A DNA stretch of 64,000 nt from an uncultured Ignavibacteriales bacterium (GTDB taxonomy: Bacteria; Bacteroidota; Ignavibacteria; Ignavibacteriales; Ignavibacteriaceae), in assembly GCA_903929035.1 (NCBI GenBank), contig CAIYTF010000038.1, forward strand, positions 1-64,000, given 5' to 3'. Shown here piece by piece: positions 1 to 64,000 of the stretch. The translations under genes were made by a program, and so were the position numbers. The notes under the pieces were generated by a model. The model ran no database searches. It saw only the letters and a program-made list of their open reading frames with translations, and was not told the DNA's origin. The number at the start of each line of letters is the position of its first letter. The stretch's first letter is position 1.

Positions 1-80
1 AGAGGAAGTTTATCCCTGTTTTCAATTAACGATCCCCCTTTCCAATCCTGCGAGAATGAAACCGAGGTTGAAAGCCTCAT
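1..80 (-). CDS. Possible 5' end of an unidentified gene running off the left edge
   Basis: Reading leftward on the minus strand, one frame stays open from the first ATG (A at 80) to the edge of the window, giving about 26 residues beginning MRLSTSVSFSQDW. The same frame is also open upstream, back through the antisense of the SRP RNA to a TGA. There is no clear Shine-Dalgarno sequence before the ATG, and a plus-strand frame is open over the same bases, so this is weak. I recognise no family. Confidence 0.2.
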   Translation of the reverse strand, partial: MRLSTSVSFSQDWKGGSLIENRDKLP

Positions 81-134
81 ACCAAAGTCTTCACAATTTA
101 TATTTACTAAGCCTGTACCATTTCCGCCAAATTG

Positions 135-168
135 TTTTTGGTCATCACGTAGGAAATGTGTAGTTTTG
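135..168 (+). promoter_or_regulatory. Bacteroidota-type promoter of the SRP RNA gene
   Basis: TTTTTG at 135-140 is followed after exactly 20 bases by TAGTTTTG at 161-168. This matches the Bacteroidota housekeeping promoter (-33 TTTG, 19-21 bp spacer, -7 TAnnTTTG). The closing stem of the SRP RNA begins about 3-5 bases downstream, which is where transcription should start. The match is seen in the sequence; use as a promoter is inferred. Confidence 0.55.
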
Positions 169-170
169 TG

Positions 171-264
171 TTCCGGGAAATATTTAATATAGAAACACCC
201 AACCCCGCCAGGTCCGGAAGGAAGCAACGGTCAGTGAATTCTATTTGTAAGTATCTTCCCGGTT
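171..264 (+). ncRNA. ffs: Signal recognition particle RNA (bacterial 4.5S type)
   Basis: The universally conserved SRP hairpin core, CCAGGTCCGGAAGGAAGCA, lies at about 208-226 and contains the GGAAG tetraloop and the asymmetric internal loop bound by Ffh. Terminal segments CCGGGAA (173-179) and TTCCCGG (256-262) pair to close a single long hairpin of about 90 nt, the small SRP RNA form without an Alu domain. A T-run (263-268) follows directly and probably serves as the terminator. The RNA works with Ffh to deliver membrane and secreted proteins co-translationally. Its 3' end abuts the stop codon of the convergent sixA gene. Confidence 0.93.
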
Positions 265-266
265 TT

Positions 267-743
267 TTATTTATAGGCTTTTGCAGGAATGAGAAACTCC
301 AATTCGCCTGCTCCTAATCTCGGTCTACCATCAAAGTGAATTTTCGCTATCATTGCTTTTCGAAAGCTCAAATACAAATTTCCGCTGCAGGTCATTTCCG
401 AGAGGTAGTTTGACATAGTAGGTTCGTGCCCGCAAAAAGCAATTTCTTTACCATCAAGTGCAAAAGCAATTTCCAGAATTTCTTTCGTAGTGCCTCCAAC
501 CACCTTTTTATCAATGATTATTTCGCTTTTTGTCTTGAATCCTTCTTTTATTATTTCCGCGGTTTGTAAGGCTCTATTTAGAGGAGAGGAAACAATAAAA
601 TCAAATTGGCTAATTAATTTTTTCCATCCATCAGCTGCCTTTCGCAGAGATTCCTCACCCTGAACAGTTAAATTTCTGTCAAAATCACGAACCTGAGAAC
701 TTACCGGCTCTGCTTCGGAATGTCGTATTAAGTAAATATTCAT
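267..743 (-). CDS. sixA: SixA-type phosphohistidine phosphatase (histidine phosphatase family)
   Basis: This 158-residue protein starts MNIYLIRHSEAEP, the RH(G/S) catalytic signature of the branch-1 histidine phosphatase superfamily, with the nucleophile His8 and Arg7. A second arginine lies in SSPLNRALQTAE (Arg57), and the second catalytic histidine is in the GHEPTMSNYL motif (His106). The length matches E. coli SixA, which dephosphorylates histidines in phosphotransfer proteins. The biological partner here is unknown. The gene is convergent with the SRP RNA and its stop codon falls in that gene's terminal T-run. A short gap separates it from the upstream lipoprotein gene, so the two may be co-transcribed. 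Confidence 0.85.
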   Translation of the reverse strand: MNIYLIRHSEAEPVSSQVRDFDRNLTVQGEESLRKAADGWKKLISQFDFIVSSPLNRALQTAEIIKEGFKTKSEIIIDKKVVGGTTKEILEIAFALDGKEIAFCGHEPTMSNYLSEMTCSGNLYLSFRKAMIAKIHFDGRPRLGAGELEFLIPAKAYK

Positions 744-756
744 AGCTTTCTACCTT

Positions 757-1947
757 TCAGCAGTCTATGGAAAATGAGTTAATTATCTGCTTATAATCAG
801 TGTTATTGTATTTATCATAACTTTTTTGCAGCACATCAAAAATCAGCAGGAACCGTCTGTTTGAACAAGTACACTCAAAAAATAATAGATAATTCCTTTT
901 AAACGGTATTTTCTCGGAAAAACGCATTAAATAATTTTTTGCAGCACTTTGATCTAAAGTATAGTTTATATAATTTTCTGCCTGATCACTGTAAGGAATC
1001 TCTATAACCATAAACTTTGCACCCTGCGCTGCATTAGAATACTGTGTACCTTTCATTGGTTTCTTTAACTGATTTGATATAAAGATATCTTTTTCAGTTG
1101 ACCATCCGGAAGGCGGCAAAGAAATTGAAAAGCCGGCTTTCTTTTCTTTCGCATTGTTATATTTTTTTGAAGTATCCGGAACAGGAAGATTGCCGATTGA
1201 TATTAGCGCGCTTTTTTTATCGAATATTTGATCATCGCTATATGATTTTTTATAAGCAAAAATAAGATTAGTAACTGACTCCTCAAAAGGTCTGTTATCT
1301 GACCTGAATTTGTGTGTAGCAGTATCAAGGGAATAATGAAATTCTCTTTTCACCAGCAGCTTTGCAGGCTCCGCGGCGGCGACCATATATATCGAGCTTC
1401 CTGAAACATTTAATAATTTTTGCGATACCATATTAGTCGAGTCATCATACTTCATAAAAGTCCGCAATGCAAGCAGCGCGCTGTCTCTCTTTACCGCGTA
1501 TAAACTCAAACGCTCAAGTTTAATGTTATCCTTTGTCCTAAATGATTCTGTCACGCTTAAAAAATGCTCCGCGGTTTGGTCTAATTTTGCCAACGTCAAG
1601 TTACCGTTAAGCGATCTATCAATAAGCAATAAATTAAGTGATGAATCATAAATAGCAAATCTGTTATAAAAAGGATTCGGATATTCAAGAAGAATAGTAT
1701 AAACCCGTTTCCCGAATTTTGTATCAAAGCTGTCTATTAAAAAAGCATTATACCTCGGGTTGACAGGAATGGTCAGGTCGAATAGCTGAGAAAGAGTGTC
1801 ATTAGCAATAGCATCTCCCCGCATCGCGCGCAAAACTACTTCGTGCAGACTATAAACAGTAAATAGCTTCTTTTCCTGCGTGCAACCATTCAGAGCGAGA
1901 ATAGCAAGTATATAGATGAATGCCGGTAATAAATATCTTGATATCAT
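757..1947 (-). CDS. Uncharacterised lipoprotein
   Basis: I do not recognise the family. The frame is open from a TTG at 1977, but the ATG at 1947 gives a normal type II signal peptide (MISRYLLPAFIYILAILAL followed by NGC), so I prefer that start (396 aa). The lipobox cysteine is near residue 22, after which the chain is hydrophilic and should lie in the periplasm or on the outer membrane. A stretch in the C-terminal third (SISLPPSGWSTEKDIFISN) resembles the beta-rich fold of proteins that probe membranes or bind ligands, but this is not diagnostic. No strong Shine-Dalgarno is visible. The gene lies between uvrC and sixA in the same orientation. Confidence 0.7.
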   Translation of the reverse strand: MISRYLLPAFIYILAILALNGCTQEKKLFTVYSLHEVVLRAMRGDAIANDTLSQLFDLTIPVNPRYNAFLIDSFDTKFGKRVYTILLEYPNPFYNRFAIYDSSLNLLLIDRSLNGNLTLAKLDQTAEHFLSVTESFRTKDNIKLERLSLYAVKRDSALLALRTFMKYDDSTNMVSQKLLNVSGSSIYMVAAAEPAKLLVKREFHYSLDTATHKFRSDNRPFEESVTNLIFAYKKSYSDDQIFDKKSALISIGNLPVPDTSKKYNNAKEKKAGFSISLPPSGWSTEKDIFISNQLKKPMKGTQYSNAAQGAKFMVIEIPYSDQAENYINYTLDQSAAKNYLMRFSEKIPFKRNYLLFFECTCSNRRFLLIFDVLQKSYDKYNNTDYKQIINSFSIDC

Positions 1948-2067
1948 ATTTTTGTTTAAATTATCGATTTTTTGCAATTAAACTTTTAAAATAGTGAAGA
2001 ATATATAAACTCTGAACAAATTTGTTTACTATTTTTATTCATTGGTTTCACCCCTTGATTTTTGCAG

Positions 2068-3891
2068 TTAGTAGTCGCGATGAAAAAAATTGAAAACAGT
2101 GTTAGCTTTTTTTTCGCCAAGAACATCTGTCAATGATGATAGCTGCGCATTTTGAATTCCCGATAAACTATCAAAGTGTTTTAATAATTTCTCTGCAGTT
2201 TTCTCCGCGATCCCCGGAATATCCAATAACTCTGATGATATGAAATTCTTTGCCCTTCGTAATCTATGAAAAGTTATAGCAAATCTATGAGTTTCATCTC
2301 TGATAATCTGCAGCAATTTTAGCGCGGAAGAAGTTTTTGGAATTATTACAGGATTAGGGTCCAACGGAAGAAATATTTCCTCTAATCTTTTTGCAAGTCC
2401 TATAATTTCAAAATTTTTGATGCCAACTTCTCTGAGAGCAGAAATCGCGCAGGAAAGTTGTCCCTTTCCGCCATCTATAACAATTAAATCAGGCATAGGT
2501 TGTTTCTCGTCTCTTAAGCGTTTAAACCGCCTTGTGATTACCTGATACATACTTTCAAAATCATTGGGTCCTTCAACACCTTCGATTATATATTTTCTAT
2601 ATTCACTTTTCTTTGGTTTCCCGTCTTGAAACACAACCCCCGCTGCTACTATATTACTGCCTTGCAAGTTGCTGATATCATAACATTCAATTCGTCGCGG
2701 CAATTTTGAAAGCCGAAGGTCACGTTTCAATGCAGCCAGGGTATGCGGAACATTGCCCTCTTTTTTCATTTTTTGCAATTGAATTTCACCAAGCTGCAGC
2801 CGCGCATTTTCCAGACACATTTTTACTAATGACTTTAAATCGCCGCGTTTCGGGGAGAAAATATTCACCTTTTTCCCCGCTTTTAATGTAAGCCAGTCTT
2901 TCAATGAATCATCCTGCGGCGGTTCAATTTCAATTATTATTTCCTTTGGAATATCAACATACTCATTGGAATAATATTGTTTAATTGTTGAAAGGTAAAT
3001 TTCATCTATTGGAACTTCTTCGTCAACAGCAATCCCAATCTGTTTTTTTGAAATCAGTTTCCCGCTTCTTATCGAAAAAATGCTGCAAGCTGCATCTTTC
3101 TCGGAAGATGCAATTGCAATAATATCACGGTCTTCTTCGTCATCGGAAACAACTTTATGTTTTTCTGCCAATGCTTCAAGTTTTTGAAGCATATCGCGAA
3201 AACCGGCTGCTTTCTCAAATTCTAAATTAAGCGATGCAGCTTGCATTTGCTGCTTCAAATCTTTGATAATCTCACCTGTTTTACCCGATATTGCCTTCAC
3301 TGCTGAGTCAAGCATTACCCTATAATTTTGCTGCGAAATTAAACCTTCACAAGGTCCGTCACATTTTTTGATATGATAATCGAGGCAAACCTTAAATCTT
3401 TTCTTTTCAATGGCCGTATTATCAATTGACAGTTTACAACCGCGAATTTTAAATATATGGTTAATTAATCGGATAGATGCACGCATATTTTTTACATCCG
3501 TATAGGGTCCAAAATAACGGGACCCATCCCGAACAACCTGCCTTGTATAAAAAATACGCGGATAAGGTTCATTAGTTATTTTAATATATGGAAATGACTT
3601 ATCATCTTTTAACAGGACATTATAACGAGGTTTAAGCTGTTTAATGAGATTGTTCTCAAGTACTAAAGCCTCAACCTCAGAATCAGTGACAATCATTTCA
3701 ATATCAACAATCTTCTTTGTCATTATTAAAATACGAGGGGAAGGGAGATTAGTCAGGAAATATTGACGCACACGATTTTTTAAATTTTTTGCTTTCCCCA
3801 CATACAGAACTTTCCCGCTTTCACTAAAAAACTGATATACTCCCGGAGTATCGGGAGCATTATCAATTTTTGATCTTAATATATCATTCAT
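2068..3891 (-). CDS. uvrC: UvrABC excinuclease subunit C
   Basis: This is the incision nuclease of nucleotide excision repair; it cuts 3' and then 5' of a lesion in the UvrB-DNA complex. The 607-residue product has the full UvrC layout: an N-terminal GIY-YIG nuclease (PGVYQFFSES then VLYVGKAKNLKNRVRQYF, about residues 16-44), a cysteine patch (CKLS, CLDYHIKKCDGPC), a UVR motif that contacts UvrB (about 208-240), the RNase H-like second nuclease (ECYDISNLQGS, VIDGGKGQL) and a C-terminal helix-hairpin-helix (DIPGIAEKTAEKLLKHF). Length is normal. uvrA and uvrB are not in the window. Confidence 0.96.
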   Translation of the reverse strand: MNDILRSKIDNAPDTPGVYQFFSESGKVLYVGKAKNLKNRVRQYFLTNLPSPRILIMTKKIVDIEMIVTDSEVEALVLENNLIKQLKPRYNVLLKDDKSFPYIKITNEPYPRIFYTRQVVRDGSRYFGPYTDVKNMRASIRLINHIFKIRGCKLSIDNTAIEKKRFKVCLDYHIKKCDGPCEGLISQQNYRVMLDSAVKAISGKTGEIIKDLKQQMQAASLNLEFEKAAGFRDMLQKLEALAEKHKVVSDDEEDRDIIAIASSEKDAACSIFSIRSGKLISKKQIGIAVDEEVPIDEIYLSTIKQYYSNEYVDIPKEIIIEIEPPQDDSLKDWLTLKAGKKVNIFSPKRGDLKSLVKMCLENARLQLGEIQLQKMKKEGNVPHTLAALKRDLRLSKLPRRIECYDISNLQGSNIVAAGVVFQDGKPKKSEYRKYIIEGVEGPNDFESMYQVITRRFKRLRDEKQPMPDLIVIDGGKGQLSCAISALREVGIKNFEIIGLAKRLEEIFLPLDPNPVIIPKTSSALKLLQIIRDETHRFAITFHRLRRAKNFISSELLDIPGIAEKTAEKLLKHFDSLSGIQNAQLSSLTDVLGEKKANTVFNFFHRDY

Positions 3892-3936
3892 AAGCTGAAT
3901 GAAAACTAATCCTTTGGTTTTGTTTTTTGATAAATA

Positions 3937-5172
3937 TTAAAAAACATAATTCTTTGGAATCACAACAATTCCGCTTTCAGTAACCGTAAATCTTTTTTTG
4001 TCTTTTACCGGATCAAAACCAATTTCTGCAGCTTCGGAGATTTTAACATTTTTATCTATAATGGCACGTCTAATTTTTGCACGGCGGCCGATATTACAAC
4101 TGTTCATAATTATCGAATCGGTAATATACGCGTAACTATTAACCCTTACGTTGGCTCCGATAATGGATCGTTCTACCAACCCTCCCGATACGATTGTTCC
4201 ATCGCATATCATTGAATTGAGGGATCTGCCGATACGTTCGCCCTCGTGTGAAAGAGTTTTCGCAGGCGGATATTGATTCTGATATGTACGGATGGGCCAG
4301 TCATAATCATACAAGTTAAACTCGGGATTAACGCTAATTAAATCCATACTCGCGGCGTAATAACTATCAATGGTCCCAATATCTTTCCAGTATGGTTTTT
4401 GTTTTTTGTTTTCATCAACGAACGTGTATGACATAACATTATAATCAGATCGAATCATATACGGAATAATATCCTGACCAAAATCTATACTTTTCAGTTT
4501 TTTGGATTGCATTTCGTGAAAGACCTGACGTAAAACCGGCTCATTGAATATATATACTCCCATATTTACCATAGAATACCCCGGTTTATTTGGGTCTTCA
4601 GGCGGAACAACAGGTTTCTCTATAAATGATTCTAAATGGTAACTTGTATCAACACCCACTACACCAAATTGCGCAGCTTCATCAACCGGTACTTCCATAC
4701 ACGCTATTGTCAAATCTGCTTTCATATCACTGTGATAGGAAAGCATTTTCAAGTAATCCATTTTATATATATGATCACCGCTAAGCATCAATACCCTGTT
4801 GCATTTTTTATCAGAGAACAGGTTTAGGTTCTGATAGATTGCGTTTGCAGTGCCAAGATACCAATCGCCATTAAGTTTCCTTTGAGGAGGCACGGTATAA
4901 ATAAATTCGCCTAACTCCGGATTGAATATGCTCCACGCCTCGAAGATATGCTGGTTCAGTGAATCTGATTTATATTGCACTAATATATATATTCTCCGTA
5001 AACCGGAATTAAGACAATTAGAAAGTGCAAAGTCTATGATTCGGTATTTACCGCCAAATGGAACGGCAGGTTTAGACCTGAACGTAGTTAATGGCGACAA
5101 CCGTTCTCCTTGTCCGCCGGCAAGAATCATAGTTACAGTATCGCGAAGAATCGATGAACCCGGGAATATCAT
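3937..5172 (-). CDS. glgC: Glucose-1-phosphate adenylyltransferase (ADP-glucose pyrophosphorylase)
   Basis: The enzyme makes ADP-glucose from ATP and glucose-1-phosphate, the committed step of bacterial glycogen synthesis. The 411-residue protein has the nucleotidyltransferase motif AGGQGERLSPLT (residues 18-29), the KPAVPFGGKYRIIDF motif, SGDHIYKMDY, the sugar-phosphate site FIEKP, and a C-terminal left-handed beta-helix (IGANVRVNSYAYITDSIIM) that carries allosteric sites in this family. No glycogen synthase or branching enzyme gene is adjacent. The gene is divergent from the YchF-like gene across 134 bp. Confidence 0.94.
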   Translation of the reverse strand: MIFPGSSILRDTVTMILAGGQGERLSPLTTFRSKPAVPFGGKYRIIDFALSNCLNSGLRRIYILVQYKSDSLNQHIFEAWSIFNPELGEFIYTVPPQRKLNGDWYLGTANAIYQNLNLFSDKKCNRVLMLSGDHIYKMDYLKMLSYHSDMKADLTIACMEVPVDEAAQFGVVGVDTSYHLESFIEKPVVPPEDPNKPGYSMVNMGVYIFNEPVLRQVFHEMQSKKLKSIDFGQDIIPYMIRSDYNVMSYTFVDENKKQKPYWKDIGTIDSYYAASMDLISVNPEFNLYDYDWPIRTYQNQYPPAKTLSHEGERIGRSLNSMICDGTIVSGGLVERSIIGANVRVNSYAYITDSIIMNSCNIGRRAKIRRAIIDKNVKISEAAEIGFDPVKDKKRFTVTESGIVVIPKNYVF

Positions 5173-5244
5173 AATTTCTCTTTATCCATTTAATAATTAC
5201 ATATACGAAATTTAATAAAAATATCAATAAGAATAAACCTTTCA

Positions 5245-5276
5245 TTGCTTACAAAGTCATATAATCATATATTTTG
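5245..5276 (+). promoter_or_regulatory. Candidate Bacteroidota-type promoter for the YchF-like gene
   Basis: TTG at 5245-5247 is followed by a 20-base spacer and TATATTTTG at 5268-5276, close to the TTG-N19-21-TAnnTTTG consensus and similar to the SRP RNA promoter in this window. It lies 30 bp upstream of the ATG at 5307 in the glgC-ychF divergent intergenic region. Confidence 0.4.
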
Positions 5277-5306
5277 TTATTCATTTAACAAAAATTTAAC
5301 GGAAAT

Positions 5307-6383
5307 ATGCAAATCGGACTAATCGGCTTTCAAAATTCAGGGAAAACTACTCTCTTTCAGACACTTACTTCAACTTTAGAAGGTACAGGCGAAAGCAAAT
5401 CATCATCCAAACGCGCGTTAGTAACTGTGCCCGATGCGCGGTTAGATAAATTAATAGCTCTTTTTAATCCGAAGAAACAAGCCTATGCCGCCTTAGAGTT
5501 TATGGATATCACGGGACTTTCTCTCGAAGACGAAAAAATTAAAATAACAGCCGATTTTCTGAATTCAGTAAAAAATAATGATGCACTTATTCATATTGTC
5601 AGGCAGTTTAGAAATGACAGTGTTCCCCATCCGAAAGAAACTGTTAACCCCCCGCGTGATATAGAATTTTTTGAAGTTGAATTTCTTCTTTCCGATCTTG
5701 CCCTCGTTGAGAAACGATTGGAAAAAATAGAAAAAGATATTTTAAAAGCTAAAAACGAGCAATTAGCAAAAGAACAGCCTGTATTTCTAAAATTAAAAGC
5801 GCATCTCGAAAATGAGCATCCGGTTAGGACGCTTTCGTTGGATGCGTCTGAATCCAAAATACTTTCAGGTTACCAATTCCTTACTGGAAAACCGCTCATA
5901 ATTGGAATTAATTGCGATGAGGATTCGAAAGACAAATCCGTCCAAATTGTTGCCGATTTGGAATCTCGTTTTGGAAAGGATAATTTCCCAATATTTCCGT
6001 TTTTTGCACAGTTTGAATATGAATTAGCCCAGCTTCCGGAAGATGAAGCAGAAATATTTAAATCAGATTTTGGAATTTCAGAATCAACTTTGGATACTAT
6101 ATTACGAACATCTTATGACTTATTAGGCTTACATTCTTTCTTTACTGTTGGTGAAGATGAATGCCGCGCTTGGACTATCAAAAAAAATATGACAGCACAG
6201 GATGCCGCCGGTACTATTCACACGGATTTCTATGCAAAGTTTATCCGCGCAGAAGTTGTTCACTATGAGGATTACTTGAAACACGGTTCTTTTCAGAAGT
6301 GCAAAGATGCAGGTGTTTGGCGGCTTGAAGGAAAAGAATATATAGTTAAAGATGGTGACATACTAAACATCAGGCATAGTTAA
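5307..6383 (+). CDS. YchF/OLA1-like P-loop GTPase or ATPase
   Basis: The 358-residue protein begins with an Obg-family P-loop, GFQNSGKTTLF (residues 7-17), and a G3-like segment FMDITGLSLEDE. A coiled-coil insertion follows (ALVEKRLEKIEKDILKAKNE). It ends in the TGS/DUF933 domain typical of YchF (FFTVGEDECRAWTIKK, AAGTIHTDFYAKFIRAEVV, YIVKDGDILNIRHS). Canonical YchF has NVGKST in the P-loop and a glycine-rich switch; here these are NSGKTT and a shortened switch, so this is a divergent member. YchF proteins bind ribosomes and prefer ATP over GTP; whether this one does is not decidable from sequence. Confidence 0.85.
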   Translation: MQIGLIGFQNSGKTTLFQTLTSTLEGTGESKSSSKRALVTVPDARLDKLIALFNPKKQAYAALEFMDITGLSLEDEKIKITADFLNSVKNNDALIHIVRQFRNDSVPHPKETVNPPRDIEFFEVEFLLSDLALVEKRLEKIEKDILKAKNEQLAKEQPVFLKLKAHLENEHPVRTLSLDASESKILSGYQFLTGKPLIIGINCDEDSKDKSVQIVADLESRFGKDNFPIFPFFAQFEYELAQLPEDEAEIFKSDFGISESTLDTILRTSYDLLGLHSFFTVGEDECRAWTIKKNMTAQDAAGTIHTDFYAKFIRAEVVHYEDYLKHGSFQKCKDAGVWRLEGKEYIVKDGDILNIRHS

Positions 6384-6452
6384 TTGCGAAATTGTGTTAC
6401 TCATAATTTGGCTATTTAGTTTTGTGAAAATACTCATCTGAGCTATAACCGG

Positions 6453-6573
6453 TGTAACTATTTTGGCTTTTTCAGGAGACCCTGCATAGAGTTACAATTT
6501 TTCTATGATGGGACTTGGCGGAAGTCGCAACTCTCCCGCCGCACCCAATTAGTAATGTCCAAGCTTCGCTTGG
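6453..6573. other. Intergenic region with three consecutive hairpin-forming inverted repeats
   Basis: Between the YchF-like gene and the 3' end of the T9SS operon are three inverted repeats. TGTAACT (6453-6459) pairs with AGTTACA (6490-6496) around a small internal CAGG/CCTG hairpin (6473-6484). GGCGG (6517-6521) pairs with CCGCC (6536-6540). CCAAGC-TTC-GCTTGG spans 6559-6573. The last could terminate the convergent transcripts, although no long T-run follows. The other two resemble decayed structured RNA or repeat sequence and I cannot assign them. Confidence 0.35.
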
Positions 6574-6576
6574 CAC

Positions 6577-8283
6577 TCATTTTGTTAAAATCATTTTTTT
6601 TGTCTGAACAAAACTCCCTGCCTGCAGTTTATAAAAATAAACTCCGGAAACTAATTTACTTCCATCAAAAGTAACATTGTAAGTTCCGGACTCTTGATAT
6701 CGGCTCACTAATGTCGCCGCTTCGCGCCCCATAATATCAAATACTTTCAGTGATACATATCCATAAGCAGGCACCTGATAATTAATCAAAGTACTTGGAT
6801 TAAACGGGTTTGGATAATTCTGAAATAATTCAAATTTTTTTGATGTCTGCTTTGCTTCATCAGCTTCATTTGTTGAATATTTTTCAACAAAGTCTCCTGG
6901 AACAATAGTTCTTCCGCTAAATGCCGAATACGTGATTGGATACCTATATACTCTGAATACGGAGTTCATTTTTTCTTCCGGACGAACAGGGTTATTCGGT
7001 AAAGTATCTCCCTGAGTTAGCGGGCCTGAATCGGTAACAGGATTTATATATTTCCATACCGTTTCACCGGAGGAAGTTACTTCCGTTAATGATCCAAACG
7101 GACCGGCACAAATAATAGTGTTTCCATTTGGCAGTCTTTGCGCTCCCGAAATATCGTGCGCGAAAAGAGAACTTGGCGGAGTTGCCTGATAACTCCAAGT
7201 GAAATAGGAAGGACCAAATGCAGAACCCGCGGTAAATGTATAATTTCCATTAGCATCTATAGGCGGAGTAATCTCGTCCACTGTTGAATAATTCCGCCCC
7301 ACACCGTTGTTAAAGCAAGTGAGATTCCCTGCACCGGGATTTCCGGGTCGTACCCATTCAACATCGTGCTGCTCAAAATACTTCTGATTGCTTACATTTC
7401 CGATTCCATAAGTTGAGGGATTTCCCCAACGGTAAAGAAGATCGCCGCCTTTTCCTCGCGCCCCTCCGGTGTGACCTTTTGCCTCAACAGTTGTAGTACT
7501 GTGGTCTATTATCCAAAGTTCGCTGTTACCCCTGACACTCATTACAATTTGGTCAAGTTCGGGATTGTAATCAATCGAATTCATATGATTCCAGAAAACA
7601 GGCAATTGCCTGTGATCGCCGGCAGCATCGATTAATTCCGGATGAGATTTCACAACGCCATAATTTAATTTTGCCGCATCAAATTCCTGAATCAAATGGT
7701 CCCACGTATGCCACTCCCATACAACGGTTCCCCCAATCGGTTTTGTCGGTTTAATTTCAGCGACATAATCGGGGAGCATCATTCCTTTTTGCGTGACTTC
7801 GGGCTGAAAATTTGCCGGATTAAATCCCGCGGCGATAATTTCCGCGTTAGTTTTTTTCTCGACAACCAACATTATAATATTCCCGTTTGGTAATAGTCTG
7901 ATGTCGTGATGCTGCATATATGTTGCGGTTGAAAAATCCAGACTCCACACGAGGCTGTCGCTCCAAGTATATTCTTCAATTCTCCCGCCTTCTCCTCCTC
8001 CGGTTCCGAGATTTCCTTGTGTCATACAAGTGCGAAGTATATTGCCGTTTTCAAGTAGATAAACTGACTGTCCGGGGGGATATTTACTTGCCGTCCATTT
8101 ATTTATGATTCTGCCTTCGTTATTGATTAGATAGGTCATCGTGTTTTGTTTGGGCGCGAACAACGTATAACCTTTGAACGCGCGTGCCGTGTCATTTATA
8201 ATTACGCCAATGGTTCTTGTTTGTCCAAAGACATTAACGGATAGAAGAATAATTATCGCGAAGAAAACAAGTTTGTGTTTCAT
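6577..8283 (-). CDS. Secreted arylsulfotransferase-like (ASST) beta-propeller protein with T9SS sorting tail
   Basis: I take the start at ATG 8283 (CGGA upstream; signal peptide MKHKLVFFAIIILLSVNVFGQ) rather than the in-frame ATG at 8298. The body is a beta-propeller of the ASST family: repeated blades ending in LPNGN/LENGN, with conserved histidines in HHDIRLLPNGN (about residue 125), NHMNSIDYN, QHDVEWV and HDISGAQRLPNGN. ASST enzymes transfer sulfate between phenolic compounds in the periplasm; this subgroup in Bacteroidota is uncharacterised and might act on other substrates. The last 85 or so residues are a Por secretion tail (FQNYPNPFNPSTLINYQVP to KMILTK), which predicts export by T9SS. 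It is the last gene of a four-gene operon and a paralogue of the gene at 10597. Confidence 0.8.
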   Translation of the reverse strand: MKHKLVFFAIIILLSVNVFGQTRTIGVIINDTARAFKGYTLFAPKQNTMTYLINNEGRIINKWTASKYPPGQSVYLLENGNILRTCMTQGNLGTGGGEGGRIEEYTWSDSLVWSLDFSTATYMQHHDIRLLPNGNIIMLVVEKKTNAEIIAAGFNPANFQPEVTQKGMMLPDYVAEIKPTKPIGGTVVWEWHTWDHLIQEFDAAKLNYGVVKSHPELIDAAGDHRQLPVFWNHMNSIDYNPELDQIVMSVRGNSELWIIDHSTTTVEAKGHTGGARGKGGDLLYRWGNPSTYGIGNVSNQKYFEQHDVEWVRPGNPGAGNLTCFNNGVGRNYSTVDEITPPIDANGNYTFTAGSAFGPSYFTWSYQATPPSSLFAHDISGAQRLPNGNTIICAGPFGSLTEVTSSGETVWKYINPVTDSGPLTQGDTLPNNPVRPEEKMNSVFRVYRYPITYSAFSGRTIVPGDFVEKYSTNEADEAKQTSKKFELFQNYPNPFNPSTLINYQVPAYGYVSLKVFDIMGREAATLVSRYQESGTYNVTFDGSKLVSGVYFYKLQAGSFVQTKKMILTK

Positions 8284-8314
8284 ATTATTTCCGATCATAA
8301 TTTATTTTAGATAG

Positions 8315-10579
8315 TTATTTAATGAGAAGCATTTTGATTGTTGATTGATGAAAACCATCAGAGAACCGACAAAAATAAATTCCGCTTGGCGCAGATTTTC
8401 CGTTCCAAACTTCTTTATGCCAGCCCGCGGTTTTTGTTCCATTTACCAATTTTATCACTTCTTGCCCGCGGCTGTTGCTAACCGTCAATGTAACAAAAGA
8501 GTTCAATGGCAGGAAATACCTAATAGAGGTTTCGGGATTAAACGGATTTGGATAATTCTGTTCTAACTTAAATTCATTCGGTTGAATATCTTTTTGATCA
8601 TATAATCCGGTCGATGCCGAGTAATTTCTAACAACTCGAAAGCCTATATGATACCAAGGGTGATTCGGGTCCTGCGGTCCGCGGTAATAAGACGGGTTCC
8701 TGTTAGAGACTCTCGAATGACCATCATTCACTCCATTAGTCACAAGCCCGTTATACCAGTTGCCGCCGCGCATTCCTCTGTATGGTTTCCCATCCAGCAT
8801 AATAAATCCAGAGTCTGGTCCTTTCGGATTGTCGTACGGACTGATACTGTAATAGTTTTGTCCGTACCAATCATTGACAAGCTCCCAGACATTACCTTCC
8901 ATATCGTACAAACCGTAAGAATTTGCGCCGTTAGTGGTCTGATAGCTTGCCGCGCTGCCGGGCCAATTGAAATCCGATTTTTGTTTCAAAGTACCATTGT
9001 AAAATCCAACGGGCGTTGTATATGGATATTCGCCTGTCTCGTAAGGGTCTCCTGAATTAGGTAGATTCACCATCGCGGTATCTATCGTGTTTCCATTAGG
9101 ATAATTTAAGTAAGGATTCAGATGCCCTCCTCTGGCAGCAAATTCCCATTCAGCTTCAGTAGGAAGACGATAGCCATTTTTTGTAAAATCACAGCTCCAT
9201 AAATTAAGGTTATAACACTCGTCCAAGCCATTCTGAACACTGAGCCAATTACAATAAGCAGCAGCACCATACCACATAACTCCAACCACTGGGTGATTTG
9301 ATCTGAAATCAGCCATCGCGAATACTTTCCCGTTGAAACTTATGCTATAATATGGAGCATACTGATTCGTGTATAGATATATATCGCTTCCTCCTATACC
9401 ATAAACGATGTTATTTCTTACTTCTATTAAGCCTTTGATAAAATAAGAGTTTAAAAAAGCAAGAAACTGTTGATTAGTAGTCTCGGTCTTTGCCATCAGG
9501 CAGGAATTTACTTTTACTAAATGAATCGGCGTTTCATCGCTCGGATGAGCGGGATCGACAAAATTAAAATGATCTCCCATTTGATACTCACCGCCTTGTA
9601 TGGTAATTTCAGAAATTCCTATGTCCGAATTATCTGTTCCGCCTCTGACTAATATAACATTTTGTTTAAGCGTTTTATCATTGTAAGAAACAATTCCGTA
9701 ATCTGTATTAATATCCCAAGCCTTAGCCGATGTATTAAACATTGTAGTAGAAGACCAAAAGTTTCCTGATAGCACATTTGGAAAATATGATTTATCGAAT
9801 GCCGGTTTATACAATTTTTCATCGTTTAACGATTGCAGTTCTTTTATATTCGGCAGTCTCCAGTCTGTTTTCCCCGCTAATGAATATGTTCCGCTGTAAG
9901 CCAAGGATTCTTCCCAAGTCATTGGATTTTGAGATTGAATTTTTTGCCAAATGAGACCAGTATAATTATCGGTGATAGTTCCATTCCCGTTATCAGAAAA
10001 ATGAGTAATGGAAAATATTGTTGAGAATATATTCCTCACTGCTCTTACATTAAAGCGTTTTGTTCCGCCTGTGCCAATAGTTTCTGTTTTAGGATGCGCA
10101 CCTATTCCGCCCCCTGCATTAACTACCCATATTTTTGTTGAATCATCTATTTGTTTATCACTCGTCCACCAATAATCTGCTGTTGTTTTTGTAAAATACA
10201 AAGTATCTAACGCGGGGTTAAGAGTATTATAATTATTAATGCTAAATAATTCGCTGCTGGTTGGAAGCCGCCAATCATTATAGTTAACCAAATTTAGATT
10301 CCTGCAATAGGCAGCAGCACTTTCAAACACCATTTCGCCGCCGTCAACTTTTTGCCACATTAACCCTGTATTGTTATCGGTTATTGTTCCATTGCCATTG
10401 TCTGTATAAGAAAGCGGGTTTATGGAGTAGTCGGAATCCTCTCCTTTTGTAGTTGTGTAACCGCTTGTTTGTCCTGTATCAGGCAATTTAAAAGGGAGCA
10501 GTTTTTGAGCCTCTAAACGAGGTAGAAACATAGTTATTATCAACAAGATAAATATATTTAAGTTTGAAAAACAGAACAT
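8315..10579 (-). CDS. Secreted protein with two Lcl/DUF1566 domains, an FGE-sulfatase (SUMF1-like) domain and a T9SS tail
   Basis: The frame extends to 10624, but the ATG at 10579 has AGAGG six bases upstream and starts a clean signal peptide (MFCFSNLNIFILLIITMFL), so it is the likely start (754 aa) and removes an overlap with the upstream gene. Two DUF1566 repeats follow (TDNGNGTITDNNTGLMWQK and SDNGNGTITDNYTGLIWQK, each with a WRLP motif). Then comes an FGE-sulfatase fold (GGEYQMGD, TETTNQQFLAFLNSY, GYRLPTEAEWEFAARGG, YDMEGNVWELVNDWY, HIGFRVVRN). The family includes formylglycine-generating enzymes, but the C-terminal region holding their paired active-site cysteines (MRGGNWYNGLVTNG onward) has none, so catalytic FGE activity is unlikely and a binding role is more probable. 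It ends in a YPNPFNPETSIRY sorting tail. Confidence 0.85.
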   Translation of the reverse strand: MFCFSNLNIFILLIITMFLPRLEAQKLLPFKLPDTGQTSGYTTTKGEDSDYSINPLSYTDNGNGTITDNNTGLMWQKVDGGEMVFESAAAYCRNLNLVNYNDWRLPTSSELFSINNYNTLNPALDTLYFTKTTADYWWTSDKQIDDSTKIWVVNAGGGIGAHPKTETIGTGGTKRFNVRAVRNIFSTIFSITHFSDNGNGTITDNYTGLIWQKIQSQNPMTWEESLAYSGTYSLAGKTDWRLPNIKELQSLNDEKLYKPAFDKSYFPNVLSGNFWSSTTMFNTSAKAWDINTDYGIVSYNDKTLKQNVILVRGGTDNSDIGISEITIQGGEYQMGDHFNFVDPAHPSDETPIHLVKVNSCLMAKTETTNQQFLAFLNSYFIKGLIEVRNNIVYGIGGSDIYLYTNQYAPYYSISFNGKVFAMADFRSNHPVVGVMWYGAAAYCNWLSVQNGLDECYNLNLWSCDFTKNGYRLPTEAEWEFAARGGHLNPYLNYPNGNTIDTAMVNLPNSGDPYETGEYPYTTPVGFYNGTLKQKSDFNWPGSAASYQTTNGANSYGLYDMEGNVWELVNDWYGQNYYSISPYDNPKGPDSGFIMLDGKPYRGMRGGNWYNGLVTNGVNDGHSRVSNRNPSYYRGPQDPNHPWYHIGFRVVRNYSASTGLYDQKDIQPNEFKLEQNYPNPFNPETSIRYFLPLNSFVTLTVSNSRGQEVIKLVNGTKTAGWHKEVWNGKSAPSGIYFCRFSDGFHQSTIKMLLIK

Positions 10580-10596
10580 CCTATACCTCTTTTGTA

Positions 10597-12267
10597 TCAT
10601 TTCAGACAAATCATTTTTACGCATTTTGAAAAACCGCCGATTGTGATTCTGTAATAATATATACCGCTCGGGATTGAAAACTTATCCGCGTTAAATGAAA
10701 CCGTATATGTTCCCTGCTGTTGAAAATCGTTAACAAGCGTTGCCACTTCTCTCCCCATCGTATCGAACACTTTTAAGAGAACATTTCCCGTTTTGGGAAC
10801 ATCGTACCGAATGGATGTTTCGGGATTAAACGGGTTTGGATAATTCTGATATAGCTTAAAATCTCCAATAGAGCTAACATCATTCTCAATCGCGCTTGGA
10901 AGTTCAATCGGTCCAACGGGAGTTAAAACTTTTCCTGACAAACCGGAATAGGTCGGCGCATAACGATAGATTTTAAAAACCATATTATCTGTGGGAGTTT
11001 CACCCTGAGAAAAAATTCTTGCTGCAACCGGATTCATATAGGTCCACACGATCTGTTTGGAAGAATCAACCTCGAAAAATTTTCCTTTCGGTCCTTCGCA
11101 AATGAGAGAATTACCGTTTTGCAACCGTGTTGCGCCAGAAATGTTTTCAGCATAAAAGGAAGTATCAGGATTGGCTACAAACGACCAAGCTGTAACAGAT
11201 GGTCCGTAAGCAGAATCCTGCTCTCTTATATACGAACCATCCGTTGCCAAGGGCGGGATAATTTCTTCAATTGAAGAATACACTCTTCCCGGCCTTTTTG
11301 TCCCGTTATTAAATATCAAAATATTCCCTGCTCCCTGTAATCCGTTATCTATCCATCTCGCGTCGTGCTGAGAATATAGCTTTTGATTCGTGGCAGTTCC
11401 TAATTTATATGCTAAAGGATTTCCCCATCGATAAAGCAAGTCACCGCCTTTCCCCCGATTGCCTCCGGAATGTCCCGCCGCCTGAGCGGTAGTTGTGCTG
11501 TGATCTATTATCCAGAATTCGTGTATCGCGTGAACACTGACCATTATTTCGTCCCTGTCCGAATTATATCTGATTGAATTAAAATGAAGCCAATCCACTT
11601 TTTTATCACCGTAGTTGATGTTGAATAATCCAGGACGCGATGAAACGATTCCGTAATTTGCTTTGGAACTGTCAAAATCCTGAACCAGATGATCCCAAAT
11701 ATGCCATTCCCATATTATTGTTCCGCCGCCGGACACTTTGTCCGGTTGGACTTCAATAATTTTTTCCGACCAAACTTCCGCGTAAGTTGCTTTAGCAGTG
11801 TCACGTCCGGCGGCAACCACTTCGGCTAAAGTCTTTTTCTCCCACGCGATCATTAGAATATTTCCGTTCGGCATATATTCGATGTCGTGATGAGTGCTAT
11901 AAAGATTTCCGAAATGTTCGAAATACCAAATTAAATTACCGTTCCAGTCAAATAGCTCAACTCTTCCGCCGACACCACCCTGAACAAAATGATTGCCTGC
12001 ACCCACCATTGCTGTCCGCAAAAGATTGCCATCGGAAAGGAGCATCACGGACTGCCCGGGCTGATACGAGCTGTTCCACGAGTGAACTAACATTCCATTC
12101 ATATTGATTAAATATGTTTTTGTGGATTTTAAGGGAGTGAAAAGAGTATATCCCGCGAACGCTTTCGTGGTGTCGTAAAAAAGCAGACCAACAGTGTTAG
12201 TTTGTCCAAAGGCGATTCCTGCAAAGTGCCAAAAAAACAGCATAATTATAGATATTTTCGTTTTCAT
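10597..12267 (-). CDS. Secreted arylsulfotransferase-like (ASST) beta-propeller protein with T9SS sorting tail (second copy)
   Basis: The 556-residue protein has a signal peptide (MKTKISIIMLFFWHFAGIAFGQ) and the same propeller and histidine motifs as the gene at 6577: HHDIEYMPNGN, LHFNSIRYN, SQHDARWID, and EFWIIDHSTTTAQAAGHSGG. It closes with FKLYQNYPNPFNPETSIRY and KMICLK, a T9SS tail. The strong similarity throughout shows the two genes arose by duplication, with the FGE-like gene now between them. The sulfotransferase role is inferred from the fold only. Gaps of 17-30 bp on each side support co-transcription. Confidence 0.8.
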   Translation of the reverse strand: MKTKISIIMLFFWHFAGIAFGQTNTVGLLFYDTTKAFAGYTLFTPLKSTKTYLINMNGMLVHSWNSSYQPGQSVMLLSDGNLLRTAMVGAGNHFVQGGVGGRVELFDWNGNLIWYFEHFGNLYSTHHDIEYMPNGNILMIAWEKKTLAEVVAAGRDTAKATYAEVWSEKIIEVQPDKVSGGGTIIWEWHIWDHLVQDFDSSKANYGIVSSRPGLFNINYGDKKVDWLHFNSIRYNSDRDEIMVSVHAIHEFWIIDHSTTTAQAAGHSGGNRGKGGDLLYRWGNPLAYKLGTATNQKLYSQHDARWIDNGLQGAGNILIFNNGTKRPGRVYSSIEEIIPPLATDGSYIREQDSAYGPSVTAWSFVANPDTSFYAENISGATRLQNGNSLICEGPKGKFFEVDSSKQIVWTYMNPVAARIFSQGETPTDNMVFKIYRYAPTYSGLSGKVLTPVGPIELPSAIENDVSSIGDFKLYQNYPNPFNPETSIRYDVPKTGNVLLKVFDTMGREVATLVNDFQQQGTYTVSFNADKFSIPSGIYYYRITIGGFSKCVKMICLK

Positions 12268-12297
12268 TTTGTCTTTCTTATTGTAGTTGGTGTAAAT

Positions 12298-13995
12298 TTA
12301 TTTCAACAATTGCATTTTACCGACAGCATTATTTTTGCCTGCCGTGATTTTATAGAAATATATGCCGCCTGCCAAGTTTGACGTGTTAAATTCAATCTCA
12401 TATTTCCCGAGAGATTGCATTCCATTCACTAAAACCGCAATTTCTTTTCCTAAAAGGTTATATACTTTCAGTGAAACGAATGCACTTTCCGACAGGCGAT
12501 AACCAATTATCGTACTGGGATTAAACGGGTTTGGATAGTTTTGAAAAAGCGCGAAATCCCCCGGTAAAGGGCTGAACTCTGAAATTCCCGAAGTAGAATC
12601 GGATTTAACAATTGTGTAGGTGTGACTTATATCTTTATTGTGCCGAGTACTGTTCTCTTCAGTTGGCAAGTATGTCCTAACGTACTCGACTTTAGAACTC
12701 GTATCTGTTACCGTTACAAGAAGATAACCCCGGTTCGGAAGAATTACCCCGTTCACGTAACCATAAGACGCGGCGGAATTATTCGTGTAGCTTTTCAAGG
12801 ACGGCTGAGGGACTTCCTGATACACTATCCCGTCTTTGTCCTGTTTCCCGTAAAAGTGGTCGTGACCGTGGAAAAATATGGTTACTTTGTTTTCAACCAT
12901 TAGCGAATGAATCGGTTTCTCCCATCCGGAACGATAACTATCAAATCCCCAAGTAGAATCCGAATTTGCCCCGCCATTTTCAAAAAAATCAGCGAATTCG
13001 GATCCCCCGCGTCCATCATTGCCATTACCGCCAACCAACTGATGGCAGAATATATATTTAAATTTCGCGTGACTCCCGGCTATTGTATTCTTGAACCATT
13101 TATATTGATCTGTTCCAAGAGTCCATCCCCATCCCGGTTTGCTTTTAGTGTACCAATATGGATCAAGAACAATAAACAAGGCATTCCCCCATTCCCAAGC
13201 ATAGTAATTTTCGCGGAGACCAACGAAAGATTCACTTTTTGAATTGCCTGAATAAAACGCGTCGGGGACGGGATTAGGGTAATATATTTTCCGAGTGTTA
13301 GAATTCAACACGGGAAGACTGATTGCCGTGCTATTAAGCAGCCAGCCAAGTTCTCCATCGTGATTTCCCTGAACAAGAAAGAGCGGCACCGAATGACATA
13401 CGATATCAAAATAAGACCGGAAGAGCAGATGACGTTTTGTTATTTCCAATTGACTTTGAACTGCAAGCTTTTCAGACATAAAAGTGTCGCCCAAGTCCAA
13501 AAGAAAATCCGGATTCTTCGAGGCGATGTTTTGAAGCGTTAACGCGTAAACCGCGGGATTTGAATTAGTGTCAAGATGCGGGTCCGCCTCGATAGCAAAC
13601 GTGAAAGTACTTCCTGACGGCCTTTGAGTATGGAAACTATGACTGTCGCGGTTGATATAATTGACAGTGCCTGATAGTCTGTATTTCATTCTGTAAAAAT
13701 ATTGCTTATTCGGGAGCAGGTTATCAAGAACAAATACAAAGGGGATGCTGTCCGCACTTGTTTTAATGGTGGTTTGATTTTGGTAACCAAGAGAATCAAG
13801 ACCATATTCATAATATACATCAATAGCTATATTTGTGCACGCGTTGATAGTAACTGAATTAGACGTGGGTCTGCCCAAAAGCTCGTTGCAAATAAATTGT
13901 AAAGTATCCGTTTGGGAAAAAGGGTTCGCGTATAAGCCATAAATCGGCAATAGAAGTGCGGCGGTCAAAAAGAGTAGAAAAAACAGCTTTCGCAT
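12298..13995 (-). CDS. Secreted calcineurin-like metallophosphoesterase with FN3-like domain and T9SS tail
   Basis: The start has AAGGAA upstream and a signal peptide (MRKLFFLLFLTAALLLPIYGLYA). A fibronectin III-like N-terminal domain (about 35-130), as in purple acid phosphatases, precedes a metallophosphatase domain carrying the two-metal ligand set: EADPHLD, LDLGDTF, VQGNHDGE, FCHQLVGG and FFHGHDHFYG. Substrates could be phosphomonoesters or diesters; the sequence does not say which. The end is FALFQNYPNPFNPSTIIGY plus a sorting tail. It is the first gene of the four-gene exported operon, so the operon promoter should lie in 13996-14268. Confidence 0.88.
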   Translation of the reverse strand: MRKLFFLLFLTAALLLPIYGLYANPFSQTDTLQFICNELLGRPTSNSVTINACTNIAIDVYYEYGLDSLGYQNQTTIKTSADSIPFVFVLDNLLPNKQYFYRMKYRLSGTVNYINRDSHSFHTQRPSGSTFTFAIEADPHLDTNSNPAVYALTLQNIASKNPDFLLDLGDTFMSEKLAVQSQLEITKRHLLFRSYFDIVCHSVPLFLVQGNHDGELGWLLNSTAISLPVLNSNTRKIYYPNPVPDAFYSGNSKSESFVGLRENYYAWEWGNALFIVLDPYWYTKSKPGWGWTLGTDQYKWFKNTIAGSHAKFKYIFCHQLVGGNGNDGRGGSEFADFFENGGANSDSTWGFDSYRSGWEKPIHSLMVENKVTIFFHGHDHFYGKQDKDGIVYQEVPQPSLKSYTNNSAASYGYVNGVILPNRGYLLVTVTDTSSKVEYVRTYLPTEENSTRHNKDISHTYTIVKSDSTSGISEFSPLPGDFALFQNYPNPFNPSTIIGYRLSESAFVSLKVYNLLGKEIAVLVNGMQSLGKYEIEFNTSNLAGGIYFYKITAGKNNAVGKMQLLK

Positions 13996-14268
13996 CAGGT
14001 TCCTTGAAAAAATAATTTGATTGTACTTTTATATGACAACGTAAAAACATAAAACTTGCGGTATTGTTTATAATTATTTTTAGACAATAGATTTCCTAAC
14101 GGAAAATCGGGATGGAGTTTTCTTTATTTTCTACAAACCTCAATCTTCTAACAGAGAATTGTTAGGGTCCTAAACAGTTACCTTTCATTAAAGAATATTA
14201 ACCGAAATCCCCTTAATTTTCATCAAAAAATTGATTATTTTGAGATTTATTTTTAGAAAGAAAACCTA

Positions 14269-16098
14269 TTGGATAGCTCAAAAATCAGGAATATTGCCAT
14301 CATCGCGCACGTTGATCACGGCAAAACAACATTAGTAGATCATATATTACGCCAAACCGGTGCATTCCGCGATAACCAACACGTTGAAAAACGCGTTATG
14401 GATTCAAATGCCATTGAACGTGAACGCGGTATTACTATTCTCGCGAAAAATTTAAGTGTACGTTATAAAGGTTTCAAAATCAATATCGTGGATACTCCCG
14501 GTCACGCCGATTTTGGCGGTGAAGTGGAAAGAACCCTGAAAATGGTTGATGGCGTGCTTTTGCTGGTTGATGCCGCGGAAGGTCCTCTGCCGCAAACTAA
14601 ATTTGTATTAAAAAAATCACTCGAACTGGGACTTCGTCCGGTAGTAGTTATCAACAAAATAGACCGTAAAGATGCAAGAGCCGAAGATGTTTTAAGTGAA
14701 GTATTTGATCTGTTTTCCGCGTTAGAAGCCACTGATGAGCAATTAGATTTTCCGTTTTTATATGCAATTGCCAAACAAGGAATTGCCAAGTATCAGCTTA
14801 TTGACGAATCTGATAACTTGATACCGCTGCTTGATACCATAGTGGAAAAAATCCGCTCTCCAAAAGTTATCCCGGATACTCCATTTAAAATGTTAATCTC
14901 CGCGATTGATTACAATGACTATTTGGGAAGAATCGGGATTGGCAGAATTCACGAAGGTAAATTGATCGCTACAGACCCTGTGGTTCTCGTGCCGCTCGAA
15001 GGCAAAAAACAGAATGCTAAAATTACAAAGATATATACTTATGAGAATATCAAGCGGGTTGAGATTGAAGAAGCCGTGGCAGGTGATATTATCGCTGTTG
15101 CCGGTATGGAAGATATTGAAATAGGCGATACACTGGCTAACCCGGAAAACTGCGAACCTATACCATCAGTTCCTGTTGAAGAGCCAAGAATATCTATGAA
15201 TTTTATGGTTAACACTTCCCCTTTTGCCGGCAGAGAAGGAAAGTATGTCACTACCCGAAATATCAGTGAACGTCTTTCTAAAGAGTTGAAGACAAATGTT
15301 GGGTTACGAGTAGAAATGACTGAAACAGCAGATACGTTCAGGGTGAGCGGTCGCGGTGAATTGCATCTCGGAATATTGATTGAGAATATGCGCCGCGAAA
15401 ATTATGAATTTATGGTCAGCAAGCCCCAAGTTATTATGAAAAAAATTGCCGATGTTCTCTGCGAGCCTGTTGAACACGTGATTATCGATGTACCGGAAGA
15501 ATTTGTCGGTATTGTTATAGAAAAACTTGGCAAACGAAGAGGCGAGATGAAAAATATGCTCCCTTTCAAGGAAAATACTCGCGTTGAGTTTATTTGTCCG
15601 GCACGGGGTTTAATCGGTTATCGTTCCGAATTTATGACTGATACAAAAGGAACCGGTATTCTTCACCATAACTTTCACAGTTATGAGCCGTATAAGGGCG
15701 AGATAATTCAGCGTCAGCGCGGTGCAATCGTGGCGATGGAGGAAGGAATAGCGTCAGGCTACGCGATGTTCAAATTGCAGGAGCGGGCAGTATTTTTTGT
15801 TGCTCCAACCACTCACGTTTATGCTGGTATGGTTGTCGGTGAAAACTCCCGTTCAAATGATATGGTTGTAAATGTTACAAAGACAAAACAGCTTTCCAAT
15901 ATGCGTTCCTCCGGTGCAGATGAAGCTATTCGGTTAGAACCGCCTAAACAGCATTCCTTAGAACAGGCGATTGAATGGATCACTGATGATGAATATGTTG
16001 AGTTCACTCCGCTTTCAATCAGAATCCGTAAACGTTATTTAACGGATATGGATAGGAAAAATGCTCGGCTTGCCGCGAAAAATAATCCTGAAGATTAA
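14269..16098 (+). CDS. typA: Translational GTPase TypA/BipA
   Basis: A ribosome-binding GTPase related to EF-G, involved in ribosome assembly at low temperature and in stress responses. The 609-residue protein starts at a TTG (AGAAAG eight bases upstream), giving the standard N-terminus KIRNIAIIAHVDHGKTTLVD with P-loop AHVDHGKT. Switch II is DTPGHADFGGEVER, and the guanine-specificity motif is NKIDRKDAR. The EF-G-like domains III and V are present, along with the BipA-specific C-terminal domain (MVVGENSRSNDMVVNVTK, SSGADEAIRLEPPKQHSLE). Length is normal. A strong terminator follows. Confidence 0.96.
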   Translation: MDSSKIRNIAIIAHVDHGKTTLVDHILRQTGAFRDNQHVEKRVMDSNAIERERGITILAKNLSVRYKGFKINIVDTPGHADFGGEVERTLKMVDGVLLLVDAAEGPLPQTKFVLKKSLELGLRPVVVINKIDRKDARAEDVLSEVFDLFSALEATDEQLDFPFLYAIAKQGIAKYQLIDESDNLIPLLDTIVEKIRSPKVIPDTPFKMLISAIDYNDYLGRIGIGRIHEGKLIATDPVVLVPLEGKKQNAKITKIYTYENIKRVEIEEAVAGDIIAVAGMEDIEIGDTLANPENCEPIPSVPVEEPRISMNFMVNTSPFAGREGKYVTTRNISERLSKELKTNVGLRVEMTETADTFRVSGRGELHLGILIENMRRENYEFMVSKPQVIMKKIADVLCEPVEHVIIDVPEEFVGIVIEKLGKRRGEMKNMLPFKENTRVEFICPARGLIGYRSEFMTDTKGTGILHHNFHSYEPYKGEIIQRQRGAIVAMEEGIASGYAMFKLQERAVFFVAPTTHVYAGMVVGENSRSNDMVVNVTKTKQLSNMRSSGADEAIRLEPPKQHSLEQAIEWITDDEYVEFTPLSIRIRKRYLTDMDRKNARLAAKNNPED

Positions 16099-16101
16099 TA
16101 C

Positions 16102-16133
16102 AAAAAAGGCTGTTGAAAAACAGCCTTTTTTTT
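16102..16133 (+). terminator. Rho-independent terminator after typA
   Basis: AAAGGCTGTT (16105-16114) and AACAGCCTTT (16119-16128) form a 10-bp stem with a GAAA tetraloop, followed by a T-run to 16133. An A-run on the other side makes it work in both directions, so it can also stop the convergent gene ending at 16158. Confidence 0.92.
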
Positions 16134-16157
16134 ATATACTATAAAATATTTCTACTA

Positions 16158-17243
16158 TTATAAGTATAAACTAAAACCTGCTGAGAAAGTATTGTAGGTG
16201 GCAATATTGTAATCAGCATTGATGTTGAAAAGTAATATCTTTAATGAAGCACCAAGAGTAAGTTTAGTTTTGTTTTCTCCGTCAATGCTAAAAGTAATTG
16301 GTATTATTTTTGTACTCCCTGCAGTAGGAACATCAACCAACGTATAATTATACGTAATTGAAACATTAGATGATTCCATTGAAAATCCCGCGTAAGGGGT
16401 TAAGCTCAATAAGCCCCATCCGAATTTCTTACTGGCAAAAAAGCCAAAAGTGGTAGCCTTAGTCTCAAAAATATCTCCAACTTTCATTTTCTGCGTAAAA
16501 AAGGCAGCTGAAAGGTTAACATAAGGAATAGGAAGCCACATTCCAAGATTATGCTGAATACCCCACCCTAAATATTCGAATTTACCAAGTTCTTTGCTAA
16601 CTTCAATACTCGGCAAATAACGAATTGACAATGAAGTGCCATAAATAGTACCAAATGTTAATTGGGGAGCAGCCATTGGAAGTGCCGTTAAATCTCCAAG
16701 AACACCATTAGCATCAGTTGTAGTTGTGTTATTAAGATTAGACAAAGTGAGAGTCTGAGGATTGCCACCGACAGGTGTATAAGTTACTGATTGACCTGAC
16801 GTTATGCTTATTACAACATTTTTGTCTTTTGCACCAATAATTGTTGGACCGGAAATAGTTGCTTTAAATTGTTTGGCAACTATTGAATCAACCAAACCAG
16901 ATAGTGAAGTTGAAGGTACTCCAGGCACTAGTTGTTGGGCAATTTCAGTAGCTTGTTTCCTGTCTAAAGAAATCAGAGATGAAATTGAAAAATTCTTGTT
17001 CACTTCTTTGAAAGGCGTGCCCATCATTACAGCACCAACTTCAAGATCGAAACCAAGAATTTTATCATCAACGGCACGATGTACCCATCCTGAATTTAGA
17101 TTAGAACCAAAACCGCTAATTATAGGCGAAACATAAGCTTTACCTGCATCGAGTGCCAATCCTTGCAAAGCCGACTGTACCTGTGCAAAAACTGTACCGA
17201 AGAAGAGAACACTGAACATAGTAACACGTAGTAACCTTAACAT
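16158..17243 (-). CDS. Outer-membrane beta-barrel-type protein, resembles DUF6588
   Basis: AAGGAA precedes the ATG. The 361-residue product has a signal peptide (MLRLLRVTMFSVLFFGTVFAQ), then ALQGLALDAGKAYVSPIISGFGSNLNSGWVHRA, a pattern I associate with the DUF6588 family of Bacteroidota. The C-terminal half alternates hydrophobic and polar residues in short strands (GWGLLSLTPYAGFSMESSN, KLTLGASLKILLFNINADY) and ends in an aromatic-flanked strand (TFSAGFSLYL), as expected for an outer-membrane barrel. Function is unknown. It is a single-gene unit. Confidence 0.7.
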   Translation of the reverse strand: MLRLLRVTMFSVLFFGTVFAQVQSALQGLALDAGKAYVSPIISGFGSNLNSGWVHRAVDDKILGFDLEVGAVMMGTPFKEVNKNFSISSLISLDRKQATEIAQQLVPGVPSTSLSGLVDSIVAKQFKATISGPTIIGAKDKNVVISITSGQSVTYTPVGGNPQTLTLSNLNNTTTTDANGVLGDLTALPMAAPQLTFGTIYGTSLSIRYLPSIEVSKELGKFEYLGWGIQHNLGMWLPIPYVNLSAAFFTQKMKVGDIFETKATTFGFFASKKFGWGLLSLTPYAGFSMESSNVSITYNYTLVDVPTAGSTKIIPITFSIDGENKTKLTLGASLKILLFNINADYNIATYNTFSAGFSLYL

Positions 17244-17350
17244 AGAATATTCCTTTAGTTGTTTTATATGATTGATTATTTATTTTTGAATATTATAAAA
17301 ACACGATACTAATTTAGAAAATAATTTCTTAATACGTAAGCAAATTTTAA

Positions 17351-18016
17351 TTATAAAAAAAACGGATTATTTATTTTTTCATACCCGATTGTAGTACTCT
17401 CTCCGTGCCCCGGATATACAAGCACTTCTTCAGGCAAAGTAAATAATTTTTCTGTAATAGAATTTAATAAAATATTTGCATTGCCTCCCCAAAGGTCACT
17501 TCTTCCTATACTTTCTCGAAACAATACGTCACCTGTAAAACAAATAGCCGCTCTTTTTTCATAAAAACAAAATTCACCAGCGGTGTGTCCGGGTGTAAAT
17601 AATGGTTTAAATTTTAAATTGCCTATACATATTTCATCTTCCTCTTTTATTTCTACATCAGGCAACGGAGACTCGTTGCAGTGTATTCCGTAGAGAGATG
17701 CCTGCCTGCCCGCGTTTTTTAATAAAGGCAAATCCAAAGGCGGAGCATAAAATAGGCATTCAGGGAATGTATGTTTAATGAAATAGTTCCCGAATATATG
17801 ATCTAAATGACAATGCGTATTCAGCATAAACTTGATTATCAGATTATTTACTGACACAAATTCAAATAACTCGTTTTCTTCAGAATTGTTAAGACAACCC
17901 GGGTCTAAGAGAAAAGCTTCCCTTGACAGAGGTTCCCATACTAAGTAAGTATTTTCATTAAACGGACTGAATTCAAACACCCTAATAATAATATTTTCCG
18001 TATTTAAAAGAATCAT
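17351..18016 (-). CDS. Metallo-beta-lactamase-fold hydrolase (glyoxalase II-like)
   Basis: The 221-residue protein carries the MBL metal-binding set: THCHLDHIFG (HxHxDH), a second histidine in TPGHTAGEFCFY, an aspartate in FTGDVLFRESIGRSDL and a late histidine in VYPGHGESTTIGYE. The IGRSDLWGG segment and the length are typical of the small GloB-like group that hydrolyses thioesters such as hydroxyacylglutathione; no substrate can be fixed from sequence. It overlaps the aroC stop by four bases (ATGA), so it is translationally coupled with aroC. Confidence 0.85.
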   Translation of the reverse strand: MILLNTENIIIRVFEFSPFNENTYLVWEPLSREAFLLDPGCLNNSEENELFEFVSVNNLIIKFMLNTHCHLDHIFGNYFIKHTFPECLFYAPPLDLPLLKNAGRQASLYGIHCNESPLPDVEIKEEDEICIGNLKFKPLFTPGHTAGEFCFYEKRAAICFTGDVLFRESIGRSDLWGGNANILLNSITEKLFTLPEEVLVYPGHGESTTIGYEKINNPFFL

Positions 18017-19236
18017 AGCGGCAATTTTCTAAAATTTCTTTTAATCCTTTGAAGCATTTTTTTCTTGAACATATTTATATTATCCGAAATTTCTTCAATG
18101 GAATCACCGCCTGTTTTTTCAAGAAGATTCTCCGCGAGTGTCCAAGCTGTCATTGCTTCAGCAATTACGGCACAGGCAGGCACCGCGGTGAAATCACTTC
18201 TTTCGCGTCTTGCTTCTAAAGTGTTAAATGTTTCTAAGTCAATACTTGCTAACGGGGTCATTAATGTAGCGATAGGCTTCATAGCACCTCTGATTATAAT
18301 CGGCATACCATTACTTATGCCGCCTTCAATTCCGCCGGCGCGATTTGTCTTTCTTTTTATTTCATCATTTTCAAAAATAATTTCATCGTGAATTTTACTG
18401 CCTGGCAAATCTGCACATAAAAATCCCGCCCCAATTTCAACAGCCTTCACCGCGTTGATTGTCATAATAGACTCAGAAAGCCGCGCGTCAAGCCGAGTTC
18501 TTGCCTGCGAGAAAGAACCAAGCCCGACAGGAACACCGGTAGCCACAACCGCGAATGTGCCTCCAAGTGTATCCCCTGCTTTTTTGGCTCTTTGAATTCG
18601 CGCGATAATTTTCTTTTCCTGTTCCGGATCAAGCACTCTAACTTCCGATTGATCCGCGATTTCAGAAAACAGCCACCCCGTTTTGTATGGGAGTTCTTTC
18701 CCTGAAATCAAGGATAAATATGTTTTCTCTTTTGAATAAATGCCGCCTAAACCTTCAACAAAGCTGCCAATTGAAATATCAAAATAACTTAGCAGCGTCC
18801 TCGCGAAAGCCCCTACGGCAACACGTGCTGCAGTTTCGCGGGCACTCGAGCGTTCAATCGAGTTGCGAATATCATCCAATAAGTATTTTTGAACTCCGAC
18901 AATATCGGCGTGCCCGGGTCTTGGAATTGTAATCTTCGGCACATCATTTCTCTTTCCCTCAATTGACATTCGCTCTGTCCAATTCTCCCAATCAGTATTT
19001 CTAATTAGAAATGAAATCGGCATCCCCGTTGTTTTACCGAACCTAACTCCTGAGAATATTTCAACCGTATCGCTTTCAATTTTCATTCTGCCTCCCCTCC
19101 CGTATCCCATCTGTCTGCGTTTCAATTGTGCATTAATAAATTCTTCGCTAACAGGTAGATTCGCGGGAATACCCTCGATAATTCCTATTAGACCTTTGCC
19201 GTGAGATTCCCCTGCTGTAAGGTATTGTAATTTCAT
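18013..19236 (-). CDS. aroC: Chorismate synthase
   Basis: The enzyme converts EPSP to chorismate, the last step of the shikimate pathway, using reduced FMN. The 407-residue protein has the family signatures: N-terminal YLTAGESHGKGLIGIIEGIP, the middle RPGHADIVGVQKY, the RSSARETAARVAVGAFA motif and the C-terminal DFTAVPACAVIAEAMTAW. Length is in the usual range. Chorismate feeds aromatic amino acids and also menaquinone; an MqnA-like gene that would use chorismate lies far away at 51748. Confidence 0.96.
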   Translation of the reverse strand: MKLQYLTAGESHGKGLIGIIEGIPANLPVSEEFINAQLKRRQMGYGRGGRMKIESDTVEIFSGVRFGKTTGMPISFLIRNTDWENWTERMSIEGKRNDVPKITIPRPGHADIVGVQKYLLDDIRNSIERSSARETAARVAVGAFARTLLSYFDISIGSFVEGLGGIYSKEKTYLSLISGKELPYKTGWLFSEIADQSEVRVLDPEQEKKIIARIQRAKKAGDTLGGTFAVVATGVPVGLGSFSQARTRLDARLSESIMTINAVKAVEIGAGFLCADLPGSKIHDEIIFENDEIKRKTNRAGGIEGGISNGMPIIIRGAMKPIATLMTPLASIDLETFNTLEARRERSDFTAVPACAVIAEAMTAWTLAENLLEKTGGDSIEEISDNINMFKKKMLQRIKRNFRKLPL

Positions 19237-19335
19237 TTACTTTTCTGTTTGTGTAAATATTTTTCTACTATTATACAAATATAAAATAATATTTGATTTG
19301 CTTCAAGGAAAGAATCGAGCAAAACGTTTAAACAA

Positions 19336-19369
19336 AAAACGCCGTCCGGAATAACCCTGACGGCGTTTT
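19336..19369 (-). terminator. Rho-independent terminator
   Basis: AAAACGCCGTC (19336-19346) and GACGGCGTTTT (19359-19369) form a perfect 11-bp stem with a 12-base loop. On the minus strand it is followed by a run of six T, so it terminates transcripts from the stranded T9SS tail and the gene upstream of it. Confidence 0.85.
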
Positions 19370-19392
19370 AAATAGTTTTGATTCCGGCGAAA

Positions 19393-19627
19393 TTATTTCA
19401 TAAAAATCATTTTTTTAGTAACAATGTTGTTACCATTTTCGATTCTGTATAAATAAATACCGCTCGGCAAGTTTGAAGCATTAAAGGAAACTTGATGTGT
19501 CCCGGCTACCTTGAACGCTGAATTCAAAAGTACAGCAACTTCACTGCCAAGTACATTAAAAACTTTCTTAGCATTTTTTGCCGAGAAACCTTTTCGGTGA
19601 ACGCCATATTTACACGATGAACGATTT
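19393..19627 (-). pseudogene. Stranded 3' remnant of a T9SS cargo gene (sorting tail only)
   Basis: The minus strand encodes VFNVLGSEVAVLLNSAF through GIYLYRIENG to KKMIFMK, the second half of a Por secretion tail. The first half (the YPNPFNP segment) and any cargo domain are missing. Upstream of VFNVLG the frame reads GFSAKNAKK, whose DNA resembles part of the dispersed repeat found elsewhere in the window. The frame continues into the neighbouring gene in a different register, so no complete protein is made. The intact terminator below it belonged to the lost gene. Confidence 0.75.
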
Positions 19628-21424
19628 CTATTCGTGTTTAACCATAAAAATACTGCACAGCTCGTTATGGAGATGCTCAATTTCCTGCATAAAGTCGCCT
19701 TTGAAATGCGAATATTTATCTTTATAAGAAGAATAAAGTTTTTTATAATACTCTATTCCGTCACAAAGGTTATCCTTAAATGTCTCAAAATACTTAGCCT
19801 GCTTATCGGAAATAACGGTACCGTTTTCTTCTATAAGGTTTCTTAGATAATCTATATATACTTGAAGCTCTTTTACGAAAAAGTTTGGCCGTTTTTCCTC
19901 ATCAATGTAATTAGCCCGCCCGTAGATGTGGTCAACCATTTGTTTTAAAGTAAGTATCTTGTCAAAATATGCCATATTGGGTCCTGGGCATACAGAAACA
20001 CCGGTATTGGTTCCCTTTATTTCCAAGTTATTTTTCAAGAGTGCTGCATTGGCTAAACCAATACACAGGCACGCTTTATCGACTATTTTTGAGTATGCCG
20101 CTTTCTTTTCGGATTCAGGCAGATCCTTAGCTTCAAGTTCCTTTATTTTTAGATTTTGATACTGCCTTGAAGCAGTGCATATCGATATTTTAGTGAACTC
20201 TTTATTGGAGACAAGATATTTTTTTGGGCAAGAACTGCCGGGTCTCCCTTTATTAATTAATTCTTGTTTATCCAAATCCTGAGAGTTATTTCTAACACTG
20301 TTAAACGGAACACCCAGAGGTGATATATTGCTCAAATAAAGATCGGATTCCTTTGCATCGCGAAGTAATTCAAGTGTATCATTATCAACATTAACAACTT
20401 CCGGCACCAATAAAAACGGAGTTCCCCAGCCCACGGACTGAAGTTCATAATAATCCAGCAAAAAATGATGTTCGTTGTTTGTCCCAACGCCCCCCTGCGC
20501 TGTAATCTTTATATTCATCGGATGCCCGGGAATCGCGCGATTTTTACTTTTTAATGCTTCAACCAGTATCTTATGTATTGTCTCTATCAATTCCTCGCGC
20601 CGATTTTTGAATTCCTCGAGAATAGGACCCATTAAAAACCCATCGCTCGCGAAAGCGTGCCCGCCACAGTTTAATCCTGATTCAATTCTAAATTCCGAGA
20701 CCCAAATCCCCTTCTTTGCCAAGAATTTACCCTGAATAATAGCTGACCGATAGTCGCTGACCTTTAAGATAATTTTTTTTCGCAGCATACCGGTACTGTC
20801 AGGATAGAAATCATCGAATTTTTCAAGATAACTGTAAAGACGCGGATTCATTCCGGCAGATAGAACAAGAGAAGAAGATAAGTTACTGTTTGCAAATCCG
20901 CGCAACGCGGCGTGAGCATCATTAAATTCTATCGGCAATGCTTCATCGTCAATATAGTTCTCGGCATCTAATTTCGTCATAATATTAACATCAATGCTGC
21001 CAATATTAATATTATCTTTAATCCACGCCTGTATATCTTTTTTTAGAGTAGTCCCGTTTTCAAGTAACTCGTTAAATTTTTTCTTCACTTCAGAATAATC
21101 AGGGAGTAAATCCATATATTTTTGAATATCATCTTTTGTCCCGATCCTATCGGAGATGGAATTTTTAATCTCCTCAAACTTTTCAGTCACGATCCGATCA
21201 ATCAGATTTAGATAATTAGTTATTCTCTCTGCTCTAAAATCTTTCATTTTCTCTGAAATGGCAGAATAAGGAATCCCTATTTTGTTGCAGTAATACTCCC
21301 TCATTTTTTCAATCAAGTTATCATCAACTATAGATATGACAGACGAAATACCAAAAGGAGCTACCTTTACCGGAGTATCAACGGTAAACCCAAGTCCCAT
21401 TACGGGAATATGAAATGAATGCAT
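19628..21424 (-). CDS. Conserved uncharacterised 598-residue protein, possible TIM-barrel flavoprotein with cysteine motifs
   Basis: AAGGAA lies ten bases before the ATG. The N-terminus is MHSFHIPVMGLGFTVDTP followed by KVAPFGISSVISI. I recall related proteins in Bacteroidota annotated only as hypothetical. The phrase KITAQGGVGTNNEHHFLL and the start (PVMGLGFTVDTPVKVA) resemble nitronate monooxygenase/glutamate synthase-type FMN barrels, but this is only suggestive. Eleven cysteines include a C-terminal series (SSCPKKY, ICTASRQYQ, ACLCIGLANAAL, VCPGPNMAYF) that could hold an iron-sulfur cluster. The middle (about 80-170) and the C-terminal 100 residues are helical and charged. There are no membrane segments, so it should be cytoplasmic. 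Confidence 0.75.
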   Translation of the reverse strand: MHSFHIPVMGLGFTVDTPVKVAPFGISSVISIVDDNLIEKMREYYCNKIGIPYSAISEKMKDFRAERITNYLNLIDRIVTEKFEEIKNSISDRIGTKDDIQKYMDLLPDYSEVKKKFNELLENGTTLKKDIQAWIKDNINIGSIDVNIMTKLDAENYIDDEALPIEFNDAHAALRGFANSNLSSSLVLSAGMNPRLYSYLEKFDDFYPDSTGMLRKKIILKVSDYRSAIIQGKFLAKKGIWVSEFRIESGLNCGGHAFASDGFLMGPILEEFKNRREELIETIHKILVEALKSKNRAIPGHPMNIKITAQGGVGTNNEHHFLLDYYELQSVGWGTPFLLVPEVVNVDNDTLELLRDAKESDLYLSNISPLGVPFNSVRNNSQDLDKQELINKGRPGSSCPKKYLVSNKEFTKISICTASRQYQNLKIKELEAKDLPESEKKAAYSKIVDKACLCIGLANAALLKNNLEIKGTNTGVSVCPGPNMAYFDKILTLKQMVDHIYGRANYIDEEKRPNFFVKELQVYIDYLRNLIEENGTVISDKQAKYFETFKDNLCDGIEYYKKLYSSYKDKYSHFKGDFMQEIEHLHNELCSIFMVKHE

Positions 21425-21565
21425 CAGCTAAAAATTCCTTAAATCAAAGTATTATAAGTTCAATATCAAGATAAGACATTATTTTGAATAATCGGCAATA
21501 GTGTAGATTTTTTTTCATATCTAAGCAAAATGCAATGCAGTTCGAGGTAAAGCCAGCTTAATAAT

Positions 21566-22846
21566 TTATTTCACTTTAACTAGAAACTGCAAATCCTGTG
21601 TCAGTTGTGTAGTGAGATAATCTCTTCTAAATTTATCAACAAATTCAGGATTGGGCTTTGGCAGTCTATTTAGCCTGAAATCCTCATAAACTTTTATAAT
21701 AGTTTGTTTTATCTCCGTCAAATCATAAGGGTCACAAAGATAACTTGCCTCATACTCCTGAAGGAGTGATTTAACCACTCCTTCACACACGAAACCTATA
21801 ATAGGCTTTCGCGTACCTATATATTCGTAAACTTTACCGGTTGGATGAGTATCAGAATTCCTTGATCTTCCGATCATCAGCCATAATATATCGCTTGATT
21901 GAATTTTACAGACTGCTTCTTTATGGGAAACATAACCTGAAATTTTCACATATTGCTCTATTTTTAACTTCTTGATTTGCCGGATAATAGATTTTCTCAA
22001 TAATCCCACAAATTGCAATTGAATGTTTGCAGCATAATCCGGTTTTTCTTGCAGTAATTCTTTAAATGCTTTCAACAAATATTGGGGGGTGATATAATCA
22101 TAAAACATACCCGAATAAGTAAGAATCATTTTATCTATTGGTCTCGGTTCTGTCCCCGCGTTATCAAAATCCTCCCTGTCAAAACCGTGTGGAATTATCA
22201 GCACATCCGTATGTTTAACAAACTTATAATAGCTCATTATTTTTTCTTTAACCATTCGATCGATAACAACAATTTTATCTGCTGCTTTTAAAGCCCGATA
22301 TTCCATTTTCCGAATTAAACTTTTGTGAAACGGCGTGGGGTATATTGCAAAATGATAACCATACCATAAGTCACGATAATCGATAACCATTGGAATATCA
22401 AATTCTTTTTTCAGCTGCACCGCGGTCTCAACTGAAGAAAAAGGAGGACCTGAAACAAAAATTAAATCATAGGATTCATTACTTAACAATTCTCTTCCCT
22501 TTTCAAGTGCTTTTTTAGCCCACGCTTTTTTATTATCGGGAACAAAAAACAGCGCGCTAAAATAGGAAAGAATCTTTCTTACAGGTTCAGAAGGCATTTT
22601 TATGGTTCCCTTTTGAGGCAGCAAAGAGTTTATTTCTTTTGCTTCCACCCGAACTATTTTGACCTGCTCTTTATTAATTTCATCGAGTAACGATGGATCA
22701 TAAGCATAATAAGCATTTGTTCCGGAAGTTAAAACAGTTGGCAGCCAATTATTTTTGGGCATATATTTTACAAACTTCAGCATTCTTTGCACTCCGCTCA
22801 ACCCTTTTGGAGGAAAATAATACGCGATAACTAATACTTTAAACAT
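21566..22846 (-). CDS. Glycosyltransferase family 4 protein
   Basis: A GT-B fold glycosyltransferase of 426 residues. The N-terminal Rossmann domain starts VLVIAYYFPPKGLSGVQR, the usual opening of GT4 enzymes of cell-surface glycan synthesis. The donor-binding C-terminal domain contains IPHGFDREDF, ISGYVSHKEAV and THPTGKVYEYIGTRKPIIG, with the conserved acidic residue in YEYIGT. The sugar and acceptor are not predictable. It lies 3 bp downstream of the M24 peptidase gene on the same strand, so they are likely co-transcribed, though no functional link is evident. Confidence 0.85.
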   Translation of the reverse strand: MFKVLVIAYYFPPKGLSGVQRMLKFVKYMPKNNWLPTVLTSGTNAYYAYDPSLLDEINKEQVKIVRVEAKEINSLLPQKGTIKMPSEPVRKILSYFSALFFVPDNKKAWAKKALEKGRELLSNESYDLIFVSGPPFSSVETAVQLKKEFDIPMVIDYRDLWYGYHFAIYPTPFHKSLIRKMEYRALKAADKIVVIDRMVKEKIMSYYKFVKHTDVLIIPHGFDREDFDNAGTEPRPIDKMILTYSGMFYDYITPQYLLKAFKELLQEKPDYAANIQLQFVGLLRKSIIRQIKKLKIEQYVKISGYVSHKEAVCKIQSSDILWLMIGRSRNSDTHPTGKVYEYIGTRKPIIGFVCEGVVKSLLQEYEASYLCDPYDLTEIKQTIIKVYEDFRLNRLPKPNPEFVDKFRRDYLTTQLTQDLQFLVKVK

Positions 22847-22849
22847 AGC

Positions 22850-23911
22850 CTAAAACTTCGTTAAGTTAATGGGCTTACCACGAGTAATTATATACATATC
22901 TTCGTGACGAACCCCGTATTGACCCTCGAAATAAACTCCCGGCTCAATTGTAACTATCATATTCTCTTTATAAACATCTTTTGAATGAATCGATATCCTG
23001 GGTGCGATGTGTACAATATAACCGATCCCGTGTCCTAATGAATGAGTAAAATATTTTTCCAAAGAATATTTTCTTAGCTCAATTCGTGCCATTTCATCGG
23101 AAGCCGAAGGACTTATTTCTAATGATAATTTTTTACCTGTCATAATACTTATAGACTTAATTATATCAATGGTATTTGCCGCCTGAGATAACTTATCCCC
23201 AAAAATAAAAGTCCTGGTAAAATCGCTGTTCAAACCTTTATAGATACAACCCATATCAATAAGAACAACATCACCATCCTTTAATTTCCTGTTTGATGGT
23301 TTAGAATGTGGTTTTGCCGAATTTTCTCCAAATGCTACAATCGCGGGGAATGATTCCCCCTCAGCTCCCAGAAGACGCGATCGTGAAGAAATCAAACACG
23401 CGACTTCAATCTCTGTTATGCCAAGTGCCAATGAATTTTTAGTCTCAAAAAATACTCTTTTTGATATTTCAACGGCTTTCTTCGTGCGCTTTAATGATTC
23501 ATTATCGTGATTATTCATACAACCGGCAAGTTCAATGCCAATATTTTTAATTTCCGTAGGCAGAAGAGCGGCTTTTACTTCCTCCATTTCACCAAAGCTA
23601 AGCGAAAATGAATCTATTCCAATCTTTTTGGAAACCAACTTTGTCTCTTTCGAGATGTATTGATAAAACCTAACAGAAGGTATTTTTACTTTTATTAAAG
23701 TGTCTAATTTTGCCGCCTCAATTTTAAAACGTGCATCAGTATAGAATCGAATAGCTTTTGCATCAATGATAACATAACCGGGAATATCAATTGCATCTGT
23801 AATATAGTTAATGAATGCTTGTTGATTACTCAAAATAAAATCAATTTTATTTTTCCTGAGAATCGCGGAAATCTGATTATGTCTATGTTTAATGAAATTT
23901 ACTTCGTTCAT
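22850..23911 (-). CDS. M24 family metallopeptidase (Xaa-Pro aminopeptidase/dipeptidase type)
   Basis: The 353-residue protein has an N-terminal creatinase-like domain (NKIDFILSNQQAFINYITD) and a C-terminal pita-bread domain with the five metal ligands of the family: two aspartates in IDMGCIYKGLNSDFTRTF, the histidine in HSLGHGIGYIVH, and glutamates in IEPGVYFEG and VRHEDMYII. It would cleave peptide bonds next to proline in the cytoplasm. Length matches PepQ/YpdF-type enzymes. A repeat element (23959-24059) lies directly upstream of its leader. Confidence 0.88.
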   Translation of the reverse strand: MNEVNFIKHRHNQISAILRKNKIDFILSNQQAFINYITDAIDIPGYVIIDAKAIRFYTDARFKIEAAKLDTLIKVKIPSVRFYQYISKETKLVSKKIGIDSFSLSFGEMEEVKAALLPTEIKNIGIELAGCMNNHDNESLKRTKKAVEISKRVFFETKNSLALGITEIEVACLISSRSRLLGAEGESFPAIVAFGENSAKPHSKPSNRKLKDGDVVLIDMGCIYKGLNSDFTRTFIFGDKLSQAANTIDIIKSISIMTGKKLSLEISPSASDEMARIELRKYSLEKYFTHSLGHGIGYIVHIAPRISIHSKDVYKENMIVTIEPGVYFEGQYGVRHEDMYIITRGKPINLTKF

Positions 23912-23958
23912 AGTCTGAGTTACTTTGAATTTTCTTATTGCTCCTTAAATCAGCTACA

Positions 23959-24059
23959 TCCTTGTAAAGAAATAACCTTTACAACTTATAATCTAACCAT
24001 CGCGGTCTTCGCATCTTCGCGTGAGAAATTGTTAATGTTATTTATTAACGAGTCCTAAG
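23959..24059 (+). repeat. Dispersed palindromic repeat, copy A
   Basis: About 100 bp. The left arm GTAAAGAAATAACCTTTACA is an imperfect inverted copy of the right arm (TTAATGTTATTTATTAACGA). Between them lies the core TCTAACCATCGCGGTCTTCG followed by CATCTTCGCGTGAGAAA. It matches copies at 46018 (inverted), 51462 and 52508. The layout resembles a MITE or a REP-like element. It sits between the tRNA-Thr gene and the M24 peptidase gene. Confidence 0.75.
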
Positions 24060-24123
24060 TAAATTATTAAATAATAGCTCATATCAACATAAGCAAAATA
24101 ATTCGTAATAAGCTGAATCCGTC

Positions 24124-24160
24124 AGGATCAGGATTAGCGGGATTAAAGGATTAGCAGGAT
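24124..24160 (+). repeat. Short imperfect tandem repeat of GGATTA units
   Basis: GGATCA, GGATTAGCG, GGATTAAA, GGATTAGCA and GGAT follow each other with a period of about 9 bases between repeat copy A and the tRNA gene. Nothing shows that it is functional. Confidence 0.55.
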
Positions 24161-24194
24161 AATGTTTAATCGTAAATTAACAATTAAATACCAG

Positions 24195-24267
24195 AGCCAA
24201 CTATCGGATTTGAACCGATGACCTGCTCATTACGAATGAGCTGCTCTACCAGCTGAGCTAAGTTGGC
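24195..24267 (-). tRNA. tRNA-Thr (anticodon CGT)
   Basis: The minus strand folds into a standard 73-nt cloverleaf. The acceptor is GCCAACT/AGTTGGC with discriminator T, and the D arm is GCTC-AGCTGGTA-GAGC. The anticodon arm GCTCA-TTCGTAA-TGAGC has anticodon CGT, which reads ACG threonine codons. The variable loop is AGGTC and the T arm is ATCGG-TTCGAAT-CCGAT. The CCA end is not encoded and must be added. It lies 43 bp downstream of the mS38-like gene on the same strand. Confidence 0.95.
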
Positions 24268-24310
24268 TTACAATGACACCCAAAATATTAATTTGGTCTG
24301 AAGAAAAAAA

Positions 24311-24406
24311 CTATCTTAATTTTTTCTTATGTCTGTTTTTTCGCAATCTTTTCTTTCTTTTATGCGTTGACATTTTATGCCGTTTTCTTTTCTTACCGCA
24401 AGGCAC
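24311..24406 (-). CDS. mS38/AURKAIP1/COX24-like small ribosomal protein, 31 residues
   Basis: The product begins MPCGKKRKRHKMSTHKR and continues KRLRKNRHKKKLR, 20 of its 31 residues being Lys, Arg or His. This is the AURKAIP1/COX24 signature known from the mitochondrial small-subunit protein mS38 and from short ribosome-associated proteins of Bacteroidota. It starts at a GTG (24404-24406) with AAGGAG nine bases upstream; that Shine-Dalgarno lies just past the stop of the preceding TPR gene, so the two are coupled. A longer reading to 24523 is open but runs through the TPR gene in another frame and is not needed. The protein probably binds 16S rRNA near the decoding region. Confidence 0.85.
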   Translation of the reverse strand: MPCGKKRKRHKMSTHKRKKRLRKNRHKKKLR

Positions 24407-24419
24407 AGAGGGATACTCC

Positions 24420-25160
24420 TTATTTAATTGAATTTGATTGTAATAATTTATTAGCCTGTTCCGCTTGCGGGGAACCGGGCGCGATTTCAATAACCATTTT
24501 GAACCATTTTTCAGCCTCCTCATTTTTTTTCATATTTAAGCTTACTATACCTAAATTGAACAATGCCTGTGGATGGTTCTTATTTATTTTAAGGGCAGAC
24601 TTAAAGAACGACTCGGCTTGCACCGGATTGTTAAGTTCGGAATAACAAACTCCCAAATCGACTAACATATCAGCATTTATTGGATCAAGTTCTATATATT
24701 TTTTATATTCTACAATAGCTCTGTCAATAAAACGTGCATCGTGAAAGACATAAGCTAAAGCTTTAATTGTTTCTTTATCTCGAGGAGAAATTTTAAGAAT
24801 GGCTTCTAAAGAATCAATAATTGGTTGTGAAGCCAAATTTGGTGAAACACCTTTTTCGCCCGATTTATGCTGCATAGGCATTTCACTTACTTCCGATGGT
24901 TCGCCTGAAAAAGCTCCGCTCGTAACAAGCATAACAACGCCCATTACTACTAACACCACAAAGAAAAGAATCAGTCTGCTTTGAGGAATCTCTTTTTCTA
25001 CTCCTGCTGCCCGTGCCTGTTTCTTTTTGGAACCTCTGGGAGAAGAATTATCTTTTTCGTTAACTCGAGAACTTTTATCAGATATAGGAGCCGCGCAATA
25101 TGGACAAAATTTTGCATCTGGAGGAATTTCAAGATGACAATTATTGCAAGTTTTGTTCAT
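24420..25160 (-). CDS. Zinc-ribbon, single-pass membrane protein with TPR repeats
   Basis: The 246-residue protein starts with a zinc ribbon (CNNCHLEIPPDAKFCPYC), followed by a basic linker and one membrane helix (LILFFVVLVVMGVVMLVTSGAF, about residues 63-84). About four TPR units follow (DARFIDRAIVEYKKYIELDP, NNPVQAESFFKSALKINKNH, KNEEAEKWFKMVIEIAPG). The topology suggests a cytoplasmic zinc ribbon with TPRs outside the inner membrane, acting as a scaffold. It overlaps the HU gene by four bases upstream and leads straight into the mS38-like gene. Confidence 0.8.
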   Translation of the reverse strand: MNKTCNNCHLEIPPDAKFCPYCAAPISDKSSRVNEKDNSSPRGSKKKQARAAGVEKEIPQSRLILFFVVLVVMGVVMLVTSGAFSGEPSEVSEMPMQHKSGEKGVSPNLASQPIIDSLEAILKISPRDKETIKALAYVFHDARFIDRAIVEYKKYIELDPINADMLVDLGVCYSELNNPVQAESFFKSALKINKNHPQALFNLGIVSLNMKKNEEAEKWFKMVIEIAPGSPQAEQANKLLQSNSIK

Positions 25161-25462
25161 TCAGAACTATTTAATTTGTCTTTAATCCCTTGACCAACTT
25201 GCTCTTTAAAATCTTTAGAGAATTTAAAAATTGGGACAAAATGTTCCTGTACCAAAACTTTCTCGCCTGTTTTGGGATTGCGAGCAAGTCTCGCATTTTT
25301 CTTTCTTATCTTATAAGTTCCAAATCCTCGTATTTCAATACCTTTCCCGTCTTTAAGACTATCCAACACACTTTGGAAAAATCCTTCAACCACGGCTTCA
25401 ATTTCAATTTTAGTTAGACCAATACCTTTAGAAAGTATATTTACTAAATCCGCTTTCGTCAT
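25157..25462 (-). CDS. HU/IHF family DNA-binding protein
   Basis: The 101-residue protein has the classic HU layout: helical N-terminus (MTKADLVNILSKGIGLTK), the GIEIRGFGTYKIRKKNARLARNPKTGE arm region containing the DNA-intercalating RNP motif, and a C-terminal helix. It bends and compacts DNA as a dimer. GGAG lies seven bases before the ATG. It overlaps the downstream TPR gene by ATGA. Confidence 0.93.
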   Translation of the reverse strand: MTKADLVNILSKGIGLTKIEIEAVVEGFFQSVLDSLKDGKGIEIRGFGTYKIRKKNARLARNPKTGEKVLVQEHFVPIFKFSKDFKEQVGQGIKDKLNSSE

Positions 25463-25612
25463 ATTCTGACTCCATAAAAGATGTTATTAAACAATTATTA
25501 AATTTATTAAAAAATGAACTATTTTCAAAGGTTTTTCAAATATATTCTTGTTTCAATTGTTTCTGCTATTATTATTGCAACTCAAATATAGTCAAATGAA
25601 AAAAAATTACGT

Positions 25613-26761
25613 TTACAAAGAATTTACAGTTTCGGAAAATTGAACGTGCTTTGCTAAAATATCTGGGATAAGATAACACAAACTATGAATAACGATTGAA
25701 GGATTTGCATTATTATTGCTTATTTGTTGAATGAAAGAATCCACCTTTGACACGATAGGCGCAAGATCAACTGATGAATAGTTAGTATTATACATCGCAA
25801 AACTTTCCGGAAATTCATAATAAAATAAATTTTTCATACCGTATCGCGAACGGCTTGCATCGGCAAGCCACAACATAACTAATTGCAGAAAAAGAAGAAT
25901 AGTATCTTTCCCTTCTTTAATTATTGGTTTTTCAATTATCCGAAAAGCGGTATCAATTTTCCTTATTGATGATTCTCTTAAAAAATTTACTGTAAGTTTT
26001 TTCAATTTAGCAATATCGTCAAATAACAATTGCCGCGCTGTTTCAAGAGAACCATTAGCAAGCGGGGCAATCGCTTCAGCCTCTTCAATTCCTACATCAA
26101 AAGAATTGGAAAGCACTTTAGATACTTCCTCGATAGCAAGCGGACTTGCCTTTAAGTTCCAGCAGCGCGAACGAATAGTCGGGAGCAATGCTTCTGCATT
26201 GCTTGTCGTGAGAATAAATGTAGAGTGTGGCGGCGGCTCTTCCAAATCTTTTAACAATGCATTTGTACCTTCCGTATTCATTAACTCAGCTTTGGAAATA
26301 AGAACGGTTCGATGAATATTAGGGTCGGCTGTTAATGAAAAATATCGCCCAATATCGCGAATACTATTAATTTTAATTTCATTTGCTTCGGGGATATTCA
26401 GCGAATAATATGGATTCTTATTTTTGGTATTAATTTCCTCGACAATTAAGCCGACTGCTTCCGGCAATAACTTCTGAAGAGGTCCGTCTTGGCTGCCTTC
26501 ATTTTTACCTCTCGGCAATGCAAATACATATTTAATCCACGGAGCAGAAAAAGGCTGTGTTGAAGCAGAGAAATTTTCTATGCTGTAAGTTACTTTAGAT
26601 GCGGACATTATTTGAGCAAACCTTGAAGCAATAAAATCTTTGCCGCACCCTGCAGGACCTTCAATAATGACTGCTTGAGGGAAAGCCCGATTTGTAATTA
26701 GCGAGTTGAGAAAATACTTTAATGAATGTAAACCTTCTATGCCTTGCCAAAGATTATTCAT
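25613..26761 (-). CDS. holB: DNA polymerase III delta' subunit-like clamp-loader ATPase
   Basis: The 382-residue protein has an AAA+ N-terminal domain with a Walker A motif (IEGPAGCGKDFIASRFA, about 36-50) and the conserved NTEGTNALLKDLEEPPPHSTFIL stretch with sensor-1 TTSN and the SRC motif RSRCWNL. No zinc-finger cysteines are present between Walker A and B, unlike DnaX. It would sit in the clamp loader that opens the sliding clamp. The start codon follows a terminator-like hairpin by nine bases and has no Shine-Dalgarno sequence. Confidence 0.85.
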   Translation of the reverse strand: MNNLWQGIEGLHSLKYFLNSLITNRAFPQAVIIEGPAGCGKDFIASRFAQIMSASKVTYSIENFSASTQPFSAPWIKYVFALPRGKNEGSQDGPLQKLLPEAVGLIVEEINTKNKNPYYSLNIPEANEIKINSIRDIGRYFSLTADPNIHRTVLISKAELMNTEGTNALLKDLEEPPPHSTFILTTSNAEALLPTIRSRCWNLKASPLAIEEVSKVLSNSFDVGIEEAEAIAPLANGSLETARQLLFDDIAKLKKLTVNFLRESSIRKIDTAFRIIEKPIIKEGKDTILLFLQLVMLWLADASRSRYGMKNLFYYEFPESFAMYNTNYSSVDLAPIVSKVDSFIQQISNNNANPSIVIHSLCYLIPDILAKHVQFSETVNSL

Positions 26762-26764
26762 AAA

Positions 26765-26789
26765 TAAAAAAGGCGAAACAATCGCCTTT
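26765..26789 (-). terminator. Hairpin with T-run directly before the holB start
   Basis: On the minus strand AAAGGCGA and TCGCCTTT form an 8-bp stem with a four-base loop, followed by TTT. The hairpin begins in the stop codon of the DUF2795 gene and ends nine bases before the holB ATG. It has the shape of a Rho-independent terminator or attenuator and would occupy the place where the holB ribosome binding site should be. Confidence 0.65.
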
Positions 26790-27009
26790 ATAACTCGTCT
26801 TCGTTATAGAAAAAATCTTCATTTGTAGGATAGTCAGGCCAAATTTCTTCAATTGATTCATAAGGCTCATCTGAATCTTCTAATTCTTTAAGGTTTTCAA
26901 TAACCTCAAGCGGAGCACCTATTCGCTCAGCATAATCAATTAACTCTTCTTTCGATGCGGGCCAAGGTGCATCATCAAGGTAAGAGGCTAATTCTATTGT
27001 CCAAATCAT
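26788..27009 (-). CDS. Small acidic DUF2795-family protein
   Basis: 73 residues: WTIELASYLDDAPWPASKEE with LIDYAERIGAPLEVIENLKEL, the DUF2795 pattern, followed by a very acidic C-terminus (DEPYESIEEIWPDYPTNEDF). The function of the family is unknown. AAGGAG is 12 bases upstream of the ATG. It lies in line with the M23 peptidase gene upstream and holB downstream. Confidence 0.8.
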   Translation of the reverse strand: MIWTIELASYLDDAPWPASKEELIDYAERIGAPLEVIENLKELEDSDEPYESIEEIWPDYPTNEDFFYNEDEL

Positions 27010-27034
27010 TTTATTCTATGTCTCCTTCTAATAA

Positions 27035-27952
27035 TTAATTAGAACTAAATAACTCATAATCGTTAAAGAAAAATTGTTCCGGGTCAATATGTGTTCCATT
27101 GTGAATCACTTCATAATGAAGATGAGGTCCTGAAGATAGTCCGGTATTCCCCGTTAGAGCAATTTGCGTGCCTCTGGTAACTCGTTGTCCTTCTTTTGCA
27201 ATTGTTTTTGATAAATGACCATATATTGTCCGATACCCGAATCCGTGATTTATTTCGACACACAATCCTAATCCATTCCTTCCACCGGTAAATTCAACAA
27301 CACCGTCTGCACCTGATAGTACGGGTGTTCCTGTTTCTGTCATAATATCAACACCTTCGTGCATTCTTACTACACCTAAAATTGGATGTAACCGCATACC
27401 AAAACCGTGTGATGCCAATTCACCTTCGCAAGGTTTAATTGCAGGAATGGCTTTATATAAACTTTTGTTCCGGCTAATCGCTGCCTGAATCTCGGACATA
27501 TTGTCCCGTTCAAATTCAAATTTTTTAATTATTAGGTCAACTTCTGATAACGCAGCCTGCATATCCGGATTTCTGCCTTCAATAATATCTGAAATACTAG
27601 CGGTTGCCTTCCCGCCAATTCCTAACTGCATTTGCTCATTATCAATAACAGGTAAATTAGACGCTACGCGCAAATACTTATTTCTCTCGCGGAGAGAATC
27701 AACCTGTTTATTAATTTCTTGATAATTTCCTAAAAGTGACTCAAGCTTACTTTTAAGGTAAGCATTTTCATTTCTGATTTCAGTATTATCTTTAGGCGGA
27801 TTAATAACACTCACATATAAGAAATAGAAAGCACCTAAAACAGTAATGGAAAGCATAAATATTCCTCCGACAAGTCCTATAAACTTGAGGCGGTAGTGAT
27901 GCAGATCAATTGACTGTATCTTAAACTTGGATAGATAATAGAATTTCTTCAT
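27035..27952 (-). CDS. M23 family metallopeptidase (LytM type), membrane-anchored
   Basis: The 305-residue protein has a membrane helix (FIGLVGGIFMLSITVLGAFYFLYV, about 26-49), a periplasmic coiled coil (ENAYLKSKLESLLGNYQEIN and onward) and a C-terminal LytM domain. The zinc site is complete: GFGMRLHPILG with HEGVD, YGHLSK and the HLHYEV motif (SSGPHLHYEVIHNG). Active M23 enzymes cut peptide cross-links in peptidoglycan, and the architecture matches MepM-like factors for cell-wall growth or division. Confidence 0.92.
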   Translation of the reverse strand: MKKFYYLSKFKIQSIDLHHYRLKFIGLVGGIFMLSITVLGAFYFLYVSVINPPKDNTEIRNENAYLKSKLESLLGNYQEINKQVDSLRERNKYLRVASNLPVIDNEQMQLGIGGKATASISDIIEGRNPDMQAALSEVDLIIKKFEFERDNMSEIQAAISRNKSLYKAIPAIKPCEGELASHGFGMRLHPILGVVRMHEGVDIMTETGTPVLSGADGVVEFTGGRNGLGLCVEINHGFGYRTIYGHLSKTIAKEGQRVTRGTQIALTGNTGLSSGPHLHYEVIHNGTHIDPEQFFFNDYELFSSN

Positions 27953-28012
27953 AAACGAAGCGTAAATATAAAAATACTTAGCATATTGTCAAACTCTTAG
28001 TAAAAAAATAAT

Positions 28013-29029
28013 TTATTCAATATCGTGTTCAATATAAGAAACTCCGCGTCTATCTAAAGTATTTATTTCTCCGCGCAATTTTCTTTTTAGCTCCTCATCA
28101 AATGTCCGTGCTGCATCGTATCCATAATGTTTCAGCAGATAATGCAAGGCAATAATTTCAGATATAACCGTAATATTCTTACCCGGGATAATTGGTAATT
28201 TCACATAAGGTATATTTACATCGAGAATGTTTATTGTAGAACCGTCTAAACCTGTCCGTTCATAGTTCTGATTTATATCCCAATTTTCAAGTTCAACAAC
28301 TGTTTCCAATCGCTTTTTATATCTAATAGCCCGAACACCAAACATTTTTTCAACATTTATTATACCAAGTCCGCGTATTTCCATAAAGTGTTGATTAATA
28401 TCAGCTCCCGTACCCGTAATAATCCACTCTCCTTTTTTCGTGAGAATAGTAACATCGTCACTAACTAAACGGTGCCCTCGTTCAACTAAGTCTAATGCAA
28501 CCTCGCTTTTACCTATTCCAGATTTCCCTACAAATATAATACCCACCCCATATACATCAACAAACGAACCGTGCGCAGTGCATCTTATCGCGAATTGATC
28601 ATCTAAAAAATCGCTAAGAAAATAAGTTAGCTTAGTCGTGGAAAGCGAAGTTCCCAAAATTGGAATATAATTGTTATTTGCAAGTTCAACCAGATCGCTA
28701 AAAGGTTCATTATTATCGGTAAGAATAATACAAGGAATTTTAAACTGAAAAAGTCTTTCTAAAGCATTTTTTCGATATTCTTTACCCATTTGACCTAAAT
28801 AACGCATCTCTGTATTTCCAAATAACTGTACACGCGAAAATGAAAAGGTATCAACAAACCCGGCAAGTGCAAGACCGGGTCTGTGTAAATTTTGATCAGT
28901 AATTTGTCTTGAGAAACCGGATTCATCAGAAAACAAGCGAATATTAAATTTGCTTTTCCCGAATTCAAATAGAAACCCGACCTCTATATGGTCTTTTTTT
29001 TGTTTTGCTCTTTTATTAAAATCAATCAT
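28013..29029 (-). CDS. hprK: HPr kinase/phosphorylase
   Basis: Contains the P-loop GKSGIGKSEVALDL, a downstream VSDDVTIL motif, and the HprK/P signature MEIRGLGIINVEKMFG. In Firmicutes HprK phosphorylates a serine of HPr to control carbon use; Bacteroidota/Chlorobiota members often keep it without a full sugar PTS, and no HPr gene is in this window. The frame is open from a TTG at 29056, but the ATG at 29029 overlaps the raiA stop (ATGATTGA) and is the more natural coupled start (338 aa). The usual length is about 310-330. Confidence 0.9.
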   Translation of the reverse strand: MIDFNKRAKQKKDHIEVGFLFEFGKSKFNIRLFSDESGFSRQITDQNLHRPGLALAGFVDTFSFSRVQLFGNTEMRYLGQMGKEYRKNALERLFQFKIPCIILTDNNEPFSDLVELANNNYIPILGTSLSTTKLTYFLSDFLDDQFAIRCTAHGSFVDVYGVGIIFVGKSGIGKSEVALDLVERGHRLVSDDVTILTKKGEWIITGTGADINQHFMEIRGLGIINVEKMFGVRAIRYKKRLETVVELENWDINQNYERTGLDGSTINILDVNIPYVKLPIIPGKNITVISEIIALHYLLKHYGYDAARTFDEELKRKLRGEINTLDRRGVSYIEHDIE

Positions 29030-29369
29030 TATCTGATTCAGGTTCCGATTCTTCAACAGGAAGAGCTGCAGGGTAGTGTTCTGTACGTTTTGATTTGATT
29101 TTTTGCAGCTGGCGTTCTATTTTATTCACTGCTCCCCTGACTGAAGTTTCAAATTCATCAGTTTCATCTGAGCCGGTTAATACTTGACCGGGAATTTTTA
29201 CTATCAATTCCGCGATTTTGACACTCTCTTTTTGATGTTGAAAGCTAAGAACCACTTCAACATCTAAAATGTCATCTTTAAATTTATCTAATGAATCAAC
29301 CTCGGCAAGAATAAAATCTTTGAGCTGTTCTCTGGCTTTAAATTTTCTGGCAGTTATTGAGACTTTCAT
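29022..29369 (-). CDS. raiA: Ribosome hibernation promoting factor (HPF/RaiA family, short form)
   Basis: 115 residues with the S30AE/RaiA pattern: MKVSITARKFKAREQLKDFI, a helix with LDKFKDDILDVEVVLSFQ, and a second helix ending in QLQKIKSKR. It binds 30S subunits in resting cells and silences ribosomes. A short acidic tail (EESEPESDND) follows. It lacks the dimerisation domain of long HPF. It lies between xer and hprK with a coupled stop/start, suggesting shared control by nutrient status. Confidence 0.88.
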   Translation of the reverse strand: MKVSITARKFKAREQLKDFILAEVDSLDKFKDDILDVEVVLSFQHQKESVKIAELIVKIPGQVLTGSDETDEFETSVRGAVNKIERQLQKIKSKRTEHYPAALPVEESEPESDND

Positions 29370-29386
29370 ATAGACCTCCGAATAAA

Positions 29387-30283
29387 TTATGATTTTGGAT
29401 GAGATTGTTTATAAACGGACTTTAATCTCTCTATACTAACGTGAGTATATATTTGAGTAGTAGAGAGACTTTCGTGTCCTAAAAATTCTTTTGTCGCGTT
29501 TAAGTCCGCGCCATTGTCAAGCATATGGGTCGCGGCACTATGCCTGAATATATGCGGGCTTTTTCGCCCCGCTTCAGAAACTCTTGACATATATTTAAGG
29601 GTAAACCGCTGAATATATCTTGGATAAACCGGCATTCCGTTTTCCATATTCAGTAATTTTGTATTTGATGCATTTCGTGCAGAAATATACCTATCTAAGT
29701 TAATCAAAGTTTTGCTTCCAATGGGTACAATTCTTTGCTTATTTCCTTTTCCTATAACTATCAACTCATTCTTTGAAAGGTGAAGGTCATTAATATTAAG
29801 CGAGCATAATTCGCTGATTCTAAGCGCGCAGCCATATAGCAAATCAAAAATACAAACCATTAATTTCTTGTTGTAGTCAGTAAGTGACTCGTCAGAAGTA
29901 ATAATATTTATAGCTGAAATAAATTCTTTCTCGCTATATATCATAGGAAGTTTCAGCTTTGCAGATGGATTATGTAGCAAGTCGTATATATTCTCATTGA
30001 TATGTTTGAATTGATAAAGGTACTTCAAGAATGACCGAATTGTTGACATTATACGAATAAGCGTGGGCCTATCTACCCGCTCATTTTGTACACGTATAAA
30101 TATTCTAACTAATTTTAAATTGATCTCTGTTGTAACAGTTACATTTACACTTTCCAAAAACAACAATAATAGTTCTAATGTATGTTTATAAGAGACTAAA
30201 GTCAGAATGCTGCATCTTTTGAAATCTTTTAAATATATTAAAAACTCGGAAATCGAACTTTTTATTTCAATTGGCTCTATCAT
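29387..30283 (-). CDS. xerC: Tyrosine recombinase of the XerC/XerD type
   Basis: 298 residues, with an N-terminal SAM-like DNA-binding domain (FLIYLKDFKRCSILTLVSYK) and a C-terminal catalytic domain. The active-site set is complete: Arg in GCALRISELCSL, Lys in VIGKGNKQRIVPI, HIFRHSAATHML (HxxR), LGHESLSTTQIYTHV (His and nucleophile Tyr). Xer enzymes resolve chromosome dimers at dif. C versus D cannot be settled here. The start overlaps the topA stop by ATGA, a common arrangement. Confidence 0.9.
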   Translation of the reverse strand: MIEPIEIKSSISEFLIYLKDFKRCSILTLVSYKHTLELLLLFLESVNVTVTTEINLKLVRIFIRVQNERVDRPTLIRIMSTIRSFLKYLYQFKHINENIYDLLHNPSAKLKLPMIYSEKEFISAINIITSDESLTDYNKKLMVCIFDLLYGCALRISELCSLNINDLHLSKNELIVIGKGNKQRIVPIGSKTLINLDRYISARNASNTKLLNMENGMPVYPRYIQRFTLKYMSRVSEAGRKSPHIFRHSAATHMLDNGADLNATKEFLGHESLSTTQIYTHVSIERLKSVYKQSHPKS

Positions 30284-32604
30284 TCATCGTATTCCACAGC
30301 TGTTGTTTCAACAACTTCTTCACCGCAAGTAGGACATTTTAAGAATTTTCCTTTTTTAGCAGAATATTTTTCTTCCATAATTTTTGAATCACCGGTCGGA
30401 CAAGGTGTAGCACTAGGCTTAGACCAACTTACAAAATCACAATCGGGATATTTTGTACATCCATAAAACTTCTTTCGCTTCTTAGAAATTCGTTCGCTGA
30501 TTTCACCTTCGTTGCATCGCGGACAAGTAATGCCAAGTGTAATACTTTTAATAAACGCGCATTCAGGATATTTTTCACAACCAATAAAACGACCAAATTT
30601 GCCCTGACGGAATATTGCACGCGCTCCGCATAGCGGACAGGTCTCACCTGTAAATTCAGGCTCACTGTTCTCGTCTTTTAATCCCTTCATAGATTTGATG
30701 TTTTTGCACTCGGGATAGTTGGTACAAGCTAAAAACCGACCGAATCTGCCATATTTCATTGTCATTTCCGAACCGCACTTTTCGCAAATAACTTTTTCAA
30801 TGCTTTCGTCAACTCGCTTCAAAGAAGCCGCGAAAGGATTATAAAAATCGTTTAATACTGTTTCATAGAGATTTTCATCACGGGCAATTTGGTCCAATTC
30901 TCCTTCCATCTTCGCGGTAAAACTAACATTAATTATATCCGGAAAATTAGTAACAAGTATGGTATTTACTTTCCTGCCAAGTCCCGTTGGACAAAGCTTC
31001 CGGTCTTCTAAAATAACGTAGTTTCTCTCTACAATTGTTGATACAATCATCGAAAAAGTACTTGGCCTCCCTATTCCATTGCTTTCAAGTTCTTTAATTA
31101 GAGAACTTTCAGTGAAACGCGCGGGTGGTTTGGTAAAATGTTGATGTGTTTCCAAATCATAAAGGTTCAGCTTATCGTTTTTTGATAGAGCTTTTGGTAA
31201 AGAAGAGTTCCTTGCTTCTGCCCTGTCCTCTTCTTTTTGATCATCGCTTTCTTGTAATTCGGAATATATTTTAGAAAAACCGTCAAACTGAATTATTTGC
31301 CCGTATGCTTTGAATATATAGTCACTTACCCCAATTTCTACAATTGTAGTATCTGTAACGAGTGGATTCATCTGTGACGCTACAAATCTTCTCCAGATAA
31401 GCTGGTATAATTTGAACTGATAATCATCAAGAAATGGTCTGACAAATTCAGGAGTGAATTTCATTGAAGTGGGACGAATAGCTTCGTGAGCATCCTGAGC
31501 ATTAACAGCTTTTTTCTTCTCATAGCTTAGAGGTGCTGCCGGCAAGTATTCTTTACCATAAGTTGAACCAATAAATTCTCTTACATCCTGAATTATTTCT
31601 TCACTCACTCTTGTCGAATCAGTTCGCATATAGGTAATAAGTCCGACCAAGCCTTCATTTCCAAGCTCTAAACCTTCATAAAGTTTTTGAGCTATCTGCA
31701 TCGTCTGACGTGCTCTAAAACGTAATGCTTTTGAGGCTTCAGATTGAAGGGTGCTTGTTATAAAAGGAGCAGGAGCATTTCTTCGCGTTGAACGCTTTGA
31801 AATATCAACTATCAAGAAATCTTTTATGGCTTCAATATTTTTTTTGAGTTTATCGGCTTCATCAGCACTTTGTATCCATAGGTGATTTTTTGAAAATTTC
31901 TCCAAATTTTCGCTAATATCAGCAATTGAAGGAGTTTTTATCTCTTTCCCTGCAACAGAATGTAACTTTGCGCGGAACCTATCCCCTGCTAATGTTTCAA
32001 ATTCACCCGCGAGTGACCAATACTCAGTCGTAGTGAATGCCTCAATTTCGCTTTCTCTCTCGCAAATAAGACGCAATGCAACTGATTGCACTCGTCCGGC
32101 AGAAAGATTACTTGCTGAAGTTGTTAACACGCTCTTCCAAAGAAAAGGACTAATTTTGTATCCGATAATTCGGTCCATAACTCTTCGCGCGCGCTGAGAT
32201 TGAACTAAATGCTCATCAATATTCCTTGGATTTTGCATTCCCTTAATAATACCGTTCTTAGTGATTTCATTGAAAAGAACACGGTATATAATGCCTTTTT
32301 TCTTATCGCGTATTAGTTCTGCTATGTCTGCCGCGATAGCTTCGCCCTCGCGGTCAGGATCGGTCGCTATAAAGATATGTTCGCTTTTTGAAGCATACTC
32401 TTTAAGTTTTTTAATTATGTCGGCTTTCCCGCGAATATTAACAAATTGAGGAGTGAAATTATTTTCAATTTCAACCCCTAATTTTGATTTTGGCAAATTG
32501 CGGAGATGTCCAATTGAGGCTTCTACTATATAATCTTTACCAAGATACTTATTAATTGTTTTCGCCTTTGATGGAGATTCTACGATAACAAGATTTTTAG
32601 CCAT
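30280..32604 (-). CDS. topA: DNA topoisomerase I
   Basis: Type IA topoisomerase that relaxes negative supercoils. The 774-residue protein starts with the Toprim domain (KNLVIVESPSKAKTINKYLG; DPDREGEAIA). It has the nucleophilic tyrosine in LITYMRTDSTRVS and the PPARFTESSLIKELE motif. The C-terminus has topoisomerase zinc ribbons: CEKCGSEM with CTNYPEC, CPLCGARA with CEKYPEC, CPRCNEGE with CTKYPDC, and a final ribbon in which the first pair is CPTGDS and the second is CPTCGEE. Length is normal. Confidence 0.96.
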   Translation of the reverse strand: MAKNLVIVESPSKAKTINKYLGKDYIVEASIGHLRNLPKSKLGVEIENNFTPQFVNIRGKADIIKKLKEYASKSEHIFIATDPDREGEAIAADIAELIRDKKKGIIYRVLFNEITKNGIIKGMQNPRNIDEHLVQSQRARRVMDRIIGYKISPFLWKSVLTTSASNLSAGRVQSVALRLICERESEIEAFTTTEYWSLAGEFETLAGDRFRAKLHSVAGKEIKTPSIADISENLEKFSKNHLWIQSADEADKLKKNIEAIKDFLIVDISKRSTRRNAPAPFITSTLQSEASKALRFRARQTMQIAQKLYEGLELGNEGLVGLITYMRTDSTRVSEEIIQDVREFIGSTYGKEYLPAAPLSYEKKKAVNAQDAHEAIRPTSMKFTPEFVRPFLDDYQFKLYQLIWRRFVASQMNPLVTDTTIVEIGVSDYIFKAYGQIIQFDGFSKIYSELQESDDQKEEDRAEARNSSLPKALSKNDKLNLYDLETHQHFTKPPARFTESSLIKELESNGIGRPSTFSMIVSTIVERNYVILEDRKLCPTGLGRKVNTILVTNFPDIINVSFTAKMEGELDQIARDENLYETVLNDFYNPFAASLKRVDESIEKVICEKCGSEMTMKYGRFGRFLACTNYPECKNIKSMKGLKDENSEPEFTGETCPLCGARAIFRQGKFGRFIGCEKYPECAFIKSITLGITCPRCNEGEISERISKKRKKFYGCTKYPDCDFVSWSKPSATPCPTGDSKIMEEKYSAKKGKFLKCPTCGEEVVETTAVEYDE

Positions 32605-32611
32605 ATAAAAT

Positions 32612-33067
32612 CTATTTTAAACTTTCTTTTTCAATGGTCATAGTAAACCTATTTAGTAATTTTTCTTGTTTAGACATCATCTTCTTTTTTTCTTCCGGTG
32701 ATTTATCATCGTAACCTGCTAAATGAAGAATACCGTGTACAACTAATCTAAGCAATTCTTCGCTAAATGACACCAAATATTTTTCTGCATTTTCTTTCGC
32801 GTTGTCAATTGATATCAGTATCTCTCCTTCAATATTCTTTTTACTTCGAGAATATTGAAATGTAATAATATCAGTTTCATAATCGTGATTCAAGAACTTT
32901 TTATTAATTGAGTGCAATTTTTTTGCTGATATAAAATGCACTTCCAAATACTTTACTTTAACCGCAATTTCATAAGAAACAAATTCTACTAATGATTTCA
33001 CGTCCCTTTTAACAAGAAATGTCCGTTTGGGGAGAGAAATTAAAAGTGTTGATTCATCAGCAATCAA
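32612..33067 (-). CDS. ybeY: Endoribonuclease YbeY
   Basis: A zinc-dependent RNase needed for 16S rRNA 3'-end maturation and ribosome quality control. The zinc site HGILHLAGYDDKS (HxxxHxxxxxD/H) and the preceding DIITFQY motif are present. The frame is open to 33121, but a TTG at 33067 with AAGGG six bases upstream gives a normal 151-residue protein and overlaps the upstream gene's stop by only a few bases, so I prefer it. Confidence 0.85.
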   Translation of the reverse strand: MIADESTLLISLPKRTFLVKRDVKSLVEFVSYEIAVKVKYLEVHFISAKKLHSINKKFLNHDYETDIITFQYSRSKKNIEGEILISIDNAKENAEKYLVSFSEELLRLVVHGILHLAGYDDKSPEEKKKMMSKQEKLLNRFTMTIEKESLK

Positions 33068-33581
33068 TCGAGACCCTTGTTTCTTCAGCATAAGTCGAAT
33101 AGTGCTTAGCAGATATTTCAAAATACTCTAATTCATCTTGAGACAAATCTCTAACTATTTTTGCAGGAACACCCGCTGCCAAAGTACCGGGCGGAACTAT
33201 AAATCCCGGTCGCACAACTGCTCCGGCAGCAACTAAAGATTTTTCCTTTACTATCGCGCCATCTAAAACAACTGAACCAATCCCGATAAGAGTTTTGTTC
33301 TCCAAAATACAAGCGTGGATACAAGCATTATGTCCAATTGTTACCATATTACCGATTAATAAAGGGAAATCATTACCGGTTACGTGCAATACTGCACAAT
33401 CTTGAATATTTGTCATTTCGCCGATTTTAATAAAGTTAACATCGCCGCGAATCACCGCGTTAAACCACACTCCGGAATTTTTGCCGATTTGCACATCCCC
33501 AATTATTTTAGCTCCCGGCGCAACAAAGACACTCTTGTGGATATTCGGAGATTTACCTCCAAATGGAAATAACTTACTCAT
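33057..33581 (-). CDS. Gamma-carbonic-anhydrase-like left-handed beta-helix protein
   Basis: Hexapeptide-repeat protein: VFVAPGAKIIGDVQIGKNSG, VWFNAVIRGD, VTIGHNACIHACILEN. Three candidate zinc histidines are present (LHVTGN, TIGHNA, CIHACI), as in the Cam/YrdA group. These trimers often have weak or no carbonic anhydrase activity, so the role is open. The ATG at 33581 follows the DUF3108 stop by two bases with GAGG upstream; I prefer it to the earlier in-frame start at 33623 that would lie inside the neighbour. 174 aa. Confidence 0.88.
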   Translation of the reverse strand: MSKLFPFGGKSPNIHKSVFVAPGAKIIGDVQIGKNSGVWFNAVIRGDVNFIKIGEMTNIQDCAVLHVTGNDFPLLIGNMVTIGHNACIHACILENKTLIGIGSVVLDGAIVKEKSLVAAGAVVRPGFIVPPGTLAAGVPAKIVRDLSQDELEYFEISAKHYSTYAEETRVSIDC

Positions 33582-33583
33582 TT

Positions 33584-34417
33584 TCAGTTGAACCTCGGCG
33601 GTGTCCATCCGGGGCGTTTCCACGAAACTAATTCAACAGAAATTTTCCCGATAACGACATTAAGATTCGCTTTCAACGGAATTGCCGCTGCATCATTAGT
33701 AAACCATCCATCAAAATATCCTGTTAATCCAAAAACACTGACGAAATCTGTATGTCCATCCAAATGAACTGCCGCGATATCGTAATTTACTGCATCGATT
33801 CTGATTTTATTGACTTCATCGTAAAAATTTACAGCCGTGAATACTTGTTTCTCGTTAACCATACAAGGAACATTTTGTGATTGTTTTTTTCCTGTGTTCA
33901 TCCTTGCAAAGTAAAAAATTGAGAGTCCATCCTGAAACTTTTTTTCTACTGTAGCAACAGAGTCATTCCACACCTCATAAGGATTCACTTTCCCTTTCTT
34001 TACTCGCATTTTCTTTTTTGAATAATTAAAGAAATAGTCCGTGTAAGAAGCATAGTCTTTGCCTTTAACAATACCGCGAAAGAAATCAGAATAATAGTCA
34101 GTATTTAACTTTGTTTCATAGGTCTGATGCAAATTAGCGAATGGTATCCCATTATAGGAGTCGATATAAACAATTGCACTATAAACATTTTTTCCGTTTG
34201 CTTTATCTTTTGAAACCACCTTGAAACGGAGTTCTCCTAATTTAACTAAATAATATTTAACAATATAGTTTAACTCTTCTCCAACTACCATTTCTTTGGG
34301 GCTGCTAAAAGAAATTACTTTTCCAATTTCTGCATTCTTTTCATTATTTAAGATGGTAAGTCCTGAAAACGAAAAGATGATTAATGCTCCCATAATTGAA
34401 GCAAAAAACAGCTTCAT
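33584..34417 (-). CDS. DUF3108-family exported protein
   Basis: 277 residues with a signal sequence (MKLFFASIMGALIIFSFSGL) and then GEELNYIVKYYLVKLGELRF, the start of the DUF3108 domain (a beta-rich fold related to outer-membrane-lipoprotein carriers). Function is unknown. It overlaps the CtpA stop by four bases and precedes the gamma-CA-like gene, making a coupled cluster ctpA-DUF3108-gammaCA-ybeY. Confidence 0.78.
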   Translation of the reverse strand: MKLFFASIMGALIIFSFSGLTILNNEKNAEIGKVISFSSPKEMVVGEELNYIVKYYLVKLGELRFKVVSKDKANGKNVYSAIVYIDSYNGIPFANLHQTYETKLNTDYYSDFFRGIVKGKDYASYTDYFFNYSKKKMRVKKGKVNPYEVWNDSVATVEKKFQDGLSIFYFARMNTGKKQSQNVPCMVNEKQVFTAVNFYDEVNKIRIDAVNYDIAAVHLDGHTDFVSVFGLTGYFDGWFTNDAAAIPLKANLNVVIGKISVELVSWKRPGWTPPRFN

Positions 34418-36018
34418 TTCTTCTTTACCATTTCTTCAGCTTTTGGGAAAAGTGATAAAGCTTTCTCAAGCTGCTTATCAGAACTTAATAAAATGCTATA
34501 CCATCCTTCATTTTTCCAGTAGTTACGCGCAATTTGAGCTTTCAACCGAGCAATGATATATGATTTCTCTTTTTCATAATCTTTCTGTACAAATTTTGCC
34601 TCCTTAGAATCACCAAATGCAAAAAAGTCTTTCAAGTCCTGTTCGCGTAACTCAAAATTGTTCTTAAACGTATAGATATCAGGATATTTCGCAATTAAGG
34701 ATTTACCGTGTATATCAATATACTTCAATGAATAAAGATAAAATATATTCTTTCTTAATAGATTCGCGGTATAATCGGTTATTTTATCGGATTTCACGAT
34801 ATAATCAGGAGTAATACCGCCTCCGCCAAAGACAATTCTGCCGCCATCTGTTTTATATTGCGGACGGATAGTATCTTTCTCTGAATTATGAACAAAATTT
34901 TCACCTTCAGTTTCTTCACGTGACATCAAATCTTCAAAATATTTTTTCTTATCGGAAAACTTCCTTTGTATCCATCTGCCTGTCGGAGTAAAATACTGTG
35001 AAATGGTTAATCTGATTGAACTGCCATCCGGTAAAGAAAATTGTCTTTGAACTAATCCTTTGCCAAAAGAAGTTTCTCCCACTATTAACCCTCTATCCCA
35101 ATCCTGAATAGCTCCGGAAACAATTTCACTTGCCGATGCACTTCCGCGGTTAATCATAACAATAATTGGTGTCTTTTCGTATTCAGACGGATGCATCGCC
35201 GTGTACATCTCATCAAACTCTTTTCGTCTTCCTTTTGTATAAACAATTTTCTTATTCCCATCAAGAAATAAGTCTGCAATTTGGACAGCCTGCTTCAAGT
35301 ATCCACCCGGATTATTGCGCAAATCAAGAACTAAACGTTTCATTCCTTTATTACTTAAATCTTGCAAAGCATCCATTAATTCGTCCGTGGTCTTTTCTGC
35401 AAATCTATTTACACTGACATAGCCTGTAGTTTTATCAATCATAATGTGAGTATCAACTGAAAACAATGGAATTTTGTCACGGGTAATTTCATATATAATC
35501 GGCTCCTTGATTCCAAATCGAATAACGTCCACGGTAACTTTTGTCCCTGAGGGTCCGCGCAATTGTTTTCGTACATCATCATTTGTAATCCCGATGCAAT
35601 CTTTTCCGTCAATTTTAATAATACGGTCACCTGACATAATGCCAAGTAATTCACTGGGTCCACCTGTTATGGCAGTTACTACTGTTAAAGTATCATTTAC
35701 CACCTGAAACTCTATTCCTACTCCTTCAAAATCGCCCCTAAATTCTTCCTCAACCGCTTTCATTTGTTTAACAGGAATATAGACAGAATGCGGGTCAAGC
35801 TCTTCAAGCATTCCTTTGATTGCATTCTCGACTAACTTTTCCGAATCAACTTCTTCATAATAATATTTTTGTGTATATGTTAATACATCATTGAATTTCT
35901 TCAGACTTTCAACTAAATTATCACCTGGAAAAACTCGATGAATTTGTGTACCAAGCAAAATCCCGGCGGAAAGGATAATTAGAACCATTACAGGCAGTTT
36001 AATATTTCTTTTTTTCAT
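34414..36018 (-). CDS. S41 family C-terminal processing protease
   Basis: The ATG at 36018 has AAGGA five bases upstream and begins a signal anchor (MKKRNIKLPVMVLIILSAGI), so I prefer it to the in-frame start at 36069 (534 aa). A CtpA-type N-terminal helix region is followed by a PDZ domain (GVGIEFQVVNDTLTVVTA to MSGDRIIKIDG) and the S41 catalytic core, with Ser in INRGSASASEIVSGAIQDW and Lys in GETSFGKGLVQRQF. It degrades or trims periplasmic proteins. Confidence 0.92.
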   Translation of the reverse strand: MKKRNIKLPVMVLIILSAGILLGTQIHRVFPGDNLVESLKKFNDVLTYTQKYYYEEVDSEKLVENAIKGMLEELDPHSVYIPVKQMKAVEEEFRGDFEGVGIEFQVVNDTLTVVTAITGGPSELLGIMSGDRIIKIDGKDCIGITNDDVRKQLRGPSGTKVTVDVIRFGIKEPIIYEITRDKIPLFSVDTHIMIDKTTGYVSVNRFAEKTTDELMDALQDLSNKGMKRLVLDLRNNPGGYLKQAVQIADLFLDGNKKIVYTKGRRKEFDEMYTAMHPSEYEKTPIIVMINRGSASASEIVSGAIQDWDRGLIVGETSFGKGLVQRQFSLPDGSSIRLTISQYFTPTGRWIQRKFSDKKKYFEDLMSREETEGENFVHNSEKDTIRPQYKTDGGRIVFGGGGITPDYIVKSDKITDYTANLLRKNIFYLYSLKYIDIHGKSLIAKYPDIYTFKNNFELREQDLKDFFAFGDSKEAKFVQKDYEKEKSYIIARLKAQIARNYWKNEGWYSILLSSDKQLEKALSLFPKAEEMVKKK

Positions 36019-36182
36019 TGACTTCCTTAAAAACTTAAATGTTGTTGAAATTTCTATGTTATTGCTCAAAATAGCTGCTTCATCGTAAAATCTAATTTAC
36101 CTTTTATAAAATTAAAATAAAATACAATATCTTTATACATATTAGTATTGAAAATGAGAAGAAATAAATATTTTATTTCTCT

Positions 36183-36902
36183 TCATCTTACAGCTTCCCA
36201 TTCTTTTGAGTGTGATTCATTCTTACTTAACACGCTAAATGCATTTTTTGTCCACATTTTAACAACTTTCAAATATCCGAATTTTCGGTATCTTCGGGGT
36301 GATTCATAAATACAAGTTTTGGTGCAAAAATCTATTTTGCTATGAAATGCCGCTCTTTTAAACAAGTCAAAATCTTCACCAGCCGCCAGCTGTTCTTGAA
36401 AACCTCCTATTCTCTCAAACAAAGATTTTGCAATGACCTGACACTCCCCTCTCCCAAACCCAATTCCGATTAAATTAATAAATCTGAAGTATTGATTATA
36501 AAACGAATGAAAGAGAATATCTTGTAATTTCCGCTCCCAAGGGAAAACATAGACAGGGAAAGTCATTGCCAATGTTTTACCCTGCACCTTTTGAGAAATT
36601 AGGGATAAAAATAATTCCAAATCAGAAAATATTACATCTGCGCAAACAAAAACATAAATATCGCCGATAGCTGCAGAAGCACCTCTATTTTTACCAATCG
36701 GAATATTATCTCTTCCCTTTTCAGGTTGAACAATTTTCAAAGGGTACTGCAAAGCCAATTCAACAGTTCTATCATTACTTCCGCCGTCAGTAATAATTAC
36801 TTCATATTCAAATTTACTATCTGCCTTATTCTCAAATAATTGGCGTAGTATCCCCAATAGAAGTATCTCTTCATTATAAGTTGGAATAATAAAACTAATC
36901 AT
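36183..36902 (-). CDS. Glycosyltransferase family 2 protein
   Basis: A GT-A fold protein of 239 residues: SFIIPTYNEEILL at the N-terminus, the nucleotide-sugar site ITDGGSNDRTVELA, KGRDNIPIGKNRGASAA, and a CADVIFSD metal-binding segment in place of the usual DxD. GGFQEQLAAGEDFDLFKRA follows and supplies the ED catalytic motif. Substrate is unknown. The ATG follows directly on a TTAACAATTAACCC repeat, so no Shine-Dalgarno sequence is visible. Confidence 0.85.
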   Translation of the reverse strand: MISFIIPTYNEEILLLGILRQLFENKADSKFEYEVIITDGGSNDRTVELALQYPLKIVQPEKGRDNIPIGKNRGASAAIGDIYVFVCADVIFSDLELFLSLISQKVQGKTLAMTFPVYVFPWERKLQDILFHSFYNQYFRFINLIGIGFGRGECQVIAKSLFERIGGFQEQLAAGEDFDLFKRAAFHSKIDFCTKTCIYESPRRYRKFGYLKVVKMWTKNAFSVLSKNESHSKEWEAVR

Positions 36903-36995
36903 ATTGTTAAGGGTTAATTGTTAATTGTTAAGGGTTAATTGTTAATTATAAGTTTTAAACATATCGGCGAGCATTAACAATTAACCCTTAACAAT
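36903..36995. repeat. Inverted repeat built of GTTAAGGGTTAATT units
   Basis: GTTAAGGGTTAATTGTTAAT occurs twice in tandem at the left (36905-36947) and its reverse complement (ATTAACAATTAACCCTTAAC) once at 36974-36993. The arms can fold into a long AT-rich stem across the lysS-GT2 spacer. A looser version lies between the HNH and trpS genes at 43078-43156. Confidence 0.7.
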
Positions 36996-36998
36996 TAG

Positions 36999-38507
36999 TC
37001 ATTGCTTTTCCGGTTTCATTTGCGGGAAAAATAAAACATCTCTTATTGAAGATTGATTTGTGAATAACATAACCAGCCTGTCAATTCCAATGCCTAAACC
37101 GGCAGTTGGCGGCATCCCATATTCCATCGCGCGAACATAATCTTCATCAATCTGCTGTGCTTCATCATCACCCATCTCTCGGGCTTTCATCTGATCCATA
37201 AATCTTTCCCGCTGATCAATTGGGTCATTTAGTTCGCTGAAAGCATTGCAGATTTCTCGTCCTGCAACAAAACCTTCAAATCGCTCCACGATACCTTCCT
37301 TTGTACGATGTTTCTTTGCAAGCGGGGAAGTTTCAATCGGGTATTCAGTAATGAATGTCGGCTGAATCAAACCGGGTTGAACTGTTAAATCAAATAGTTC
37401 ATCAATCAATTTACCGCGGCTTTGTTTCCCTGTAATAGCCACGCCGGATTTCTCTGCCAACAATTCTAATTCTTTGTCCGATAACTCAAGAATATTTGCT
37501 CCTGTTTTTTCACTTATCGCGTCAACCATAGAAATCTTGCGCCAAGGAGGAGTAAAATCAATGATATGCTCTTCAAAATTAAATGTTAATGAACCAAATA
37601 CTTTTTGGGCAATGGAAGCAAACATATTTTCAACAAACTCCATCATCCACATATAATCCCGATAAGCAACATAAACCTCCATCATAGTAAATTCGGGATT
37701 ATGAGTTTTATCCATACCTTCATTCCGGAAATCTTTGGAAATTTCATAAACCGCGTGGAAACCGCCCACGATTAGTCGTTTAAGGTACAATTCATCCGCA
37801 ATTCTCAAATAAAGCGGAACATCAAGAGCATTGTGATGCGTGATAAACGGTCGCGCTGAGGCACCGCCATATAACGACTGCAACACAGGCGTTTCCACTT
37901 CCATTATTCCGTTTGAATCAAGAAATTGCCGCATAGATGTTATTATTTGGCTGCGCTTCTTAAATACTTCGCGAACTTCCGGATTAACTATCAGATCAAC
38001 ATATCTTTGCCGGTAACGAAGCTCTTTATCAACGAATTGATCAAAAATAACTTTATTTCCTGCTTCATCGGTCATTTCTTTTGCAATAGGAATTGGTCTA
38101 ATCGATTTTGAAAGAAGAACAAGTTCTCGCGTGTGAACAGATATTTCTCCTGTCTTTGTTCTAAAAGCAAAACCCTTTACCCCAACTATATCACCGATAT
38201 CCATAAGTTTAAAATTTTCATAAGCTTCGCCAATTTCATCTCTTTTTAAGTAAATTTGAATCTTACCATCTTCATCCTGTAAGGATGCAAACGAGGCTTT
38301 CCCCATTCTCCTGATTGCCATAATTCGTCCGGCAACTGCAACCTGTCGCTGCTCATCCTCTTTAAAATTTGTTTTTATATCAGATGATTTAACAATATCG
38401 CCAAATGAATAAGCGAAAGGCTCAACATTTCGTTTTTTTAGCTCTTCGAGTTCTTCTAATCTTCTTTTCATTAATACATTTAAGTCTTCTATCTGAGGTT
38501 GTTCCAC
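36999..38507 (-). CDS. lysS: Lysyl-tRNA synthetase, class II
   Basis: 502 residues with an OB-fold anticodon domain ([19 protein letters not shown]) and a class II catalytic core: motif 1 in [20 protein letters not shown] with ETPVLQ, motif 2 in [20 protein letters not shown], motif 3 in [16 protein letters not shown]. The start is GTG (38505-38507) with GGAG seven bases upstream. First in a lysS-side group after dacB; spacing 13 bp. Confidence 0.96.
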
Positions 38508-38520
38508 AGTTTCACTCCAT

Positions 38521-40023
38521 TTATTTTCTTCTGAAATTTGATAATCTAATACAAACTAAATCTTGCAAATTTTCCGCGAGTTTAATCGGGGCAATAAAAT
38601 TATTAACAAGCATTGCAAAAGCCACCAGCTCTTTATCACCTGTTTGAATATAACCTGCAAGTGTTCTTACGCCGTCAAGATACCCTGTTTTACCACGTGC
38701 ATTATTTTCAGCTTTTGTTCTTTGAAGCCTATTTGCTAAAGTCCCATCAACTCCGGCTATTGGAAACGATGAATAGAAATAGTCGAAATTTTCGTGCCGC
38801 TGCATATATTCAAGTAAATTGACGATTTGACGAGGTGTTACTAAATTGAGATGTGATAATCCGGAACCATCCACCATCATAAAGTTATCGGTATTTATAC
38901 CGATTGACTCCAAAAAAAGCCTTATAGCAAGTATGCCGGTATGGGCAGACCCAAACTTATATTTTTCATACCCTATTGTCTTTAGCAATTGTTCTGCTAT
39001 AAAATTCTGACTGTCTTTATTTATTATTCTTATAATTGAACCTAAAGGCGGAGAATGGTGTGTAAAAAGCAGCTTTGTTTTTCTATAGTCGATACCCTCT
39101 TTAAGATCATCGCTGTCAATTGGATAGCCGCTGACTTTAATTCCTTTATCTTGCAAAATGTCTTTGAGAACCACAACAAAATATTGTGTTGGATTATTTA
39201 CCGAAGAATAATAGTGCATAGGTTTACTATTCTCTTTTATCCTGCCCGCAACCGAGATTAAATTGCTTCCTCTTTCCCGATGAACTGAAACAGTTGTTGC
39301 ACTATCTTTAGAACAAGTGATAACTTTATCGAGAACGGTTGTATATTTATTATAAGGCAGATATTCAATTGCAGCTCTCTGTCCTAACGAAGATGGTTTT
39401 ACATAAATATCTATACAGTTATCATTAAATGCAAGAGCACCGGAGGGTGCTGCATACCATTCTGATTCATAATCCCAAGCCCATCCCTCTCCAAGCCCAA
39501 GCTTGTCAAAGCTGTCATCATCCCCTATTATCTGACCTTTAATTTCATCTATTCCTGCATTAGCAATGGAATCAGCCCAGTTTGAAAACACCTTTGTCAT
39601 ATCATCATTATAAAATCTGCCTGAAATTGTTGGATCGCCGTATCCTTTAATGATTATATCACCATTCAAAACAGAACCATCTATCTCTCCGCGCTTGTAA
39701 AGCTCTGTTTTAAATTTATAATTATTTCCTAACAGGCTTAATGCCGCGGCAGTTGTAAATAATTTTAGATTAGATGCCGGAATGAAAAGTTTATCTTCAT
39801 TTCTTTTGTAAAAATATTCACCGTTTGCTAATGATTGAATAACCACGCCCCAATTTGAAGATGCAAAGTTTTGGTCATCAAAAATATCCATTAACTGCGC
39901 GGAAAACTCTTTGACTGAAGCATAACTATATTTAGGAAGTGAGTCTGTCCTAATCTTTTGTGCAGTTAGGAAAGAAAATCCGGAAATTATCAGTGCAGCA
40001 GTTATTGCAAGAATCGTTTGCAT
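38521..40023 (-). CDS. dacB: D-alanyl-D-alanine carboxypeptidase/endopeptidase (S13, PBP4 type)
   Basis: 500 residues with a signal peptide ([21 protein letters not shown]). The penicillin-binding triad of S13 enzymes is complete: SxxK in [16 protein letters not shown], SxN in [14 protein letters not shown], and KTG in [18 protein letters not shown]. An insertion with domains II and III lies between the first two, as in PBP4. It cuts stem peptides in periplasmic peptidoglycan. The start codon directly abuts the rluB stop. Confidence 0.93.
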
Positions 40024-40722
40024 TTATCCAAGCATTTTCGAAAGTTCGGTTTCGGTAATGACTCGATAGGCTCCAACAGGCATATCGTTTAATGTCAGTC
40101 CAGCGAAAGATTCCCTGTGCAAATCTTTGACAAAAATTCCAATGGCTTCAAACATCTTTTTCACAAAATGATTTCTTCCTTCAAGAGTTGATACTCTTAC
40201 ATAATCATTATCTTTAGAAAGACTTGTAAACTCTATAAACTTTGACCTTCGCCCATCAATGACAATTCCCCGCGAAAGGCGTTTTTGATTTTCTTCAGAG
40301 ATTGAACGAGTAAGTTTTGCGACATAAACCCGTTTTTTTCCAAAAGAAGGATGCAGAACTGTATTTGCAAAATCACCATCGTTCGTGATTATTAATGCAC
40401 CGGTTGTGTTTATATCTAACCGTCCAACGGGAAATAAACCCTTGCTATTTTCAATTAAGTGCATAACCGTTTTTCTCCCCTTTTCATCATCGGTTGTGGT
40501 AACAAATCCCTTTGGCTTATGCAATAAATAATAAACTCTCTTTTGAACTTTGACTTGCTCGCCATCAACAACTACAATATCGAAATCCGGATCAACACGG
40601 AAACCAAGTTCTGTAACCACTTTTTTATTAACATCAACTCTGCCGCTGCTAATAAGTTCATCCGCTTTCCTGCGGGAAGTTATACCTTCACTCGATAGAA
40701 ATTTATTCAGTCTTATCTTCAT
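40024..40722 (-). CDS. rluB: Ribosomal large-subunit pseudouridine synthase B type
   Basis: 232 residues: S4 domain (IRLNKFLSSEGITSRRKADELI) followed by the RsuA/RluB/E/F synthase core with catalytic Asp in PVGRLDINTTGALIITNDG, and TLEGRNHFVKKMFEAIG. It would convert U2605 (E. coli numbering) of 23S rRNA if orthologous to RluB. The start overlaps scpB by four bases; scpA-scpB-rluB is a widely conserved order, which supports the assignment over RsuA. Confidence 0.92.
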   Translation of the reverse strand: MKIRLNKFLSSEGITSRRKADELISSGRVDVNKKVVTELGFRVDPDFDIVVVDGEQVKVQKRVYYLLHKPKGFVTTTDDEKGRKTVMHLIENSKGLFPVGRLDINTTGALIITNDGDFANTVLHPSFGKKRVYVAKLTRSISEENQKRLSRGIVIDGRRSKFIEFTSLSKDNDYVRVSTLEGRNHFVKKMFEAIGIFVKDLHRESFAGLTLNDMPVGAYRVITETELSKMLG

Positions 40723-41366
40723 TCTTGCTTCTTACTTCTTTCTTCTATTTCAGCTTCCAGACTTTCTTCAACCGCGCTCATCATCAATTTTCGTTTTTGG
40801 TCAAGAAAATCTTCATCTTGCATTATTTCCTCTATCTCGCGCGGCTTTGGTAAATCACTGACTTTATTCAACCCGAAATATTTCAAAAACTCTTCTGTTG
40901 TAACATAAAGAAGCGGCCTTCCGATTGATTCGGAACGTCCTGAGATCGCGACCAGATTTTTCTCAAGCAAAGTGGTTATAATGTAGTCGGCATTTACTCC
41001 CCTGATTGCTTCTATTTCCGGTTTTGTTATCGGCTGCTTGTAAGCGATAATTGCCAATGTTTCAAGTGCTGCCTGACTAAGCCTGCGCTTGCTCCTTTCG
41101 GAAGATAGAAAACCTAAATACTTTGCATAGTTCTGTTTTGTCGCGAACAAAAATCCATCGGCTATCTTTTGGATTTGGAACGATTTATTAGACTCCTCAT
41201 ATCCGGCATTCAATTTTACAACGGACTCCTCAATATCCTTTTCCGAGATTTCAGTGTCCTCGCCATCTATTCCCTTGATTGCACGTACCATTTCTTGTGA
41301 TTTGATTGGCTCATCAGAAGAAAATATAAAAGCCTCAATTACATTAAGATATATTTGTTCCATCAC
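40719..41366 (-). CDS. scpB: Segregation and condensation protein B
   Basis: 215 residues with the tandem winged-helix ScpB layout: VIEAFIFSSDEPIKSQEMV, LSQAALETLAIIAYKQPITK, EIEAIRGVNADYIITTLLEK, GRPLLYVTTEEFLKYFGL. It joins ScpA and SMC to form the bacterial condensin. The C-terminus is a charged coil extending past the domain. It overlaps scpA by 23 bases. Confidence 0.95.
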   Translation of the reverse strand: MMEQIYLNVIEAFIFSSDEPIKSQEMVRAIKGIDGEDTEISEKDIEESVVKLNAGYEESNKSFQIQKIADGFLFATKQNYAKYLGFLSSERSKRRLSQAALETLAIIAYKQPITKPEIEAIRGVNADYIITTLLEKNLVAISGRSESIGRPLLYVTTEEFLKYFGLNKVSDLPKPREIEEIMQDEDFLDQKRKLMMSAVEESLEAEIEERSKKQE

Positions 41367-42075
41367 TAATCAAATAAATTACAAAATCATTAAAATTTTC
41401 AGATTCTCGAATACCTATTCGCTGCGATTTAACAAGTTCGAGCAAGGCAATAAATGTTACAACTATTCTTATACGTTCATTAATTTCATCAATTATTCTC
41501 AAGAAATGAAGTTCACCAAACAGGGTCAACTTTTCCAAAATAAAAACAATTTGCTCATCAATAGAAACCGGCTGTTTTTTTACTTCGTGAATAACTTCCG
41601 GCTTTACTCCCTCAAGTACTCGCCTAAATACTTTTGCAAGGTCAAATACCGATACATTTTTAAGAAGAACTGCATATTCAGGCGGTTCTTCGCGCAAATC
41701 TTCAGAAAAATTTCCTCTCAAAAATACTTTTCGCTGTGATGATTCAAAGAAACTCAATTCTTCTGACATTTCTTTATATCGTTTATATTCAAGCAGTCTT
41801 TGAACTAATTCAGACCTTGGGTCTATTTCCACTCCTTTTTCATCAATTTCACGAGGGAGAAGCAAGCGAACCTTGATATGCATTAAAGAAGATGCCATTA
41901 AAATAAAATCACCGGCTATTTCAAGATCCAGAATTTTTATCAAATTAACATACGACAAAAACTCGCTTGTAATTTTTGAAATCGGGATATCATAGATGTT
42001 CACTTCATCACGTTTGATGAAAAATAACAACAAATCTAATGGACCTTCAAAATGGTCAAGTTTAATCTTATACAA
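41344..42075 (-). CDS. scpA: Segregation and condensation protein A (kleisin)
   Basis: 243 residues: YKIKLDHFEGPLDLLLFFIK at the N-terminus, EFLSYVNLIKILDLEIAGDF, and the C-terminal winged helix VVTFIALLELVKSQRIGIRE. It bridges the SMC heads. It lies six bases below the trpS stop and overlaps scpB, so trpS-scpA-scpB-rluB-dacB-lysS reads as one transcription unit. Confidence 0.95.
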   Translation of the reverse strand: MYKIKLDHFEGPLDLLLFFIKRDEVNIYDIPISKITSEFLSYVNLIKILDLEIAGDFILMASSLMHIKVRLLLPREIDEKGVEIDPRSELVQRLLEYKRYKEMSEELSFFESSQRKVFLRGNFSEDLREEPPEYAVLLKNVSVFDLAKVFRRVLEGVKPEVIHEVKKQPVSIDEQIVFILEKLTLFGELHFLRIIDEINERIRIVVTFIALLELVKSQRIGIRESENFNDFVIYLISDGTNIS

Positions 42076-42080
42076 AATAA

Positions 42081-43061
42081 TTACCCTATTTTCATTGCAT
42101 CTCTGACCTGCGCCATAGTATCACCCGCGATCCCGCGTGCCTTTGTCTCGCCATCGTTCAAAATCTCTATTAGTAATGCATTGTTTGTTTCTAATTCTTT
42201 ACGTTTTTCATAAATAGGTTTCAAAAAAGAATCAATTTTCCCTGTACACTTTAGCTTACAATCTACGCAGCCTAATTTGCCGGTTGAGCAATCTCGTGAA
42301 ATTTCTAATACTTCATCAGGATTGAATTTTTGATGATAAGAAAAAACAACGCATACTTCAGGCCTCCCGGGGTCTCCTTTTCTCAATTTTTGAGTGTCCG
42401 TTACAGCTTTACGGAGTTTCAACTTTATTTCTTCTTTTGTATCAGATAAAAATATCGTGTTACCCAGCGATTTACTCATTTTGGCATTTCCATCTAAACC
42501 AATCAAGCGCGGAGTTTTGGTCAATAATGGTTCGGGTTCAGGGAAAACCTGACCATAAGTATGGTTAAAACGACGAGCTAATTCTCGAGTAATCTCTATA
42601 TGAGGGACCTGATCTTCACCTACCGGCACTACTTGCCCTTTGTAAAGCAATATATCAGCCGACTGAAGAACCGGATAACCTAAATGTCCATAAACAAGAT
42701 TTTCTATCTCCAAATCTCGAATCTGATCTTTTAAGGTTGGATTTCGTTCTAACCTATTTACAGTTATCAGCATAGAAAATATCAATTGAAGTTCGCAGTG
42801 TTCTTTCACTTGTGACTGCCTAAACATAGGACTTTTCTCTGGGTCCAATCCTGCGGCGAGCCAATCTATGAGCATTTCTAATGAATCTTGGTAAATGCTG
42901 CTTGTATCAAGGTTTGTTGTTAGTACGTGATAGTCTGCTATAAGATGATAATTCCGGTAATCATTTTGTAAGGCAATCCAGTTTTCTAAAGCTCCCACGT
43001 AGTGACCAACGTGCAACCTGCCCGTGGGGCGCATTCCGCTCAGAATTACTTTTTTTTCCAT
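42081..43061 (-). CDS. trpS: Tryptophanyl-tRNA synthetase
   Basis: 326 residues, class I: HIGH motif as GRLHVGHYVGAL and KMSKS as GNAKMSKSLGN. Between them is the Trp-binding region (YPVLQSADILLYKG, VPVGEDQVPHIEITRELA). A CSTGKLGCVDCKLKC segment (four Cys) near residue 256 is a common feature of the Bacteroidota form. Length is normal. Confidence 0.96.
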   Translation of the reverse strand: MEKKVILSGMRPTGRLHVGHYVGALENWIALQNDYRNYHLIADYHVLTTNLDTSSIYQDSLEMLIDWLAAGLDPEKSPMFRQSQVKEHCELQLIFSMLITVNRLERNPTLKDQIRDLEIENLVYGHLGYPVLQSADILLYKGQVVPVGEDQVPHIEITRELARRFNHTYGQVFPEPEPLLTKTPRLIGLDGNAKMSKSLGNTIFLSDTKEEIKLKLRKAVTDTQKLRKGDPGRPEVCVVFSYHQKFNPDEVLEISRDCSTGKLGCVDCKLKCTGKIDSFLKPIYEKRKELETNNALLIEILNDGETKARGIAGDTMAQVRDAMKIG

Positions 43062-43077
43062 AAACTCTTTTTCTAAT

Positions 43078-43156
43078 GGTTAGTTGTTAATGATTAATTG
43101 TTAAATAAAAAAAACAGAAATCGTATAATTCAATTTTCACAATTAACCATTAAGAA
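43078..43156. repeat. Second TTAATTGTTAA-type inverted repeat
   Basis: Left arm GGTTAGTTGTTAATGATTAA and right arm CAATTAACCATTAAGAATTG flank an A-rich spacer between trpS and the HNH gene. Same base pattern and position (before a minus-strand start) as the repeat at 36903-36995. Confidence 0.55.
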
Positions 43157-43167
43157 TTGCTTCTTTT

Positions 43168-43659
43168 TTAATTAACAAATAAGTAAGGTTTCCAATTCTC
43201 ATCCATATTACTAACAGAATGTTTTATAAACAGTAAATGATTTGGCTGATAAGGTTTCTGCAACATTTTCATTCCGGCTTCCGCCGGTGTTTTATTTCCT
43301 TTTTTATTATTGCATTTTGTACAGGCACAAACCATATTATCCCAAGTATCTTTTCCGCCTCTCGCTTTAGGGATAACGTGGTCCACGGTTAAAGGAAGGT
43401 CTCCGCGTCCGCAATACACGCACATATAATTGTCGCGTTTTAATACATTTTTCCGGGTCAAAACAACATTCTTGTACGGCACTGAAACATAATTTCTTAA
43501 TCGAACAACACTTGGCCACGGGAATTCTGATTTCATTGACTTTATCCGCTTTTTCTTGTCATTACACACCATTTCCGCCTTTCCAAGTATCAAAAGAATC
43601 AACGCTTTTCTAACCGTACAAATAGAAAGCGGTTCGTAACTCTGATTCAGAACTAGCAC
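43168..43659 (-). CDS. HNH endonuclease family protein
   Basis: 163 residues with the conserved opening VLVLNQSYEPLSICTVRKAL and a C-terminal HNH domain: MCVYCGRGDLP, TVDHVIPKARGG, CACTKCNNKKGNKTP. Two CxxC pairs bind zinc and HVIP supplies the catalytic histidine. The only usual start is a GTG at 43659, with GGAAGA 12 bases upstream, but relatives normally begin a few residues earlier (NARVLVLNQ). Here the upstream in-frame codons (CTT AAC GCC CGC) offer no ATG. Role unknown; this type is chromosomal and not tied to a restriction system. Confidence 0.85.
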   Translation of the reverse strand: MLVLNQSYEPLSICTVRKALILLILGKAEMVCNDKKKRIKSMKSEFPWPSVVRLRNYVSVPYKNVVLTRKNVLKRDNYMCVYCGRGDLPLTVDHVIPKARGGKDTWDNMVCACTKCNNKKGNKTPAEAGMKMLQKPYQPNHLLFIKHSVSNMDENWKPYLFVN

Positions 43660-44328
43660 GCGGGCGTTAAGTCTTCCGGAATAACGATAAGATTCGAATG
43701 TGATTTCCTGTTTGAATGTTTATACTAAATGAATTAAAGATGTAAGTTACAATATTTAAAAAAGAAATATAAAAAAAAATCACAAGACTTGTAAGTAAAA
43801 TAATCGAAAGCCATTTAAAATTGGAAACGGTCTAATCGGGTTTTATTAAACCATAAAGCAAAAAAAATGTTTTTGACCAATATTGAAAGTAAATAATCCG
43901 AAATAATTCAGCAGGGCTAAGTATTTATAAAATAAATAGTTAAAAATATTCTAAATTATTCAAGGAAATATTGAATAATTTTAAGTGCTTATAAAAACAA
44001 TGACTTATTGCTGTTTTCGTCTTTCATTTTCTGTTCACGCCCATTAATAGTTCAGCACCTTGGCTCTCTCTTGAAGTTCCACTCCTCGCTCCTGTCTTTT
44101 GCTCACTTTCTCTGTTGGGATTTTTCTGCTTTCTTCACTATTATCTCGAGTTTAATTTAAACATACTTGTTTTTTTGACCAAAACAGTTACAAAAAACGA
44201 TACAAATTATTAAGGAGTATCTCCATTGCTGACTTGGTATGAAATTTACTGAAATAAAATTGCAAAAATGAAAACTTTTTGATAGATGAATGTGTCTAAA
44301 ATGTACTAACAATAAAATATGATATACT
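43660..44328. other. 669-bp AT-rich spacer without a supported gene
   Basis: Divergent intergenic region between the HNH gene and the lipoprotein gene. It is very AT-rich with poly-A tracts. A 37-codon minus-strand frame around 44045-44145 (NSEESRKIPTEKVSKRQERG and onward) has more normal composition but no start codon or Shine-Dalgarno sequence; it may be the remnant of a lost gene. I see no structured RNA. Confidence 0.6.
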
Positions 44329-45177
44329 ATGAAAAAAACTAATTTAATAAACGGCACCAAAACTCTTTGTTTTTCAATCATCTTTGCTTTTGCAGGATGC
44401 GGCGGCGGGACTATGTTTCAAAGTAATTGGGTACAGGGAAGTTCCGTAGCCGGTACTGAAAACCCTATTATCAGTTCGCGGTTAATGACCGTGAATGATA
44501 AGTCAAGCATTTACTTTGTGTCAGTTAATGACAGTGATTTTGCAGCACTCACGTTTGTTACAAACAATATGATGGATGCAGTTAAAATTTTGCGTAATGG
44601 AATGTCTGTGACAATTAAACAGGAATCAGGTAAAGAATTTAGTGTTTTGTTTCCACAAGCAAAACCAATGGAAAGAATTCCTGAAAATGATAGAGCGCAG
44701 GATTATTATCAGTCAAACGTTGAACAAAAGCTTACCGCGATGATAGCAAATCAAAATGAATATACCATATTCGATGATGATCATAACCCTGTCAATTCTG
44801 TTTCGATTCTTAGTTCAAACGACATTGTTCCAACATTAGAATATAAATCAGGTCAATTCATTTACAAATTGAAACTGCCGTTGCGGAAAAATATCGATAA
44901 ATATTTGAGCCGGATAATAAATCCCGGTGACATATTAAGTGTTTCCGTTGCAACCGAAGAAAGGAAACAAAAAGACAATAAGCGCGGCAGGATAGCTGAA
45001 GGAGAAGGAATGGGCGAGGGTGCAGAAAGTGGCGCGGGAATGCAGGGGCAGGGCGGAAAAAGAAATGGTGGCAGAAGAGGCGGGCAGGATGGAAATTCAG
45101 AAATGTCCCGACAAATGATGGAACCGATTAAATTTGATTTGAGAGTAACCTTGAATACAGGAACTGCAATGAAATAA
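44329..45177 (+). CDS. Lipoprotein with Gly/Arg-rich C-terminal region
   Basis: I do not recognise the family. The 282-residue product has a lipoprotein signal (CFSIIFAFAGCGGG, Cys near residue 24) and then an ordered part with beta-type periodicity (SSIYFVSVNDSDFAALTFVT, KLKLPLRKNIDKYLSRIINP). A low-complexity stretch, GEGMGEGAESGAGMQGQGGK followed by RNGGRRGGQDGNSEMSRQM, precedes a short conserved-looking end (PIKFDLRVTLNTG). It should be anchored in the periplasm. It stands alone between AT-rich DNA and an IS remnant, which suggests an accessory gene. Confidence 0.7.
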   Translation: MKKTNLINGTKTLCFSIIFAFAGCGGGTMFQSNWVQGSSVAGTENPIISSRLMTVNDKSSIYFVSVNDSDFAALTFVTNNMMDAVKILRNGMSVTIKQESGKEFSVLFPQAKPMERIPENDRAQDYYQSNVEQKLTAMIANQNEYTIFDDDHNPVNSVSILSSNDIVPTLEYKSGQFIYKLKLPLRKNIDKYLSRIINPGDILSVSVATEERKQKDNKRGRIAEGEGMGEGAESGAGMQGQGGKRNGGRRGGQDGNSEMSRQMMEPIKFDLRVTLNTGTAMK

Positions 45178-45280
45178 ATCTCAAAAAAAACTCCGAATAT
45201 TTCTAAATATCAAGTAAGTTTTACAAAAACAGGATGAATATCTTTGAAATAATATAGAATCTACTGTATCGACAATAAAG

Positions 45281-45776
45281 TTATGTAACATAATGTTTAG
45301 ATAATTTAGCATCGGCTTTTTGTTTTGTGAAACTCCAGTAAATCATTTTTTCTTGAATATTTTTCTTTGTTTCCCAAATGCCGACCTCTTGCTTCAGTTT
45401 TTCCAAGGACTCTATTTTTCTATCCAAACATTCCGTTTCCAAAATATTTATTTCTATCTCCGCAATATTCAACCAACTTGCATATTTTGGAGTATAACTA
45501 AATTCTATTCTCTTCAGTATTCTCTTGGCCTCCGCTTCGGTGAATGTTTCGTAGAATGATTTTTCAAAATGAGTGTTCAGATTGTCCAACACCAATCTAA
45601 CTTTCTTCGCTTCAGGGTAAACTTTTTCCATCATTTCTTTCTATAAAGTGCGCAAAGTCTGCCATTGTTCTTCTTTCGGTTACCGACAGAAAGTGTTTGC
45701 CGCCTTTCGGTTCAACCGCAACGAAAATATTTCCCGTTCCTTTTCGCTTGTATTCATAATCGTGCTTTGCTGGGCT
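45281..45776 (-). pseudogene. IS630-family transposase remnant, 5'-truncated and frameshifted
   Basis: The intact 117-codon part (45281-45634) contains RLVLDNLNTHFEKSFYETF, SYTPKYASWLNIAEIEINIL and LDRKIESLEKLK, the DDE catalytic C-terminus of IS630 transposases. Upstream in another frame (about 45630-45776) the minus strand encodes HDYEYKRKGTGNIFVAVEPK and RTMADFAHFIERN, the preceding part of the same protein. The shift falls in AGAAATGATGG near 45632. The N-terminal DNA-binding half is missing. Some IS630 elements use programmed frameshifting, but the truncation shows that this copy is dead. Confidence 0.85.
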
Positions 45777-45817
45777 TCATTCTTTTAACGGTATGGCTTT
45801 TCGTGATTCTTCTTGGG

Positions 45818-45891
45818 TGGGGGAATAAGCTGACCCTGCTATGGGGAGTAAGTTGGTCGTTTTTGCCTTTTAGTGGGGGAATAAGTTGGTT
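45818..45891 (+). repeat. Three imperfect direct repeats, possible transposon-end binding sites
   Basis: TGGGGGAATAAGCTGACC (45818-45835), ATGGGGAGTAAGTTGGTC (45841-45858) and TGGGGGAATAAGTTGGTT (45874-45891) share a GGGGRRTAAGYTG core. The last runs into TGTTGACAATTTTGTC. Multiple such sites next to a TG-ended sequence resemble the ends of IS21-like elements, where the transposase binds. No IS21 genes are present, so this would be a stranded end, located where the IS630 remnant is cut off. Confidence 0.5.
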
Positions 45892-46017
45892 GTTGACAAT
45901 TTTGTCTATTTTCAATTCGTTTTTTTGCACATCTTTTTGCATCTTTGTATAAGCTTTTGGGTTGTTTATTTTTGTTTTTTTTGGTATCTACAAAAGTACT
46001 GTTTTTTTTCAGCACTT

Positions 46018-46117
46018 AGGGTTCGTTCAGAAATAACATTAACACTTTCTCACGCGAAGACGCTAAGATAGCGATGGTTAGATATTAGGAGATGCATAGG
46101 TTATTTGTGGGCAAACA
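46018..46117 (-). repeat. Dispersed palindromic repeat, copy B (inverted orientation)
   Basis: Read on the minus strand: ACAAATAACC, TCTAACCATCGCTATCTTAG, CGTCTTCGCGTGAGAAAGTG, TTAATGTTATTTCTGAACGA. It aligns over its full length with copies A, C and D. It lies between the IS remnants and the surA promoter. Confidence 0.7.
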
Positions 46118-46153
46118 CTTAAACTCCCAAAAGGTTTATTTTTTAACGGGCTT

Positions 46154-46184
46154 TTTGCTCAATTTAGGTTATAGATATTTTGAA
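46154..46184 (+). promoter_or_regulatory. Candidate promoter of surA
   Basis: TTTTTG (46154-46159), 18-base spacer, TATTTTG (46178-46184). This is one base short of the TAnnTTTG consensus but has the same -33 hexamer as the SRP RNA promoter. It predicts a leader of about 65 nt before the surA ATG. Confidence 0.35.
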
Positions 46185-46253
46185 TTTGTTATATAGCACT
46201 TTCCGTTTCTTGTATCATTAATTATTATTATGAAAATTTAAATGCCGGATTTT

Positions 46254-47522
46254 ATGAAAAAACTGTTTTTAGCCTGTTTATTTGTGTCACAATTTATCTT
46301 CGCGCAGGAATCACTTGATAAGATTGTTGCAGTGGTGGATAATGAAATTGTTATGAAGAGTGAGCTGGATTTCCAAACCGGTATGCTGGTTGCTCAAAAA
46401 AAGGTAAACCATAGCATACCAAACCTTAAAGCGCAAATTCTCAATTCAATGATGGAGGATAAATTAGTTTACGCGCAGGCTCTGATAGATTCCATCAGCG
46501 TTACCGAAGAAGAAGTCAACCGCCAGATAGATTACCAAATTTCAATGATAACCCAGCAGTATGGCTCGAAAGAGAAAGTGGAGCAGCTATATGGAATGAC
46601 AATTGATAAAATCAAACGCGAGCTGCGGGATAATGTCAAGAAGCAAATACTTGTGCAAAAAATGCAGGAAAAAAAATTCGGAGTGGTTGATGCAAGCCGA
46701 CGCGAAGTGGAAGAGTTTTTTGCTAAGTATAAAGATAGTCTTGGTGTAATCCCTGAACGTATGAAAATATCACACATATACAAAAATCCCAAACTTTCGT
46801 CTTCAGTGAAAGAAAAATACCGCGGAATTGCTCAATCAATTCTCGATAGTATCAAGCAGGGTGCTGATTTTGCAGCAATGGCAAAACGCTATTCCGAAGA
46901 CCCCGGTAGCGCGGTGCAGGGAGGCGACCTTGGAACTGTTAAGCGCGGCGTATTCTATCCTGAATTTGAAGCCGCGGCTTTTGCTTTGCAGCCTAATCAA
47001 CTTTCGACTGTCATAGAATCACCCGTTGGTTTTCACATCATTCAATTGATGGACCGCAAAGGCGATGCAATTAAAACACGCCATATACTTATTAAAATCA
47101 AGAACGAAAATGAATCTGAATTAGCCGCTATTGAAGTGCTGAACAATATCCGTGATTCTGTAGTTAGATTTAAACAATCCTTTGCCGACCTTGCAAAGAG
47201 GAACAGCGATGACGCGGAAACAGCCCCATTTGGCGGTGTCCTTGGTTCTTTTTATCTTGAACAAATGGACAAGGCTCTGCTGGATGTAGTCGGCAAGATG
47301 AAAGAAGGCGAAATCAGTTATCCTAAACGTGTTGATTACGGACAAAACAACTATGGCTATCACATCGTTTGGTTAGAGAAAAAAACAATTCAGCATAAGG
47401 CAGATATTGAAATAGATTATGCCGATTTGAAGCGTCTTGCCGATGACAACAAAAAGCAAAAACAATACTCTAAGTGGATTGAAGAATTAAAAACAAAAAT
47501 TTACTGGGAAGTCCGGTTATAA
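46254..47522 (+). CDS. surA: Peptidyl-prolyl isomerase/chaperone, SurA type
   Basis: The ATG at 46254 gives the signal peptide MKKLFLACLFVSQFIFAQ; an in-frame ATG at 46242 adds only MPDF. SurA-N domain: KIVAVVDNEIVMKSELDFQ. Two parvulin domains follow (KISHIYKNPK to YSEDPGSAVQGGDLG; KTRHILIKIK to NSDDAETAPFGGVLG). The protein (422 aa) would assist folding of outer-membrane proteins in the periplasm, fitting a genome that exports many beta-barrels. Followed after 13 bases by the MoxR gene. Confidence 0.92.
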   Translation: MKKLFLACLFVSQFIFAQESLDKIVAVVDNEIVMKSELDFQTGMLVAQKKVNHSIPNLKAQILNSMMEDKLVYAQALIDSISVTEEEVNRQIDYQISMITQQYGSKEKVEQLYGMTIDKIKRELRDNVKKQILVQKMQEKKFGVVDASRREVEEFFAKYKDSLGVIPERMKISHIYKNPKLSSSVKEKYRGIAQSILDSIKQGADFAAMAKRYSEDPGSAVQGGDLGTVKRGVFYPEFEAAAFALQPNQLSTVIESPVGFHIIQLMDRKGDAIKTRHILIKIKNENESELAAIEVLNNIRDSVVRFKQSFADLAKRNSDDAETAPFGGVLGSFYLEQMDKALLDVVGKMKEGEISYPKRVDYGQNNYGYHIVWLEKKTIQHKADIEIDYADLKRLADDNKKQKQYSKWIEELKTKIYWEVRL

Positions 47523-47535
47523 GGAATAGAAAACA

Positions 47536-48531
47536 TTGAATTCACTTTATGAACATCCAGATGCGCAGGCAGCACTTGCATTACAGACAAAAATCGGAGA
47601 GATAAAAAAAGAAGTTGCCAAGGCAATTGTCGGGCAGGATGAAATAATTCACCAGATACTAATTGCATTGCTTTCGCGCGGACATTGCCTGCTCGTGGGT
47701 GTGCCGGGATTGGCAAAAACATTGCTTATAAAAACACTCGCGAGCGTGATGGACCTGCAATTCAGCCGCATTCAATTTACTCCCGACTTGATGCCAAGCG
47801 ATATTACAGGCACAGAATTAATTGAAGAAGACCCTGTTACTAAACGCAGGGAGTTTCGTTTTGTACACGGTCCGCTTTTCGGCAATGTTATTCTCGCTGA
47901 TGAAATAAACCGCACTCCGCCTAAAACGCAAAGCGCACTGCTCGAAGCAATGGCAGAACACCGTATCACTGTTGCAGGGAAAAGCTATAAGCTGAGCGAA
48001 CCATTTTTTGTGCTGGCAACGCAAAACCCTATTGAACAAGAAGGCACATACCCGCTTCCCGAAGCACAGCTCGATCGGTTTATGTTCGACCTCCGGCTTG
48101 GCTACCCAAAGGCTGAAGAAGAGAAAGAAATATTGCGGATGACAACAGGACAATATAGTGCTGATTTGAAAAAAGTGGTGAATGGGCGTGAGCTGATGCA
48201 GTTTCAAGAGTTGGTTCGTAAAGTGCCAGTCGCGGAAAACATAATTGAATATGTAGTGAAATTTGTAAGTAAAACGCGCCCTACTCACGAGGCGGCTCCA
48301 AAGTTTGTAAAGGATTTAGTAAGGTGGGGTGCCGGTCCGCGCGCCTCGCAATATTTATTATTGGCAGCTAAAACCAAATCATTGATAGAGGGACGATTCA
48401 CACCGGCTATAGATGATGTTCGCTATGCGGCATTGCCTGCACTGCGTCATCGCATAATCACTAATTTTAATGCTGAAGCTGAGGGAATTACCACCACCAA
48501 TGTTATTGAAAAAATATTAAACGAAATGTGA
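47536..48531 (+). CDS. MoxR-family AAA+ ATPase
   Basis: 331 residues starting at a TTG with AAGGAA about nine bases upstream. Walker A is GVPGLAKTLLIKTLASVM; Walker B with the MoxR signature is ILADEINRTPPKTQSALLEAMAEH; sensor 1 is VLATQNPIEQEGTYPLPEAQLDRF. MoxR proteins act as chaperones for VWA-domain or metal-dependent partners; the usual DUF58/VWA genes are not next to it here. Confidence 0.92.
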   Translation: MNSLYEHPDAQAALALQTKIGEIKKEVAKAIVGQDEIIHQILIALLSRGHCLLVGVPGLAKTLLIKTLASVMDLQFSRIQFTPDLMPSDITGTELIEEDPVTKRREFRFVHGPLFGNVILADEINRTPPKTQSALLEAMAEHRITVAGKSYKLSEPFFVLATQNPIEQEGTYPLPEAQLDRFMFDLRLGYPKAEEEKEILRMTTGQYSADLKKVVNGRELMQFQELVRKVPVAENIIEYVVKFVSKTRPTHEAAPKFVKDLVRWGAGPRASQYLLLAAKTKSLIEGRFTPAIDDVRYAALPALRHRIITNFNAEAEGITTTNVIEKILNEM

Positions 48532-48565
48532 CTGTCACCACCATAATATCCCGAAGACCGGAAAT

Positions 48566-49300
48566 ATGATAGAAATAGAGAATCTTAAAAAAAGTTTTGG
48601 CACTAAAGATGTTTTAAAGGGAGTAAATCTTACCATTAAGGATGGCGAGACTATGGTTATTATCGGGCGCAGCGGGTGCGGCAAAAGCGTGATGCTGAAA
48701 CATATTGTTGGGCTGCTCCATCCTGATGCCGGAACGGTAAAGGTTGGCGGTTTAGTTATTAATGACTTGAAACAAAAGGCTCTTTATCAGGTACGGAAGC
48801 AATTCGGATTCCTTTTCCAAGGGGCTGCTTTGTTCGATTCGATGACTGTTGAAGAAAACGTGGCTTTGCCTTTGTTTGAAGCCGAAGTTCGTCCTCCGAA
48901 AAATGAGATTGATGCTGTTGTTGCAGAAAAGTTGGACTTGGTTGGTTTGCCCGGAACGCAAAAATTAAAACCGGCGGAACTCTCAGGCGGTATGCGGAAA
49001 CGTGTCGGGCTTGCCAGAGCTTTGGTGACGAATCCACAGTATATTCTATATGATGAACCCACCACTGGGCTTGACCCAATTATGTCCGACTCCATTGATA
49101 ACCTAATTCACGATGTGAAAGAAAAAGTGAAAGCAACCGCGATAGTTGTAACACACGATATGTTCAGCGTGAAGAATGTCGCGGACAGAGTGGCAATGAT
49201 GCACGAGGGAAAGGTATATTTCATCGGCACGCCCAACGAGGTACTCAAATCCAAAGATGAAATCATATTCGAGTTTATTAAACGCACCGAAACGCTTTAA
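48566..49300 (+). CDS. ABC transporter ATP-binding protein, MlaF-like
   Basis: 244 residues: P-loop GRSGCGKSVMLKHIVGLLHP, Q-loop FLFQGAALFDSMTVEENVALP, signature LSGGMRKRVGLARAL, Walker B YILYDEPTTGLDP, and the His switch VVTHD. The GAALFDSMTV and SGGMRKR details match the Mla/Ttg2A group that drives lipid transport with a permease (MlaE) and MCE protein. Neither partner is adjacent downstream, which is unusual. Confidence 0.88.
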   Translation: MIEIENLKKSFGTKDVLKGVNLTIKDGETMVIIGRSGCGKSVMLKHIVGLLHPDAGTVKVGGLVINDLKQKALYQVRKQFGFLFQGAALFDSMTVEENVALPLFEAEVRPPKNEIDAVVAEKLDLVGLPGTQKLKPAELSGGMRKRVGLARALVTNPQYILYDEPTTGLDPIMSDSIDNLIHDVKEKVKATAIVVTHDMFSVKNVADRVAMMHEGKVYFIGTPNEVLKSKDEIIFEFIKRTETL

Positions 49301-49504
49301 CGCGTCAGGCAGGATAATTTTGTCGTGCCAACCTGTTGATGTGATATGAATTTTTTCTATTGCTTTTTAGAAAGTACACGGAAAAAAAGCAGATTATGCT
49401 CAAAAAGCGTGTACCTAAAAATTATCTAAATCCATTTGAACCGCGTTATTATTGTTCAATATCGCTCTTTTGAATTTTTCAGGGGATCATAAGTAATCAG
49501 GATA

Positions 49505-51319
49505 TTATCCGGCGATCTCAACTTTAATTTTTTTCCTGCGCATCGTGATACCATCTAATGCCGAAACCACTGCATCTGCAACATCAGTAGGAACATCCAC
49601 ATAAGTAAACGTGTCTTTCATATTTATATCACCGACTAATTTACCGGAGATCCCTGTTTCACCGGCTATGGCACCAAGAATGTCACCCGGACGCATCTGA
49701 TCTTTTTTACCTACATTTAAGAAAAGTTTAGTCATAGGTTCGTCTGAAGAGCGTCTTGGCTCGTCTCTGTCTTCTCTGGAGCGTGACGGGCGGTCGCTGC
49801 TTCTTCCTCTACTGCCGGATTCTTTGGATTCAAATCTTCTTTCGGAAGGATTCCTGTCCGAATTTCTGCTGTCACTTTTTCTATCTGAACCTCTATCCGA
49901 ACTTCTTTTGTCGAAACCTCTGCCGCCGCCTCTTCTATCAGAATCACGTGAACGTTCTCTATCTCTATTGCCAAATTCAGATTGTGCTTTTTCTTTTAAA
50001 GCTCTTTCAGCATTAGCTGCCGAAGTGCGAAGTTTCAATAAAGCAGCAGCAATATCCATAGTGGTATATTCATCAACCGCTAATTTTTCGATAATCTCAT
50101 AGTATGGTTCAAGATTTCCGGCATCAATTGTTTTACGAATCTCATCGAGGAGATTATTTGATCGGATTTGATCAACTTCTTTATAACTGGGCACAATGCT
50201 CCTTTTAATTTTAACTTTTATATAACGTTCAATATCGCGTAAGCGAAGCAATTCAGCTCCCGTTACAAAAGAAAAAGCTCTGCCGGACTGACCTGCGCGG
50301 GCTGTTCTTCCGATGCGGTGAACATACGATTCTTCATCATAGGGCATATCATAATTGAATACCGCTTCAATTTTTTCAACATCAATTCCGCGCGCGGCCA
50401 CATCTGTAGCCACCAGAATTTCAATTTTTCCCTTGCGGAACTTAGTTAATACTTTTTCACGAGCCGCCTGCCGCATATCCCCGTGCAAAGCATCGGCATC
50501 ATAGCCAAGTGTTTCTAAATGTTCGACAAGTTCATCCACCATTCGTTTAGTATTTGCAAACACTAAAACTAATTTAAGATTATAAGCATCAATAACATTG
50601 GTAAGAGCATCAATTTTTTCGCGTGAGCGAACTTCAAAATATTCCTGTTCAACATTCGGAACGGTCAGGTCCTGGTGATTAACTTTTATTCGTACAGGGT
50701 CTTTCTGATATTTCTTGGTAAGCTCAAGAATCGGCTTCGGCATAGTTGCAGAAAACAAAAGTGTTTGGCGAGTGGCAGGCACAAATTTTAGAATATCTTC
50801 CATATCATCGCGGAAACCCATATCCAGCATAACATCTGCTTCATCAAGCACAACCATTTTCACGTTGGAAAGGTCAAGTGTTTTTCTGTTAATATGGTCA
50901 GTGATTCGTCCCGGAGTTCCAATTACAATCTGAACACCTCTTTTGAGCGCGTGTAATTGCCGGTCATAAGATGTTCCGCCGTAAATTGGAATTAGGGAAA
51001 GCCCTTTCTTATATTTTGCAAGTTTTTTGATTTCTTCAGCCACCTGAATCGCGAGTTCGCGGGTGGGGCAAAGTATCAGTACCTGCACTGCTTTATCGTG
51101 TGTATCGACCAATTCTATTGCAGGGATACCGAAAGCCGCCGTTTTTCCTGTACCTGTTTGTGACTGTCCAATTAAATCTTTCCCTTGTAACAAAACAGGA
51201 ATTGCTTCCGATTGAATCGGCGTAGCTTCCTCGAACCCCAGATCATCTATCGCGCTTTGAACTTCTTTTGATAACTCTAACTCTTTGAACCCGATTTTCG
51301 TCATTCGGTATGCTTTCAT
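49505..51319 (-). CDS. deaD: DEAD-box RNA helicase with RS/RG-rich linker and DbpA-type RNA-binding domain
   Basis: 604 residues. Core motifs: Q-motif with FEEATPIQSEAIP, motif I SQTGTGKTAAF, Ib GTPGR, II VLDEADVMLDMGF, III FSATMP, V ATDVAARGIDVE, VI HRIGRTARAG. Residues about 435-530 are a low-complexity Arg/Ser/Asp/Gly linker (RDRERSRDSDRRGGGRGFDK). The last 75 residues form a DbpA-like RNA-binding domain (TKLFLNVGKKDQMRPGDILG). It unwinds RNA during ribosome assembly and cold adaptation. Confidence 0.93.
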   Translation of the reverse strand: MKAYRMTKIGFKELELSKEVQSAIDDLGFEEATPIQSEAIPVLLQGKDLIGQSQTGTGKTAAFGIPAIELVDTHDKAVQVLILCPTRELAIQVAEEIKKLAKYKKGLSLIPIYGGTSYDRQLHALKRGVQIVIGTPGRITDHINRKTLDLSNVKMVVLDEADVMLDMGFRDDMEDILKFVPATRQTLLFSATMPKPILELTKKYQKDPVRIKVNHQDLTVPNVEQEYFEVRSREKIDALTNVIDAYNLKLVLVFANTKRMVDELVEHLETLGYDADALHGDMRQAAREKVLTKFRKGKIEILVATDVAARGIDVEKIEAVFNYDMPYDEESYVHRIGRTARAGQSGRAFSFVTGAELLRLRDIERYIKVKIKRSIVPSYKEVDQIRSNNLLDEIRKTIDAGNLEPYYEIIEKLAVDEYTTMDIAAALLKLRTSAANAERALKEKAQSEFGNRDRERSRDSDRRGGGRGFDKRSSDRGSDRKSDSRNSDRNPSERRFESKESGSRGRSSDRPSRSREDRDEPRRSSDEPMTKLFLNVGKKDQMRPGDILGAIAGETGISGKLVGDINMKDTFTYVDVPTDVADAVVSALDGITMRRKKIKVEIAG

Positions 51320-51461
51320 AATTATTAAATACTAACTTATAATATACCTCTATTTTGGATGTAAAAGGGGAATTATTTTCATACCCATTGAACGGAGCTA
51401 AAAAGAGTTTTATTCGGCTTGTTTGCCTAAAAAAAATAGAACACTAAAATTATCTGAGGGC

Positions 51462-51552
51462 TTGTTAAGAAATATCATTTACATCTTTCATAAAGATAAA
51501 CTTTGCGATCTTAGCGTGAGAAATTGTTAATGTTATTTGTTAACGAGCCTTA
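51462..51552 (+). repeat. Dispersed palindromic repeat, copy C
   Basis: Left arm GGCTTGTTAAGAAATATCAT and right arm (ATGTTATTTGTTAACGAGCC) are imperfect reverse complements. The core GCGATCTTAGCGTGAGAAATT is shorter than in copies A, B and D. Confidence 0.7.
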
Positions 51553-51572
51553 GTTATCAAAAGGCTCTTTTT
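51545..51572 (+). terminator. Hairpin with T-run at the edge of repeat C
   Basis: GAGCCTT (51545-51551) and AAGGCTC (51561-51567) form a 7-bp stem followed by five T. It overlaps the last bases of repeat copy C. No plus-strand gene ends just upstream, so it may be a relic or insulate the downstream gene. Confidence 0.55.
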
Positions 51573-51747
51573 AGGCATTTTTATGGAGCAAAACAATTGA
51601 CTTTTTCAAGAAACCATAAATAGTAATATTTGTGGATGAGTCATAAGTTAACTAAACAGAGTATCCTGTGTACCGATGAGAACGGTATTCCCTTTGTTTC
51701 TCAACCTAAATCTTGCTAACTTTCTTACATTTAAATGTAAAAGTATT

Positions 51748-52506
51748 ATGAACATCTTGCTTCCACACAACATATTTAGCACGCTAATCGCGCAATCACT
51801 TGACGATGATTTGCACCAACTCGTCCAATATAAAGGGTCAGCTCTCTTAGCAGGTATGCTTGATTCAGAAAAAGCGGATATTGTTTTATTGCCTTCGTTA
51901 GATATACTGAAACATCAAAATTACTTTATTTCTTCCCGGCGAGGCATTTCATTTGACGGGGGCATTTCCAATTCATATTTATATTTCGCGAAGGGCGAAA
52001 ATTCATTTAATAACATTACACTTGCCGGCGATATCTCAGGCGTGGAAGCTATTCTTTCCAAAATCGTCATTAACGAGTTATATGATCAATCGATAACTGT
52101 ATCGATTTCACCATCACCGGTTATTGACGGGAAAAAAAATATTATGCTTGCCGGTGATATTAATTTTGAAAATGATAATTATTTACAGGGATTGAATTTC
52201 GCAGATGAAATAATTGAAATAACAGGGCATCCATTTGTTAATTTTGTTTTTGCTTCAAAGGATAAAGAAAAATTATTGGAGTTTGAAGCACGTACTGAAG
52301 GGATAGAGGAAAAAATATACAAAAGGGTTACTGAACCAAATTGGGACTTCCGCCTTTCACCTCCCGCGATAGAATTTTTCCGTGATTCGATTCAGCACGT
52401 TATATATGAATTTGATGAAAGTGATCACAGCGGATTGGAACAAATTGTTCAACTATGTTACTTTCACGGCATTTTAAAGCAATTATTCGATATAAAATTT
52501 ACTTAG
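51748..52506 (+). CDS. MqnA/MqnD-like periplasmic-binding-fold protein (menaquinone futalosine pathway family)
   Basis: I choose ATG 51748 over the earlier ATG at 51676, because MNILLPHNIFSTLIAQSL begins the fold (252 aa). ADIVLLPSLDILKHQNYFIS with ISFDGGISNSYLYF resembles the MqnA pattern (LVPSxxYL and SxxS), and HPFVNFVFASKDK matches the PFVFA segment. MqnA removes water from chorismate to start menaquinone synthesis. Similarity is partial, so it could be a divergent relative with another ligand. Repeat copies C and D flank it in the same orientation. Confidence 0.55.
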   Translation: MNILLPHNIFSTLIAQSLDDDLHQLVQYKGSALLAGMLDSEKADIVLLPSLDILKHQNYFISSRRGISFDGGISNSYLYFAKGENSFNNITLAGDISGVEAILSKIVINELYDQSITVSISPSPVIDGKKNIMLAGDINFENDNYLQGLNFADEIIEITGHPFVNFVFASKDKEKLLEFEARTEGIEEKIYKRVTEPNWDFRLSPPAIEFFRDSIQHVIYEFDESDHSGLEQIVQLCYFHGILKQLFDIKFT

Positions 52507-52507
52507 T

Positions 52508-52605
52508 CCTTGTAAAAATAACCTTTACAACTTCTAAATCTAACCATCCCGGTCTTAGCGTCTTCAGATGAGAAAGTGTTAATGTTATTTGTGAACGAGT
52601 CCTTA
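52508..52605 (+). repeat. Dispersed palindromic repeat, copy D
   Basis: Begins one base after the stop of the MqnA-like gene. Reads CCTTGTAAAAATAACCTTTA, TCTAACCATCCCGGTCTTAG, CGTCTTCAGATGAGAAAGTG, TTAATGTTATTTGTGAACGA; closest to copy A over its full length. Confidence 0.75.
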
Positions 52606-52716
52606 AATAAGCAATCCGGGAACAAATACAGGGCAATAAACAAATTTGTTTTTTGGTTTATATCATTGCTCGTTTGTATCTTACTTACAGTATATTAAAA
52701 ATAGTTTGGAAATGGA

Positions 52717-53466
52717 ATGAATATCGCGGTGTGCGTAAACCACGTCCCTGATACAGCCTCTAAAATAAAACTTGATTCATCAAATACCTCAATAGATTAT
52801 ACAGGGGTATCTTGGATTCTCAATCCTTTTGATGAATTCGCGATAGAAGAAGCACTTAGATTTAAAGATAATTCATCAGGTACGGTTGTTTACATCTTAT
52901 CTGCAGGGAAAGATGAAGCAAAAGAAACTATCCGAAGAGCACTATCGATGGGTGCAGACGAAGGTATTTTAATTAAAAACGATCTTGCTCTTGATTCGCT
53001 TTCAATTTCAGAATTACTTGCAATGCAGATTAAAGAACTTAATTGTGAAGTTGTTTTTTGCGGCAAACAATCAGTTGATTACGATAATACTTCTATCGGA
53101 TTGATGATTGCAGAGATAATTGACTATAACGCCATCTCCGATTGTGTAACACTTTCAATAGAAGGCAGCACGGTGAAAGCTGAAAGAGAAATTGAAGGCG
53201 GGAGAGAAATTATAGAAACTTCTCTTCCTTTGGTTGTCACCGCTCAAAAAGGATTAAATGTACCTCGGTATGCCTCCCTTAAAGGAATCATAGCAGCAAA
53301 GAAAAAAAACATTAAAGAGGTAACTTTGACATCATCCACTTCAACAGTTAAATACAATAGTCTTTCTATACCAAATGCTAAAAACCCGGGGCGCGTTCTT
53401 GGTTCAGATTCCGGTGCAGTGAGAGAATTGGTTAGACTGCTAAGAGAAGAAGCGAAAGTATTATAA
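52717..53466 (+). CDS. etfB: Electron transfer flavoprotein beta subunit
   Basis: 249 residues: NIAVCVNHVPDTASKIKLD at the N-terminus, LNPFDEFAIEEALRFKD, the FCGKQSVDYDNTSIGLMIAE segment that binds AMP, and SLPLVVTAQKGLNVPRYAS. Together with EtfA it forms the FAD-containing heterodimer that collects electrons from acyl-CoA dehydrogenases. No dehydrogenase or ETF:quinone oxidoreductase is adjacent. EtfA follows after ten bases. Confidence 0.95.
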   Translation: MNIAVCVNHVPDTASKIKLDSSNTSIDYTGVSWILNPFDEFAIEEALRFKDNSSGTVVYILSAGKDEAKETIRRALSMGADEGILIKNDLALDSLSISELLAMQIKELNCEVVFCGKQSVDYDNTSIGLMIAEIIDYNAISDCVTLSIEGSTVKAEREIEGGREIIETSLPLVVTAQKGLNVPRYASLKGIIAAKKKNIKEVTLTSSTSTVKYNSLSIPNAKNPGRVLGSDSGAVRELVRLLREEAKVL

Positions 53467-53476
53467 AGCAAACAAG

Positions 53477-54448
53477 ATGATACGCAAACTTTTAGTTGTC
53501 TTAGAACAGCGTGACTCACGAATAAAAAAAACATCATTTGAAGTATGCTCCATAGCCGCAAAATTTGCAGCCAAAAATAAAGTTGAAGTTGTTGCAATAG
53601 CGATTGGCGATGAAATAACTAATCTTTCAGCAGTCTCAGACTATGGAATTTCTTCAATAATTCACGTGAAGCACGCGGGACTTGCTCTTTACAGCTCATC
53701 AGCGTATAAAAAAATCATCCTTAATTATATTAATAAAAATGCGATTGATTATATACTACTTACAAATACCGCGTTCGGGAGAGACATTGCCCCGAGAATA
53801 GCGGCAAGATTACGTTTCGGACTCTTGTCCGATTGTATAAGTTTAGAGATAACGCCAACCGGTTTTAAGGCAGCACGTCCAATCTATTCTGGCAAAGCAA
53901 TACAAGAAATAGAAACAATAGGCAATAAAGGAATAGCAACAATTCGAGCGAATGTTTTTCCGGCAGCTATACAATCTGTTTCAGCCAATATTATGGTGCA
54001 AAAGCCGGAGTTAATTGATTTGTCCAACAGAACAGTAGAAATAATAAAATCAGATGGAAAGATTGATGTTTCTGAAGCAGATATTATTATATCCGGCGGC
54101 AGAGGAATGAAAGGACCTGAAAACTTTCACCTGATTGAAGATGTCGCGGCTATTCTTGGCGGTGCTTTAGGCGCTTCACGTGCTGCAGTAGATGCGGGCT
54201 GGCGTTCACATAGTGAACAGATTGGACAAACAGGGAAAACCGTTTCCCCTTCGCTTTATATAGCCTGCGGCATTTCCGGTTCTGTTCAGCATCTTGCAGG
54301 TATGTCAACTTCCAAATATATTGTTGCTATAAACAAAGATAAAGATGCACCAATATTTAGTGTGGCAGATTACGGTATCACAGGGGATTTGTTTGAAATT
54401 CTTCCTGTATTGACAGATGAAATAAAAAAATTAAATAATAGGTTTTAA
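53477..54448 (+). CDS. etfA: Electron transfer flavoprotein alpha subunit
   Basis: 323 residues with the N-terminal Rossmann-like domain (RKLLVVLEQRDSRIKKTSFE) and the FAD-binding C-terminal signature: IISGGRGMKGPENFHLIEDV, GGALGASRAAVDAGWRSHSE, QIGQTGKTVSPSLYIACGIS, GSVQHLAGM. Length and order are typical. Acts in the cytoplasm with EtfB. Confidence 0.95.
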   Translation: MIRKLLVVLEQRDSRIKKTSFEVCSIAAKFAAKNKVEVVAIAIGDEITNLSAVSDYGISSIIHVKHAGLALYSSSAYKKIILNYINKNAIDYILLTNTAFGRDIAPRIAARLRFGLLSDCISLEITPTGFKAARPIYSGKAIQEIETIGNKGIATIRANVFPAAIQSVSANIMVQKPELIDLSNRTVEIIKSDGKIDVSEADIIISGGRGMKGPENFHLIEDVAAILGGALGASRAAVDAGWRSHSEQIGQTGKTVSPSLYIACGISGSVQHLAGMSTSKYIVAINKDKDAPIFSVADYGITGDLFEILPVLTDEIKKLNNRF

Positions 54449-54449
54449 G

Positions 54450-55061
54450 TTGGATAAAGTTGAATGTGAAATAATAGGACTTTCGCGCGGGGGAATTGGC
54501 GGTGCATCAGGTGCTTTCGCGCTGCTTCTAAAAGAGATAGAAGGCAATCGTCGGCTGCCTATATTAATCGGGCAGTTTGAAGCTCAAGCAATTGCATTGG
54601 AATTAGAGAAGATGGCTCCCCCGCGCCCGCTCACTCACGATTTATTAAAGACAATTATAGATAATCTCGGCGGAACTGTGGTGGAAGTTATCATTACGGA
54701 ACTGGAAGAGAATACTTTCCTTGCCAAAATTGTCCTTGAAGTTTCATCGTTCACAAGAGAAGTGGACTCGCGTCCTTCAGACGCTATCGCGTTGGCTATT
54801 CGCGCAAACGTGCCAATCTATGTTGCCGAGTCGGTTATGAAAATAGCATCGGTTATGCCATTTACGCACGGTTCTGAAGTATTAGAGGATGTTGACTCTG
54901 AACTTGAAGAGCGCGGTGACATTATCGATTCTCCTTCATTTTCAAGAGAGGCAAAAATTGCCGCGCTTCAAGAAATGCTAAGACAAGCCATCGAGATTGA
55001 GGACTATGAGCGGGCGGCAAAAATTCGCGATGATATACAGAACCTTTCCGGCTCAAATTAA
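54450..55061 (+). CDS. Bifunctional-nuclease-family (DUF151) protein with C-terminal UVR motif
   Basis: 203 residues, TTG start one base after the etfA stop, so it is co-translated with etfA. The DUF151 domain (LPILIGQFEAQAIALELEKM, LEVSSFTREVDSRPSDAIALAI) is followed by a UVR-like helix pair (IAALQEMLRQAIEIEDYERA with AKIRDDIQ), as in UvrB, UvrC and McsA. Plant BBD members have nuclease activity; bacterial ones are uncharacterised. The stop codon overlaps the convergent DUF2851 gene. Confidence 0.88.
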   Translation: MDKVECEIIGLSRGGIGGASGAFALLLKEIEGNRRLPILIGQFEAQAIALELEKMAPPRPLTHDLLKTIIDNLGGTVVEVIITELEENTFLAKIVLEVSSFTREVDSRPSDAIALAIRANVPIYVAESVMKIASVMPFTHGSEVLEDVDSELEERGDIIDSPSFSREAKIAALQEMLRQAIEIEDYERAAKIRDDIQNLSGSN

Positions 55062-56569
55062 TTGAGCCGCGGTTCATCCGCGTCGCTAAATACTATTTTG
55101 CCAATCGAACATTCTTCGCACCGATTCTTTGAACAAAATGAACTGAAAAGTTCAAGTATTCCTTGATATATAACAGATTTTTTTCGGTCAGTTTCAATAT
55201 GAAGAGCATTAGCAGCTTCCGTAACTAAAGCATTCTCAACTTCACAAGCAACATCACGATAAACGGACAGCACTTTATTAGCAAATTTCGGCTTGCCAAA
55301 TAAATCAAAATAAACATACGCGAACGGCAATACCACGTTAACAAACATTTCATCAGCACGGTTTGTTCCAAGAAAAAAGTGAATTGATTCCTGCTTTGCA
55401 GGTTTTTCAAAAGTATAGTGCTTCTTCCAGTGTCCGTCACTCTTCACTATCAATAAACCCCGCGCAAGTTTCTTAAGAACTACAAAATCGTGAATCTCAT
55501 AAAATTTCGTCATTATGTGTCCAATCAAATCTCCACGCGTAATTTTTTCAACTAACCTCGCGCCCGCCGCCAGACGAATAGTGGGAAAATTCAGTGGACG
55601 CAGCCTAAAAAAATGCCAATCAACCGCATCCAATCTCTCACCATCATAGAGCGGATAATATTTCATCATATTCTCGGTTACAATCCGGACATACGCCAAT
55701 ATATCAGGATTCTTTATAGAATCGACATCCGGTATCATTCCGCTGATCGAGAAGAAAATACTCTCAACAACTTCGACAAATTTGTCAGCAGGAATCGTGA
55801 GTGACTGTAATTGTGAAATAGTCACCGCCCGGGTAATTTTGTTAAAAGCATCTTTATTATTGGGGTATCCGAGTGCCTCGAAAATTAATTCGTAGAATAA
55901 CTGCTCCCAAATGTGTTTTTTATTGAGATCATCATAACAGAGTTTCTCTGTATAAACGTCTTCAGGAATTGCATATTGTTCCGCCGGCTCTTTCACCTGC
56001 AGTGAGTCGATAAACAGCAGCTCCCGTATTCTGATAATCAGCTTGTCGCATTTTTTCTTGAATCTGGAAATTCCAAGTTTACTAACGAAATTAAGAACTT
56101 CTTTCTCGTTTGCAAAATCTATTACTTTATAACAATGAAGTTTATTTGTTTTGCTATCATCTTCCATCGCCATTGCTTTCTTGAGCGATTCCAAGACTTC
56201 CTCTTGAACGTGTGGAGCAAAACAAAAGGTATTAATCCTCCTGCCGTTTTGAGTATAAACAAACTTTTGATTAGACTCATTACTAACTATGGCGTGAAGG
56301 ATTACTTTATTAAATCGTCTATTTAAATAATGTCCGTGATTTCGCCAATCGGAGCGCGTATTGTCAATCTCGACATCACCTACGAAAGTAAGATTTCCAA
56401 CCTTAATTCTCGCGTTGATAAAATCAGGACCGCCCTTATCAAGATTTTCATCACCAACATACTGCACTTCTATTTTCTCGCCTGTTTCATCAAATAGTTC
56501 GGATGCAAATCGTTGCTCTTTCCAAATTTCAGCTAATATTTTTTCCGGAATATGAGAATGTTGTGACAT
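55058..56569 (-). CDS. DUF2851-family protein
   Basis: 503 residues: PEKILAEIWKEQRFASELFD and DKGGPDFINARIKVGNLTFV with GDVEIDNTRSDWRNHGHYLN are the DUF2851 N-terminal pattern. D, E and R residues in GDVEIDNTRSDW recall PD-(D/E)xK nuclease cores, which is speculation. A C-terminal cluster CSKNRCEECSIGK could bind metal. Function is unknown; the family is largely confined to Bacteroidota and relatives. Convergent with the bifunctional-nuclease gene. Confidence 0.85.
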   Translation of the reverse strand: MSQHSHIPEKILAEIWKEQRFASELFDETGEKIEVQYVGDENLDKGGPDFINARIKVGNLTFVGDVEIDNTRSDWRNHGHYLNRRFNKVILHAIVSNESNQKFVYTQNGRRINTFCFAPHVQEEVLESLKKAMAMEDDSKTNKLHCYKVIDFANEKEVLNFVSKLGISRFKKKCDKLIIRIRELLFIDSLQVKEPAEQYAIPEDVYTEKLCYDDLNKKHIWEQLFYELIFEALGYPNNKDAFNKITRAVTISQLQSLTIPADKFVEVVESIFFSISGMIPDVDSIKNPDILAYVRIVTENMMKYYPLYDGERLDAVDWHFFRLRPLNFPTIRLAAGARLVEKITRGDLIGHIMTKFYEIHDFVVLKKLARGLLIVKSDGHWKKHYTFEKPAKQESIHFFLGTNRADEMFVNVVLPFAYVYFDLFGKPKFANKVLSVYRDVACEVENALVTEAANALHIETDRKKSVIYQGILELFSSFCSKNRCEECSIGKIVFSDADEPRLN

Positions 56570-56642
56570 AGTTTGCCTAAAATAAGATTAAAAATGAGAA
56601 TAATTCATACCAAGAGCCGATACAATATTGATTAGCGAGTTG

Positions 56643-57875
56643 TTAGTCCCTTGCAACCCTGTTACGATAAATATTTAGAATAATGCCTAAAAGCAGCATA
56701 TTGCTCAAAAGGGCACTTCCTCCATAGCTAATGAATGGAAGCGGGATACCTATTACCGGCATTATACCAATTGCCATACCTACATTTACAATAAAATGAA
56801 CAAAAAATACCGCGAGTGACCCAATAACAATAAGGCTATAATACTTATCTTTTTCAAATTGCGCGAGTTTAAGCAGCCTGACAAAAAATACCGCGAACAA
56901 AAAAAGAACAATTACACTTCCCACTAATCCAAATTCTTCGCCAATAGTGCAAAAAATAAAGTCAGTCCATTGAGCCGGAATAAAATGCAGCTGCGTTTGC
57001 CGTCCGGACAAATATCCTTTCCCCCAAAAACCACCCGATCCAATAGCAATCTTTGCTTGTAACGAATTATAGCCTGCACCCAAAGGATCCGAAGTTGGAT
57101 CAATAAAAGTCATAATTCTTCGCTGCTGGTGCGGACTAAGTACTCGATAAACATAATCAACAAAAAAACCTGCCGAAACATTTATTGCAAGGATAGACCC
57201 GCTCAAAAAAATATCTTTTCTGAATAGTGCTAAAAATGCTATGCTAATTGCCAATGTTCCAATAAGGTAATAAGTTCCAAATAGAGACGATATCGCGGTA
57301 ACTCCGGGGCTTAATACAAAGAACAAGCCAAACATACTGATACCATTCCAAAAAAGCATAAACAGTATGATGCCAAAAAATATAAATGAACTTCCTAAAT
57401 CAGGTTCCATCATTATTAGAAATACCGGCAATAAACCAATAGCCAACGCGATTGAAATGTCCTTAAAGGATTCAATATCTGTTTGTGGCCTGCTAAGAAA
57501 TTGCGCGAGTGCTAATACAACAGAAATTTTTGCCATTTCTGACGGCTGAAAACTAAAACCGGCAATATGAATCCAACACTTTTGCCCGCCCACAATTTTC
57601 CCGAAAAATAATACCGCGACCAGCAAGATCAGTGAGCCTGCATATAAAGCAATTGTAGAACTTTTGATAAACCGTGTAGGAATAAAAGTCACCCCGAATA
57701 ATAATATAATAGAAAGAATCCACGAGTATATCTGTTTAAGAAAATTACCTTGTTCTGCAGGGCTTGTTTTTGTAGCCGAATAAATAGCAAGAAAACCAAT
57801 CAGAGTAATGAGAGTAACAATCCCAAATAATCTGTATTCGAATTTATCAAAGATGTCTTTTGAAACTTTTCTCAT
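56643..57875 (-). CDS. rodA: Rod-shape SEDS peptidoglycan polymerase RodA
   Basis: 410 residues with about ten membrane helices and the SEDS signatures: FQPSEMAKISVVLALAQFL, ALGIGLLPVFLIMMEPDLGS (as IALAIGLLPVFLIM), GYNSLQAKIAIGSGGFWGKG, QLHFIPAQWTDFIFCTIGEE and MPVIGIPLPFISYGGSALL. The catalytic aspartate lies in WTDFIF. It polymerises glycan strands with PBP2. Last gene of the mre operon, two bases after mrdA. Confidence 0.95.
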   Translation of the reverse strand: MRKVSKDIFDKFEYRLFGIVTLITLIGFLAIYSATKTSPAEQGNFLKQIYSWILSIILLFGVTFIPTRFIKSSTIALYAGSLILLVAVLFFGKIVGGQKCWIHIAGFSFQPSEMAKISVVLALAQFLSRPQTDIESFKDISIALAIGLLPVFLIMMEPDLGSSFIFFGIILFMLFWNGISMFGLFFVLSPGVTAISSLFGTYYLIGTLAISIAFLALFRKDIFLSGSILAINVSAGFFVDYVYRVLSPHQQRRIMTFIDPTSDPLGAGYNSLQAKIAIGSGGFWGKGYLSGRQTQLHFIPAQWTDFIFCTIGEEFGLVGSVIVLFLFAVFFVRLLKLAQFEKDKYYSLIVIGSLAVFFVHFIVNVGMAIGIMPVIGIPLPFISYGGSALLSNMLLLGIILNIYRNRVARD

Positions 57876-57877
57876 TA

Positions 57878-59665
57878 TTAGTCTTCCACCACGTGTGCCA
57901 CCGAGTAATTTACTTGCCCGCCTTTACCGGTCTTTCTAAAGTATGCATCCATCATTTTACGTGCAATCGGAGCAGCGTATGTCGCCCCAAATCCAACATT
58001 TTCAACAAGCACGCAAACTGCAATTTTAGGATGGTCAAATGGCGCAAATCCAATAAACCAAGAGTGATCTTTACCGTGCGGGTTCTGAGCAGTTCCCGTC
58101 TTACCTGCAATGTCATATTCACTTGACTTAATATTGGCAGCTGTTCCCGCTCCATTCACTACAAGATACATTCCTTTCTTCACCAGCTCAAATGTCTTTT
58201 GAGATACCCCTGTATTTACTTCTTCAAATTGCAGAGGAAAATATTTTTTATTTTCGTCCAAATATCCCTTCACAACGTGAGGAGTATATGATTTCCCGTT
58301 ATTTGCAATCAATGCAGTATAGAATGCCAATTGCAACGGGGTAGTGTTTACCTCACCCTGTCCAATTCCAAGACTGACAAGAATTCCGCGGGGCCAATTT
58401 GGACCATAAATTTTTTCATAATACTTTTCTGTCGGTATAAGTCCCCGTGCTTCTTCACCAATATCAACACCTGTTTTTATTCCTAATTTAAACTTATTGG
58501 CATAATCCGCCAGTCGATCTAAACCAACCTTAAAAATAAGCTGGTAAAAGAAACTATTACACGAAAATTCAATCGCGTGAACTACATTAATAGCTCCGTG
58601 ATTACCGTGACATTTAAAAAATCTTCCATAGTTGAAACCGCCCACGCAAACAAGCGTGCTATTCTCGTTTATTATATTATTTTCAAGCGCGGCAATGGCA
58701 CTTAAAACTTTAAATGTTGATCCCGGAGGATGAGCTGCCATAGTTGCCCTGTTAAAAAGAGGCTTTTGTGGATCCGTATAGAGTTGATTAATGAAAGCTT
58801 TAGGAGTGAAATATGAGAACTCATTCAAATCATACTTGGGCGAACTTGCCATTGCAATTATCTCGCCCGTTTCAGGTTCAATTGCAACCGCGGCACCAAC
58901 ATACCCCGCCAATCCTGTTTCTGCAGCCTTTTGAGTGGCAGCATCAATACCAAGCACTAAATCTTTCCCTTTTGATGCAGGAATTCTTCTCCCCTTTTCC
59001 TTAAGACCATTTACTTCCCTCCCTTTAGAATCCACCATAATATATTTTGAACCTTTTACCCCGCGAAGTGATTGTTCATATTTCTTTTCAATACCGCTGT
59101 ATCCAACTAAATCTCCCGGATTATAGTATTTATCTTCAAGTAACTTCGGAGATATTTCTTTAGTATAGCCAAAAAGATGTGAAGGCATAATAGAATCACG
59201 ATAACCGCGCTGCATCTCAACAATATAATTCACGCCCGTCAGTTTCTCCGAATTTTCTTCAATCCACCCTATAACCTCAAACTCAACCCCTCTTTTCAAT
59301 TTAAGAGGAACAAATGTTGAATATTGACTATTCTTTTGCAATATATTTTGAATAGTACCTTGTTCAAAACCCAAAATAGTTTCAAGCAGGCTATCATTTT
59401 CATCGTCATATTCAGCAGGGATAATACGAACAGTATAGGTTGGAGTGTTTTCAACCAATAGGTTCAAGTTACGGTCATAAAAAACACCGCGTAAGGGAAT
59501 TTCTTCAATTGCTTTCATACTGTTTTCAGCAGATTTTATATCATATTCAGAGTGCTGCATAACCTGTAAACGTATTAGTTGAAAACCATAAAGCATCATT
59601 ATCCCGCAAATTATTCCAAGTAAAACAGACTTTCTTCTTCCGCTTCGAAAATCAGCATCTACCAT
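57878..59665 (-). CDS. mrdA: Penicillin-binding protein 2 (peptidoglycan transpeptidase)
   Basis: 595 residues: short cytoplasmic start, one membrane helix (SVLLGIICGIMMLYGFQLIR), PBP dimerisation domain (RGVFYDRNLNLLVENTPTYT) and transpeptidase domain. Active-site motifs: SxxK in HPPGSTFKVLSAIAALE, SxN in FSCNSFFYQLIFKVG, KTG in IAGKTGTAQNPHGKDHSWF. Partner of RodA in side-wall synthesis. Coupled with mreD and rodA by one- and two-base gaps. Confidence 0.95.
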   Translation of the reverse strand: MVDADFRSGRRKSVLLGIICGIMMLYGFQLIRLQVMQHSEYDIKSAENSMKAIEEIPLRGVFYDRNLNLLVENTPTYTVRIIPAEYDDENDSLLETILGFEQGTIQNILQKNSQYSTFVPLKLKRGVEFEVIGWIEENSEKLTGVNYIVEMQRGYRDSIMPSHLFGYTKEISPKLLEDKYYNPGDLVGYSGIEKKYEQSLRGVKGSKYIMVDSKGREVNGLKEKGRRIPASKGKDLVLGIDAATQKAAETGLAGYVGAAVAIEPETGEIIAMASSPKYDLNEFSYFTPKAFINQLYTDPQKPLFNRATMAAHPPGSTFKVLSAIAALENNIINENSTLVCVGGFNYGRFFKCHGNHGAINVVHAIEFSCNSFFYQLIFKVGLDRLADYANKFKLGIKTGVDIGEEARGLIPTEKYYEKIYGPNWPRGILVSLGIGQGEVNTTPLQLAFYTALIANNGKSYTPHVVKGYLDENKKYFPLQFEEVNTGVSQKTFELVKKGMYLVVNGAGTAANIKSSEYDIAGKTGTAQNPHGKDHSWFIGFAPFDHPKIAVCVLVENVGFGATYAAPIARKMMDAYFRKTGKGGQVNYSVAHVVED

Positions 59666-59666
59666 A

Positions 59667-60155
59667 TTAGTTTCTTCTCGCGTTAAATATAACTACAAAA
59701 GAACCTATCGCGGTAGTATAAAGCCCCTGATAAAGCCCCTGATTTAATAAAAGTGTAAACAGACTTGAACGAATATCCAGATTAGTAAACAGAGAAATGA
59801 TTATAGAATACACGGTCGAGACTAACAATAGAATGAAAAGGAATGACAAGGATTTAAGTTTTTGTTCATTTCGTTGTTCATTCAAAAATAGTCCGCCAAT
59901 ATATATCGCGGTTGCTGCTGCAAACATTGATGAACCAATTAAATTGGAAGTAACCAGATCATAAACAAAACCAAAGAAAGCAGCATTGATAATACCCCAC
60001 ATTTTGCCTTCTGAAATTGTAAAGGCAAATAACACGATTATCCATAAACTCGGGATTATTCCATCAAGAGCAATAATTGGGAGTAAAGTCACTTGAATAA
60101 GAAGCGCGGCTGCAAAATACAGCCAAGCCCTGAATAAAAAATACTTTGGTATCAT
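59667..60155 (-). CDS. mreD: Rod-shape-determining protein MreD
   Basis: 162 residues with about five hydrophobic helices (LYFAAALLIQVTLLPIIAL, IPSLWIIVLFAFTISEGKMW, FFGFVYDLVTSNLIGSSMF), the MreD pattern including GFVYDL. It stabilises the elongasome in the inner membrane. Position between mreC and mrdA decides the call, as the sequence itself is poorly conserved. Confidence 0.88.
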   Translation of the reverse strand: MIPKYFLFRAWLYFAAALLIQVTLLPIIALDGIIPSLWIIVLFAFTISEGKMWGIINAAFFGFVYDLVTSNLIGSSMFAAATAIYIGGLFLNEQRNEQKLKSLSFLFILLLVSTVYSIIISLFTNLDIRSSLFTLLLNQGLYQGLYTTAIGSFVVIFNARRN

Positions 60156-60158
60156 AAA

Positions 60159-60971
60159 TCAGCGGGTGATTGTAAAATTGGGTAGTGGTTTTTGCATCAA
60201 AATAAAAACATAGTCGGCACGCTCAATATTAGCGAATGGAATTATTTCAATTGTAGTCATATACCCTTGTTCGGGATTAATAACTCGCGATACTTTCCCA
60301 ATTGGCAAAGGAAAGTTGACTAAAGAACTTGTTGCCGCGGTAATTATAGTATCATTTACCCTGGTATCCGCTGTCTTTGGAATATTGGTAACTATGAATG
60401 ATTCCCCTGTCCAATGCAAAATTCCTTGATATCCGGATTTGCGTTCTCGTACAATAGGATTTACTGAGGTGTTCTTGATGCTTCTCACGATTGAATAGCT
60501 TGCAGAAACTTCGGATACGATGCCCAATAGTCCTCTTTCGTCAACAACAATATAACCTTCTTGTACATTGTCGTTAGTTCCTTTATCAAGTACAATGGTT
60601 GTTTGTGAATTGGTTACAGAACGAAATGCAACTTTAGCAGGCGCGACAGGAAAACTGATTGTATCCCGTAATTGCAGAAGTCCTTGAAGCTGGATGTTTT
60701 TAGCCTCATATTCCCGCGATATGCTTACCTGCATCATTAGTTCGGCATTTCGCCTCCTGAGTTGTTCATTCTCTGCACGTGTTGCCCCTGATGGGAAAAT
60801 GCTATTCAACATAGAGGAAACCCCCGCGATAGAACTGAATGCAAATAAACGAAATCTCTTAATACCTCTATTATTATTTTGCGAAATAAGAAGCAAACTT
60901 ATAATAAGAATCAAGATAAGCGAAATGACTTCCTTGTAAGATTCCCAAACAACTCTAAAAAAACGAGGCAT
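60159..60971 (-). CDS. mreC: Rod-shape-determining protein MreC
   Basis: 270 residues: one membrane helix (VISLILILIISLLLISQNNN), a coiled coil (RAENEQLRRRNAELMMQVSI) and the two beta barrels of MreC (VVDERGLLGIVSEVSASYSI, GKVSRVINPEQGYMTTIEII). It sits in the periplasm and activates PBP2. The start overlaps the mreB stop by one base. Confidence 0.93.
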   Translation of the reverse strand: MPRFFRVVWESYKEVISLILILIISLLLISQNNNRGIKRFRLFAFSSIAGVSSMLNSIFPSGATRAENEQLRRRNAELMMQVSISREYEAKNIQLQGLLQLRDTISFPVAPAKVAFRSVTNSQTTIVLDKGTNDNVQEGYIVVDERGLLGIVSEVSASYSIVRSIKNTSVNPIVRERKSGYQGILHWTGESFIVTNIPKTADTRVNDTIITAATSSLVNFPLPIGKVSRVINPEQGYMTTIEIIPFANIERADYVFILMQKPLPNFTITR

Positions 60972-61996
60972 TAATACAGCCGGTTACGTATCAAAACTCT
61001 GGAATACTGATTAATATTTTCAATTACTTTACCAACGCCGCGGACAACAGCAGTTAATGGATCATCCGCGACGTGTACCGGAAGATTTGTCGCAATTCTG
61101 ATTATTTCATCTAACCCCTTGAGCAACGCACCGCCGCCGGTCAGCATTATTCCGCGAGTTAAAATATCAGCAGACAGTTCAGGCGGTGTCCTCTCGAGTG
61201 TTTGTTTAACTGCTTCAACAATTGTATTAACATTGTCGCTTAATGCTTCGCGAATTTCCACGGAAGAAATTTCAATTTCTTTGGGAATACCTTTAAGCAG
61301 ATCGCGCCCTTTTACTTGAATAGTAAGTTCTTCTGCTAAAGGCATAGCCGAGCCGACTTCACATTTGATCATCTCGGCTGTTTTTTCACCAATAAGAATA
61401 TTATGAGTCTTCTTGAAAAATTGCGCGACTGCATTATTCATTTCATCACCTGCTATTTTTATTGACTCTTCAGTGACAATTCCAGACAGTGATATTACTG
61501 CAATTTCAGATGTACCGCCTCCAATATCAATAATCATACATCCAACAGATGCGTCCACATCGATACCAATGCCGATTGCCGCTGCCATAGGCTCGGAAAT
61601 CAAATGAACTTCCTTAGCACCCGCGTGCTCGGCACTATCACGCACGGCTCGTTTTTCAACTTCTGTAACACCGCTCGGTATCGCCACAATAACTCGCCGC
61701 GATGAATTCATTCCTGAACTGACTTTTTTAATAAAAGCCCGAATCATTCCTTCCGCGATTTCAAAATCAGATATAACCCCGTCACGCATTGGCCTAATCA
61801 CGCGAATTTCTTTATGTTCGCGCCCCATCATTTCCTTAGCGCGATTACCTAATGCAATGATTTTTTTTGTGTTCTTATCGTATGCAACGATAGAAGGTTC
61901 ATTAAGAACTATTCCTTTTCCCTTTACGTAGATCAGAGTATTAGCTGTACCAAGATCAACTGCTATATCTGATGCAAAAATGTCTAAAAGACGCAT
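60971..61996 (-). CDS. mreB: Rod-shape-determining protein MreB (bacterial actin)
   Basis: 341 residues: SDIAVDLGTANTLIYVKGKG (phosphate 1), MIDIGGGTSEIAVISLSGIV (phosphate 2 motif as IIDIGGGT) and LTGGGALLKGLDEIIRIATN (adenosine motif). MreB filaments direct the elongasome; its presence, with the full operon behind it, indicates a rod-shaped cell. Normal length. Confidence 0.97.
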   Translation of the reverse strand: MRLLDIFASDIAVDLGTANTLIYVKGKGIVLNEPSIVAYDKNTKKIIALGNRAKEMMGREHKEIRVIRPMRDGVISDFEIAEGMIRAFIKKVSSGMNSSRRVIVAIPSGVTEVEKRAVRDSAEHAGAKEVHLISEPMAAAIGIGIDVDASVGCMIIDIGGGTSEIAVISLSGIVTEESIKIAGDEMNNAVAQFFKKTHNILIGEKTAEMIKCEVGSAMPLAEELTIQVKGRDLLKGIPKEIEISSVEIREALSDNVNTIVEAVKQTLERTPPELSADILTRGIMLTGGGALLKGLDEIIRIATNLPVHVADDPLTAVVRGVGKVIENINQYSRVLIRNRLY

Positions 61997-62081
61997 TTAA
62001 TAAAAAACTCCGGTATATATGATATTAGAAAATCTAATTTATTTGGCAAAGAAATGAAAAAAAACAGGAAATTTTTTTGTT

Positions 62082-62089
62082 CAAAAATA
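62082..62089 (-). promoter_or_regulatory. Candidate -7 element of the mre operon promoter
   Basis: TATTTTTG on the minus strand fits TAnnTTTG exactly and lies about 85 bases before the mreB ATG. The -33 region is only a T-run, so the match is partial. Confidence 0.3.
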
Positions 62090-62137
62090 GTCATTACATC
62101 TCATTATTCTATTAAAAAAATAATATTCCATTCTTAT

Positions 62138-63646
62138 TTATTTATTTAATCGATAACGAAGGGCTTCCGTCTTGTTTTTCAAGCGAGATGCATAAGCAAA
62201 ATCTGAATATTTCTCGGATTTCGCCAACATTTCCTTAGATTGAGCAAAATCATTCTTTACAAAATATGCTCTTGCCAAAACATAATAACTATATGGCTTA
62301 ACCCAATCCTCAACTGATTTATTATTAACGATATTTTCTGTTGCAAACTGGATAGATTGTTTGTAGTCTTTTTTCCAATAGTAAGCCTCGCTTAGATAAT
62401 ATTTTACAACTGCAGATTTGTCTTCTGCTGCAACAAGGCTCAATAGATAAGCAAGTGAATCAACCGCCCTTCCGTAGCTGCCTGATTGAATGTAATTAGC
62501 GTATTTATATAGTTTTAATTCAATTTCATCAGGAAGTATTTTTTTATAGACCGCACTTTTTTCAAAGGCATAGGCATCATCATCTAATGTTGTATTTCCG
62601 TTAGCCGCGTAATCATAATTTTGTTTAGCAGATTCAGTATTCTTCGCCATCTGATACGATATGCCGGCACGTAGATGCGCCATCCCCGCGAAATCTCTTG
62701 TTTTTGATTGTTCAAAAAATACGAGATAATAAGGAATAGCTGCTGAAAATTTATTCCGGTAAAAGTTAATGTCGCCAAGCAGCATATTGCAATATGCCGT
62801 TAATTGATGGAAGTAGGATGTTTTTTTAGCAGCAATTCTTTCAATTACCAATTTACCTTTATCCAGTTTATGGTCTTTTAGATATGAAACACCTAGAGAA
62901 TAAGCAAACATATTGTTTCCCGGGAATCTGCCTAAAAGATATTTGATATTTTTTATTGAACTCTTGTAATCATTCAGGTATTCACGTTGAAGTTCAGCAA
63001 GATAGTATGTAGCTTCTATCTTTGTAATGTTTCCTTTTTTTGACGCGGTTTCAACATAATTATACGCGTCTTCAAGGCTTGTTTTAAATCCGGCAACATT
63101 CAACAAATAACTAAATGATGATGGCACTTTTGAAAGAGCAAACTTGAAAAGACCCAATCCAAGATACGCGTCATAGTTTTCAGGATTTGTTTTAACCAAA
63201 TCCGACAAATATGAATATGATTTTTGACTTGCATTTACCATATCAAGATATTTTTCAGCTTTTCCATAAGCTATTGCTTTTTGCATATAAATATTGCCTA
63301 AATAAGTTGAGACAAGTTCTCCGCTCTTTGCACCTGCCGGCATCCAAGCACTCAATTTTTCTATACATAAATCAGCATTCTTCAACATTGCATCCAGGTC
63401 TGTTTGCTCCGAACTGCCGAGATATTTCCACAACTCCATTTGCGAACGATAGTAATATGAACGCGGATCATCAGGATGAAGTTTACGGAATTTCATAAAT
63501 AATTTATCGGCTCTATCAAGGTCAAAATTATATGCACGTTCTATTCCTTGTTTCAGCAAAGCATCATTTCTCCCAAAAGAAAAACCGCGCTGATAAAAAG
63601 AAAAAATAATTAAGAACAGTAGAACATATTTGCAGAAAAATTTCAT
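62138..63646 (-). CDS. Exported TPR-repeat protein of unknown function
   Basis: The frame is open from a GTG at 63661 that overlaps pyrG, but ATG 63646 starts a normal signal peptide (MKFFCKYVLLFLIIFSFYQR), so I choose it (502 aa). The rest is a series of helical hairpins with TPR spacing (AYNFDLDRADKLFMKFRKLH, NPENYDAYLGLGLFKFALSK, DDAYAFEKSAVYKKILPDEI, FVKNDFAQSKEMLAKSEKYS). It is a periplasmic scaffold by architecture; no partner is apparent. Confidence 0.8.
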   Translation of the reverse strand: MKFFCKYVLLFLIIFSFYQRGFSFGRNDALLKQGIERAYNFDLDRADKLFMKFRKLHPDDPRSYYYRSQMELWKYLGSSEQTDLDAMLKNADLCIEKLSAWMPAGAKSGELVSTYLGNIYMQKAIAYGKAEKYLDMVNASQKSYSYLSDLVKTNPENYDAYLGLGLFKFALSKVPSSFSYLLNVAGFKTSLEDAYNYVETASKKGNITKIEATYYLAELQREYLNDYKSSIKNIKYLLGRFPGNNMFAYSLGVSYLKDHKLDKGKLVIERIAAKKTSYFHQLTAYCNMLLGDINFYRNKFSAAIPYYLVFFEQSKTRDFAGMAHLRAGISYQMAKNTESAKQNYDYAANGNTTLDDDAYAFEKSAVYKKILPDEIELKLYKYANYIQSGSYGRAVDSLAYLLSLVAAEDKSAVVKYYLSEAYYWKKDYKQSIQFATENIVNNKSVEDWVKPYSYYVLARAYFVKNDFAQSKEMLAKSEKYSDFAYASRLKNKTEALRYRLNK

Positions 63647-63653
63647 AATAAAA

Positions 63654-64000
63654 CTACTCACTTTTCGAATATTGTTTAGCTGCTTTAACGAACTCTCTAA
63701 ATAAAGGATGAGCTTTCACTGCACGCGATTTAAGTTCAGGATGAAATTGGCAGCCGACAAACCAAGGATGTTCGGCAATCTCAATCATCTCGATTAGCTC
63801 GCGGTCAGGGGAAACACCGCTTAAAACTAATCCTTTAGCCTGCAGAGTTGTTCTGAACTTATTGTTCACTTCAAATCTGTGCCTATGCCTCTCTGTTATT
63901 AAATCAATATTATATGCCTGCATAGCTTTTGTGTCTTTTTGAATTACGCAAGGATATGCCCCCAAACGCATTGACCCGCCAAGATGAGTAATACTTTTTT
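63654..64000 (-). CDS. pyrG: CTP synthase, C-terminal part (runs off the window)
   Basis: Only the last 115 codons are in the window; the frame is open to the right edge. The sequence (HLGGSMRLGAYPCVIQKD, ERHRHRFEVNNKF, GVSPDRELIEMIEIAEHPWF, CQFHPELKSR) is the end of the class I glutamine amidotransferase domain of PyrG, with the catalytic His and Glu in FHPE. The nucleophile cysteine and the synthetase domain lie outside. The enzyme makes CTP from UTP and glutamine. Confidence 0.95.
   Translation of the reverse strand, partial: KSITHLGGSMRLGAYPCVIQKDTKAMQAYNIDLITERHRHRFEVNNKFRTTLQAKGLVLSGVSPDRELIEMIEIAEHPWFVGCQFHPELKSRAVKAHPLFREFVKAAKQYSKSE

Follow-up and report, generated by a model that had tools for sequence, protein, structure and literature searches.

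A predicted FabX-like flavin-barrel protein family of Bacteroidota with invariant cysteines and a possible part in oxygen-independent unsaturated fatty acid synthesis

What positions 19628-21424 encode, and what the product might do, is the question raised by this part of the window, the 64,000-nucleotide stretch of DNA from an uncultured Ignavibacteriales bacterium that was analyzed here. The original prediction, made from the letters alone, was of a large conserved protein with motifs recalling FMN-dependent TIM barrels and with a series of cysteines that could hold an iron-sulfur cluster, a combination that would amount to an uncharacterized redox enzyme. Here, the reading frame, its relatives, its predicted fold, and its genomic surroundings are considered in turn.

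The open reading frame and its distribution

The reading frame, whose product is referred to as P0001, was found to be real. It lies on the minus strand, which the original prediction had left unstated, and starts with an ATG at 21424 and ends with a stop at 19628, encoding 598 amino acids plus the stop; the plus strand of the same positions is packed with stops. All of the motifs that had been quoted are present, with PVMGLGFTVDTP at residues 7-18, KITAQGGVGT at 306-315, and SSCPKK, CLCIG, and VCPGPN containing C399, C452/C454, and C479, respectively (Table 1). Family matches were found in 37 of 59 relatives and in 112 of the 296 Bacteroidota genomes sampled (the window's own counted), nearly all of them full length (530-598 aligned residues), so the frame is not a product of chance. 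Identity to P0001 across these matches, the window's own excepted, is 46-73%.

When species genomes were scanned, 593 candidate stretches came up, of which 581 were confirmed; the best 80 of the 581 were taken. Among the matches listed, the closest named relative is an Ignavibacteria record (73% identity), and named isolates belong to Arenibacter, Aquimarina, Maribacter, Tenacibaculum, and Cellulophaga. Three further homologues among the matches listed (L062, L094, and L110; 56-59% identical) come from metagenome bins labeled Calditrichota, Sumerlaeota, and Planctomycetota, which may reflect transfer or mislabeled bins. Searches of plasmids and phages gave no match to the family. One genome (G142, C1:4371176-4372865) has a second, broken copy that was matched piecewise, one of the pieces having in-frame stops.

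By sequence, P0001 falls into no known family. Pfam and NCBIfam profile searches of P0001 and 49 members gave no family above cut-off, and the matches below cut-off, to coiled-coil-like and unrelated models, were rejected. The nitronate monooxygenase superfamily profile (PF03060) gave no match for P0001 up to E 10, and at E ≤ 1 it did not rank among the 25 families matched most often by the 49 members; the hybrid cluster protein profile (TIGR01703) matched 3 of the 49, with a best E of 0.031. Sequence and profile searches of solved structures in the PDB likewise returned no significant match to the family. The PDB sequence matches seen were mostly apolipoprotein-like, fell on the C-terminal helices, and were rejected as composition; one further match was dismissed as chance. 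No paper on the family was found in literature searches.

Table 1. Features of the P0001 gene in the window
Feature	Positions	Strand	Basis
FabX-like flavin barrel protein P0001, open reading frame	19628..21424	-	ORF call and homologues
Predicted TIM-barrel part, residues 1-375	20300..21424	-	AlphaFold2 model, Foldseek/VIA
Barrel strands: E28-31, E144-148, E185-188, E217-222, E244-248, E306-310, E330-332, E362-365			predicted model
Helical insertion, residues 35-138, far longer than that of FabX	21011..21322	-	model and alignment
ESGLNCGGHAFASDG, residues 248-262, with invariant C253 and H256	20639..20683	-	alignments
QGGVG, residues 310-314, aligned with AAGGI of FabX-type sequences	20483..20497	-	alignment
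GWGTPF, residues 332-337, aligned with QMGTRF of FabX-type sequences	20414..20431	-	alignment
Cysteine-rich part, residues 396-486: C399, C416, C452, C454, C479	19967..20239	-	alignments
C-terminal helical extension, residues 512-598, outside the FabX match	19631..19891	-	model, VIA

Predicted fold

An AlphaFold2 model computed on 81 sequences (pLDDT 88.4, pTM 0.90) bore out the guess of a flavin barrel, matching barrels of the nitronate monooxygenase superfamily in both Foldseek and VIA comparisons. In the PDB, Foldseek found 30 chains with an E of 1e-3 or lower. PfaD and the trans-acting enoyl reductases (4z9r and 4cw5; E 2.9e-9 and 6.8e-9) headed them; these enzymes are FMN TIM barrels, as is predicted for P0001, and are not known to carry an iron-sulfur cluster. 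Also matched were the enoyl reductases DfnA/MlnA as well as FabK, nitronate monooxygenase, and PA1024, and some chains of DAHP synthase and fatty acid synthase came in close to the threshold.

On re-alignment with VIA, FabX of Helicobacter pylori (HP0773; PDB 7e1q) ranked 1 of 999 chains, with a Z of 24.6 and an rmsd of 3.1 over 327 residues, at about 19% identity and with no significant sequence match. Lower Z values were obtained for PfaD and the trans-acting enoyl reductases (22.9 and 21.2), FabK enoyl-ACP reductase II (about 21-22), nitronate monooxygenase (2gjl; about 20-21), and IMPDH (16.5), the FabK and monooxygenase chains sharing the barrel fold with P0001. The lead of FabX over PfaD is small (1.7 Z units), yet FabX is also highest in identity, at 19-21% over its entries versus 12-17% for other rows of the superfamily. 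Model residues 1-503 are aligned with FabX 16-363 in this match, so the last 95 residues of P0001, the helical extension, are outside it; in the 598 residues of P0001, versus 363 in FabX, the long helical insertion is the other addition. Glutamate synthase, which had been proposed as a comparison, is not among the 50 Foldseek/VIA rows listed, an absence that excludes nothing. The model makes it very probable that P0001 is an FMN-type TIM barrel of the nitronate monooxygenase superfamily with FabX as its nearest relative in fold.

Conserved residues and the cysteine-rich part

C253, C399, C416, C452, C454, and C479 are invariant in both alignments made (49/49 and 81/81 sequences), as is H256, a conserved catalytic-type histidine after GG. 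Other invariant positions in the 49- and 81-sequence alignments are N147, E248, G311, G312, G332, and W333; C46, C554, and C590 of P0001 are not conserved among the 49. The four cysteines quoted in the original prediction are therefore conserved throughout, and two more, C416 and the C253 of a CGGH motif, had been missed. The prediction was to fall with a fold unrelated to TIM barrels and cysteines that vary among homologues; the model gave a TIM barrel, and the cysteines do not vary.

According to published work on FabX (PMC8626469), FMN is held by Asn-99, Glu-175, Gln-240, and Thr-243 among others, with Gly-220/Gly-221 also in contact, and His-182 is catalytic. Cys-300, Cys-304, Cys-308, and Cys-320 of the C-terminal subdomain (267-363) hold a [4Fe-4S] cluster, which stands in place of the NAD(P)H motif of FabK, and the enzyme dehydrogenates acyl-ACP for unsaturated fatty acid synthesis (PMC8626469). 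P0001 was compared with FabX-type sequences in a MAFFT alignment that included a random draw of 24 of the 48 other P0001-family sequences. N147, H256, G311, and T335 coincide with FMN or catalytic residues of FabX, T335 with the FMN-contact Thr and H256 with the catalytic His, whereas E248 is shifted by one position from the FabX Glu. SPLGVP and GPN also fall on FMN or catalytic positions, GPN on a GAN near the FMN. The two proteins thus have in common the catalytic His, the FMN-contact Asn, Gly, and Thr, the SP-G-P turn, and a cysteine-rich part C-terminal to the barrel. The claim of FabX-likeness is carried by the structure, and the sequence is consistent with it.

Among the cysteines of P0001, only C399 and C416 align with cysteines of FabX, and C452/C454 lie within an insertion. 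The spacing in P0001 is C399 x16 C416 x35 C452 x C454 x24 C479; that of the FabX ligands, C300 x3 C304 x3 C308 x11 C320, is not found among its invariant cysteines, and P0001 is not filed as a FabX. The nearest fold, FabX, carries FMN and [4Fe-4S] together (PMC8626469), which supports the original idea of a barrel combined with a cluster. P0001 likely contains both cofactors, the cluster most probably being a [4Fe-4S] center next to the flavin and held by the cysteine-rich part, with its individual cysteine ligands putative.

A second FabX-like family

A PF03060 search of Bacteroidota genomes led to a family of about 420 amino acids, A4 (L177-L183 and L185-L188, from families f24/f22), which unlike P0001 matches this profile (E about 1e-21 to 1e-30) and has FabX as its best solved relative (E 7e-28). 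A4 was found in 62 of the 296 genomes, nearly all of one family, and two further genomes have a FabX-type gene (L237 and L238), giving 64 FabX/A4-type genomes. None of these is among the 112 genomes with the P0001 family. Although A4 is shorter than P0001 and has an extra CxxC (CWTCG), it shares the barrel motifs and the same order of four cysteines, C...C...CxC (PNC...GKC...TCLCTG). The arrangement in A4 is unlike that of FabX and could represent another variant of the cluster.

An hhalign comparison of the P0001 family with A4 covered 258 columns at 26% identity. Blind to the cysteines, it paired C399, C416, C452, and C454 with the four A4 cysteines, and GGH, QGGVG, GWGTPF, and SPLGVP with their A4 counterparts. 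The score against A4 was weak at 27.1 over 284 columns, the best of 60 column-shuffled decoys reaching 25.8 over 19 columns; decoy alignments were short, the longest having 121 columns. A score of 33.7 against FabK-type nitronate monooxygenase proteins extended over only 30 columns, out of register with the motifs, and was rejected. FabK-type sequences (L130-L143), unlike P0001, are without the cysteine-rich part. C253 and C479 of P0001 have no counterpart in A4 or FabX sequences.

Gene neighborhoods

Within the window, the same-strand neighbors, which we take to be a glycosyltransferase and an M24-type peptidase upstream and chorismate synthase downstream, say little about the role of P0001. 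Elsewhere the family has no universal partner gene, and genes for low oxygen or N-oxides recur beside it across families. In 12 genomes of family f30 (including G113, locus L200), the gene that immediately precedes the homologue on its strand is RIC, often accompanied by HemN and Rrf2. At L105, the family gene is found with genes for a NOR-type oxidase subunit, NirK, NirV-like, SCO1-like, and NorQ/NorD/NorE-like proteins, Rrf2, NadA, NadB, an NnrS-like protein, and RIC; at L122, NrdG-NrdD are immediately upstream. In the four loci fetched from family f20 (L259-L262; the homologue of L262 is open reading frame 5404-7176), cbb3-oxidase ccoNO/FixI genes adjoin the homologue. Several upstream regions of L259-L262 have loose FNR-like sites.

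The names NirV, NnrS-like, SCO1, NorQ, NorD, NorE, and FixI are presumed readings of these neighbors. Profile searches confirmed NirK, RIC, Rrf2, NadA, HemN, NrdD, NrdG, NorB of L066, and cbb3 CcoNO. Matches were only general for the NirV-, NorQ-, NorE-, and FixI-like proteins, as they were for the NOR-type subunit at L105, and the SCO1-like, NorD-like, and NnrS-like neighbors had none.

Twelve loci (L239-L250) had been chosen for RIC adjoining the gene and were kept apart from the 148 others. At least one of ten labeled anaerobic or N-oxide gene kinds was found within five genes in 24 of the 148 (14 of 80 in set A, 4 of 40 in set B, and 6 of 28 in set D), raw counts among which only set D is independent, as the labels were seeded from sets A and B after inspection. 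Seven of the 12 RIC-chosen loci, and 4 of the 148 others (L077, L108, L200, and L252), have HemN no more than five genes away. RIC itself was found in 76 of 112 genomes with the family gene versus 41 of 184 without it in a strict set from which 21 genomes with weak RIC matches had been dropped by hand (82/112 versus 56/184 undropped). The Fisher p of this co-occurrence, which ignores phylogeny, was 8e-15 in the strict set and 3e-7 without the 64 FabX/A4-type genomes. No RIC match was found in the window genome.

NadA was seen within five genes in 16 of 80 named loci (L050-L129, +1/+2) but in 1 of 40 diverse loci, and NadB in 15 of 120. As conserved-operon partners the two were rejected, since they are common only in the Flavobacteriaceae-rich first set. 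At the loci examined, no recurring fatty-acid gene was found next to P0001 homologues.

An upstream palindrome

A blind palindrome scan of upstream regions yielded TGAYANNTRTCA, which we take to resemble CRP/FNR-type sites. It was present upstream of 30 of 141 distinct homologues versus 14 of 1362 other genes at the same loci, with a shuffle mean of 0.2. The 14 include NirK (twice), RIC, HemN (twice), FixI-like (twice), and NnrS-like genes, and three PEP-carboxylase rows whose intergenic region is common with the family gene. Another 40 loci, mostly from other families, gave only 1 strict match and 6 loose ones (loose matches in 22 of 382 control genes); the palindrome is therefore a Flavobacteriaceae-type feature rather than a general one, its bearers being presumed to be of that type from their named records. 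The window gene has no TGAYANNTRTCA upstream. The neighborhoods, together with the palindrome in Flavobacteriaceae-type loci, support the view that the family belongs to the equipment of Bacteroidota for low oxygen, denitrification, and NO exposure.

Distribution of FabA, FabX-like, and desaturase genes

Only 3 of the 296 genomes have a match to FabA (TIGR01749). No genome of the 296 carries two of FabA, a FabX/A4-type gene, and the P0001 family. This disjoint pattern, which is strongly clustered by clade, fits loosely with the role of an oxygen-independent counterpart. A fatty acid desaturase family member (PF00487) was matched in 87 of the 112 carriers, which argues against a fatty-acid role, and in only one of the 64 FabX/A4-type genomes. 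It is absent from 25 carriers, among them the window genome, where neither FabA nor the desaturase was matched. A gonococcal FabX homologue was reportedly linked to anaerobic conditions by Isabella and Clark in 2011. PMC11300592 describes a FabX of gut Bacteroidales, citing a homologue in Neisseria as needed for anaerobic unsaturated fatty-acid synthesis, its electron acceptor unknown.

Proposed role and alternatives

Since the gene is often found among genes for anaerobic life, its product may help to make unsaturated fats without oxygen. The family would accordingly be an anoxia- or NO-linked FabX-like acyl-ACP dehydrogenase(-isomerase), a proposal in which the fold is well supported and the substrate is hypothetical. 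By analogy with FabX, a saturated acyl-ACP would lose two hydrogens by 2,3-dehydrogenation at the FMN with H256 as the catalytic residue, the trans-2 double bond might then be isomerized to cis-3, and the electrons would pass through the iron-sulfur cluster to an acceptor. Unsaturated fatty acids would thus arise without an oxygen-dependent desaturase. The acyl-ACP substrate, the direction of the reaction, and the role of an electron acceptor are all inferred. As a whole, the picture of a FabX-like enzyme with FMN and a cluster, a low-oxygen or NO setting, and a part in fatty acid synthesis has close to an even chance of being right. A more tentative suggestion, somewhat doubtful as it stands, is that much of the Bacteroidota relies on this family to make unsaturated fatty acids without oxygen. 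The family would then supply the enzyme that is missing there, adding to FabA and FabX a third solution in which the cluster is bound by a cysteine pattern of a different kind, and it would be induced together with denitrification and microaerobic respiration.

The same neighbors could be read differently. RIC, NirK, NOR, NnrS-like, and Rrf2 genes would be explained if P0001, with its superfamily fold and catalytic His, were a detoxifying flavoenzyme that acts on nitronates, nitro compounds, or NO-related products of nitrosative stress. This is unlikely: FabX rather than nitronate monooxygenase is nearest in fold, the cbb3-oxidase and NrdDG neighbors point to low oxygen and not to NO, and the gene is present in the window genome despite the missing RIC match. 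Other characterized members of the nitronate monooxygenase family are described as having no iron-sulfur cluster (PMC8626469). The HemN genes within five genes of the homologues, together with the palindrome that HemN has in two loci, raise the thought of an oxygen-independent dehydrogenase of another pathway, such as porphyrinogen oxidation after HemN or quinone or lipid modification; the relatives in fold act on acyl-ACP or nitronates, however, and as FNR-type regulons commonly include HemN, its proximity may only reflect shared regulation. We regard such a role as improbable.

Equally improbable is an enoyl-ACP reductase of the FabK or PfaD kind, which would reduce its substrate with electrons that enter from ferredoxin through the cluster in place of NAD(P)H. 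The best Foldseek E-values, to PfaD, DfnA/MlnA, and FabK, favor it, whereas FabX ranks first in VIA and carriers such as G041 and G043 have FabK-type proteins as well (L130 and L131). The cysteines, finally, might belong to a plain flavin barrel in which they bind zinc or serve as redox thiols, as their FabX-unlike spacing and the unpaired C253 and C479 would allow. With the cysteine-rich part sitting where FabX has its cluster subdomain, and the order of four cysteines common to A4, this is slightly less probable still.

If the FabX-like acyl-ACP dehydrogenase proposal is right, the family offers a testable candidate for oxygen-free unsaturated lipid synthesis in Bacteroidota and would show another way of fitting an iron-sulfur cluster into a nitronate monooxygenase barrel. 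A family that more than one-third of the Bacteroidota species sampled carry, and that has no Pfam or NCBIfam entry, would then have a fold, two likely cofactors, and a physiological context assigned to it.

Other genes in the window

On the minus strand of the window, 6577-8298 and 10597-12267 encode two related large proteins of secreted appearance with YQNYPNPFNP sorting-like tails. A third protein with a tail of this type lies between them at 8315-10624, and the group looks like a local duplication.
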